Positions 1 to 64,000 of a DNA stretch of 64,000 nucleotides are shown piece after piece. Where the stretch lies: assembly GCF_000264995.1 (NCBI RefSeq), contig NW_006767440.1, positions 271,844 to 335,843 on the forward strand. Direction: 5' to 3'. The DNA comes from Punctularia strigosozonata HHB-11173 SS5. Taxonomy: Eukaryota > Basidiomycota > Agaricomycetes > Corticiales > Punctulariaceae. The notes beneath the pieces were generated by a model. The model made no database searches. It was not told the DNA's origin and was given only the letters and a program-made list of their open reading frames with translations. Within the stretch, counting starts at the first letter, position 1; each line of letters opens with the position of its first letter. Position numbers and translations under genes: made by a program.

Positions 1-1401
1 TCCGTACGCGACCATCACTCCTATCTTTCGCCCCTGCTGATCCCTCGTCCCTCGTCCCTGGCCGTATCGAGCCCATCGCCCGCGCATGCGGTTGTCGTCG
101 AGATCGAGCGGCCGGTAACCGCGGGTCGTGATGAATCGAGGCCGCCGATTTGCCAGATGCGAAGTCGTCGTCGTGGGCCAGAGCAGAGCCGCCGATAACA
201 TGCTGGTGCCGACTGAGCCCTGTTCTCGTGCGCGATGTCGTTGCGGCTATGCGGACCGTCGGCGGCCGGGTGCTGGAGGATATTCCGTGTGTGCCATGCC
301 GAGCCGGGGGAGGGTGAGGTCGTCGAGGCGAGAGCGAGAGGCCACCGCACTGCCACCGGGCGTTGAGTAGCGCAATCAGGTGCGTGTCCGGACGCACGCG
401 AAGTCAGAGCGCCACAACGTCCCCTAAGGTCTGCACTGCCACAAACAAGTAGGCCGCACTTCATTATTGCGCGCCCGTCGCCTCCCCGCCTCCACCACGC
501 GTCGCACTTCGTTATTGCGCACCCGTCGCCTCCTGGCCTCCACCGTACCACCTGCCCTCAACGTCAAGGCACGGCCGGTGCACGCAGAATCCCCTCTTCA
601 CCAGCCCGGCTTGGGCTCAGTCATCAAGCAATTGTGGTCCCGGCTCAATCACAACAGTCTCAGACGACTGGCGGCCAGCACCACCACCCCGACAATGTTC
701 TGCACATTTCCGTGGATATTCGACCGCTTACGTAGCGTGCGCGCATTGGCGCACCCTCAGGCCCAGCATACGCAAGCCAATCGAAGGACAAGGATTGGAT
801 GGATACGGGCGGGCTGGAGGATATAAAAGGCCCAACGTACGTAGTCTCGGGGGGCAAGGGGAAAATCAGTAACATTTGTTATTGCTCCGTCTTAGCCACT
901 AGTCTCAGTGTATATCCGTCCCGCGCACAACTCAGTATCTCCCTCGGTTCCATCCTGAACTCGCCTGCCATTCTTATACCATACCTATATAACATCCCAT
1001 TTACCTACTACTTTGGCAGCCTCTGACTTCGCCTCGGTCCTCGCACACATCTTTCCTTGGACAGGCCTAGCCCTGAGTCCGCACTACAGGTACCATCACA
1101 AAAAACACCCTCGTCTGTGCTCTCGCTTAGTCTCGCTTATCTTAGCCAGCTGGTCTCGCAATTCGAGCAGATTCGAGGACATATACACCGTTTTCACCGG
1201 GATCCATGTATCGCAGGACTGATTGAACGAGCAAAGAACTGTGAACATTACAATTGGGAGTCGGACCTGGCGCGCAACTACGGGTGCACGCTATACCCCC
1301 ACGTGAAAGTACTATATGTGACCGGCCTGTGACTGACGATTCGACGGGGTTGACGAAGTGAAGGTGTCATATAGTATATAGTACACCACTTTTCACCGGG
1401 A
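1..1401. other. Unassigned region with a TATA box upstream of the Sae2/CtIP gene
   Basis: No recognisable gene. The first 460 bases are GC-rich with overlapping short open frames and no family resemblance. A good TATA box (TATAAAA, 822-828) is followed by a pyrimidine-rich tract (about 890-1010), as in a fungal promoter and leader. An open frame from 1057 to 1332 on the plus strand lies in the same reading frame as the downstream Sae2-like gene. It could hold an upstream exon, but I found no convincing splice pair. A solo LTR running from about 696 to 1010 is a weaker alternative: it starts TG, has an internal TATA box, but lacks a clear CA end and no second copy is in the window. Confidence 0.35.
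455..550. repeat. Imperfect 48-bp tandem duplication
   Basis: Two adjacent copies of a 48-base unit, 455-502 and 503-550, each beginning CGCACTTC and sharing TTATTGCGC and CCCGTCGCCTCC. They differ at only a few positions, so the duplication is fairly recent. No function is apparent. Confidence 0.8.
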
Positions 1402-2832
1402 ATGAAGCTCCAATGTCGCTCTTTGAAAGATCACGTGCCGCATCAGGCGCATGGCCCACCAGTGGATCGGACACCTTTGTCTTTGCTGCAAATCAAGAAC
1501 GACATGGCACAATCGTCATACAATCCACTTCTCTCAGATGTTGGCCTTGCTGCTGAATTATCTCAGCTGCAGCAACGCTACGATGCACTTCTTGCCACCA
1601 AAGAACGTGCTGCGGAGCGCTATCGGAACGACTACAAGAAGTGGAGACGATTCAAGGAGTATCTATTCCAGGAAGACCGGGAGGTTGCACAGGAGGTTCA
1701 GGAGAATCCTGCAGGACGCAAAATGATTCAAATGGCTAGCATCCTCAGAAAGCGAAAACGCTTCACGGACCTTGGTTTGGATACCATACTCGATCAGTCA
1801 GAGGCAGCATTGTCGACCTCGAACGCCGATGAAGAAGCCCTCGATGGACTATCAGGCTCAGGGACACATGGACAACTTGCAGGTGATGTGATCTTTCTTG
1901 CGGGCCTGCACTTGTCTATTCATACGTGGGGTTCACAGATAGCCGGTTACGGCCGTCCGATGAACACTCATCTCCCTCGACACTCCAAACTAGGAACAGT
2001 TCCATTTTGCACCAAGATGAACTTCGGAGCCAGTATTCTAGTGATGGCATGAATAACGCGGGTGCTTCACACAGGACGCATTATTCAACTCTGACGGCCT
2101 TGGAGAACGACCAGACGATTCATTCGCTAGACGCTCTTCCAGTCACAAGTACAACTGCAAGGTCACGTTTGGTTAGCGTTGACAGGACTCGGTATGGAGC
2201 TGTCTATGAGACTGGACAGATTAATCACCGTTTCTTAGAGGAGATGAACACGGCATCAGAACCCAATTTATGATCGATCCTGACCAGAACGAGGGCCTCG
2301 ACTTTCAATTCCATGGTGTCGTCAGAAATTATAGGGATAGGAAGCGGTTACCTGGCGATGATTGTGAATGTTGTCGAGATGTACACCAGATCTTCGCATC
2401 CAACGAATTCGTCGCTGACTCATGGGCAGTATTACGAGGCGGTGGGTGCGCAACCTGAACGTCAACGACAACCGTTATGGCGATCTCCTACCGGCTCACC
2501 TCACAAGCAATGCAAACGTCCTCGCAAGGCTAGCTTCTCAGGGAGCGAGGGTGCACCGGAGAGTGATGAACGGGTGGCCATGCAATTGCATCGTAACGAG
2601 GTTTCACGTCATCGGCAACAATGGGCTGGCCCTAGCACGCCTCCTGGCTACTGGGACATTGGTTTCCCCGATACTCAACAAGCGGCGGAAATCAATAGGC
2701 GCGCGCACCGTATGATTGAACGCAAAGGGGAGAATATACGGCACGAAGCCAAGTGAGTGATCAGCCATGCGGCCTAGGCTATCTAATTTATTGCGCAGCC
2801 GGCCAAATGGCAAATACAAGCGCGTAGAGTGA
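1402..2832 (+). CDS. sae2: Sae2/Ctp1/CtIP-family DNA-end resection factor
   Basis: Activates the Mre11-Rad50 nuclease to start resection of DNA double-strand breaks. Five exons are inferred: 1402-1882, 1939-2191, 2239-2380, 2430-2752 and 2799-2832, with introns of 46-56 nt, giving about 410 residues. An N-terminal helical segment (ERYRNDYKKWRRFKEYLF) is typical of fungal Ctp1. The C-terminal family signature is complete but split by introns: RKRLPGDDCECCRD then YYEAVG, RHR, TPPGYWDIGFPDTQ, and a basic end NGKYKRVE. The last intron (GTGAGT...CTAAT...GCGCAG) hides a terminal exon that restores the expected KYR-like tail; reading through it stops at 2756 instead. The start is uncertain because an upstream exon may exist. 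The family call is firm because four separated motifs occur in the right order. Confidence 0.85.
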
Positions 2833-3229
2833 TATCGCGCTCCCCGGGGGGACATTTGTTGCATATATATTGTGAGCTTGAACGGGAAGCACGTGTATAC
2901 TGTTCAAGGCTGGTCTACGTATCGCGCTCAGGTGTAAATGCCCCGTATCGTATGGAATGGGTTGGAATAGGACGAATATATCTTCCTGTAAGCAACTGCT
3001 GCGCAATTCGCCGAGGGTGATAATGGCCAGAAAGCTGAGACCAGAGATAGCCTATAACGCGATGGGCATGGTTAGTTGTGCGTTGGCTGTGCATAGATCT
3101 ACGAACCGTACTGATGGAATATGGTTGAATATGACGTGGGCTTGCTCTGTGATGACAATAGTCAATAAGGGGTTGTAGAGGGACCGGCGATTCACCTTTA
3201 AAATATAAGCGGCATACAGGGAGCGTGAA
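2833..3229. other. Convergent intergenic region
   Basis: Lies between the ends of the Sae2-like gene and GPI1. Only short frames without coding character are present. It presumably carries both 3' untranslated regions; I see no RNA gene or repeat. Confidence 0.5.
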
Positions 3230-5272
3230 TCATGCGCAACTCGGATCTCGATCGCACCTGAGAAGAATGTCTTTAGATCTAAACATTGTAGGAATCACAT
3301 GTTCACGCATACCAGGAAGTCTCCAGGGGTCTTTCAGCCTCAGCATCAGGGCAAAGAGGGGGAAATGATTCATTGCGGCCAGAAAAGTATCATTGATGGC
3401 GTGAAGAAATATGACCAAGAGGCGAGCCTGCCAAAGTGTAAGTTTATATTTTAATGAGAGAAAGACTGGGCCGACCGCCATGAACACCGCATAATACGCC
3501 AATACCGTAGGAAATAAAAATGCCAGCAGCGTGAATAGCATCGTTCCCAGCAGAAGCTGATCGACTTCGTAAACCCAGGAGTCCACACGATTCCGCAGGA
3601 CATTGAAGCGTTTCCCTATGACATGGAACCATAAAAACTGTCCGTGAAGTACCTCGGTTCATGACCCACCGCGGAACAGATTCCAGAGAGATACGGCTGT
3701 CCGTACTTGAGCGTGAAATATGGTCGTGGCAAGGGCATAACAAATGTAGATATGAAGAGTCAAGATGTCCAAGAGGTCTGAAAACAATGATAAAATCATA
3801 GTCAAGCCACAGAATCCGGCCGATCCAATTAGGTATGTTGCTGCGGGCATTAATGGTGTGACCTGGATCATCAGGCCTGGAGTCCCATATGCAAGCTTCA
3901 GAACTGAGCAAGTCAAAACGTAAATGCTGCTCACGAGACCACGACTTGATGATCCGAATGAACAGCATACAACAAAATCGGCTGAGCGGACCATTGAGCT
4001 TCAAACCGGCCGGCCATTGATCAAGCCACAACAAAGCTTGCGGGAACGGGCTGAGCAAGACGTCCTACTCTGAATGTCAATGTCTTCTACTGGAAGGAGG
4101 TTCTCCGTCGTACAGTGAAGACGGTCGCTAGCATCTTCGCCAGTGCTTGATGATTATCACGAAGAAATACTCCGAACGCAAGACCCACGATCACGTCGTT
4201 CAGGATAAGCCATACGGAATTGTAGAACCTGAAGAAGACGAAAAGGTGAACAATCAAGCAACGTGTGCATGGGGGCAGTCTCACGCGATGTACTCCGAGG
4301 TAGACCGACTTAGATGACTGTCTCCCTGAACAACGGCGACCAACTGGCGAGACAATGCCGTGAATTGTTCGGCACGTGAATCAATTTGCCGAACTGGATG
4401 ATGTTGGAATATATACGGTTTCGATAGAAGTAGATGACCGACTGGTGGACGAAGCATCTCTGAGTAGTGGGCCTGATGCTCCGCTAAGAATTGGTGTTCG
4501 GCAGGCCTTGTTGATCAGGCTTGTAATCCCAGTGATATAGTTACCGATGAAGGAAGCCGTGAAAGACTTGCGAGCCTTGCTCGTGTCAGGATCCAGACCC
4601 GGCGCTCCTGGAGATGATGAAGCCCGGTTTCGTAATAGTTCATCCAAATGAGCTGCGGCATTAAGCTAACACCTCTTTGTTCAGATCTCGTCGACGTTAA
4701 AGGTAGTGACGTACACGATCCAATACCGACGGGCTCAGAAACAAGCGCGGATTTCCCGAAGAATTAGTCGTGAAACGGCGCGAGAACTGCGGATTGGATG
4801 TCGACACTGAGGCGGCACTCGTCCGATATTTGTCCAGATGCAATGACGAGAGAGAATAGTAGCGCATAGACCTCTGACTAGGTCGTTGGTAGTATATTAT
4901 TCTGAGCACACGTCAGGTTTGGCTCGCGTATGCAAGGTTCCCGCTTGGGATGGCAGTACGAACTCTTGACCACAGTCAATGTTCGCGTCAAAGAAGCTGA
5001 TGGACGGTGCTGAGGTTCCGGTGATGGTTTGGATGCAGAAACCAAGAGCAGTAGGTGGGTCGTCGTGCAATAGGTCCTTTACTTCGGGTGCGTCGAGTAA
5101 TTCTTCGACACGGGACAGCTGAGTTATACGTATCTTCGTTAGCGGGACACAGATATGTCGTTTCAGTAGAGCAGCTCACTTCCATGTTTTCAATAACACC
5201 AGCGATGACGGCAGGCGCCTTCCAGCCATAGCAAATACCTTGAAGGTGAACGTCCCGAGGAAAGAAGATCAT
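3230..5272 (-). CDS. GPI1: GPI-GlcNAc transferase subunit Gpi1 / PIG-Q
   Basis: Membrane subunit of the ER complex that makes GlcNAc-phosphatidylinositol, the first step of GPI-anchor synthesis. Conserved blocks occur in order: an N-terminal IFFPRD...YGWK segment at the start (5272), IIYYQRPSQRSMRYYSL, RFYNSVWLILNDVIVGLAFG (about 4200), WPAGLKLN, DLLDILTLHIYICYALA, and SLWNLFRG joined across an intron (about 3620-3640) to KRFNVLRNRVDSWVYEVDQL, then LLGT.LFTLLAFLFPTV and NHFPLFALMLRLKDPWRLPG. Several hydrophobic helices fit the polytopic family. At least six introns are needed; their exact borders in the middle third were not all fixed. It is transcribed divergently from the Rho gene with only 94 bp between start codons. 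Confidence 0.88.
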
Positions 5273-5366
5273 CGGCGTTTGCCTAGTTGAGACAGGGGCG
5301 TTTCCCCAGCTCTCCTTCAGCCACCGTCACTCCGTTCACCAACCACCTGCATCTCAGCCTGCTTTT
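5273..5366. promoter_or_regulatory. Shared 94-bp divergent promoter, GPI1 / Rho GTPase
   Basis: Only 94 bases separate the two inferred ATGs, so both transcription starts and both leaders must lie here or overlap the opposite gene. The plus side is pyrimidine-rich. No TATA box is visible. Confidence 0.5.
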
Positions 5367-6153
5367 ATGGATCCTTCCTCCTCGAAACCTGTTCGCAAGC
5401 CCGATATCAAGAAGAAACTTGTGGTCGTAGGCGATGGTGCGCCATTACCCTGGGTTTCGACTTCATGAATTGACGCATTCATCGCGCAGGTGGTTGTGGC
5501 AAGACGTGTTTGCTCATTGTATATGCCGAAAACCGTTTTCCTGAGGTGAGTATGCTGTATGTTGTCGGCAGTTTCACGAGAGGCTCATGTCAAGCACGTC
5601 GCCGTTTTCAAGGCGTATATTCCAACCGTGTTCGAGAACTATGTTACGCAAGTCCCCTTTGAAGGGAAGCTGGTGGAACTCGCATTATGGGACACAGCGG
5701 GCCAAGAAGAATATGACAGACTACGACCGCTCAGCTACCCAGAAAGTGACGTGATACTTATAGTATTCTCGATCGATTTCCCTGTCAGTCTAGGCAATGT
5801 ACAAGACAAGGTACGGCGTCCACGACTCCCCTGTCTCCCATCCCCTCACTTGCATACGCCAGTGGTATCCCGAAGTCGCGCATTTCTGTGAAGGCACGCC
5901 GCTTATCCTCGTTGGCACCAAGACCGATTTACGACGGGATGACCAAACAAGACGGATGCTGAGCGCACAGGGCCAAACGCCCGTCACGCCGGAACAAGGT
6001 GGTGCAGTTGCACGCGATATAGGAGCCAAGTACATCGAATGCTCAGCGAAAACTGGTGTCGGGGTGCAGGAGGTATTTGCCATGGCACTGAAGGAGAGTA
6101 TGAAGGGCAAATGGGGCAAGATGGTGCGGCAACGAAAATGCATGATATTATAA
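5367..6153 (+). CDS. Rho-family small GTPase, Rho1-like
   Basis: Membrane-anchored GTPase likely controlling cell-wall synthesis and actin polarity. Four exons: 5367-5436, 5490-5545, 5613-5810, 5863-6153. All G boxes are present: P-loop GDGGCGKT (split by intron 1), effector [35 protein letters not shown] and ECSAKTG. The effector loop and [22 protein letters not shown] are closest to Rho1, but the P-loop has GG where Rho1 normally has GA, and GTKTDLR where Rho1 usually has ALKTDLR. The C terminus RQRKCMIL is a CaaX box; the final Leu predicts geranylgeranylation. It could be a second Rho1 paralogue rather than the essential Rho1. Its 3' end lies 73 bp from that of PBN1. Confidence 0.93.
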
Positions 6154-6226
6154 CAGCTCCGTGCCAGTGATAGGCTTGACCATAGAGGACGGAAGAATTG
6201 TAGTATACCCGAGATATCGGTTTCTC

Positions 6227-6925
6227 CTAATCCGTCTTGCGTACCCTGCGACGATGGAGGCGGACGGCCGTCGAAGATGTTGCATACAGCACATGGATGA
6301 AACACGACAGAAGCACAATAGCTGTCGTAGCCTGGACTTGTGGCAAGTCGACAGGGTTTCCGAGAGGTGCTGTGATGATCCCGCTGTGGTCGGCTTGTCC
6401 GCTTGCCTGAGGTATTGGGAATAAGGCCGATGCAGAGCCACCTACAACAGAAACGATCTCGGATGGTAAATGTGGAGTAACAAAAGTTTCTAATGAACGT
6501 CAGAGAACAGAATGCGTAAAGTCAAGTACGGCCAACACACCATGTTCATGGTCCGGACACGCCCAAACAGGCACTGGTAGCGGTAATGGCACATTCATGT
6601 GCGTGACACGAGCAGATGGAACTCCATATCGGACATGCAGTGGGATTTCGAGCGCAGTTACTGAAGCGTATTCCGGGACTCGCAATAATAGCAAAGAACC
6701 GTTTGCCGCAACAAAGGACGGCAGCTCGAGATCCGTGGCGCCCCGGATTTGCGCGGCATAGGATCCACCTCTGAGCGCCAGTTCATATTTGTCCGCGATG
6801 ACATCGGGGGGAAGCTCATAGGCCACGATCAATTCGCATCGAGTTGTAGGAGGCGCAGCGGATATCCGAGTAGTCAGAATGAAGTGAAAGCCCTTATGGG
6901 GATGGATGAAAGAAGTGAAAGACAT
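6227..6925 (-). CDS. PBN1: GPI mannosyltransferase I stabilising subunit Pbn1 / PIG-X
   Basis: ER membrane partner of the first GPI mannosyltransferase (Gpi14/PIG-M). Two exons: 6925-6541 and 6489-6227, joined by a 51-nt intron (GTGTGT...CATTAG). The PIG-X luminal core is clear: GFHFILTTRIS, CELIVAYELPPDVIADKYEL, LEIPLHVRYGVPSA, and VPVWACPDHE. Exon 2, read in the spliced frame, ends in a single transmembrane helix (TTAIVLLSCFIHVLYA) followed by a short basic cytosolic tail, as expected for this type I protein. Total is about 215 residues, normal for fungal members. The ATG at 6925 begins just before the first conserved block. It acts in the same pathway as GPI1 about 1 kb away. Confidence 0.85.
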
Positions 6926-6984
6926 GTCGCGACTCGCAGAGGATGCGGTGCCTCACTTGCCCGTCCACACTCCAGACTTGTAGC

Positions 6985-9351
<2,367 letters not shown>

Positions 9352-9516
9352 AAGGTTAATTCCATACATGATCATGCCATACATTATCGAATGTCTTCCT
9401 GCAAAGGGGCAATTGCAGCTGCCAAAATGTACTACATAGAATACAACTATATCTCATGCGTAATTGATGGCTGTTCGGTTTTAAATACTATCACTCGTTC
9501 TGCTTTCCGAGACCGC

Positions 9517-10258
9517 TCAAATCGCGGGTACCATTCCTTCAGGTGAAGGTATTAGATCTCCGAGTTGAAGATCATGATTGGGTTGGACGAACTCGACAGC
9601 AACCCCCAAGAAGTCTATCGCATCTATCCGAGTTTGCTCTTGGTCACCTTGGTTAGAGACAACAAAGATCTGTTGAGTACACCAAGGCCGAAGAAAAGTG
9701 TACGATCAGAAGATCAAATTGTGGAACGTTAACGGCGTTACGAATGCTCTGACCTGTAAGCTGGTAACTGACTGAAAACGCACAAAGCGCAGTGGGATAG
9801 GGACACCATTCGAAACTTGTTCCTCCGTTAACTCTAGAATCTGAGCAACTTCAGGCTCTTCCGCATCCTCAACGTCCTCGAACGTCACGTCAGCTTTATT
9901 GACGAGGAGCTTGATCTTCTTCGGTCCTTGCGGCGCGGTCTGGCATCGGAGGACCAGGAATTTGACTTTGACCGTTTGATGGAACTAAGGCGCACGATGA
10001 AGCTGACGGGCTCATCTATAGAGATGATAGACAACGAACAGGCACGCTCAGAAGTAATTGCTCATCGGCGTCGGAAAGTAGGTAGGAACCAGATGTGTTC
10101 CTCTTCTTCTCGGACAAAATGGAGATGGCGGTATGGCCCTTTGCCTCGTTCAAACAGACAAGTTGTGAGGTGTCCAAGTGTTGCAGGAGGGATGCCTACA
10201 GACTTACAATCCGTCACGGTGCCAGTGAACGACACTGTGAACTTACATCGGTAGACAT
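9517..10258 (-). CDS. PITH-domain protein (TXNL1 C-terminal-like)
   Basis: About 190 residues that are almost entirely one PITH domain. In TXNL1 this domain docks on the 26S proteasome; here there is no thioredoxin domain. The start at 10258 encodes MSTD, then an intron, then ASLLQHLDTSQLVCLNEA. Further exons give YLLSDADEQLLLSVP, FHQTVKVKFLVLRC, GPKKIKLLVNK, TFEDVEDAEEPEVAQILEL, PIPLRFVRFQSVTSLQ, and after an 84-nt intron (9670-9753) IFVVSNQGDQEQTRIDAIDF. Every junction keeps frame and the order matches the family. The tail LIPSPEGMVPAI is unremarkable. Its cellular role is not known from the sequence. It lies tail-to-tail with the PFK-2 gene, 165 bp apart. Confidence 0.88.
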
Positions 10259-10414
10259 GATCGTGGATATGAAGAGGGATTCGTAGCTCACGTGAACTAA
10301 TTCCGTGCCTTATTGCATGCGGGGACGAGTAATCAAGATCGCCCAACAAGTTAGTTACAATTGATCAAAACTCCAAAGATGATAGGCAACGCATGGAACC
10401 ATGAACTATCCATG

Positions 10415-12712
10415 TCACATAATAACACATTCGTCCTTTGCATCCTGCCGCGTGGGGCGGTTCTGGGCGCGTCTGGCACCACCACGTTTCATCTCCGTCA
10501 ATCTAGCCATTGCACGTTTGTTGCCTTGAGCTACGGCAAGACAGCGTTAGTTCCAGAAGCAGGAAAGACGAAGATGCACTCCTACCTGCAGCACGCATGT
10601 ACCAGCGCTTGGCGAATTCGATGTCTTGTTTGATGCCGATACCTTGTTCGGCATAGTACCCTACGGCGTATTCCGCCTTTGCCAAGCCTTTGTTCGCCGC
10701 TCGTCGAGCCCAGAGATACGCTTCAGAGTCGCTCTGCTTCAAGATGCCCTCGACTCCCGTCAAATACCACCCGCTTAGTGCCAGCTCTGCCTCGGCGTTG
10801 CCCTTCTCCGCCGCCTTAGTGTACCATGCGATTGATCTTCGAGGATCCACGGGACAAGTCAGAGTGCCATATTCGTAGCACTGTCCCAGCTTGTACTGCG
10901 ACTGGGTATAACCCAACTGCCCCGCCTGCGTCAGCAACTTCTTGGCGTAGTAGGGATCATGGGGGACGAGGCCGGAATTCGGCATCTCGTGCAGCAAGGC
11001 GAGCTCATGCAACGCGTGCGGGTTCTCTTCGTCGGCCTGTTCTGCGGCTCTCCTTAGCCATCCTATCGCCTCCCGAGGATTCTTTTGTTCTCCAAGAGAT
11101 CCGTTGAGCAGTATCATTCCTAGCTTGTACATTGCAGCCGTATCGCCCAGCGATGCTGCTTTACGGTAGAACGCGATAGCGCGCGGCGGCTCTCGTCTAG
11201 TACCCGCACCGATTTCATTGCAGACCGCCACTCGATAACAGGAGGCCGGGTGATTCTGCTTGGCAGCCTGCAGGTACAGATGGTACGCTTTTTCGTGGTC
11301 GACTTGCAAACCGAGCATCCCGGTGCCGTAACAGTTGGCTAGGAAGAACTGAGCCTCGTCGTAAGGCTGCCCTTGCGTGGCCAAACGACGCATGACCTTC
11401 AATGCCTCTTGGATCAGCAGGTCGCGGTATTTCTTGACTGCTCGCTGATCCTTCGCATCAGCCCCAATGTGCTTGGCAGCATCGATCAGGTATTTGGCGT
11501 ACGCAAAATGCGCCTCGGGATCGGGATCAGCTTTTATGCGTTGACGGTACTGGTCGATGTACTCTTTGGTGTACGGAGGAGCGCTGAGATCAATCGCTTT
11601 CGACTTCTGCGTGCGCAGATTGAAAGAAGCAGTAGTCCCCGAACGCTGGAGGGGAGGTCTCGAGGCAATTTCTTCTTCCATGTAGGGGTCTGGCGGAGGG
11701 CCAGGCTGGCCAACGGGAGGCCCATAGTACTGTCCCCCGTTCACGGAGGGAGCGGAGTGGGCGGATGTCATGGAGTACACACTCGATGCATAGGAAGTGC
11801 TGCGAGCAGAGGGTGCGTAACTGGGCCCTGGGCTACCATTGTACTGGTAGCCAGGTGGCGGAGGGGGAGGAACGCCCAGAACACTGGAAGCAGCTGCAGC
11901 TACGGGATCATAAACCTCGGCATAGGGCTGATAACCAGAAGCTTGCCCTTGCCAACCCTGTTGAGGATAGCCGTTGTATTGTTGTTGCATAGGATAGGGA
12001 GGTTGGGAGTGCTGAGAGTAAGCGCTTGAGCGATCCCCTTCATAGGATGAGGGATCAGGGGAATCGTAAGCCAGCCCGTCTTGATCGCCCGCGGTATGGT
12101 ACGAGTACAACGACGCGACGTCTTGTTGTGGGGAAGCATGATTACGGGGCGGCCTGTTCTGACTCGGAGAGGATGGCAGTGAGTTATCCGGGAGCGACGT
12201 TTGGCGTGTCGGAGGCTGGACGGAATGGACAGACATGGAGGTGCCGGCTCGAGGAACGGGATCAGAGCCGTATGACGCGACGCTAGGCGTCCTCGCCGGA
12301 GGATCACTGAGATGCATCGCGCCAAACTGATCGAGCACGGCGGTAGGGTCATACTGAGGAGGCAGTGATGGGACTGCTTCCACTTGCTCCTCGCTCTGAG
12401 GCCGTTGCGAAGGAAGGGCCGGGGTGGATCGATTGGGCATTCGCATTATACTGTTACCTGGGCGCGGAACGGGACTTATGAGTGCCATGTATGGTTGAAT
12501 AGAAGAGCCTTACCAGACTGAGGATGTGGGTTCCACTGGGAGCCATCGGTTGATTCGTAGGCATGGCCGTCGGGGATGGCATTAAGGGCGGGAGACCAGC
12601 CGCCGGATGCGTCGGCTGCGAAACCGTGACGGCGCGAGCTCCGACTCTGCGCCGGTGATTGAAGCCGATCGTCGGCCGGGGGCAAAGTGTCGGTAGCTGC
12701 AACGCTGGACAT
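10415..12712 (-). CDS. SKT5: Chitin synthase III activator Skt5/Chs4, Sel1-repeat protein
   Basis: Prenylated adaptor that activates and localises a chitin synthase. Exons are 12712-12514, 12457-10586 and 10530-10415. A Ser/Pro/Gln/Tyr-rich disordered N-terminal half is followed by KAIDLSAPPYTKEYIDQY, then a run of Sel1-like repeats (for example AQFFLANCYGTGMLGLQ, YKLGMILLNGSLGEQKNPRE, YKLGQCYEYGTLTCPVDPRR, YAVGYYAEQGIGIKQDIEFA). Splicing the 55-nt intron 10531-10585 replaces a nonsense tail with QGNKRAMARLTEMKR and a terminal CVIM, a farnesylation CaaX box as in yeast Skt5. Alternative starts exist (for example 12766); 12712 (MSSVAATD) is chosen as the simpler leader. Confidence 0.92.
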
Positions 12713-12904
12713 GGTGGAGGGTGCAAGAGCGTTTGGTCTCGATGGACGCCGCACGCGCGACAGCACGGGTAGCGGGGCGGGAGCGGATCATCGATCAATA
12801 CATACAAGCAATAAGTCACAACTACGTGAACCACTGAAGTACTGGCTCCTCGCGACCATCTTTGACTATGGAAACATAGAATACGCGCAACCCGAGTGTT
12901 GGCA

Positions 12905-15252
12905 TCAATGTTCTCTCCAGGACCAGTCCTCCCATACGCGCTCAATCCGCTGCCTCTGGACACCTCCTGATACTTTCCGATACTTGGTCATCACGTCCAC
13001 CCGGCGCCGAACCTCGACCTCCTCCCCATCCGACGTCTCCTGCGGTCCAGTGGAACAGTCCATCCACGTCTCAGCATGCTCCTGCGCCGACTTAGGCACC
13101 TTGATAACACGTGATACCGTGCCCATGTCCTGTTCCGACACGGCGTCCCATGCTTTGGGGTGGAAGTTCCTAAACAACGGCCTCGAATCGTCATCGTGTC
13201 CGTGATCTTCTCGTTTGCGCTTATGCGCGATACCATTTTCTTGTTTGACGCGTCGACGACCTGACCCTTCGTCGTCGCTGTTATAGCCTGCAGCTAGCCG
13301 CGCTCGCCATCGCAATTCTCGGGCAAGACCAGGGGCATCCTTCACGCGATCTGAGGGGACCTGTTCTCTCGCCTCTCGCTTGGCGGACTCCGACCCACGC
13401 TCCATGGTCCGAACTTCCGAGACGAGAAAGTCCGCCAGGGCCTCCACAGATGTTAACACCCGAAGTGAAAACTCCTCCTTCGCTTTGAGGTCCCGGAGGT
13501 ACTTTTCGGCGGCGTACCAGCAAAGTCTGTCAGGTCTGATCAGAATCACACAATGCCCTCACGTACTAAATACATACTTCACAAAATGCGGAAATCGGAA
13601 CTTTTTCTGTACATGCACTCAGTAAAGGACGAATCAACTGTAGACTGCATCGTGAACCCACCGGTACATGGGTCGAAATTTCGATATCACGGACCCGCAG
13701 TTCTAACGGAAAACGGTAAGCACACACTACACGGTATACGTGCGCGAGACTCACGAGTTGACATATTGTACGAATGCAGAAAGTTTCCTCCAAAAACTAG
13801 AGCATCTTCCGGTGTCCACTGTGACGAGAGTTGACAGATATGTCATACACGCGCTAGCTACGATGTAGACTTACCACTGCATGTATCCAACCAGTGGGGA
13901 TTATCATCGTATTGCCCGCATGCAACTCAACCTTGATGACTTCATCGACCATGTCGCCGAGCCAGGTATGATTCTGTATCTCGGTCCCAGACCAACGCTC
14001 GTAGGCCGCAAGATTGGCAGGGGTAGGTTTGATGAAATAGAAGACCTAGAATGGGCTATGCAAAGAAACCTTGCGATCAAGCACTTTGGACGCACCTTAA
14101 CCCCTCTGAGAACGTGATAATACACCGATGAGCCAGCGAAGTCTATGTGCCAGTCCTGGTGGCTGTAGTGAGATTCTCCCCCAAGCTGACCAAATGACGA
14201 GTCCTTACGGTCCATGCGTTTTTCACCCCCATCAAACAGTACAGCTGCACCTTCGGATATGCATGCCCTTTGCCCTTGCGGTTGGCTGGCCAGAATTTCT
14301 CCACCCAATCTAACTCTCGAACTAGTCGAGGTGGAAGCACTTGGTCGGCTAGAGAAGTGCCAGAAATTTCGAGCGAAATAACGTTGCGAATTTTGTCTCG
14401 CTTTTCTGGTGGGGTGTTGTAATACTCAGCCCATTTACCGAGAGTCCACCCGGGCGAATTAGCTTGCGATGCGACATCTACACATGAATATATGAGCCTC
14501 CTGCCAATCCACGAGCACGGAACATCTTACCGATGACTTCCACAGGCGTCTGCTCCCCGACTATGGACGCCACGTCGCTGACGGTGAAGCTAGAATCTGG
14601 CATCTTCATCCCAAGACCTTCTGGGTCTTCAATGACTATCGGAGTCTTCAGCGCGGCATCGTCCCCTTCCAACCATTCCATCGTGACCTCGCTCCCCTGC
14701 ATTCTTCTGAAGTTATCTGGGGAAATCTTCTTTCCTTCAAACATCTTTGTCCACCGAGTCGCATCCACGTTGTCGCCCGAGTGCATGTTAGCATAGTCAC
14801 GTTGCGCTCGCTTTCTTGATGATTTGCGCGCAGGAGGCTTCATCGTTATGACACGAGATGGATCTTTCGATCGGCATGGCGTGCAGAACCTCGAGAGAGA
14901 CAATGTTGAACGAGGGTCTGGCAGCGAATGAGATTCAACTTTGGGCACACCATTTGTCGACCGCTTCGAGGTCACCACCGCCTTGCCCCACACATCTCCA
15001 GTGGAACCACGTTTTGCAGGCATCGCATCTGACCCAGCTCTCCTTATCTGCCGCTGGAGTTTCGGCACCCGAGCCTTGCTCATCCTTGGGCTCACATGCA
15101 GGACAGCGGTCTTCCTCAGCGGAGCGTTTGGCTGAAGGCTCATTGTGGCCGTTGGTTTGCGACTCGCTGTCGTTGGGCTCGGCTGCTGAGTCCTGCGACG
15201 CCTGCACTGCTTGCGCATTCACTCTACTCGACCTGCGACGAGCAGCGACCAT
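12905..15252 (-). CDS. JHD1: PHD + JmjC histone H3K36 demethylase, Jhd1/KDM2 type
   Basis: Nuclear Fe(II)/2-oxoglutarate demethylase. Order: an Arg/Ser-rich N terminus ([12 protein letters not shown]), a PHD finger (RCPACEP...[15 protein letters not shown]...DKWFCTPC, the last pair restored by splicing), then the KDM2 core: [67 protein letters not shown], and the JmjC metal site HID in [16 protein letters not shown] with the distal histidine in [10 protein letters not shown]. Cofactor lysine context [18 protein letters not shown] is also present. The C-terminal region ([18 protein letters not shown]) is helical and ends in a basic/acidic tail. All metal ligands are present, so it should be active. 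At least six introns. It shares orientation with SKT5, 192 bp downstream. Confidence 0.92.
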
Positions 15253-15514
15253 GGCGAACGTATTGTGCGGCAGATGAGCCGGAAGCTGTTGATTAGGCTG
15301 GTTTGCGCGTTCAAGCCCAGGGTCAACGATTGGACGAAACGCCGCATGCACTGGGGTCACGTGGGGTAGCAAACTAGAATTACATAATACGGCGCTCTTT
15401 GTACGGCAAGTCTAAATTAACGCGATAGTTGGTACACCTGTTTCTTGTACACTTCACATAGCATACTTCTCTAATCCTGGACGTCATGCAATTATCTCCG
15501 GCAACAGATAGCAA

Positions 15515-17136
15515 TCATTTCTCGCTGAGCTCCGCAACACCGGGCAGGATCTGCAGGGTATATATCAGTAACGAGCGTATTCAACTTGATCTGTACGCGA
15601 AGCGATATACCTTCCCCTCGAGGAGCTCAAGACTGGCACCACCGCCAGTAGAAACGTGACTGAGCTTGTCTTCCGCGCCATACTTGGCAACAACTGTTGC
15701 AGTGTCACCACCGCCCACGATGACAGTCGCGCCATTCTGGGCGGCCTTGATGGTGGCGTCCAGGAGCGCCTTCGATCCACCGGCGAACGCGTCGAACTCG
15801 AAGACACCAGGCGGTCTGCAGAGGTGTCAATACCGGGACAACGACCCACATCTGATCTGGCAGGCTCACCCGTTCCAGAGGATGGTCTTGGCTTCCAAAA
15901 CTGTCTTCTCGTACAGCTCACGACTTTTCGGGCCGGCGTCCAGACCCATCCAACCTTCTGGGATACCTTCCGCGTCGGTGGCAACTCCAGTCTGGTAGAA
16001 ATGATTAACGAAAAAGGTGGTCCTGTATATTCCGTTCGTACCTTGGCATCCTTGTCGAATTTGTCAGCGGTAATGTAATCAACGGGGAACACCAGTTTGA
16101 TGCCCTTGGACTTCGCCTTCTCAATCAGACTCTGGACCTTTTGCGATCCAGGCTCATCAAACAAGGAGTTGCCGATCTGACGACAAGAATTACGTCATGG
16201 CTCCACTACGATACGAAAGCGAACTCACTGATACCCCGTCGATAGTCTTCTTGAAGGTGAACGCCATCCCTCCGCAAATGATGAGCGAGTCGACCTGACA
16301 GGTATGCGTCAGATGCCAAACACGAGTCGATGCTTGGCATACCTTATCCAACATATTTTCAATCAACTGAATCTTGTCCGAGACCTTGGCTCCACCCAAG
16401 ATGGCCAAGAACGGACGCTCGGGGTGTTCGAGTGCTTTGGCGAAGTACTCGAGCTCCTTCTTCACCAGAAAGCCGGAAGCGCGTTGCGGGAGCTGGACAC
16501 CGACCATGCTAGAGTGCGCACGGTGAGCGGTCCCGAAAGCGTCGTTAACGTAGACATCGCCGAGTTTCGTGAGTCCCTCCCGGAAAGCCTTGACCTTCTC
16601 GGGATCAGCCTTTGTCTTCTTCCCTTCTTTATCTTTCACAGAGCCCTCCTCCTCGATGTGGAAGCGGAGGTTCTCCAACAGGATGACCGAACCAGGCGAG
16701 GCGGAGTTCACCGCCTGCTCGACCTCAGGGCCCACACAGTCCTTCAAGAAAGTGACAGGCTTTCCGAGGTGCTTCTCTAGCTCGGATGCGACTGGCTCGA
16801 GGGAGTATTTCGGAACAACCTTGCCATCCGGACGTCCCAAATGGGACATGAGAGTCACCGTTTTCGCTCCTGTAAAGTCATAGGTTCATTAGAGACCATA
16901 TATGAGGATTTCGTGTAACCCACCATTCTCAAGAGCATATTTGATGGTCGGCAAAGCGGCAACGATACGCTGTACATTTCCTGAATATGAGCCATTCGTC
17001 ATAGATTACGGTGCTTGCGTACCGCGGGATTCGTGACCTTCCCGTCTTGCATCGGAACATTGAAGTCCACTCGGATGAGGACACGCTTGCCCTTAAGGTC
17101 AAGGTCTGTAATGGAGAGCTTGTTGGAAAGCGACAT
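15515..17136 (-). CDS. PGK1: 3-phosphoglycerate kinase
   Basis: Glycolytic enzyme making ATP from 1,3-bisphosphoglycerate. Start [20 protein letters not shown] at 17136, followed by [17 protein letters not shown], the hallmark N-terminal block. The substrate-binding [40 protein letters not shown] and the C-terminal [13 protein letters not shown] and [14 protein letters not shown] are all readable across splice sites. The last exon, after an intron near 15550-15600, gives [11 protein letters not shown] and a stop at 15515. Six or more short introns are unusually many for such a highly expressed gene but normal in basidiomycetes. Its start is only 104 bp from the divergent plus-strand gene. Confidence 0.96.
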
Positions 17137-17240
17137 AGTAGAAGAGATCTGTGTGCAACATCCTGCATCGATGGTCAAGCACTTATATCGTTTGGAGATC
17201 CCGGGCACAGCCACGCTGTGCCATCTCGACTCACGCCGTC
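17137..17240. promoter_or_regulatory. 104-bp divergent promoter between PGK1 and the RGG coiled-coil gene
   Basis: Intergenic span between two inferred start codons on opposite strands. A gene as strongly expressed as PGK1 normally has a longer promoter, so its control elements may extend into the neighbour. No clear TATA box is present. Confidence 0.5.
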
Positions 17241-18107
17241 ATGACCCAGAACTCATTGGGGCTTCAGCTGGACAAGACCGAGTCGGCCCCGGCCGTTGCG
17301 GATCCTCCCGCCGCCGATGTCCCTTCCATTGAAGGCGCAGAAGCTAACAATGACGAAGGCAAAGAGAACCGGGACAAATCGCCTACCCTTCAGACCGATG
17401 CGCCAGTGAAGGAACAGAAAGAAAAGAAAGCACCATATGTCAATCCAGAGCGTGTTAAGACTGGTGGTCAACAGAGGGTGAGGACCAGATATTTGACGAT
17501 CATCCGTAGCTAACCATGGCCATCTAGGAAAAGCTCAGTGACGAGGCGCTCGCCGAACGCATGACACGCATTCGTGAACAAAACGAGAAAATCAAACAGC
17601 GCCGGATGGTAAAGTCGCATCAACCAAGAGCTCTGCACTATACCGATGAAGTTGTAGGATGTGCAAGCTGATGAAGATGCGTTCAAAAAGACTCAAGAGA
17701 AGGAAGCGGCCAAGCGCCAACAGGCAAAGAAAGTGCAGGAGGACATCAACCGCACACGTGAGGAGAACGCGCGTCGAAAGATGAACAAGATGCAGAGTCG
17801 AGAATGGGACTCTGCGAAGAGAAGTGGCAACGACTTCAGACCGAAGACTGTACCTCAGCCGTCCCTTGATGCTGCCAACGATACCGCAAGGCCCGAAGAC
17901 TCGCAGGCCGCACGTACGCCTACTGCTGAAACGAGTGTAACGCGCGGGTCTGGCCGAGGCCGAGGCCGAGGTGGGCTCCGCGGAAAGGGGAAAGATAGGG
18001 CTGCATCTTCTGGAGGAGCCTCAGAGCGCGACCCCGCTCCGCATAACGATATGGCGACCGGTGCCTCTACACCAAGTGTAGCCACTGTTGCAGCAACCGC
18101 GACGTGA
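17241..18107 (+). CDS. Conserved coiled-coil protein with RGG tail, CCDC9-like
   Basis: About 255 residues from three exons: 17241-17477, 17528-17608 and 17658-18107. An acidic N terminus leads to KKAPYVNPERVKTGGQQR, a charged helix EKLSDEALAERMTRIREQNE / KIKQRRM, a second coiled coil (DAFKKTQEKEAAKRQQAKK), and then a Gly/Arg tract (SGRGRGRGGLRGKGK) ending in an Ala/Thr-rich tail. The LS-EEL-ERM-RIREQNEKIKQRR pattern resembles animal CCDC9, an RNA-associated protein. An RNA-binding role is inferred from the RGG tract only. I do not recognise a yeast counterpart. Confidence 0.78.
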
Positions 18108-18443
18108 TGGGAACGACTACATCAAGACGGCTACATCAAGTTCTATGTAATTGACGCGAGCTCAGCTGTGCTAGCGCACGCGCAGTACTGATATTGTCTC
18201 CTGTATGTCTTTCTGTCACTCGTCCGTGCGTCTGTGCCCGTACATCCTGACCGATCTTTCAGGGTGCTGGCGCACGTTGAGGTGGTTATGATTTGCTGTC
18301 GTACTGTTTTGATTGTTTACGTCGTTCTGCTGTTATACCCGAGCCGGAGGCACTAGCCGTCGCTAGACGAGGAACATAATTGGATCATATGGCTTTGCAC
18401 CACCACATGGGATAGCACATTACAAACGTGTCGACTACAGGTG
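18108..18443. other. Convergent intergenic region
   Basis: 3' regions of the coiled-coil gene and SDA1. AT content rises slightly. No ORF, RNA gene or repeat worth calling. Confidence 0.5.
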
Positions 18444-21102
18444 TCAATGATGGGCTTTCTTGGCCTTGTTGATATGCCGCCGTAACTTCTGTTGCTTCTC
18501 CCTCAGACTCGCCTTCTTCTTTCCTCTGACAGCACCGCTGCTGAGAATCATCATGATCGGTTTGTTCCTCGCCTTCTGTTTGTTCGTCGAGCTGCTTGGG
18601 TTGGCCTTTTCCTTCTTCCCTTTCAATGAGCCGTATTTCTCTCTACCTTCACGGCCTTTCTCAATCGAGGCCATGCGTTCGGCGTAGTCCGCCTTGGACT
18701 TCTTGCTCGGACCCAAGATATCGTCTTCGGCTAGGAAGGTCTCAGCCATGTTCCCGGAGGCCATATTCTTCTTCTGTGCTTCGAGGGTCGCCAATTTACG
18801 CTTTGCGGACGAGCTGCCAGTAGCCTCCACAGCTTTGGTGGCAGCTTGTAGCTTCAGCTCGTTCAAGAGCGTAAAGTCCGCAGGGGTCAGAATCTACGTG
18901 ACGGTCAGGATGACGGCGCAAATCGCAGAGATATGCTCTTACCTTGGTCGTGGCGAGCGTAGATACACGCAAGGTAGCGTCTTCAACGAGCTTGTCATCC
19001 TGCTTAGCGTCGGCACTTGATACTGTCTTCGCCTTCTCCATATCCTCGTCCTCGGAGTCAGACACCTCTAAGGGTTCTTCGTCGGATTCAACGTTGAGCC
19101 AGCCTTCTTCATCCGACGATTCTTCCGAGCTATCCGTCTCGACGTCCCAGCCTTCCCATGCGGCTGAGTCATCCACATCCACGTCCATTTCATCCCCGTT
19201 CTCCTCGCGCAGCTTTTGCAGATGGTCCTCCAATAACTAGAGCACATGGGATGAATGTGTGGTTAACTAGGACACGCAAATACTCACCGAAAGACCATCG
19301 ATGTCCACAGCCGCTTGAGCAGAATGCCCGAACGGCAAGGGCTTGGTTCCGCTAGCGATACCCATGGTTGCCTCTTTGCCCTGTTGTCGCGTTCAGTGTT
19401 CACGTCGGATGAGGTACACCGAGACGCTTACTCGTTCCCGCTTCTTGAGCATGCCAGGATTGACCTCCCGGTAGAGCTGCAAAAGGCCTCTTGCTGCGGC
19501 TGTCACACCCTTATCCCTACTCTTTCTATACTCCACCAAATCACCCAACATATCTTCCTCCATCGCCCATGGCTGCCGCCTGCATACCTCTCTGATGCTG
19601 TTGAGCCCAGCGCGGATCACTTCGCTTCCTACTCCAGGGTGGACGAATTCTTGTGCAACCTTCCTGATCACGGGAGTGAGAGCGTCCGGAGGCGTCAGGT
19701 CATGCACCGACTGAGCTAGGGCGACAAGGATGGAGGGAACGCGGAGTTGATGGTAGGTGAGATACTTGATGATATAGGTGTAAAAAGGCAACACGCATAG
19801 TTTGTGGGCGCCAGCCACTCGCGATAGAAGCTGCATGATCAGAATCTTCTGCTCCAGCGAATAGTGTTTGTCGTGACGAGCAAGGAGTTCGTATAGCTTC
19901 TCCGCGAAAGTTTGAGGGTCGTTCAGGAGCTGTATTGCTGGGAAGTTGGGCGAGGATGCATCCGACTTCATTTTGCGTTTCTACATACAGATCGGAGTAA
20001 GAAATGCAATACCCACGCACGCGGAAGTGGGAAACAACCTTTTTGGCCTCTTTCATGCTTTTCTGCAATTTCTTGTCACCACTGCGGGTTTTTTTCTTAA
20101 CTTCGCGCTTGTGCAGCAAGGATTTCACGTCGGGACCCTTTAACGTGTCTCAGTATACGAAGACTTCAGGCGGAGTACTGAACAATACCTCATCATCGCT
20201 ATCGTCCTCCTCTTCATCTTCGTCGTCGCCAAGGAAGAAGTGTATTGAAGCTCTCTGAACTTTCGTGGCGGGATGAAAACAACCCAAGGAGATGATCGAG
20301 ACGGTCTTGGGGTCAGTCCTATTGTCTTTCCGTGATTTAACTTTGTGGAAGTGAACGAACAGGAGCGTACCAGACGCCCTTCTTCCATAGTTCCTTCGCT
20401 ACCAAGACAGCCCACGCAGCCTCGCCACCCTTATTCGCAGTATTGGCCCTTCCCTTACCCTTCTCAGTCTCAACCTCCGCATCCATGCCACGCTCCACCA
20501 TACCGAAGAGCATGGCTTGGACCGCTCTGTTTAACTTGTGGTTCTTCGTACGCATGTTGGCGCTGCGTATGTCAGACATGATAGTTTTGCGTATGGTTTG
20601 ACGAAGCGAAGATGAAGTCGTTCGAGGCAGCAACGGGAATAGTGTCTTGAGAAGCCTGCTCGTCGTCAAGTCGTGCCAAGTCGGCCAGTCAACGGTGCAC
20701 TTACTCAACCGACGTGATGACATTCTTGTTACGCAACATGACGAGATTCTGGACAAGCGATTTGCGGGTGTCCGGAGACAATGTTCCGTAATTCTCCAAC
20801 AGGAGAGTAGATAATTGCGATGGGAACTCTGTCGTCTCTTTGGGATAACACGGCGAGACCTGTGCATAATCAAAGACCTGGACCATCCTACATACATCCA
20901 GCCGGTCACATACCTGGGAAATGAACGCGACAAGCTCTCTGAAATGCTGAGCATGTTCATCCGGATTGATGTGGAATATTTGACGGATGCTGTTGTAGTG
21001 ATTCCATTGTTGGAGGAACTCTTCTCGGTATGCAACGGGATCTCTCTTGATGAGATTTTGTAGTTGTGGGAGATTGGACGTCAGGAGCACGCCCCGGGCC
21101 AT
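18444..21102 (-). CDS. SDA1: Sda1, nucleolar 60S ribosome-biogenesis factor
   Basis: Needed for maturation and nuclear export of 60S pre-subunits and for passage through Start in yeast. The N terminus at 21102 reads MARGVLLTSNLPQLQNLIKR then DPVAYREEFLQQWNHYNSI, the defining Sda1 block. Middle exons carry the HEAT-like helices (KILIMQLLSRVAGAHKLCVL, PFYTYIIKYLTYHQ), then an acidic stretch (about 18990-19230, DEMDVDVDDS, SDSEDEDME), and the C-terminal exon ends RNKPIMMILSSGAVRGKKKA, SLREKQQKLRRHINKAKKA, the basic tail typical of the family. Several short introns separate these. The start sits 253 bp from the divergent NUDIX gene. Confidence 0.93.
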
Positions 21103-21355
21103 GCTTGCAGCGTAGACGGTGCTTATACGAGCTTTGGGTTGACAGTTGTCTCCCCAGGCAGACTCTAGACAGTCGTTTAGGTTGACGGACGCGGACAAGA
21201 GAAAAGTTTCCGGCGCCAAAACCCGTATCTAACACAGCCTCAGATCGACGGCTTCGTGGGGAAACCGGGGAAGGAGATGATGTATGCTCTCCGCCGCGAC
21301 GTTACGACTCTCTACTCTATCTGCACGACTAGTCAGGACCACCACCTTCACGAGC

Positions 21356-22353
21356 ATGGCATTCAGATCCAGAGTTGTTGCCTTTGAGGAGCTAGACAGC
21401 CAGCAAGCGAAGTTTGTCCAGGAATAGTATACATTGATCATGCAGCACCGACATATCATGTCATACATAGATGGATAGGCCTGAAGAAGATACATTGGCA
21501 GGATCCGACTGGCAAGGATGTGCGCTAAGCAGCTCTGACCTGATATGCTAGGTTCTCATTGCCGTCCTAGCGTCTCTGGGAAGCTGCTGAGAGAAAGACC
21601 AGAGGTTCATCGGGTGTCGATGGTGAGCGGGACTCACGGTCCATGAATCTCGGCTCATGATCTGAGCCTTTAGCCGTCGCAATATTTGCAATCATAAGGT
21701 CCAAGAAGGAAACCTTCAAACCGTCCACCGTCATCATCGAGCAATACCGGCCACCCATTGACAAGGTCATCATCGGTATGTCCTCGATCTGCTGCTGATC
21801 AGTAGCTAATTAGAAGTGATGTACTCCCCAGAGCTTCCCGCAGGTATGTTAGTACACACCACTCACTCCAGGAAGATGATACAACTCGCTTTGAAAACAG
21901 GGCTGGTTGACGACGGCGAAACTGTCGAGGCTGCTGCTATTCGCGAGCTTGAAGAGGAGACGGGTTTCAAGGCGGATCGAGTCATTGAGACTAGTTCTCT
22001 GCTTGCCACCGACCCAGGTAGATCAAGCATGCCACTTATGACTGCGGTTTTCACGCTTCTCCCAGGGATGACTACCGCCAATATGAAACTCAGCATGTTG
22101 TCAGTCTCCATGGAGGACGATCTGCAAACGTACGATCAAAAGCTGGACGCTGGTGAATTCATTGTGAAGCGTGTTGTCGAATTGGACAATCTCCATGCGG
22201 AATTGGAAGAATATAGCAAGAAGGTGCATATATGCCACATGTTTATGATTTAGTTGCTGAGTGATGTGTCAGGGCTGCGTCGTAGATGCGCGACTTCATC
22301 ACATTGCGGTTGGATATGCGCTAGCTGCAAGATTGAAAACCGGTTCAATTTAA
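21356..22353 (+). CDS. YSA1: ADP-sugar pyrophosphatase, NUDIX family (Ysa1-like)
   Basis: Hydrolyses ADP-ribose and related sugars to AMP and sugar phosphate. Rebuilt from about eight small exons: [91 protein letters not shown], then the NUDIX box [17 protein letters not shown] followed by EEETGF, fitting G-x5-E-x7-REUxEExGU exactly. The downstream [11 protein letters not shown] motif and the last exon ([20 protein letters not shown]) match Ysa1/NUDT5. One exon between introns near 21833-21844 encodes only ELPAG. Each junction preserves frame, so the gene is intact though most of its exons are too short to show as ORFs. The start could lie further upstream. Confidence 0.9.
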
Positions 22354-22581
22354 TCCAAGTTATTTCCACCGGCAACGGCTTAGTATCACGCAAGGTGACT
22401 GCCGTTCTACGATGAGGAATATAAACAAAACATGGTTGCACACAAACTGTATTGTTTCAACTCGTAGTACGTAGCATATGCACGCATAGTTCGGCATTGA
22501 CTTGGGTGGCTCCCACACCGCACTCCTGCCATGGATAATGATACTACTATAGGGACAGCAGTCGAATGCAATCATGTGTGT

Positions 22582-24024
<1,443 letters not shown>

Positions 24025-24147
24025 ATCTCATCCCCGTGAGCTGGTTACATCTTCGTCAAGAATCAACACGTCCGCGGGCCCGAACGGGCCGATAGCAAAG
24101 TCATCATTAACCACAATGTCGGGTTAGGGTCACAGCAGCTGTTCTCA

Positions 24148-26457
<2,310 letters not shown>

Positions 26458-26733
26458 CACTGCTAGCTAGACAATGCCGCTGTATGGCCATTTATGCGTT
26501 TCTATGTTCAACGATTGCTTGTACTTGTGTCGCCACGCGTCTCGCCTCACGCACTGACGATCAGCACTTCATTGATGACTTGCGACGATCAGTTTCTCAA
26601 TATATGTCCTTTTGTTACGATAGAATTGCAAGCACAGCAGGAAGTGCAGGTGTAGCTTGTATGAGTGTCGCGGCGATGAAATGAGTGTACTACAATATTT
26701 ACCCACGGTATAAGTAACGAAGGCGTCTGGTTA

Positions 26734-28922
26734 TTACTGAGACGCCCAGAGTGGCAACCAGTCCTCCCAGTCCCCCCAAATATCTTCACCGTGATGATCT
26801 CCAACATCGACAACGACGGCGGGCTCGGAATGGGTTCGGAAGGGATGCAGAAGTCTGTCGACAATATGCACGGCACCATTGCGGCTCGGTACGTCTTGGA
26901 CGTGCAACGGCACGCCATTGACGTTGATCTTCGTGATCTTCCGGATGGCGTGACCTACAGGAAGCTTCAACTCGAAGGTGGTTACGTTGACCGATAACGT
27001 GTGGTTCGGGAGAAGGCTCGGGAAAGAATGTGAGATGGTCGATATCGGTGAATGGTGTGGCATCGGAAGAGGCGCGCAAGGCGCATGAGGTGGTGGCGAC
27101 GGTGAATGTTTCTTACCACCGGGGCCAGGGTGCTTGGAACCCGGGGCCGGGCGACGCGGCGGAGGCGTGGGCGGGGGTGGATGCTCGGGAAAGCGCGCTG
27201 GAGGGTCCTCTCGTCCACGCGGACCCGTTTTAGCAACGCCTGAACGCGTCTTGCGTTTATCGGACTGCTTGCAGCCGAATGGCCACCAACAGGACTTGCA
27301 GCGGCGGCCAGGCCCCCGCTCGCCATCATCGAACGTTCCGGGACCGCGGTTGTTGCCACGCGATACGTCTGCGTGCCGTCCATGCTCCTGGAAGTCAGGC
27401 CCACACTCATCCGAGGGAGGGAAAGGAGGGAAATGCCGATCGAGTCCAAGCGCGGCGACGTTGTCTAGGATGGGAAGAAACGCGGAGTCCTCTGCATTGC
27501 TGAGATCTTTGCCGCTGTCTTGCAGACCGGAACTCGCGTTGAAGGAATAATCTAACAAGAATGAGTGAAGGGCACCAATGGGCACGGTACACAAACTTAC
27601 CGGAATGGAATACGAAGTTCGGCACGACATGCAGCTGGAGGATCTTGGTCAAAGCCTTCGCACCCAACGCCGAGAACAGGAATCTCTTGAGCGCAGGCGG
27701 GAGGCGGTCGAACGCACGATTGGACGGCGCAAAGAAGGTCACTGTCGAATTGCCCTCGAATTGACCATCGCCGACGTAACGCCAATCCAAGGCGTTGTCG
27801 AGGCCTGTGTGCTGGAGAGCGCTGGTCTGCACACAGATCAGATCGACGTCCGCAGTTCCGTAGGCACACTAGGAAACTCACCACTGTAGCAAAAACCTCC
27901 GGGAAAGCGTACAGTTCCTGGAATACGGGCGGCGCGAAAGTCACGGGGTCATTGATGATATGGACGATACCTGCGACAAATAGGAGGCTGATTGTGAGAC
28001 GTCGCGGCAACAGTAATATGAGTCTGAGATCCCGCACCATTAGAGACGACGACGGATCGCACTACGCGAGAGAAGAAGTTGATGGAAGGCTGCAAGATTC
28101 CATCAACTCGGACTCGCAGTGCTTCACCTCCTAGAGAACCGTCGGGAAGAGTTAAGTTCGTAGCGTAGGTGGTGTTCTCGTGGAGCTTGTGAACTGGCAG
28201 CGATGCCATGATGGTGTTGTAGCGAATCAAGTAGCCAATTATCTGCTTGAAGAGTTTCTTCCTCTCATCATCAGCGACTGACGAGTGTGTTTTGAGGAAA
28301 GAGCGGATGTTCAAATCGTCTATATCTGCGATGTCGACTTCGATCGATGTGTCCTCGTCTCGATGACGTCCTGGCCGATGATGAGGACGTTTTGGTAGGG
28401 CCCAATTCGGTACAGCGAAGAAAGTGATGCTATAGAACATCCTTTAGACCAACACCCTGCCATATGGAATCACAACTGACTTAGTCGACGTTTGGTTCAA
28501 CAAGTCAACCGTTTCGTTGTTGAGCTTGACGAGCTTTGTTAGCTTCGAAAACCTAGAGCCAATGCCATTCAGTCTCATACTAGTATAAAATGTGGATGTG
28601 CGTACCCTTTGTCCTCGGCAAGGAACTCATAAACCGTTCTGTTTACATGACTCGGGGGAGGACTGCCAGGCGGAGGGCGACGTCTAGGCGGTCTGCCATC
28701 GGAGGGGTTCGAAGGCTTGCCCCGGCCATAAGGAGATGAGTCTGCAGGGCCGTCGACCGGAAACTGTTCCGTTGGCGCATGGGCGAACTGGGCATCCTGA
28801 GCGTCAGCCAAGATGTCGGTGGACTGTGGGTCTATGTTTTCGGGATATGCCGGCGACCGGGCCACAGCGCCGAGCACCGCGCCGAGCAGGACACTGCTCA
28901 CACCTGCGTTGCAGAGGAGCAT
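26734..28922 (-). CDS. Secreted fasciclin (FAS1) domain protein with long insertion
   Basis: Start 28922 opens with a hydrophobic signal sequence (CNAGVSSVLLGAVLGAVARS) and a proline-rich linker. Two FAS1 domains follow: the first includes ITFFAVPNWALP, LFKQIIGYLIRYN and RVVRSVVVSNGAG to IVHIINDPVTFAPP; the second includes STVTFFAPSNRAFDRLPPAL, KILQLHVVPNFVFHS, and near the end GVPLHVQDVPSRNGAVHIVD. In the second domain about 130 residues of Pro/His/Gly-rich sequence with a Cys-Trp cluster (RRCKSCWWPFGCKQ) sit between the H-box region and the last strands. Several N-glycosylation sites suggest a wall or vacuolar adhesion-type protein. No GPI signal is seen, as the protein ends EDWLPLWASQ. Confidence 0.88.
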
Positions 28923-29262
28923 CGCGTACAGAACAAGCGGTGCTCGTCTCCTCGAGGCTCACCGCTTTTATGACCGCCCAGACAGAGGGCACGCCCCCGG
29001 CGTCATGCGCAGTGCACGGCCGCCCACTCCATCGGCAGCCACGAGCGGCGCCCGCGGGCAGTCAACTAGAGTTCGAAGTCCGTATGAAGGCAGAATGTGG
29101 CAGAACAGACATCAAGAAGACCGAGCATTTCAACCTCCGTATACTGATCAACTTGCCATATATTGCCGACCGCCGTAGTGGGCGCCGATTACATCGTGAC
29201 CTTGCGTGTACAGTTCGTAGCGTCCGAATGCAAAGGGGAACGAGAGGGGGTCGAATACCACC
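28923..29262. other. Intergenic: FAS1 promoter and VMA1 3' region
   Basis: Both flanking genes are on the minus strand. A plus-strand open frame crossing it (from 28736) is a shadow of both genes. I see no independent feature. Confidence 0.5.
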
Positions 29263-31586
<2,324 letters not shown>

Positions 31587-31766
31587 CGCGCACGGTTATG
31601 ATGAGGAGGCTGTAATAATCTATAGGGCGGGCCAGGACTCGCTTCAAACGGGAAGCTGTGGCTTAGTCAGGTGAACGCTGACGCGCCTTGCTCACTGACG
31701 CGTCGCCTCGAGACTACTGTATCTTCCGTACATTCTCGTTGACCTTGTACTTTCATATCGCTAGCA
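31587..31766. promoter_or_regulatory. 180-bp divergent promoter, VMA1 / RPT1
   Basis: Separates two essential ATPase genes transcribed in opposite directions. It contains two TGACGCG copies about 18 bp apart (one forming ACGCGT at 31698-31703), similar in core to the fungal MluI cell-cycle box. Functional significance is inferred only. Confidence 0.4.
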
Positions 31767-33577
<1,811 letters not shown>

Positions 33578-33807
33578 CGGTCGTTCTCAGTCTGTATATG
33601 TTTGTATTTGCAATATAGCTTAGCTTATAATGACGCGGCATCTGAACGTTGCTCTGGCTGAGGTTGAGAGATGACTGAAGGTTGGTTTCCCTTCCGACAT
33701 GAGGTACTTGCCACTATCATGCTAAGAATAACAAGACTTGAGCAAGACGATGAATGTTGTCTACGATGTAACGAGATCTCATACCCAGATCAAATTCAGA
33801 CCTCCAT

Positions 33808-35358
33808 ATGAAGTGGCAATGCGGTGGGATCTGTAGATCGATGCTTCTTCGATGCACCACCACCACAACGCCCTTACTGAACGCATCGGTGCGGGGTCTG
33901 CGTCGCGTACATAGGCGGGGACCGGAACCTCCGTCTCCTGAGCTCACGGCCTTGTTAACAAAGTTCGCGGAGCAACGTAGCAATCCGCTCACCCTATCTG
34001 CGCTGCTTTCCTTCGCCGATCCCCTAAACGAGGACTCTGTCCTAGCCTCCGCACGATATGTTCACTCCGAGATCCCAAGGAGACTGGCAAGCCGGGTGCA
34101 ATCCCTCGAACTGCTCCCCTTCATCGTGGGCACCAACCCGTATATCGAGCATATCCGGGATGCTCATCGCAGGAGCTTCGAAGTCCTCGCGAAACACCCG
34201 GATATACGAACGTTGGAGGACAACGTCAAGTATACATCCGTTTTGCAGGATCTGGTAGAACGTCATGCACAAGACATACCACTCATGGCCAAGAGGTAAG
34301 ACACGACGTCTTCTCGTGTAAGGATTGAGAATGACGTGCCTGAACAGCTTCCAAGAATGCGTGAGGTACATGCCCAGCGGGGATATAGGCGTCTTTCTCG
34401 ACGGTGCCATTCGCAATCGCATTGCCGTGCGACTCATTGCCGAGCAACATATCGCCATCTCGCATGCACTGCAGAAGGCTCAGAAGCGTATTGGCAACTC
34501 TGGTGTAATCGACATGACATGCTCCCCGAAGGGTGTTCTGCAAACTTGCCAAGCCTTCGTACAGGACCTTTGCGAGGCCACGCTTGGATCCAGCCCCTCC
34601 ATAGTCATCGATGGTCACTCCGAAGCAACATTTGCGTGAGTTCTACGCGTCGGGCGCGCGGAACATAAGTAAACATTGACGTTTTTTAGATATGCCCCTG
34701 TGCACCTCATCTACATCCTCACAGAGATACTCAAGAACTCGTTCCGCGCCACCGTCGAGCACCACTATAAACAGCATGGCAGGTCCTACGCCAAACCGCC
34801 CCCTCCCATCTTGATCACCATTGCCACCCCTCCCGTTACGAAGGATGGGACCACACCTTTCCTTTCATTACGAATACGAGACCAAGGCGGAGGTGTGGCA
34901 CCTGCGCACATGCAGAAGATCTTTTCATATGCTTTTACCACCGCCGGCGACACGGGTGTGGGTGGGAATCAAGACGAGATTGGAGGCGGACCTTATGCTG
35001 CTCAGCACGTCGGGGGCGCTGCTGCGCTTGATGACCTTGGGTCCGATGACGGGGCTCTATTCGGGGCCATTACTGAGAAAGGGCTGCAAACTGGCATGGG
35101 AACCATAGCAGGATTGGGCTATGGTTTGCCTATGAGTCGACTGTATGCCAAGTAGGCCACGATTGCATTCTCGATGGTATCTCGCTGAAGACATCCGTGA
35201 ACAGGTATTGGGGCGGGTCGCTGGATTTATTATCGTTAGACGGATGGGGTTGGTCATCTTATTCGCAAGTTGGGAATTGATCGCTGATTCAAGCCTTAGG
35301 ATCCGACACGTTCCTTCGATTGCGATGTCTCGATGCGGCCGGTGACATTGTCATCTAG
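33808..35358 (+). CDS. Mitochondrial branched-chain ketoacid dehydrogenase kinase-like protein
   Basis: Histidine-kinase-fold Ser kinase of the PDK/BCKDK family, regulating mitochondrial 2-oxoacid dehydrogenases. A basic, acid-poor presequence is present (LLNASVRGLRRVHRRG); the ATG at 33841 is as plausible as 33808. The all-helical domain has LLPFIVGTNPYIEHIRDAHR, typical of BCKDK rather than PDK. The ATP domain has N box ILTEILKNSFRAT, G1 IRDQGGG, and G2 GTIAGLGYGLPMSRLYAK. Two 3' introns (near 35152 and 35246) lead to YWGGSLDLLSLDGWGSDTFL and a stop at 35358. A loop of about 40 extra residues, Gly/Ala-rich, lies between the G1 and G2 boxes. Confidence 0.92.
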
Positions 35359-35696
35359 GTCGACGTAGGCCGTTCGCAACGGTGAAGAATCAGTTCAGTA
35401 TCTTTCGGAGATTCATCATGTAGAAATCACGAAGATATATGATGTAAGTCATAGTGATGCGGAACTATATTGCGGTGTGAGATGACATTGCGTGCAACGA
35501 CCCTTGTTTCGACGCGATGAGGCCAGCAGAGAAGAGAAGGATAAGACACTGAAGAAGAAGACTACACGCGGGGGGTATGATGATGAGGAAGAGCCTGCTC
35601 TTAGCACCTGAGCTGTATGTTAATCCTAATATCGTATGCGGCGACAGAAAACAACCGGCATGTAACCGGACAAATAGACGAAACGAGGCGAAATCA
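35359..35696. other. Convergent intergenic region
   Basis: 3' regions of the BCKDK-like gene and the DYRK kinase. AT-richer than neighbours; no coding or structural feature recognised. Confidence 0.5.
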
Positions 35697-38600
35697 TTAT
35701 TTGGCAGAAGACTGCAACATTTGATGAGACAACGGCGGACAGAGCGTCATAAAGAGACACTCACTGCGAAGCTAGACATGGTACGGCTGGAGTGGTACGA
35801 TGCAAAATTCTGCGATTGCGAGGCTCTATACGATCTCGATGAGGCGCCAAGTGTAGAGGTTTGCGGAGTGGCAGCAATCGCGCTGGAGCCTCCGCGGCTC
35901 GACCGGGCAGTGAGCGGGGTCGGTGCGCCGATCTGAGATTTCTTGGGGGTTTCCGTAGGCTTGGTGCGACTGCCCGAGCTCAGACTAGGGGAAGAAAGAA
36001 GGCTTCTGGCTGCCGACGGCGAAGGGCTGGTAAGTTTCTTTCGGCTGTTGAGGATGAAGGGGTGGCGCAGAGCTTGCTGTGGCTTCAGTCGCCGTTCGGG
36101 ATCCCATATGAGACATTTGGCAATGAAGTCGACGAAGTTCTCGTCATCGCAACGAAGAACCTGTTGGAGAGTCTTTGTACCAGGGCGACGCCGGCGACCC
36201 TTAGAGTTGATGACAGGGCGAGGGGCGCCGCTCGAGTCTGAGCAGGGTCAGAGAAACGCCAGAGAATTGCATCAAAGTCACATACCGAAGAAAAGGCGCT
36301 TCCTGCTGCTGCGGTTGATGAAGTCCTTGTCAGGCACGCCAAGGACCTCCATGATGCACGAGAGTTGCTCTTGCTCGTTCTCTCCAGGGAAGATAGGGAA
36401 GCCGGTGTATAACTCGGCCAAGATACACCCAAGACTCCACATGTCGATAGCCATGTGGTAGTTCATACCAAGAATCACCTCCGGCGAGCGGTAGAAACGA
36501 CTTTGGATGTATGTGTATACTGCGAGAGTTGATTATCAGCAATGTAATTGCGATCAAAACAGCACACGCACTCTTCTCGTGCTCGAAGCAACTGCTACCA
36601 AAGTCAATAACTTTGATGGCGCTCTTTGCTGGGTGCTTCAATAGAACATTCTGGGTGCGGCGTCAAATATATTTGGGGCGTGAGGCGAAAAGCTTGCCGT
36701 ACCTCTGGTTTCAGATCGCAGTGAACGATCCTGTGGTGCCGCATAAGGGACAGCGACATGAGCATCTGACTCGTAAACCGGCGGATCAATCCTGTCGTGA
36801 ATCCCACGAATCCATTGGCCTTGATCAGCTCGTAAAGATTGATACTGAGCAACTCCATGGCAATGCAGAGGTGGCCCCGAAAGTTAAAGTGCTCCGTCAT
36901 CTTAATGACCTGATGCTTCTCCTCCGGATCCTATGATTCAATATGAGCTCTATACCTAGCGTTATACGGACAACGATCGTAGCAAACCCACCCATTTTCT
37001 GAGGTTGTCCAAGATCTTGATCTCAACCATCGCCTGGTGATGGAACCTTTTCTTGTTTCTGATGATCTTGACCGCGACAGACTCTCCGGTGGCATGGTCT
37101 CGACAGCGTAAGACTTGCCCGAAAGAACCTTTGCCAAGAGTACCGACCACTTCGTACCGGTAAGAAAGATGATCGTGGTTGACGACGAGATAGTCTCCGC
37201 GTTCGTCGTCGTAGCCGTGGTTGTTCGTAGAGTCCTCGGTAGTGGCCGGTTTTTTCTGACTACGAGCCCCAATGAAATATACTGAGGGGTAATCCAGTAT
37301 TTCCTGTCGCTCATATTGGGACAGATACTTGACCTGACTGCTGTTGAGAACATCTGATAGGAAATTCAGGGGCAGTGTCCATATTCCGTGCGAAACGGCT
37401 TACCTTCCGGCGACACAGGCTTGACGGGTGTGGTAGGCTCCGGAAACTTCAACATGTCGTTGACTTCTTCAGGGGACGCGCCGGCGGCGAGCTTCTTCGC
37501 CTGCTGTCGTTTGATGTACTGCATCATCTCTTCGTCGCCAAGCATCTCCTCCTCATCTACCGAGCTGGGTGCAGGCGACGGCGTTGAGAGTGACTGCCTG
37601 CTCGAAGCGGCGGACGCCAGGTGTCCGGTGCTGTGCGTTGACTTCTCGAGGTCGCTGTCATGGCGGCGGGCAGCAGACAGCGAGACCTTCGGGCTAAGGA
37701 GTTTGAGCCCCTTTGAGGGCGACAGTGCAAAGGAGCGGTGCTTCGTCTCCGTGGGAGCCGCTGTTGAGAACGAAGCCACTGAGCCGGTGGAAGACTTGCG
37801 AAGGCCTGAGAAGGATATAGATTCCCTGTTAGACTTGCGCGGGACACCGCTGACGGTGGAAGAGCCCTGTGGTGCGGAGACCTGTCGGGGAACACGAGTA
37901 AGAGGCTGTGATGGCGATACTCGGACTGAAAGCCTGGTGCCAGCTGTGGGCTTCGCGGACGGGGCGGATGGCTCGTCGTTGTTAGGTTCCAAGACCCCGA
38001 ACTCATTGGTGGTCCCGCTGGGCGTGGGGGAAGGCTCGGTAGAGGCCGCCGCCATAGCACCAACATTAAGGCTCGTTCTACGGCTCGTAGCTGACGATGG
38101 GATGGTACCCTTCATCGTCGGAGACGGAATGCCGGATGTACGGCTGGAGATACGGGGTATTTTGGTCGGTGTCTCCTTCGGAAGACCAGAAGTAGAGTTG
38201 TTCAGTGCTGACGGCGGAAGCTCCCTGGGTTCCTTCTGCGGTTGCGTGTTGATGCCCACAGATGGGGATCCAGCGATGGTAGGCAGCTGATTGCGGCTGC
38301 TGCGCAACGAGGTGTCCGATTGCTTGTGCATCGAGCTGATTGTCTGAGACGTAACGCGGGAGCCGCTAGCAACCTTCGCGCTAGGTCCATTGCTAGACGA
38401 CACAGACGACTTCAGGTTAGCGACGCGCTGAGCAGTGTCCCGAGGGAGCGGCTGCACTTGCATTGGCGGGAGCGTCACCGGCTTGACCGCCTTTTTGGCA
38501 TCAGTGGCGGAAACAGTCTACGAAAGTAAGGTCAGGACTGACTGACAGAATAATAAGCATGCAGCTGTTACCTTGCCTCGCTTCCTGCCCATCAACACCG

Positions 38601-41600
38601 AGATGCGGCTTTCGCTCCTGTCCTTGTCATCCTTCTTCTTCTCCTTGTCAGACTTCTCTCGCGACTTCTCCATGCTTCGACGGTTATCCTTCTCCGGGAA
38701 GTAGTCGCTCTTATCTGAATGCAGACTCTTTCTCGAGCTGGAGCCCTTGAGCAGCGAGCCCAAGCTAAGCACAGACGACTTCTTGTGTGCCGACGCAGAG
38801 CCGGGTGTTGAAGGCGAGGAGAGCGAGTTGTCAACGAGAGGAGGAACGGCAGGCACCACGGTCAGTCGACGGGATGCCGGAGCGGTTGATGTCACCGAAG
38901 GCGAATTTGACCGTTGCGCACCAGCGGCGGGCTGGGCCTTGATTGATTGTGAGGACGATCGACGGAAGAACGGGATCGAGCTCGGTGTCAATCGTTTCGA
39001 CGTCTGCCGCCGCACAGACGATGAAGACGGGCTCAGCGGTCCCAAAGTGGTGTCCTGTACGCCGCCTTGCGTGTGGTGGCTGGCACTCGACGCGGTCTCC
39101 GTCCGGCTTGGCGCCAGCCTATCCGAGCTCTCGTTCTTCGATTGTGCGACGGGCAGCGAGACGGCGGGTGAGAGAGGACCTCTTGCACCGGAGGAACCGA
39201 TCGAGGACATGGACGCTAGCGACGCTGCCGAATCCATCGCCTGGGGCTGCGCCCAGGAGCCCCTCTTCGATGAGGCGCCGCCCGGAGACAAAGCTTCGTC
39301 CGCCGACCCAAAGCTGAACGCGCCGCCGTCCGACGTATACACCTTACCCTGCTCCGGTTGCTGCTTCTGCGCATTCGCGGCTGCCTTGGCCCTCTCCCTC
39401 TCCCTCTCCTTGGCGCTAGGGGTCTTCATTCCCAGCCCTAGCGCGTTGAAACTCCATTTTCTTGACGGAGACTTCATCACCGCTGGAGCGGAACCTACCG
39501 CGAAGTCTTGCGCAGGCTGTTGCTGTAATTGAGGCGTTGACGGCTTTTCCGGCATAGAGGTCATCATCGGCGGAACCTCCAGCAACACGGTCCTGTCCGG
39601 ATCAGCATCCTCTACTGAGGCCTGCGCCTCGGCCTGCTGCTCCTTCTCCCTCTCCCTCTCCCTCTCCCTGTCCTTCCGGATGTCTTCGGCTCCCGGCAGA
39701 CCCGGGAAGCTCATGCTGGCGGAGCTCTGCGGCGGACTCCTGAACCCGCTCAGATCCTTCGGTAGCGGTGGGACGGGAGGCACCCGCTCCCGCTCGTCCT
39801 CCACACCAACCTCTCCGCCCACACTTCCACTGCCCACACTGCCAGCGCCAACGCTCACGCTGCTCCCATATCCATGCCCGTGGGCTAGCGCAGCCGCCCG
39901 GTCCTTCAAAGACGCCACATCGGAGGAATGCACGCTCGTGTCGCTGCCGTTGCTGTTCCGCCTAACTAGCAGCTGCGCCGAATCGCGCGAGCTGCCCGTG
40001 GTGCCCGTGCCCGTCGTCGTGCCCGTGTACATCGTCGAGCTGGACGAGCCCCTCTTCGCCGCGAAGCTCGACCGCGCGCTCGCGGTGCCCGTCTTCTTCA
40101 GCGCCGACTTTTCCGGACCCGAGGACGACATTTCCTCGCCGCCCGACTCCATGTGCGGCTGCTGTTGCGAGGACACTTGCTGCTGCGCCGGAAGCTGTTC
40201 CTCGCGCGGTCGCGGCGGCATGCTCTCCCGCAGATACCCATTGCTCTTCCTCCGGTTCGCCTTACCGCCCTCCACGCCGATCCCCTCCCACTGCACGCCC
40301 GCCATCTTTCCTGGCGTCCCCGGACGACTCGAGCTGCTCGGCCTACTTCCAATAGACGTCCGCGCTCTTGCGCTCTTGCCCGATATTCCGTCCAGCTTAC
40401 GCAGCGCCTCGGCCGTAGCTTCGTCGTCGAGCGCCGACCAGCCCTCCTGCGTGCCCCGGAGCAGCGACTGACCCACGTTGGGGGAGCTATGGACGGAAGG
40501 TGGTCCAGCAATTGGGTCCTTGGAAGTAATGCTGTTGGAGTGCCGGAGGAACTGCTGGATGGACGACGTCGAGGGCGACGGCGGTAGGTGAGAAAAGTCC
40601 GAAGTCTGGCCGCGCCGGTGCGGCCGCTCGCCGTGGTTGGACGAGGACGAGCTTGCAGATCGGGCGTGCTTTGGCGGGCCGCTAGTCCTTGTGCCGCTCG
40701 AGAGGGTCAGTCCAAGGCTCTCGCGACGGCGCTCGCGAACCTTGTCTCGCGGAGAGGCCGTCGTCGTGGGCACGTTCACACTACGGTGTTTACGTAATGT
40801 GGTCTTCTCGTCGTCCTTGTCGTCGCTCCTCTCATTTTTGGGCGTGGAAAACACGGGATCGTCTTGAACGGTCGTGCCGATGTTGATAGTGGTACTGTAC
40901 CGAGCCACCCCCAAAGGGCTGCTAGACAATTCCTGTGAGGTCTTCTGTCGCAGCCTCTGCGACGTCCTGATGGAAAACGGCGATTCTCGCGATGGCTCCG
41001 TTGGCACGGCCGAACTTGACGTGCCGGTGCGTTCAGCCCTCCGCGATTGCGGGCTGAAGATATCTTCGGTGTGCGGCTTGCGAGGGTAAAGAATCTCCTC
41101 TCCACCGCTCTCGTCCGCGATAGAAGGCCGCGTGCGCAATGGCCTCGGGGGTTCAAGAGGTTCCTTCATGGAGATATGAGCGATCAAACGCTATCAATGT
41201 GATTAGAGATTACCTCGTCGGGCTTCTCCTCGGGCTCGCCGTCGATCGCCTCTATCGTCCACGGACTATCGGGGTGATCGACCTGCTCGGGCTCATTCCC
41301 GAGCTGCTGGTCCTCATCCTCCTCGCCAACGTCCTCCATCCTCTGGTGCGCCGGCTCCTCCGAATGGCTCGAGTAATGGGAGCGTGCCCAGCGCGGTGTG
41401 GCGAGCTCGCCGACGCCGACGAGACCCCTGCGATCGATGGACGCGCCGTCGCGGGCGGGAGTAATCGGCGCGCTGGGAAGGGGCGGGTCAGGCGTGACGC
41501 TCTGCGCGACGCCGAGATCGGGCATGGTCGAGATGTCCGGCATGGGTGGGAGCGGCGACTCGGCGGGCGTGTGGACGCTGAAGTAGTACGGGTCGAGGGA

Positions 41601-41922
41601 GGACGTCGCAGAGGCCGGGCGCGGGGCTTCGGGTTCGTGCTCTCGCTCCGCGGCCGGGGCGACGGAGATGTGCACGCTGGGCTGTTGCGCGCACAAGTTG
41701 GTCAGTCGGTGGCATGGTATCGCATGCTAAGCGCGGGCAGGGACAAACCTGGTCGTAGTGGCGATGCTGCTCCGTGCGGTAGTCGTGGTACTGAACGTCG
41801 TTGTCCGAGGCGGCTTTGGGGTCGATGGCGTCTATATCGAGCGCGGGTGGCCGGTCTCGTTTCCTTACACGTCCGTGGTCGAGCGCCGCCTGCCCGAGGC
41901 GGGGCGAGGGGGGCGCAGACAT
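35697..41922 (-). CDS. Very long DYRK-family protein kinase (Pom1-like)
   Basis: Dual-specificity kinase, roughly 1,900 residues, with the kinase near the C terminus. N-terminal exons begin [11 protein letters not shown] at 41922 and continue through long Ser/Pro/Arg-rich disordered sequence (41163-37370) that includes Arg-Glu runs. The DYRK signature then appears: [91 protein letters not shown], activation-loop [20 protein letters not shown], and [20 protein letters not shown]. The tyrosine-autophosphorylation YxY is intact. A Ser/Thr-rich tail follows. The last exon (35697-35711) encodes just SSAK. Pom1/Yak1-type kinases control polarity and cell size; the Pom1 assignment rests on the DH-box and is tentative. 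Confidence 0.9.
39390..39409. repeat. Hexanucleotide microsatellite (CTCCCT)n
   Basis: About three and a half CTCCCT units, encoding an Arg-Glu run on the minus strand within the DYRK N-terminal disordered region. Length-variable sites of this type are common in such regions. Confidence 0.7.
39645..39670. repeat. Second (CTCCCT)n microsatellite
   Basis: About four CTCCCT units in the same coding exon, again giving Arg-Glu repeats (REREREREK on the minus strand). The two tracts lie about 250 bp apart and encode the same dipeptide. Confidence 0.75.
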
Positions 41923-42627
41923 CGCGGCGCCACGCAGGTGACGCTAACGAGAGGAAAAGAGAGCGAGAGGAAAGAGAGGAAAACGGGAGACAATGTCGAG
42001 CGACGAGCGCTTGGCGTGTTCGTGTCGGCGGGGACGAGCACAAGGGCGGGTGTCAATGTTTGGCTGTATTTGGCAGCAGTGGCGCCGTCACGCTGGGCAG
42101 CGAGCACTGATATAACATTGAGCACTGATTCTCTGGCGGCCCCTAACTTTGTCCTGCTGCTCGTCTCCAAAGGGCACCTCTGGCCCGTGAACTCGGTCAG
42201 GCCGATCAAGTTGGTCACGTATTTACCGACGGGCGAAATGCGTGACGCCGCCGACGAGTAAGCGTCTTATCGGCCCTGCGAAAAAAATCCGCGCAATTAG
42301 GCGAGAGGGCTTATATAGCCCGACCTCTGCCGGAGTTTCGCTGAGCGCGTGCCCCTCTCTTTCACCTTCCGCCTCGGAGACCAATCCTCCAACTCAGCTC
42401 GTCCCGTTGCCCCAGCTCAGCGAGGCACGCGTCGTCCCCAAAGCACAAAGGGTTAGTTGATCGGTCCCCTTTGTTCGCTTTCGCTCACGCCGAGGATGGC
42501 GTTTCGTACAGCATCCCCAGCGCGCGTCTAGCATCCCCCTCCGGTCCGTCCGACCCCCACGTGTGCAAAAGAAGGAGCAGGCGTGCTAATTAACGCCAGC
42601 TTTCAGCCTATAACACCATCTTCTCCC
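41923..42627. promoter_or_regulatory. Divergent promoter, DYRK kinase / Zn2Cys6 factor
   Basis: 705 bp between the two starts, the longest clear divergent promoter here. A TATA box (TATATA, 42312-42317) faces the plus-strand gene, followed by a CT-rich tract at about 42340-42420. A direct repeat GAGCACTGAT occurs at about 42101 and 42119. Regulated expression of the transcription factor is plausible. Confidence 0.5.
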
Positions 42628-43752
42628 ATGACGGACGTTCGCGGCAGCCCCGATCCCGCCCCCGGTCCAGACGCCCCCGACGGCGCTCCAGCGGCCACGG
42701 ACGGCGACAACTCGAATAACAACGACGGCAGCGGCGCCAGCATGGGCACGAGTAACGGTTCCAGTGTCCCGGCCACGGGCGGCACGGGCGCTTCCTACCC
42801 CGGCATGCCCATGCACATGTACGGCTTCCCCCCGCCCATGGTCTCCACCCAGCCCCTCCGGTCGAAACGGCGCCAGGTCAAGAACGCCTGCACCAATTGT
42901 CAAAAGGCTTGCAAGAAATGTGACGACGCTCGGCCATGCCTCCGGTGCGTCAAGTACGGTATCTCCGACGACTGTGTGGACTCGCAACGCAAGGAACGGA
43001 GGAAAGGTTTGAAACGGGGCCCTTACAAGAAGAGAGATGGAAAGGGTCGGTCTTCCATCCGTGCCATGTACTCAACAACGTTAACGCCATGCACAGGGGC
43101 CTCAGCTGTTGAGCAACCCGAGGCCGCCCTTGCTCAAATGATCCCTGCCCCCATCCCTCTTCCTGCGCCGACCGGTAGCCCGCATCATCCGCACCACCCA
43201 CAGCCCGCGCCTCTGTCGTACATGACGCCCGTCGGATATCCGCCCGCCATGTTCCCTCCGATGGCACAGATGTCGCCGCCGCCACTCCTACCGCCCCCCG
43301 GATCAAGCCCTAAACCCAACGGTGGTGGAAGCCCCGAGCACCAGTCTTCGCCCGGTCATCATCAGCACGGCCAGCACCCGCACCACCAGCCACCTCCAGC
43401 AGCGGCATACTACCCGCAATTCTACATCGCGCCGCTGCCTGCGCACCCCCCTCCGGACGGCACTGACCAGGGACAAGCGCCTCACCCGGGGTACCCCCAG
43501 CAATTCTTCCCTACGTTCCTCGCGGCCCCCTACGGGCACCCGTACCCGTACATGATGCCACAGGCGCGACCCGGCGAGGGCCCGCTTCCCCTTCACGCTA
43601 TGCCGGCACCGATGGGAGGCGCCTATCCGCCGCAGCCGCCACCACCACCGGTGTATGCTACGAAGCCTTCGCCACCGGGCCCCACCGACAACAGCAGCGG
43701 CAGTGTAAGCCCTGACAGACGGGACCAGGTCAACGGGACCCGGTCGGCTTGA
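42628..43752 (+). CDS. Zn2Cys6 (GAL4-type) transcription factor with Pro-rich C terminus
   Basis: The DNA-binding domain lies at about residues 85-125: basic RSKRRQVKNA, then CTNCQKACKKCDDARPCLRC and a seventh cysteine in GISDDC. Spacing fits C-x2-C-x6-C-x5-C-x2-C-x8-C with one extra Cys inside the first loop. A basic tail RKERRKGLKRGPYKKRDGK follows. The remainder is Pro/His/Gln/Tyr-rich, activation-domain-like, with no fungal-specific middle homology region. The ATG at 42628 (MTDVRGSPDP) is chosen. A stretch 43047-43097 has GT...AG ends, is 51 nt and stays open, so it may be an optional intron. The specific regulon is unknown. This sub-family (KACKKCDDARPC with RGPYKKR) recurs across basidiomycetes. 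Confidence 0.88.
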   Translation: MTDVRGSPDPAPGPDAPDGAPAATDGDNSNNNDGSGASMGTSNGSSVPATGGTGASYPGMPMHMYGFPPPMVSTQPLRSKRRQVKNACTNCQKACKKCDDARPCLRCVKYGISDDCVDSQRKERRKGLKRGPYKKRDGKGRSSIRAMYSTTLTPCTGASAVEQPEAALAQMIPAPIPLPAPTGSPHHPHHPQPAPLSYMTPVGYPPAMFPPMAQMSPPPLLPPPGSSPKPNGGGSPEHQSSPGHHQHGQHPHHQPPPAAAYYPQFYIAPLPAHPPPDGTDQGQAPHPGYPQQFFPTFLAAPYGHPYPYMMPQARPGEGPLPLHAMPAPMGGAYPPQPPPPPVYATKPSPPGPTDNSSGSVSPDRRDQVNGTRSA

Positions 43753-46700
43753 ATTGAATGTTTACAGAACGATTCGAGGGCACCAAGCCATTATAATGTG
43801 TACAACTAGTATTCTCTCTGGGGGTCTCGGTCACATCGACTATTCATCTACGTGTTATGCGATGCTTTCTTGATTGTACAGTGCTCACGTCTCCTTTCCG
43901 TCTCCGTGTAAATTGAATGATCGTGCTATGAGCGGTATACTTAGTTTAGTGTATCGCTGTGCACCATGTACATCCGCTTGTCTGGACCGCTATGAATATA
44001 CGCGTGGATTTTTCTTGGATCATAGCATACAAAGCGCGTATAAGATACGAACGAGAAGACGTGTCATATGTCCCCCCTTTGCGTAATCTTGGGAAGTGTG
44101 AGCGTTCCACCTGCGGCTATCGCGAACGCAAATCAAGACGCGACGGCAGACCGTGCAGATGCCAGAAGACGGCGCCAACGCACCGGAAGGCGGGAACGCC
44201 TTGACCGCGCTGAACTTTCGGCGGTCCTTCGCTCAGAACCCGCATCTCCGCGTGAATTGGCCCAGGCTCAGCCTCAACGTCCGTTCGGCCGTCGCCCAAA
44301 CCTCATTCAGCGGCACTCCGCTGCCGGCACCGCCCAAGGCTGTCGAGGACGGGTCCAGGTCGACGTCAGAATGTCCTCGGAAGGGATGCAGGGGGTTCGT
44401 CCACGGTTGACCACTCCTCATGCCTGGCGACTGCACGTCTCTTCCTTTACGTCGGCCAGCGCATCGCGCGCGCTTGACATTCGTCTTCGTCCAGGAAGGA
44501 GGTGCGCGTGAAGCAGGATACGCACAGCGCCGAGGAAGAATACCCAGGCCAGTGCCAGACGCTTTTGACGACGCAGGCAGCCGAGAGGGACGACTATCCG
44601 CCATTCCCGACTGGACGTCTGAGGCCTCGGATCCACGCCTCGTCTTCCCAATTCTCCATCGCCGCAAGAATAGACAGGGTTTCCCGTCATCGCGCCCATC
44701 CTCCCGAGCCACAAGACAGGACTCAATCCCCTCCCGGCCAGGGCCAGCACCCTCCCTGTCACGCACCTTCCCGCCTCCCCTCCTGATCCCGCCCAGAGTG
44801 TACCTGCCCAAGTCCAGCAACGATCCGCACCAGCCCTGCCCAGGGTTCAGCGCCCATGGTTCAGAGTTCAATCTCTGCCTCCCGTCCAGGCCCTCGGTGT
44901 CCGTTCCGCCGTACACGCTCGTGCAGGGTCGTGCTTCAAGCGTTCACGACGAAGTCGACCACAGCCCGCGCCGACCCCGGCCTCACAACGCGCAAGGAGC
45001 CATCTTTCAGCGACACGTCAACGAAGACGTCACGAACGAATAATAGCCTCAGTTCCGAGTCGACCTTCGGAACCCTCCTCGAGGCCGATATCTCCTCCGT
45101 ATCCACATTTCACGTAACCAGGCGATGCAGCGTCTGTGGAATGACGCAAAATTATTGCCGGGCGTGGAGGCGTCGAATGTCTCGGACGACAGCCGAGGCA
45201 CCATCGCTCCAAGGATACGATGCTCTTCCAGCACGCTAAACCTCATATCGAACTGGTCGTCCCGTGGACTACGCTCCTCGTGATCATCGCCCCTTCCTGG
45301 TGCCTCCGTTTTATAGGCGGTCCTCCATAGCAAGACATCGCTCGAAATTGACCCATGCAATGGCAATGATGGGCGCTCCGATTTTTCGGCCATATGCCGT
45401 CATGAAGTCCCGCCTCGTCGTCAACGCGAAGTCGAAGAACTCCTGACGGCGTAATGGAAGCGGACGCCAACGTCCTAATGGGCGGATGTAGGTCGGCCAC
45501 GCCCTCTCTGTTCTCGAACGCCGTGTGGCGTCCCATAACGGCTGGGGCCTCTTCTGGGAAGTCTGTCGTCCTGACGTGATGGCTCTCCCGCGACAGGAGC
45601 GCCGTACGATGCAGCGCGGTGGGCAGGAACGCGCCATGTTGACGGGATGAAAGGCAGTATGCAATTTCCGTCGTGGTCGCTTGCAACATCTGGGGTTCGT
45701 TGTGGGGGGTCATCGCTGTCCATTACGGATAACGGGGCGCGGATTCCGTGTACGCGTTTCCTCGAGCGATCGACATACGTGACGGCGGCCTCCACGACGT
45801 CGCATTGTCTCAGGAATTCTGCAGATGGAGAGAAGCTGGCGATTGACACACGGTTCCAGCCGTCGCTATCTCTGGCGTTCATGCCGCCGAATCTTGCCTC
45901 TGACGCATAGGAAGGAGTCAATCGTGCGGGGCGGCGAGCGTGGCGTCGTTGATTGTCGGGTTATATCGTGGTTGCGCGACACCGCCGTCAGGCCGAACGG
46001 ATTGCAGAGCGATTGCGTCGGTGTTGCGCTGAACCCAAGCTGGACCGCGGATATGTCGTTTCCCATACCCTTCGATGCAGGACCTATTCGTGGTGCGCCA
46101 AGGCAGTGATCAGCTCACGTACCATGTTTCCGTTCAGTATATCCGTCCCAAAGGCATCTTCCTGGTCCTGGCCTTCGTGAGCGATGAGCTGCCCTCCCCT
46201 GTCCAACCGCGTTATAGGTGGTGGCGGACCGATGCATATGTATGCGTTCTGTGGCTTCGCCCATCACGAACACGGAGCCCATCCCCTCTACAAGTCCCTG
46301 TGGCTGGTCGCCGGTGATGTGGATATATGCGCCCGAGCTGCGACGAGAAAAAACACCAGACGAGCGAGCCAGGGTCGAGAGTCAACGAGGCGTGTCATGG
46401 TTGGACCGGGTGACATTTGATGTGCCGTCAACCACACAAGACCACACGCATACAAGCACGCCCTCCTCCAATCCCTTTTCAGACCCCAATATCCACGATA
46501 AGTGCTGGCCGTTACTGTTGGAAACAGCTATCAGCCAAACCAACATAACATACTTAACCTTTTGTCGACACCCCGCTCCCCGACTTCGATCGAGCTCACT
46601 AGCCGGTGCCAGCTCTCGCCTAGATACGGCCCCGCGAGCCTCAGCAAAACCTCAGGCCGGATCCCGGCGGATCTGGTCAGCGCAGGAGCCAAGTCACCCG

Positions 46701-47693
46701 GACTCAAGGAACTCCGATGATTGACCAATAAATCAAGGTCATTAGGAACGTGAAGGAAGGTGTCGCATCTGGCCGATGAGCCGGTCGCGCTCCTGTAGCT
46801 TGGCCCCAGTACGTTCGGCGCGGGTTGCCGTGCTACGGGCTCAAGTTCAGGACTATTCTCCGAAGCCAGCTGCACGTCGTTGCCCCCCTTGCGTGACGCG
46901 CTAACCTGTTGCCGATGTCAGTACCGTCGTCCTCGTACTTTGCGGTTAACATCGTTGGTGACCATAGCGCAAGGCCTCACCACTGTCGATCGTCGAAGAA
47001 ACGGCTCGTCTAGCAGGGCATCTTACTGGAAACTGTGCTCGATATACGCGCGCATGCTTTCGCGGAGGAAACAATCGCACGAACAACTTCGACATCGCCG
47101 GCCGTCGTTCGACAAAAAACGGCTAGTTGAGCCGCGAGCGCATGTTTTGTTGCGCCAATTTCCAACATCTTTCAATACATGGTTAAGCCCGCAATGACGC
47201 CGGAAGCCGTGGGCTGCAAGATACATGCCGAAGCCATGGATCGGTGTGTCACCCGCGAACCGCTAACGTTCCATCAGCTTTCGGATGATGGACGAGTTAG
47301 GCGCGGTATGGAGTCATAGCGGAATGCCCGGCTACGTAAAGTTCATACACTTTGCTCAACCCTCAAAATGCATTGGCGGGTCAATTGCACGTGAATGTCC
47401 TGAACTGCGTAGTCACTGTCTACCTCCGGGACCCAGTTTTCGTTGGTATGTTTACCATCCTGTGCGATGATACGCGAAGTGCGTTGTTCCGAGTTGTATA
47501 TACAATGAGCGATCCCGGGTATTCTACTTGTATACATTACGACTCTTGAATGCGAGAGATAACAAGACAGATTGACGAGTCCATGGCTGCCGTGAGGGTG
47601 CTACAGGATATAGAAGGTGACTAGATGAGTGTTAGACAGCAAAAACAACAAGCTGGACTTGGGAAAAAAATGTAGCAGGTGTGAAGAGATCGA
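43753..47693. other. 3.9-kb stretch with no assignable gene
   Basis: The longest gap in the window. Overlapping open frames occur on both strands because the DNA is GC-rich. The best plus-strand candidates are 44153-44410 (85 residues, ending CPRKGCRGFVHG), 44420-45043 and 46184-46420. On the minus strand, frames at 45311-45664 and 45475-45921 have a protein-like composition (for example RDFMTAYGRKIGAPIIAIAW). A minus-strand TATA box sits at 45309-45315. I recognise no family, no splice chain joins these frames, and I see no transposase, reverse transcriptase or tRNA. The last 150 bp is probably the 3' untranslated region of the next gene. Confidence 0.5.
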
Positions 47694-50405
47694 TTATTGC
47701 AAGAAAGAGGGGAGGTTCGACAGGGAATTGGCGATGTGAGCCATGGTGGGCCGGTGCTGTGCGTCGGTCCAGCAGCTTTCCATCACCGCCCACCACTCGT
47801 CTGTAAGGATGTGGTCGAATTCGGCACCTTCGGGCCGCGGCGGTGACCGCTTCGCCGTGACGATCTCATAGATGACCATGGCATCACGTTTGCAATGCGA
47901 GTACGGATGCTTGAGGGTAACACATTCTAGCATTGTCATCCCAAAAGAGTAAATGTCGCTTTGATACGTCGGTGATGGTGCCGTGCCTTCGATGAGCTCT
48001 GGAGCCAACCATCGTGCTGAACCGCTGGTGGTCAGCGTGGCCGAAGCGATGGTTTCGGTGACTTCTTCGATGATCTTCGACATGCCGAAGTCGCACACAC
48101 AAGCTTCCCCCTGTGCATGGTCAGCATCGACATCACTGGTCTCATCTGTGCACATCATACTTACTTTGTCGGAAACGAGGATGTTTGACTAGAACACAGT
48201 CAACATGGCGATTCGCAGCCTTTAGAGGGGGTGAACTCACGCATTTCACTGAAAACAGCAGGGTTCAGTGAACGATAGGTAGCAAGAATTGTGGGAACTC
48301 ACTATTGCCGTGCACAACATTAGAATAGTGGAGGTACTCGAGCCCTCTCGCTGCCCCCATCATCTGTTTGGAGTGTGGTCAGACATAGAATCCAGACATC
48401 CTCGGTTTCGACATACCAGCTTCAACCTATTCGTATCGGGCGCCTTGGCAAGATACCTGTTTTATTTGTCAGACTCCGACTCCGAAGGTGAGTCTTCAAC
48501 TCACTGTAAAACGTTCCCATTCTCTGCCCAGGCTGACACCTGTAGGCGGATGGTTGGAAGACGGTGAAGCAGGTAATAGGAGACAAGACGCACAATGTGA
48601 ATATGTTGTCCAAGCTCGGTCACGAGCCCATAGAATGGCTGGATGTTCCGATGTTTGAGACGGGACCACACCTCGATCTCTCTCTGAAAGCGCTGGAAGC
48701 CGATCAGGTGGGTTTCCCGGTGAGGGCGAACCATAACGGCATACCCTCTTCGCTTTATCGTCTGCCCTGACCATACGGAGAGCTTTCAATGCAACCTAGA
48801 GAGATTTGTCAGCAACGAGCAAACCCCCGCTATGCTTGCTCACTTTTTCCTCGCTGAACCATCGTCCTATCCAAACGTCGCTGTACGCTCCTCCGGCTAC
48901 TGGGAACTGCCCTTCCCGTGTGACCTCACCGTTGAGGATCTTCACCGAAGGAGGTATGCCCTTGATGCGATGCAGATCGAGAAGGCCGCGCTGAACTCTA
49001 AGATATGTCGCAGGGTCACTCATTGGTGTAAAGGTGCCGTCTCTTGGAGGTGGCGATGACATTGTCGGCTCAGAGTTGGGTGAAGATCTAACGGTCATGT
49101 TGGGCGAAGGTGTACGAGGGAAATAGGAAGACTGAGGAGATAGAGATGCATTGTAGTATTGAGCGGCTGCGCCCTGGTATGCGGGGTTCACGTATTGCGG
49201 TTGCTGCTGGTAAGCGGTGTGCATTCCAGGTCCACCAGGATACATCGACGGAAATTGCTCCTGAGACGGAGTCTGCGAGGAGTTGTGTATGTACCCTGCT
49301 GGAGACGACATGACAATGTCATGTTGTGGCATGGGAACTACCGAATGAGAGCTGGCTGTTCGGTGGCCGAAGCCCATTTGAAGGGGCATGGAACGAGGTT
49401 GTGGTGCATGAACTTCATTCGCAGGGTTCGGAGATGGAGAGAAAGGCGATTGTCCCTCTGGAGAGTGCGTTAGTCCTCGATGCGGAGGAGTTCCAGAAAT
49501 TGGCGCGAGCTCTTGAGAACTTGGGGAGATAATGATCGGTGGGTTGATGCCACGAGAACGCATTTCTTCCAGAAACTATCACACATTGTCGATGAGATAC
49601 CTCGGAGCGTGATGAATCAACAAATTCGTACCCTTTGGCCATCTTCCATTAACCGTTGCGCATCAGGATTAGACAAATCTGCGAAGCTTTGCGGGCGAGA
49701 AAAAGCTTGGAGTAATAATTCCCTGTTTTCCGCATGATACATGTCTTGCGTCATCCTAACGTCCATAATTTGTCGGTGCATAACCAATTGGGTCTTGGCC
49801 TGGTTGGTAATGTCACCGCTGATATCAAGCCGTGAAAAGTACAGAACTTACTGAGAAGGTCTGCATCCCAACGTCGAGATCCTGCTTGTATTTCTTGAGG
49901 GTGTTCGTGATTTCATTGTATTTCACTGTGATGAATTGTAGCATCAACTGAAATCACAATCACCTTGTTCGCGGCTCACAGTAGCGCTTGTAACTTGGCA
50001 ATGCCGCAAATTCCTCCATCTTTTTATTGATTCTGTCCAGCGCCCTGGTCATCCGTCAATAAGAAACCGCCTTGCACTCGGTATGATGGCGCTTACGGTA
50101 GCAATTCGTCCATTGCAAGACGAACATCGTCATTCATGTTGTGTTCATGCTCCCGCAGCATATTCTGGTATTGTCGACAAGTATGGGCAAGGCTTGATGC
50201 ATCTTTCTGGCAGAATTGTAAGAACGCAGCTATCGCTCCACCCGAGATGTGCGTGGCTTGCCTTGTTCCCCGCGACGTGCTCGCAGCGAGCGACGATCTG
50301 CTGAAGCCCGTCCAGAGCGCTGCCTACACCGGGGATCTGTGTAATATCGGCAGCGATTTGACCTACCCCGGCGGCGAACTGTAATCCACCGCGGATTGTC
50401 GACAT
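47694..50405 (-). CDS. MLKL-like helical-bundle protein with HGN pseudokinase domain
   Basis: Exons (minus) start 50405-50262, 50206-50097, 50044-49980, 49925-49852, 49799-49632, 49575-48844, 48795-48745 and continue to 47694. Residues 1-131 form a helical bundle: a Gly-rich amphipathic start (LQFAAGVGQIAADITQIPG), CEHVAGNKKDASSLAHTCRQ, NDDVRLAMDELLPALDRINK, RYLKYNEITNTLKKYKQDLD, resembling the MLKL/HeLo four-helix fold. A second helical region (188-200) and a Pro/Ser/Gln-rich linker follow. The TKL kinase domain has AGGAYSDVWIGRW, VALK, EIEVWSRLKHRNIQPFYG, HGNMKCSNIL, CDFGMSK, ARWLAPELI and DIYSFGMTMLE. The HRD aspartate is Asn, so catalysis is doubtful. Intron 1 is GC-AG, and the catalytic loop spans 24-nt and 8-nt exons. 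An upstream ATG at 50477 is possible. Confidence 0.82.
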
Positions 50406-50652
50406 GGATGATAGCAAGGTGCGGCGGATGCCTGATCCTAGGATCGGCGCTGGGGCAGTACTGCGCACACCTTCCAAGGGCGATTCCGAGACTGCGCGGA
50501 AAGGCTGCTCTCAGCGCAACTCGGGTGACTACGAGTGTTACTGTACGAAGACGAGCAAGAGCCGCATGGATGGACAGCCCGTTCTTGGCCACAGCATATT
50601 GATGCACGCGTCGCTCCCAGGCACGTCCCTGGCTCTTGTGCTCTTCCGCGAC

Positions 50653-52046
50653 ATGTCTCGCAAACGTACTCGGGCCCAAGCATTCGCAGAAAGTGTGCTC
50701 ACGGAGGAGCTCTCTAGCCCAGCAGAACACGAGCCAATGGAGGAGACGGAGGAGCAGAAGGCGGCGAGAAGGGAGAAGGAGCTTGAAATATGGGAAGCGG
50801 TCAAAGAGGAATACTACGAGGGTACGCTCAGACCTCTGACATGCATAGTGGATGTGTCATATCTCTCAGTTGTCGATCAGCTACCTACCTCGTTGGAGCG
50901 ATACTTTCGTCTCATCCAGCAACTTGATAAACAAGTGCGCGACGGCGCAACCCACCTTAACTATCGCTCACGATGAATAGTCTGTAGAACACACTGCTGA
51001 GATTCTGCCCACCCTGCAAAGTTATGCCTCTCTCAGGCGGTCGTTGATACCACGCGCGACTTCAGACAATACGGACGATGTCATCCATGGACAAGCACTA
51101 TCAGAGGCTCAAGGCAAAACAGACGTACCTGATATATCTTCGTCTGGTGATGATGAGCAGAAGGACGCCATGCACGAGGGAGTAGAAATACCTCGGGATA
51201 CAGCCAAGGCCTCAGTTACGCCACCGCCGTCGGCCAGGACAGCCAGAGCAACGCCTTCAGTCGGATCCAACGACAGTCGAGGACTTATCTCGCACCTTGG
51301 ATATATTTTGGAAGAGAATGTGCGAGTGTCCGAGGAAAAAGTTAACCTTGCCAATGCCGCATATGAATCCGTCCGTACTTACATTCCCCCTTTCATACAA
51401 CTTGCTTACGGCCACATCTCTCCAGGTTGAAAGGCAGATCCGCTTTCTTGACCAGGCTATCAAAGAACAGGAGACGTCTCTCACTCTCGGGCTCCGTCCA
51501 GGCACCCATCCGACCTCTATTGTATTGCCGGACGTTCCAGTCGCACGAAGAGGACAAAGAGCGAACCACCCTAACATCGATTCCAACAACGTGGTCTTGG
51601 ATTCGACTAGCTTAGCTGAACGAGGACGACCGTCCAGAAAAGGCGGTCATAGGGGCAACAAGAAGTCCCGCGACACGTCACCACCCGCATCTCCGTTGAA
51701 GGTCACCATCCCCGCCGTAAATCAAACGTCAAACAATATCGATCTGGAACCTCGTTACTGCCTCTGTCATCAAGTTTCGTACGGGCAGGTGAGTTTCCTG
51801 TATAGGTCATATCATCGACCAGACGCATATGACCGCTTCTAGATGATTGGATGTGACAACCCTAGTTGTCCATATGAATGGGTAAGTGGCCCCAAAGACA
51901 TCGGTACCAAATCCTTACCCAGTGTTTAGTTCCATTACGACTGCGTCAACGTCACTGCACCCCCGAAAAACAATGCTAAGTGGTATTGTCCTGTATGTAG
52001 GGACTCCAAAAAGGGTCAAAACAAACGCTCCGGCAAATCAAGGTGA
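50653..52046 (+). CDS. ING-family PHD-finger chromatin protein
   Basis: Subunit of histone acetyltransferase or deacetylase complexes that reads H3K4me3. The ING domain is at the N terminus: RAQAFAESVLTEEL, a charged helix, then VVDQLPTSLERYFRLIQQLD after an intron, with a second part EENVRVSEEKVNLANAAYES. A disordered middle carries basic patches (RKGGHRGNKKSR). The C-terminal PHD finger YCLCHQVSYGQMIGCDN, CPYEWFHYDCVNV, KWYCPVCRD has all eight zinc ligands and the aromatic/Met positions that bind methyl-lysine, split by two introns. A basic tail ends at 52046. Which complex (NuA4-like or Rpd3-like) cannot be told from sequence. The start MSRKRTRAQ is 247 bp from the divergent pseudokinase gene. 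Confidence 0.9.
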
Positions 52047-52187
52047 CTGAGGCGGACACCGCATGATAGCATCGGCAAATATTATATGATTGTATGTATA
52101 TGTACAGAAGCGGAATAATGATGAATTAACAACCTGATCCAGGATCCGAGAGTAAACTAAAACTACAGTGGCAAATGATGTGCATAA

Positions 52188-55100
52188 TCAACTTCGCCGA
52201 GATGAAGATCTGCTAGACGAGCTCTCGTAACTGAAACGCTGTCTCATCTGATCGCCATCGAAAGCTACGACGTTGGGCGTGCTGTCGTCGTACTGTGTGA
52301 CTGTGTGTCGCTAACTCGGACACGAGCTTTCTCACCTCCGGTTGTTGTTGACGGCCGAACCCCTTCCGCTCATACGAGCATTTATGCACACAGCGAGGAA
52401 ATCCTGGGCATAACGCTCCGTCTTATGCTGTGCTTCGTCGGGGTCTGAGAGGACTTGGTTGAGAACGTTGGTAAACTCAACGATATCTGTATACGGGGTG
52501 ACTATGAAGACGCGCATGGAATGGTATGTGGACGATCACGAACCGGATGGCGTCATCGCACTCAGCATTTCAAGAGCTTCGTTATCAAGGATTTCGTTCT
52601 CGCTGACCTTCTCCCGGTTTGCGAGCTACCAGTTCGGATTGAGCAGAAATAAGCAGGTGAGGTCAAAGTACGTACCTTCTTCCGGACAGCGCGCAATCTC
52701 TTGTAGCACTGCGTCTCCGGAGACTGTTCGGAATCTTCTAGAAAGTGGTTATTGGCTGCGCTCTCTGGTCTTCCGAGCGGACTAGTGGCCTCAGGACCGA
52801 GGGGAGCAAATGCATCGTCCTCGATATCGTCCGATTGAAAATCCTCATAATCTTCGTCGAAGAATTCGATTGATTCCTGCTCAACTACGCAATGCGCGCG
52901 TTTGCCCTGGCTAGCAGATGCGACGGAAACGGAATCGGCTTGGGCTGTGATCGTTCTCGGATTTGTTCCCTTCCGCGATGCCGAGACCGAAGTCGTTTTC
53001 TTTAGTTCTTTCGGCTTGAAGAACATTTGGAGCTTCTCGCCTCCCCGTAGTAGTCCATCAGCTTTGGGGCCAAGCTACTGCAGATCAGAATATCGGTCTT
53101 CCACCACATATTTGAACACAGACCTTCATGTATGAGTTCGTCCATCCTGCAGAATTCTTGACCCCGGTTTCCACGAGCGCCCCATGCGTCAAGAGGTGCT
53201 CGACGAGCATCGCACACTTCTCCCCATCGATGTCTTTGCCCCGACCGTACCAAGGTAGCTTATCGTGATTATTGGCGAGGATTTTTTGTGCCTTAGAACC
53301 TCGAAAGACGGCCTGCAAGTGATTCTTCGTTAAGTTCTCTTTCTCTGTGGTACTTTGGACGAGATGAAGGAAATCCCTCGCTACGACAGTCATGTCCTCA
53401 GACACCGTATGGACGTTGTCGCGACAATTGTCACAAAATTTGCGGCAGTCTTTGGGATCGAAATCCGGCTGGCCGAAATATCGTAGCATGAGTGAACGCC
53501 GACAGTGCTGCTTGTTTTGGCAGAATTTGACCACTTCTTCGAGTTGATCGAGCTGGCGCTGTTTCTCTTCTTCGACCACACCTTCGGACTCTGAGATCAT
53601 TTTCTTCAGGATAGCGATGTCTTTATATGTGAAGTCTGCCACCACGAGTTTGAGCAGTAATAACCACGGCAACCGGCGAGAACATACAGAGGACACAATC
53701 CGCAGGAAGTCTGTCACGTCCTGCACGACCTGTCTCCTGATAATAACTGTTTCGGGAGATGGGTTAGCACTGAATGAGATGAAGTTCATATATGCATCCG
53801 CACCCTTCCATGCTCTTCGGCAGATGATGGTGAATCACAAAGCGCACTGCAGGTCTATTAGTCACGCGCATAGCGTGCGTAGATGTTGTACTTGCCATCA
53901 GGCTTATCTGCAGAAGGATCAGTGGCGAGCTCGTGTGCAAATCATGGGGGAACTCACCTATGCCCATTCCGAAGGCAATGGTGGCTACGATGATCTCGCC
54001 CTCGCCTTCTTGCCAAGCCTTTTGGGCGTTGTGCTTATCTTCATCCGACATGGCGGCGTGAAAATGCCTGGCGCTGAGCGCATAATTGTCTCTCAGCTCT
54101 TGTGCAATCTCCTCGCACTTGTTGCGACTCAAGCAATATATGATTCCAGATTCGTTCGGATGAGTTGATTTGATGTACGCTGCGATGTCTGCCACCACCT
54201 TACTGCCCTTCTGACGTATTTCGTAATTGAGGTTCGGTCGGTTGAACGGGGACTTAATGAATACGCAATCCCGGAGTTTGAGATGGTTGTGAATGTTAAT
54301 GATGTCTTCTGCTTTTGCAGTGGCTGTGAGCGCCATGATCGGGACGTCGGGATACGTGTCGCGCAACCAGTTAAGGTTGGCATACTGTGATTCGAGATGG
54401 TTTAGGTGTACTACCTCCTTTTGAAAGGGTGCAAACGCACCGAACCGCGAAAGTTCCTGCCCCATGACGTGATACAATGAGCTTCATCCATAACGAACCT
54501 TGCTATATGGCCATCCTTATAAAGTTTGTCCAAAATACCGCGCATGTAATGGGTGTTCAACTTTTCTGGTGTCAGGTATACGATCTGTGGCTTGCGACCC
54601 GAGCCTGTGAGCCTCGACATCGCTCCGGTCCTGTGTGCATCGGAGTCGGCAGAGCCCAATGTCACGACATCCACGCCCTTGTCCTTCAGCGCTTTGGACT
54701 GATCCTTGATCAAGGCAACCAGAGGTGAGACCACGAAGGAAACCCGTCGGCCCTTGCCCCCCGTGCATACCGCCGGAAGCTGGTAACATAGAGACTTGCC
54801 ACCGCCGGTAGGCATCAACACGAACACATCCTTGCCAGCCATGGCGGCATTGATAGCGTCCAATTGATGATCTCGGAAGCGATGGAGGCCGAACACACTC
54901 TTGAGGTTCCGCATCAGTTCCGCATAATAAGGCGTGGCTGTAGAATCCGAACGGGACGGTGTACCGGGTGAAGACGTCGGAGTGGACGGAAATTCGACGC
55001 ACGCGGTCTTAAGTACTGAAGTGCCAGTGACCGATTCAGACCCGGCGGATGTATCAACCCGACTTTCCGCTCTGGCAGTTGCTGTCACTGACGATGAGCC

Positions 55101-56424
55101 GTGAAGTTGAGGAGGTTGTCCATCGTCGCCATTTCCGTCGACGGTGGCCCACAGTTCATCGTCACTTCCAAGGTTTTCCACGCGCTCTACCTGAGGGCGT
55201 TGTAGGTCCGCAAAAGTGGGGAATTTGCCTAATGGTCTTTGACCAGGCTTCGCCGAAGGGTCAGCTGAGCGATGGGCTTCAGCAGACGCCGAGTGAGAAG
55301 AAGTTAAAGCTGCCGGACCTTCGTCCACGACGATCGGCACGTCGTAGGATCGGCCTGGGGGCGATGTCCGACCATCCGCGTCGGAAGCGGTTATCGACGA
55401 AGCTGGTGAATGGGCCGACGAATCTGATATCCCCATGCTGTTCTTCCGACTCTGGATAACAGCATCTATGTCGTCGATCCGCTTCCTGATGAAGTTGCTG
55501 AAAATTATGCTTAGTTGCCAGGAGCAAATGTCGAGGATTTTATGGTTACCATATTCCCGTTAGCAGGGCCAAGTCAGTATGCTTGGAAGAGGACCTGAAC
55601 TGGTCAATGCAATCTTGCTGGCGTTTCAATAGCTCCTCTTTGTTGAACTCAAGCCATCCTTTCAGGGTCGCGGTGTCCGCCTGCGTAGCAATCGTTAGCA
55701 GCTCTAGTATGACCTTTGCTGCGACCCACCCTATGTAGTTCTTCGATTGGCAGAGCAACGGATTCCGCCGAGGATGGTTGTCCCACAGGAGTGTTAAGAA
55801 TCTCTTCTCGTCGCACACGGCTGACTTGGGCGGGAATCAGAATTGGGTCATCCTCGCTCAAGTGCATGAAATCAGAGAGATCGTATGCCCGAGTCACTTC
55901 TCCATCTCCAGAAATATTCTCCTTCTCCGATTCCCTCTCCTTCCTCTGTCTCTTTATCGATGGCGACAAGTCTTGTGGAAGCGAGCCATCCGAAGACGAA
56001 CGCTTGACTGAAGAGCGGGATGGCCCAGGAGTCGAGGGTGCATATCTGCCCTGTTCTGAGCCGGTTCGTGACGTCGATGTCTCTTTCGCCGGTGTGGGCT
56101 TAGTTGACGCCAAGCGTTGATTGAAACCAGATGTCGCAAAAGTAGCTAGGGTGGAAGCAGCTTTGCGAGCTGAAGATATAACAACATGAGAAGGGTTTTA
56201 AGCAGTTGTAAGAAAGGCTTACCAGGCAAGTTCTGCTGCTCTTGAAGCGACCGGGCCGGTTTGAACTTATGCTAAAGATCGTCAACTTTGTGCAGAGCTA
56301 CCCAAAGGGAATAAACTACCTTGGTGGGAGCAGTTAGAGACGTATGCGATGTTGGAGCTGGAGAGTTGATTGTAGCCGACCGGCGCTTGAGAACATCATC
56401 TAGATTATTCTTAGGAAGGGACAT
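52188..56424 (-). CDS. RecQ-family DNA helicase (Sgs1/BLM-like)
   Basis: 3'-5' helicase acting in recombination and replication-fork repair. N-terminal exons (from MSLPKNNLDDVLKRRS at 56424) are disordered, with an acidic patch DLSDFMHLSEDDPIL and a helix at about 55650-55750. The helicase core has HRFRDHQLDAINAAMAGKD, Walker A MPTGGGKSLCYQLP, DEAH in VMDEAHCITSWG, LTATAKAED, ESGIIYCLSRNKCEEIA and ATIAFGMGID. The RQC zinc site is in QHCRRSLMLRYFGQPDF then DCRKFCDNC, followed by a winged helix. After an acidic linker comes an HRDC-like segment (NEALEMLSAMTPS joined by splicing to DIVEFTNVLNQVL). A last exon (after GTGAGA...GACAG) would end at 52188; reading through stops at 52332. Confidence 0.92.
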
Positions 56425-56566
56425 GGCCAGTCACTGTGGGTGAAAGGAATCAGCATCCGCGACCCCTGGTCGTCTTGGACGGCCAACGCCGCGATCATGT
56501 GATCGCGTTGGCGCGCCTGCAGGCTGCAAGGTGCTGGTCTGACTGCGAGGTTCACAAACGATCAGC
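56425..56566. promoter_or_regulatory. 142-bp divergent promoter, RecQ helicase / NUF2
   Basis: Separates two cell-division genes on opposite strands. It contains the near-palindrome GCGATCATGTGATCGC at about 56490-56507, a candidate shared site. Confidence 0.45.
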
Positions 56567-58275
56567 ATGAGCACCAAGCAATTCTGGTTTCCTCCCCTTC
56601 CCAACTCGGAGATCTTGGACGCGCTCTCAGGATGGGGACTGTCGATTAGCAATGAACAACTTGTGAAGCCGACATCGGATTTTGTACTCGGGGTGTACTC
56701 GTTCTGCCTCCGCCATGTCACCGGTTTGGGGTCGGATGAGCTCCACGACTGTATTCAAAAGGGCCTCTCGATACACGACGATCCTACCGTTGACATGTAT
56801 AGCCATGCTATGGCGCGCAATGTGCTTTGCTACCATATGTACGTTGATGATAGTCTCAGTGAGCGCCTCTGATCTTGATTCCAGAACGCGGTTTGCGAAT
56901 GCGGCAAGAATCACGGACTTCAGCACGAGCGACATTGCCTTCCCCAAAGCAGAACGCACAAAATATATACTCTCCGCGTTCATCAACTTCATTCGATTCA
57001 TCGAGGGTGTCACGCCTTTCGTGGAGACCGTTCGGAGCAAGTCCGCAACCATCATCCATGAAAGAGCGATGGTAGCCGAAGAGCTTGACGATGCTCAGCG
57101 TAGACTCAGAGACATTCGGTACGTGGATACGTCTCTTGAAAAGCGGACACTCACGTAACCCCCAGCGCACAGCGAGAGAAAGACGAACCTCAAATGGCAA
57201 TCCTTCGAGAAGAGAACGATGTCATCACGCAAAGACTCCTCGCGTTCAAGGCTAAGCAAGAAGGCATTGTCCAGAAACATGATGCTATTCGAGCAGAGAA
57301 GGCGCAGTACGCGGATTCCAAGGTTGCCGCCCAATCTTTCTGCCAAATCGCATCCATGTTGATGATGACCAACAGCGTCAAGTAACAGACCAGGTCATTT
57401 CTCTGGAGAGTGCTGTTGATCGCACGAAGGCTCGTATTGTACAATCGCCGGAACGCATCAAACGCACCATCACAGTCATGAGCCACGACGTACACGAAGA
57501 AAAGAGAGTGGTTGCCGCCAACGAGGCGAAATCAAGAGATTTACAAGCTAAGATCAACATGATATCGACAATCGAGAAGGTCAGCAACGACAATGACCCT
57601 TGATATGCCCTCATAATTGAATACCGCGGTGTAGGATGTCCTCTCCTGCCTGGAGCAACTGCAGACGATCGAGAAGGAGATGTACCTTGTTGAAGCGGCC
57701 CAGAAACAGCTCGCCGATCTGAAGGACCAACAGATTGACAAGGAATCAGAAAAGAAATCACTGTATTCCAAGCGAGACGTGGGTGCTGATTGTTCCGTTC
57801 TGCAAATCAGCTAGTTGACCTCACCTGCGTGTCCAGCGCATGAATCAACAACTGACCAACGCCTACGAGAAGCTCGAAAGAGCCCAGCGGCAGGCCGAGA
57901 GCAAGCGCCTCCAAGGTCAACAAATGTTCGAAAGACTGCAGCGCGAATATGAAGAGATGGTGCAGGAGCGCAGTGAGAATGCGAAATACCAGGAAGAGAT
58001 TGGAAGTCAAGCCGACGAAGTCGAGCGACAGGTATCATCGCTCCATGGGTTCTCGAGCCCGTTCTGATCGTATTCTTCCAGAGGGCCGAGCATCTCAAGA
58101 CGAGCGAAGCGGAGTTAAATCAACTTCTCTCGGAGTATTGGAAGCTGCGCTTTGATGTCGGTACGTATCAAACAACTCGATGGTTCGCGATCAAAATCTG
58201 TGCACTGAAGCCTTCTGTTCAGACGTTTACATGGAAGGTTTGGCTACGAAGTTGGGCCTCGAGACCCGACGGTGA
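56567..58275 (+). CDS. NUF2: Kinetochore protein Nuf2 (Ndc80 complex)
   Basis: Coiled-coil subunit of the Ndc80 complex that attaches kinetochores to microtubules. The N-terminal calponin-homology region begins STKQFWFPPLPNSEILDALS and LVKPTSDFVLGVYSFCLRHV; a later exon carries the hallmark DFSTSDIAFPKAERTKYILS then FINFIRF. Downstream exons are almost pure coiled coil (for example EENDVITQRLLAFKAKQEGI, YEKLERAQRQAESKRLQGQQ). The final exon gives VYMEGLATKLGLETRR and a stop at 58275. Eight or so short introns. About 460 residues, matching the family. Confidence 0.92.
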
Positions 58276-58612
58276 TAATACCATCCTGCGCGCCCATGTT
58301 GTATATCACTTTCCCAGGAGGCTCCCGAGCGCACGGCGGCTGCATACTTATGCGCAGAGCAAACGCGGTCTCTTGACGAACTCCAACCGGAAGCGCATCA
58401 TATCATTATCATACATTACACACATCTTATGGCGCCGTCTTACTATACGGCGTCCTGAGCGTATGCCAGAGAAGCCTGCGTTTTCAATCCCAGAGGGACA
58501 GTGCTCAACTGACAGCCGGTGCCGTCTAATGTGGTGGACTGCTCTGTGGACGTCTGCGGTCGGCGGCGATTGAGGAGTAGCAGAAAGCTGTTGACATATA
58601 CTGCAGCCTAAG
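58276..58612. other. Convergent intergenic region
   Basis: 3' ends of NUF2 and the DUF6534 gene. No further feature recognised. Confidence 0.45.
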
Positions 58613-60398
58613 TCAGCTCGTGTTCCTAGTCGCAAACATGTATATGACTGGAACACACGCTTTGAAAGAACAAGATATATCTAATGCACTAACGATCAGC
58701 GGTTTTCGGAACGAAAACAAGGAGAAAATCGCACCGCGATGTAGTAGTGTCGCCGCGGCGCGACCATCAGCTAGTACCCCGCGGTACAACCACCTTAATA
58801 AGGGAGACATTGCTCGGAGAAAGTGGGATTCCTCACCACTACAAGCAAAGACGTTGATAGCATGCTAGGGATGTCATACATGACCTGAGCGGTTGGAATT
58901 GTGGGTAGGTAGTTAGGTATTCACCAACAAAGCGCGCCGGTCCTGAGCGTATATCCGATAAGACTTCGGACCATTGTATCCGTTCTACGGCGCAAGCTGC
59001 AGTGATCGTTCAACGATCAAGCACGGAGCTCCTACCTTACGAGGCCGTTCCTCGTCCGCCAGAGCAAATATGTGAGGGTCGAGCAGTTGACAAGATCCGT
59101 GAAGGTGACGAGCATGATTGCAACAAGAGCCAACCACTGCGGGTGCCCCGGCGATGAGCTTATAACCGTGGTTATGGTGAACGGGAAACACACTGGATTC
59201 GAGCTGAGTATATCCTCCGACGTCCATCTGCATAACCTTGAGCATCTACATAAATAAATGGATTGATGACGTACGTTTGACCAACCCACCCTTTTGATTA
59301 AGAATTGAGTTTATTCGGTTAATCGTGGACAGAGAGAGCTCACCACATGCAACACCGAAGTCAACAAGGACAATTGTGCCCTAGCAATAGCACTGTCATG
59401 ATCACGAAGCTGGGCACACAAGACATGGTAACTTACTTGTATAGCGGCCAGGAAAGTCCGCTTTTCCCCATGGTTGACAGTCCATATCCTTATGATCCAG
59501 ATACTACGATTAAGAGGGTTAGTATGCTCTAGACGCCTAGGTGTATCAATATGCTGACTATTGCACAATGAAAATCGCCATCATCTAGAAGTCGTGTGAT
59601 GTCTCTTCCTCTTCAAGGATTTCCACCTAGACTCACCGATGGGACCATACCAACCTAGAAAATCCATCGTGAGACGCGTGCGCGGGCAGCAAAGATGCGA
59701 ACCATTCACCATCATGCTCCTATGTTGAGATATAAGCCATACGTTGACACCCGAACTAAATGAAGCATACTCACCATACATTCTTCAGCAGTGCGAAGTA
59801 GTCTCCGAATTTTGTGATGGCTTGATAATACATTGCATGGCATGCTAATGCGGAATGGACGGATTCCAGAAGGCTGATGAAGGCTGCTTTTAGGGACCCG
59901 TGGTATGTTCCAATGCTGTGTCTACGCACAAAAGGATCAAAACCTGAGACGCGGTGAGTAAATGACTGGAAGGAGGCTTAAATCGCGTGACGACGCACAG
60001 TGAGACGCGTCGTCTTGGGGTCATGAGGAAATTGGCGCAGGTAGAATACTGGATCGCCAGTTTGAGTTGAGTCGGAGTCAAAGTAATCGCTCCGAGCACT
60101 GACCAGTTTGAGTCAACGCGCAGCCATACAGCCTGGTAAAAAGCACAACGGTCAGCATCGCCGAACACGGACGCGGGTTCTCAGTTACTTTATCGCGAGG
60201 AGATAGCAAGAGATAAACTACGTCGAGAGGTTACTCACACACACATGAGCATGCAGCCAATAAAGACGGCGCTAATGTCGGGTCCAACGACGAAGGAACG
60301 ATATCGGACGGAAAGACGGCTATCGTTGTCGATGCCGCCGAGGGCGAGGCGGAAACCGTCGTAGCCGCATCGACCGTGAAATTGCGGAGGCCGTTCAT
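58613..60398 (-). CDS. Seven-helix membrane protein, DUF6534 type
   Basis: Integral membrane protein of a family abundant in Agaricomycetes, function unknown. Spliced minus-strand exons give VGPDISAVFIGCMLMCV then LYGCALTQTVFYLRQFPHDP, KTTRLTVLILLCVDTALEHT, SALACHAMYYQAITKFGDYF, FIWIIRIWTVNHGEKRTFLA, WLALVAIMLVTFTDLVNCST, LTYLLWRTRNGLVRTDTMVR and LIGYTLRTGAL, matching the family's helices 1-6 and the motif before helix 6. The 3' end is not settled: the frame ending at 58613 (VIYMFATRNTS) is a reasonable place for the last helix. The first exon has no ATG in the frame of helix 1 near 60300-60400, so the start shown is provisional and the gene could be damaged at its 5' end. Confidence 0.65.
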
Positions 60399-60785
60399 CA
60401 AAACTCCAGGTGCATAATCAACGTGCGCAGCGGTTTTAAAAAGGAACAGCACTCGTCGCCAGGTAAGCAATGGGATACTTAAACAGCCACGGTACGGGGA
60501 GCAAACAGGAGTGAAACTAGGGTTCCGGTGGGTGTCTAAGATATGTATATGTGCCCGGCTACGCTGCTTCGCACTCAATTGTGACGGAAGCATTGGGACG
60601 TCTGATCTCCACGCAATATGATGTCGGTTCCGTGGATGTGAAAGTCGTTGGGAACCCCGACGCCGGCTATCTTCGCCCCGAGTTTCTTCCAGAGCCGCGT
60701 ATGAAGCACACGTACGAAATCATCTTGAGTGAGTGAAGGCTGAAGTCTAATATTTCCAGTGTGTTTGCTGTGCCGGTAGTGTGCG
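60399..60785. other. Divergent intergenic region
   Basis: Between the DUF6534 gene and uL15m. A 61-codon plus-strand frame at 60551-60736 (ends KHTYEIILSE) has a coding-like look but matches no family I know; it ends at a GTGAGT that could be a splice donor. I leave it unassigned. Confidence 0.4.
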
Positions 60786-62260
60786 ATGGCATTACGAACG
60801 TTAGCGGTGCAAAGCAAGCGGGTACAGAGACGGTGAGAGCAGTCAAAGACCTAAGTCCTCCACGTGGGGTGAATTTGCAATTTATGTGCAACTGAGTGGC
60901 TGTGCTCAGCTCCAGCACCCTCCTCGTTGCGGCTTGCGGGCGACCTCCATCGACATCATGCTCAAGCCGACCTCCGTCCGAGGCGCGACCTCCAAGGTCC
61001 ATCTTCTTAACCTTTCTCCTGCAGAGGGCTCGCTACACTCGGTAAGCTGCAGATTCGCACTACACCTCTGCCATGCCTCATTCGAGCTCATTGCTAGCAA
61101 AAACGCGTGGGGCGAGGGCGAAGGTCTGGTCTAGGAAAGACATCCGGCCGCGGACACAAGGGTCAGAAGGCTCGCGGAGGGAACGGTAAACCTCGCCTTC
61201 AGTTCGAGGGTGGCCAGACACCCCTGGTCCGACTCATACCCAAGCGGGGGTTCATCAACCCGTGCGCGACACTCCTCTTCTCCGCGCACCTGTTGCATCC
61301 CTAACACAATACAAACCTTGACAGTCATGGAAAAACATATGCGCCAGTCAACCTGGACCGCGTGCAGCACTGGATAGAGACCGGTAGGCTCACTTCTTCA
61401 CCAGACAAACCCATCACGGCGCGAGAATTGCTCCTCAGTGGATGCATCCACGACGTACACGACGGGGTAAAACTATTGGGCGATGTAAGCCATTCCTCCA
61501 GTCGATCCCGCTTCCGTACCATGCTTTCCCTGTTGCGATGTCGACCTTGTGGGCGCCGCTGCTTTTGGGACTTCTTACTCCCACCGGCTCGCACTTTTAA
61601 CACTGTGCTGGAATGAAGGCTGAATTATTTCTACGATAGGGCGCGAAGAACTTGCGTACTCCCATTCATATCGCGCCCTCTCGCGCATCCGCTTCCGCCA
61701 TCAAGGCTGTGGAAGAAGCCGGAGGCTCCGTCTTCTGCAGGTATGTAGATATCTCCTTGAACGAGCGTCTTGCCGCAGTTTCACGTGGCCATCAGGTATT
61801 ACAACCGACTTGCTCTGTACGACTGCGTCAAGGGCCGGACGGACAGGGTGGATGCCGCACCGACCAAGCGGGAGGATATACGTACGTCACCAGTCACTTG
61901 ATCCCTTCCCTCCCACTTGGTCCCTGCGCTTTCGCCATTCACGCACGGTCCTTTCGCATTCTTCACTCCAGATCTCACACCCGCGATGGCGGATCTTGTA
62001 AATGAAGCTATTTCTTGGCTTGCCAGAGAACCGTTTTCCTTGTTCTTCTTTGCCTTTACGTCTCGTGTGACTGCTGCCTGACTGACCGCGCTTCTGTATC
62101 GCATTTTACCTTTGTAGTGTGGTACACATCGTTCAAGAACCGGGGTTACCTTGCACCCGAGAGTATCGCACGCATGCCCGTGGTTCAGGAGCGCTGGAAG
62201 ACGCTCTCGGAGCAGCTGACGGCGTACCGGAAGGAGGATTTCGACCGCGCGCGGAAGTAG
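60786..62260 (+). CDS. MRPL10: Mitochondrial large-subunit ribosomal protein uL15m
   Basis: Component of the mitoribosome large subunit. The uL15 core is unmistakable: [46 protein letters not shown], then [62 protein letters not shown]-terminal fungal extension reads [20 protein letters not shown] and ends EDFDRARK at 62260. The start is inferred: a short exon [16 protein letters not shown] (60786) splices in frame to [20 protein letters not shown], together a good basic mitochondrial presequence. The simpler alternative is the ATG at 60958, which lacks one. Introns near 61270-61330, 61480-61640 and 61880-62110. Confidence 0.9.
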
Positions 62261-62946
62261 AGATCTCGCGACCCTTAGAAACTACCCACCGCATCTCACG
62301 TACAAGCGTAGTCGTTATCGATTCGTCCTTCCTCTCAGCGCCCTAATATAAGCAGCGTACCAGGAATATAGATCGGAATCGCATGCCGTCCGCACGCGAT
62401 AGGGCTCTCACCAGCACCACCAAGTCTTGAGCTCGTTATGGATCGTTCAGATTGTGGATCCGTACTGACTCTTGCGTGCTTGGGGTCGAATGATGAATAC
62501 TTACGCCTCCGGAAGGTTCTACATCGTCTGTCGATGCTTCCACCAGCCGACACAGATGCTAACAGTACGGGCGAACCATGCGTAATTACCCCTTACACGA
62601 CAGGATTCTAGTCGACTGCCTATCTCTCCGCATTGACGGACGAGCGTTCAGCGCGTGTATTATGTGGGGCCGTCGGTAATCAGTTTCAATGAGTACACTT
62701 GATTGATCGCTTGTCCTCCGGATTGGCCCTACGTAGGTAGCGGAAACTACCATACCATATCATACCATACCTTACCTACCGCAGAAACCGACAACTGGCA
62801 TCGAGGTCCCGAACTGCCATATTAACGCAATAGAGATAATGTCCCACAACTGGATATTACACATGATGTTCGGGTACTCGGGTACACAAAGGAGGGCATG
62901 AACGAATTAAGTAGGGAAGAAACCGTTGACTAACGACCCTCTCCCT
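62261..62946. other. Convergent intergenic region with CCATAC-type simple repeat
   Basis: 686 bp between convergent genes with no credible gene. A short degenerate repeat of CCATA/CATAC units lies at about 62746-62776. Nothing else stands out. Confidence 0.5.
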
Positions 62947-64000
62947 TCACCGATTCCATGAAAGGAGCGACATATCGCCAAGGCGCCTGAAACAGAATAT
63001 CAGCGAAACGTCCATTGCGCATTCGATCGCATAGCGTCGAGCCCGGAGAAGTGCAGCACGGTCCAACGCGATTCATTCCGTACCTGGGTTTAACCACGTG
63101 TCGTATCGTTCCCAATATGCCCAGCAGGATGAACAGGGCGCTGGCGCCAACGTACGCCCATCCGAGGAAGGGGTTCTTTCCGCCGATCCACGAGACGGTG
63201 CTGATCACGATGCTCTTCGTGCCCTTGTACGGCCTGACCGGGAAATCTGTGCGCAGATCACCATCAGCGCCCGTACATCCGCCCAGCGGTGAAAAAAAAA
63301 ATCGAATACGTACTCATGTTGATGGTCATCTGATACGTGCCCGCCTCGAGGTCGTCGTGGTCGTTGCGCCCGTAGAGCTTCGTGAACGTGGGCAGGCCGG
63401 CGGTGCGCATCCAGTTCTGGAAGTGCTCGTCGTTCTTCAGGTCCGGCGGCGGGTTCGCATCCGTGTACCCGTCCGGGTATCGCAACGCCCAGTTCGGCGG
63501 GGGTACGATCTGGTCGAGCGAGTACTTCGTCTTCGACGTGTATTTCTTCGCCTCGCCCGGCCATGCGATGCCCTTCTCCGAGAAGGTGTACGTGCCGGAA
63601 GAAGACGAGGAGACGAGGGTGAGGTTCGAGAAGGTGTCGTTGAACACCGAGTTGGCGATGAGGCCGCAGGGGAAGATGATCTTGTCGCTACCGTTGACTT
63701 TCTTGACGTCGAGCGGCTTACACGCGCCGCCCGATATTGTGCTGTGGCTCACCGCCTTGCCGCGCAGCTGATCCGTGTCGAGGCTCTTCACGTATCGCCG
63801 GTGGTTCTGGAAGAAGTTGGTGAGCTTGTAGTAGAGGAATACGTTGTGGTCGAGTTTGAGCGGAACGTCGAATTGGACGATGCACTGGTTGCGGGTGGAT
63901 GGGTCGGCAGAGGAGCTGTTTTGAACGAAGGCATATTGGGGAGGCGAGATGGAGGCGGAGGAGGCGGAGGAACGGAGGCGGTAGGAGTAATCAGAGGAAG
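62947..64000 (-). CDS. CDC50/LEM3-family flippase subunit (5' end beyond window)
   Basis: Non-catalytic beta subunit of P4-ATPase phospholipid flippases. The ectodomain reads NQCIVQFDVPLKLDHNVFLY, YYKLTNFFQNHRRYVKSLDT, ACKPLDVKKVNGSDKIIFPC, GLIANSVFNDTFSNLTL, then NDEHFQNWMRTAGLPTFTKL and DLEAGTYQMTINMNFPVRPY with the intron at about 63230-63310. The second transmembrane helix is WAYVGASALFILLGILGTIR. A last exon after an intron of about 95 nt (starting near 63085) gives RLGDMSLLSWNR, the conserved family end. The first helix and the cytosolic start lie outside the window. Three-way paralogy (Cdc50/Lem3/Crf1) cannot be resolved here. Confidence 0.93.

What the first reader, a model, noticed from the sequence alone, without database searches (positions are those of the whole stretch)
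47694..50405. MLKL-like architecture in a fungus: N-terminal helical bundle plus HGN pseudokinase
Seen: after splicing, about 130 N-terminal residues form four predicted amphipathic helices with a Gly-rich hydrophobic first helix, then a disordered linker, then a TKL kinase domain in which VALK and DFG are kept but the HRD aspartate is Asn (HGN). Known: animal MLKL is a 4-helix bundle joined to a TKL-like pseudokinase with a degenerate HRD, and fungal HeLo/HELL domains are cell-death membrane-disrupting relatives of that bundle. Inference: this could be a fungal necroptosis-type executor or a regulator of regulated cell death or heterokaryon incompatibility.
Basis: partly seen in the sequence, partly recalled or inferred. 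Interest (0 to 1): 0.88.

Follow-up and report, generated by a model that had tools for sequence, protein, structure and literature searches.

The report
Fungal MLKL-like helical bundle plus pseudokinase
A fungal gene encodes a protein built like MLKL, the animal protein that bursts cells during necroptosis: a helical bundle at the front and a kinase domain missing its catalytic aspartate at the back, a layout already noted in fungi but not tested for function here.

Summary
On the minus strand, 47694-50405 is an intact gene of 14 exons (introns 48-56 nt, one GC-AG; one 8-nt exon) for 675 residues. Residues 33-148 match Pfam MLKL_N: 25.9 bits, E 7.8e-6 for residues 1-200; 22.7 bits for the whole protein; cut-off 27. 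None of nine shuffles plus the reversed sequence matched it; the chosen splice model scored best of nine. No HeLo, HeLo-like or Goodbye profile was listed. An extra N-terminal helix precedes the bundle, as published for basidiomycete MLKL-like domains ("BaMLKL", PMC9815663). A 192-residue Pro/Ser-rich linker follows, then a TKL kinase domain with the catalytic Asp replaced by Asn (HGN) and a non-canonical Gly-rich loop; Lys, alphaC Glu and DFG are kept. Mouse MLKL and HER3 also have Asn there (PMC4718504). A 2025 review's figure legend already states that some fungal HELL domains are joined to kinase/pseudokinase domains (PMC12881547): a new member of a known kind. The cell-death role is inferred. 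No fungal relatives could be searched, so whether HGN is fixed is open; it is one base from Asp.

The parts
47694..50405 (-). whole coding region, ATG to stop, 14 exons, 675 aa
   Evidence: splice model
50262..50405 (-). exon 1, aa 1-48: extra N-terminal Gly-rich hydrophobic helix (3-22) and first bundle helix (27-46)
   Evidence: single-exon AlphaFold2 model
50207..50261 (-). intron 1, 55 nt, GC-AG (AAG|GCAAGC...TGCCAG), possible branch site CTTAC starting 16 nt before the end
   Evidence: best of nine intron-1 models by MLKL_N score
50097..50206 (-). exon 2, aa 49-84, bundle
49980..50044 (-). exon 3, aa 85-106, bundle
49852..49925 (-). exon 4, aa 107-131, bundle
49632..49799 (-). exon 5, aa 132-187: end of the last bundle helix (133-165) and a brace-like helix (176-186)
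49749..50309 (-). genomic span (with four introns) of the Pfam MLKL_N match, aa 33-148
   Evidence: span computed
48844..49575 (-). exon 6, aa 188-431: Pro/Ser/Gln-rich linker (about 195-386, 14 Ser/Thr-Pro pairs) and start of the kinase N-lobe with the loop GGAYSDV (from aa 415)
48745..48795 (-). exon 7, aa 432-448, begins with VALK (K435)
48303..48363 (-). exon 11, ends with the HGN codons CAC GGC AAT (aa 524-526) plus one base
48241..48248 (-). 8-nt exon 12, within the catalytic loop (HGN-MKC-SNIL)
47694..48110 (-). exon 14, aa 538-675 and stop: DFG, activation segment, APE and C-lobe

Best explanation
A fungal MLKL-type switch protein. An N-terminal bundle of the BaMLKL/MLKL_N class, with an extra hydrophobic Gly-rich first helix, is held inactive by a C-terminal TKL pseudokinase that may still bind ATP. 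Phosphorylation of the activation segment or linker by another kinase, or oligomerisation, would free the bundle to act on a membrane and kill or seal off the cell. Shown: gene structure, MLKL_N similarity, domain order, loss of the catalytic Asp. Inferred: ATP binding, autoinhibition, membrane action, cell death.
For: MLKL_N match spanning five exons, E 7.8e-6 for residues 1-200, listed for 0 of 10 controls, best for the chosen splice model, 26.8 bits for the trimmed query 27-147. Helix order with an extra N-terminal helix before the profile starts, as described for BaMLKL (PMC9815663 section 12). Long helix 133-165 plus a brace-like helix. Kinase domain E 1.2e-42. HGN in place of HRD, with K435, E453, K528, N531 and D544 kept. 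Same domain order in animal and plant MLKLs, which serve cell death and immunity (passages of PMC10951266); fungal HELL-kinase/pseudokinase proteins noted (PMC12881547 Fig. 6 legend).
Against: MLKL_N score is under Pfam's cut-off in every query tried (22.7, 25.9, 26.8 against 27). phmmer lists no MLKL structure with the N-terminus. The kinase domain's best solved relatives are CTR1/RAF. The 192-residue linker would weaken a direct mechanical relay. No NLR, second kinase or second MLKL_N domain was recognised in the 20 of 57 long ORFs scanned, and tblastn of the protein on the window gave no other match better than E 0.78. The catalytic Asp is one base away (AAT versus GAT).
Confidence: 0.45

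Rival explanations
1. A signalling kinase or scaffold of the TKL type, a group expanded in at least some mushroom-forming fungi. The helical bundle is an oligomerisation or docking module, the SP/TP-rich linker is a target of proline-directed kinases, and the protein serves development or stress signalling, not killing.
For: Lys, alphaC Glu, catalytic-loop Lys and Asn, DFG and APE kept; closest solved kinases are CTR1/RAF signalling kinases; 14 of 16 Ser/Thr-Pro pairs lie in the linker; TKL expansion in Laccaria (passages of PMC2838846) and expansion of the related FslK kinases in Agaricomycetes (PMC3937382; this kinase was not assigned to FslK); the Pfam-matched neighbours scanned look like housekeeping genes. 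HER3 with Asn at this position binds ATP and autophosphorylates weakly.
Against: The MLKL/HeLo bundle superfamily is associated with membrane-acting cell-death proteins in animals, plants and fungi; the first helix is hydrophobic with net charge zero. The authors of PMC9815663 themselves leave the function of the extended bundles open.
Confidence: 0.35
2. HGN is an assembly error or a private variant, and orthologues have an active HGD kinase.
For: Asn (AAT) is one transition from Asp (GAT); most other motifs intact; no relatives could be examined.
Against: The codon lies inside an open exon in an otherwise intact gene; the Gly-rich loop is also non-canonical.
Confidence: 0.15
3. The N-terminal helices are an unrelated bundle and the MLKL_N match is fortuitous.
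For: Scores of 22.7-26.8 bits, below the cut-off of 27; no PDB match.
Against: E 7.8e-6 over 116 residues in order, listed for 0 of 10 controls, score highest for the splice model chosen before scoring, and followed by a kinase domain as in MLKL.
Confidence: 0.08

Closest known systems
Basidiomycete MLKL-like domains (BaMLKL) of fungal NLRs, Wojciechowski et al. 2022, PMC9815663
   Same: MLKL_NTD-type bundle with one additional N-terminal helix; basidiomycete setting (inferred here)
   Different: joined here to a TKL pseudokinase, not to an NLR nucleotide-binding domain
Fungal HELL proteins with kinase/pseudokinase domains, Fig. 6 legend of PMC12881547
   Same: stated architecture: HELL domain plus kinase or pseudokinase, reminiscent of MLKL
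   Different: the legend names no sequence or species; this protein matches MLKL_N and no HeLo/HELL Pfam profile was listed
Animal MLKL (necroptosis executor)
   Same: bundle, brace-like helices, then a kinase-like domain lacking the catalytic Asp; mouse MLKL has Asn at that position, human MLKL has HGK; non-canonical Gly-rich loop in both (PMC4718504)
   Different: DFG and the Mg-binding Asn kept here; extra first helix; 192-residue linker; kinase half closest to CTR1/RAF among the hits shown
Plant MLKLs and wheat Pm13 (MLKL_NTD plus kinase), PMC10951266
   Same: MLKL_NTD, brace, kinase order; role in immunity
   Different: Pm13 kinase is reported to keep all key catalytic residues; plant lineage
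HER3 pseudokinase (PMC4718504)
   Same: Asn replaces the catalytic Asp with Lys, Asn and DFG Asp kept
   Different: HER3 lacks the alphaC Glu, which is present here; unrelated regulatory parts
MLKL-family (TCDB 1.A.105) homologues with Sel1 repeats in Glomeromycotina, PMC8778642
   Same: MLKL-related hits in fungi
   Different: described with Sel1 repeats, no kinase domain mentioned in the passages seen

Membership tests
MLKL_N / MLKL_NTD domain (PF22215) | profile match above the curated cut-off | tested here: not met
   22.7 bits whole protein, 25.9 for 1-200, 26.8 for 27-147, cut-off 27; E 7.8e-5, 7.8e-6, 4.1e-6. Controls: 0 of 10. A near miss, so 'MLKL_N-related' is claimed, not formal Pfam membership
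MLKL_N / MLKL_NTD domain (PF22215) | four-helix bundle fold | tested here: inconclusive
MLKL-type protein | bundle, brace, then kinase-like domain in one chain | tested here: met
   order by sequence and fragment models; bundle fold itself not shown
MLKL-type protein | pseudokinase: catalytic Asp absent | tested here: met
   HGN 524-526; aligned to HRD of the CTR1 chain 3ppz; the top hit 3p86, another CTR1 chain, itself reads HRN, an engineered mutant as I recall
MLKL-type protein | degenerate Gly-rich loop | tested here: met
   AGGAYSDV; aligned to CTR1, one of the three canonical Gly positions keeps Gly, the others are Ala and Ser. Such loops may be usual in fungal TKLs (recalled, not tested)
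MLKL-type protein | degenerate DFG | tested here: not met
   DFG 544-546 intact. The claim is therefore 'MLKL-like architecture', not MLKL orthologue
MLKL-type protein | membrane permeabilisation and cell death after phosphorylation | not testable with these tools
   needs bench work
HeLo / HeLo-like (HELL) / Goodbye domains | match to their Pfam profiles | tested here: not met
   none listed at E up to 10, with HMMER filters on
BaMLKL | additional helix before bundle helix 1 | tested here: met
   helix 3-22 precedes helix 27-46; profile position 1 falls near residue 27
BaMLKL | attached to an NLR nucleotide-binding domain, or standing alone | tested here: not met
   attached to a kinase domain
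RHIM amyloid-signalling proteins | RHIM-type motif | tested here: not met
   0 matches to the recalled strict motif or its 4-residue core; one loose 4-residue match at 252, which 202 of 10000 shuffled linkers also show. Fungal HRAM and PP profiles not tested

The most novel reading that the evidence does not exclude
Basidiomycetes keep a true MLKL-type executor, inherited from the common ancestor with animals, in which an HGN pseudokinase gates a BaMLKL bundle through a phosphorylatable linker, giving a kinase-controlled necroptosis-like pathway without NLRs or amyloids.
Probability: 0.13. Interest if true: 0.8.

Novelty: new member of a known kind. Interest (0 to 1): 0.45.

Why it matters
The fungal death executors described in the papers seen are mostly HeLo/HELL proteins triggered by NLRs or amyloids, and gasdermins. 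A fungal protein with the whole MLKL layout would allow a direct test of whether phosphorylation-gated killing is shared by animals, plants and fungi or arose several times by fusing the same two modules. The kinase half looking like CTR1/RAF in the hits shown leans towards independent fusion, but no tree was built.

Tried and rejected
Whole genome of the window: none held. Relatives of exon 14 and exon 1 in viral contigs and of exon 14 in bacterial and archaeal genomes: none confirmed (0 of 2, 0 of 29 and 0 of 18 pattern matches). A family survey and the test of whether HGN is fixed were therefore not possible. PDB by sequence with residues 1-200 and 27-147: three chance-level hits each. NCBIfam (E up to 10) and PADLOC (E up to 1): no hits. 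Paralogues within the window: nothing else better than E 0.78. RHIM motif: not found. Fold search was not run, because the fragment models are only one or two helices. Papers: nine searches, all of open-access papers; the founding HELL paper (PMC4790977) is not held. What I saw: PMC12881547 sections 18 and 20 and passages; PMC9815663 section 12 and passages; PMC3937382 outline with abstract, passages and section 4 part 1 of 2; PMC4718504 sections 11 and 19 and passages; passages of PMC10951266, PMC2838846, PMC10197012, PMC8778642, PMC7889193, PMC9119436 and PMC12258605; the rest as search listings. Considered unlikely: that the N-terminus is disordered or depends on a wrong first intron.

Full report
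Gene. The feature is a minus-strand gene at 47694-50405. Reading and splicing by eye, then by script, give 14 exons and 13 introns of 48-56 nt, 12 GT-AG and one GC-AG, and an open frame of 675 codons. Intron size and density fit a filamentous basidiomycete; this is inference, no taxon is known. The ATG at 50405 is the first in its frame after an upstream stop. A divergent plus-strand gene carries a PHD finger (27.1 bits, cut-off 24; ING-like by my reading). One candidate start of it is at 50653, leaving 247 bp between the two genes, but its open frame has earlier ATGs back to about 50404, so its true start, and the room for a further 5' exon of our gene, are not settled.

Splice check. The first intron is the least certain. 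Fifty open solutions of 40-129 nt, the chosen one included, were enumerated. Eight of the 49 alternatives and the chosen model were scored against Pfam: MLKL_N was the top family for all nine, with 25.9 bits for the chosen model and 18.4-24.4 for the other eight. The chosen intron was picked before this scoring, but by eye and partly from a recalled pattern of the family, so the check is not fully independent. A branch-site-like CTNAY is found in 8 of 13 introns.

N-terminal domain. Residues 33-148 match MLKL_N (PF22215): E 7.8e-5, 22.7 bits in the whole protein; E 7.8e-6, 25.9 bits for residues 1-200; E 4.1e-6, 26.8 bits for the trimmed query 27-147. Pfam's cut-off is 27, so formally all are below threshold. 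Nine shuffles and the reversed sequence gave no MLKL_N match. [quoted passage not shown] Sequence search of the PDB listed no MLKL.

Helices. Exon 1 alone is modelled as helix 3-22, a break holding Pro-Gly, and helix 27-46 (mean pLDDT 78, one sequence). The Pfam profile would start near residue 27, so helix 3-22 is extra. Wojciechowski et al. describe an added N-terminal helix in basidiomycete MLKL_NTD homologues and Goodbye-likes, absent from MLKL and HeLo-like domains (PMC9815663 section 12). Exon 5 alone gives helices 133-165 and 176-186 (mean pLDDT 80), comparable to the end of the bundle and a brace. These are fragment models and show helix tendency only.

Linker. Residues 195-386 are 17.7% Pro and 15.1% Ser with 8.9% charged residues and hold 14 of the 16 Ser/Thr-Pro pairs of the protein. 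No RHIM motif was found.

Kinase domain. PK_Tyr_Ser-Thr E 1.2e-42. The best solved relatives are CTR1 (E 2.8e-27) and RAF. Kept: K435, E453 (aligned to the alphaC Glu of CTR1), K528, N531, DFG 544-546, APE 573-575. Changed: the catalytic Asp is N526, and the Gly-rich loop AGGAYSDV keeps one of the three canonical Gly positions when aligned to CTR1. The Gly before N526 makes it a non-RD type. PMC4718504 reports Asn at the same place in mouse MLKL and in HER3, HGK in human MLKL, and non-canonical Gly-rich loops in MLKL; HER3 binds ATP tightly and autophosphorylates weakly, while MLKL binds ATP only without cations, in line with its altered cation-binding residues. With N531 and DFG kept, Mg-ATP binding of the HER3 kind is plausible here, but the loop makes this less sure; that is inference.

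Neighbourhood. Of 57 stop-to-stop ORFs of at least 170 codons, 20 were scanned against Pfam at E up to 0.001 and 10 of these 20 had a match: phosphoglycerate kinase, galactose-1-phosphate uridylyltransferase, SDA1, an AAA ATPase, DEAD and Helicase_C domains, Gpi1, Sel1 repeats and a sub-threshold Zn2-Cys6 cluster; none was an NLR domain, another protein kinase or another MLKL_N domain. tblastn of the protein on the window gave its own exons and otherwise nothing better than E 0.78. The other 37 ORFs and small multi-exon genes could hide a partner.

What is known. BaMLKL domains were counted in about 600 basidiomycete NLR sequences, and hundreds of stand-alone homologues were noted (passages of PMC9815663). 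The Fig. [quoted passage not shown] Wheat Pm13 shows MLKL_NTD plus a predicted active kinase in immunity. MLKL-family homologues with Sel1 repeats are reported from Glomeromycotina. So the architecture is not new in fungi; in nine searches of open-access papers I saw no named basidiomycete example with this set of features, and subscription papers were not searched.

Verdict.

Noticed in passing
48241-48248: An 8-nt exon codes for part of the catalytic loop between HGN and SNIL, flanked by introns of 54 and 52 nt.
   Followed up: partly
50362-52000 (+): Divergent gene with a PHD finger, ING-like by eye; its open frame with ATGs from about 50404 reaches the start of the MLKL-like gene, and a candidate start at 50653 would leave 247 bp between them.
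   Followed up: partly
10506-12509 (-): Long ORF with Sel1 repeats (171 bits), perhaps a chitin synthase activator of the Skt5 type (name recalled).
   Followed up: no
38521-41190 (-): 890-codon open frame with no Pfam match at E up to 0.001.
   Followed up: no
42532-43749 (+): Weak match to the fungal Zn2-Cys6 cluster (20.1 bits, cut-off 21).
   Followed up: no
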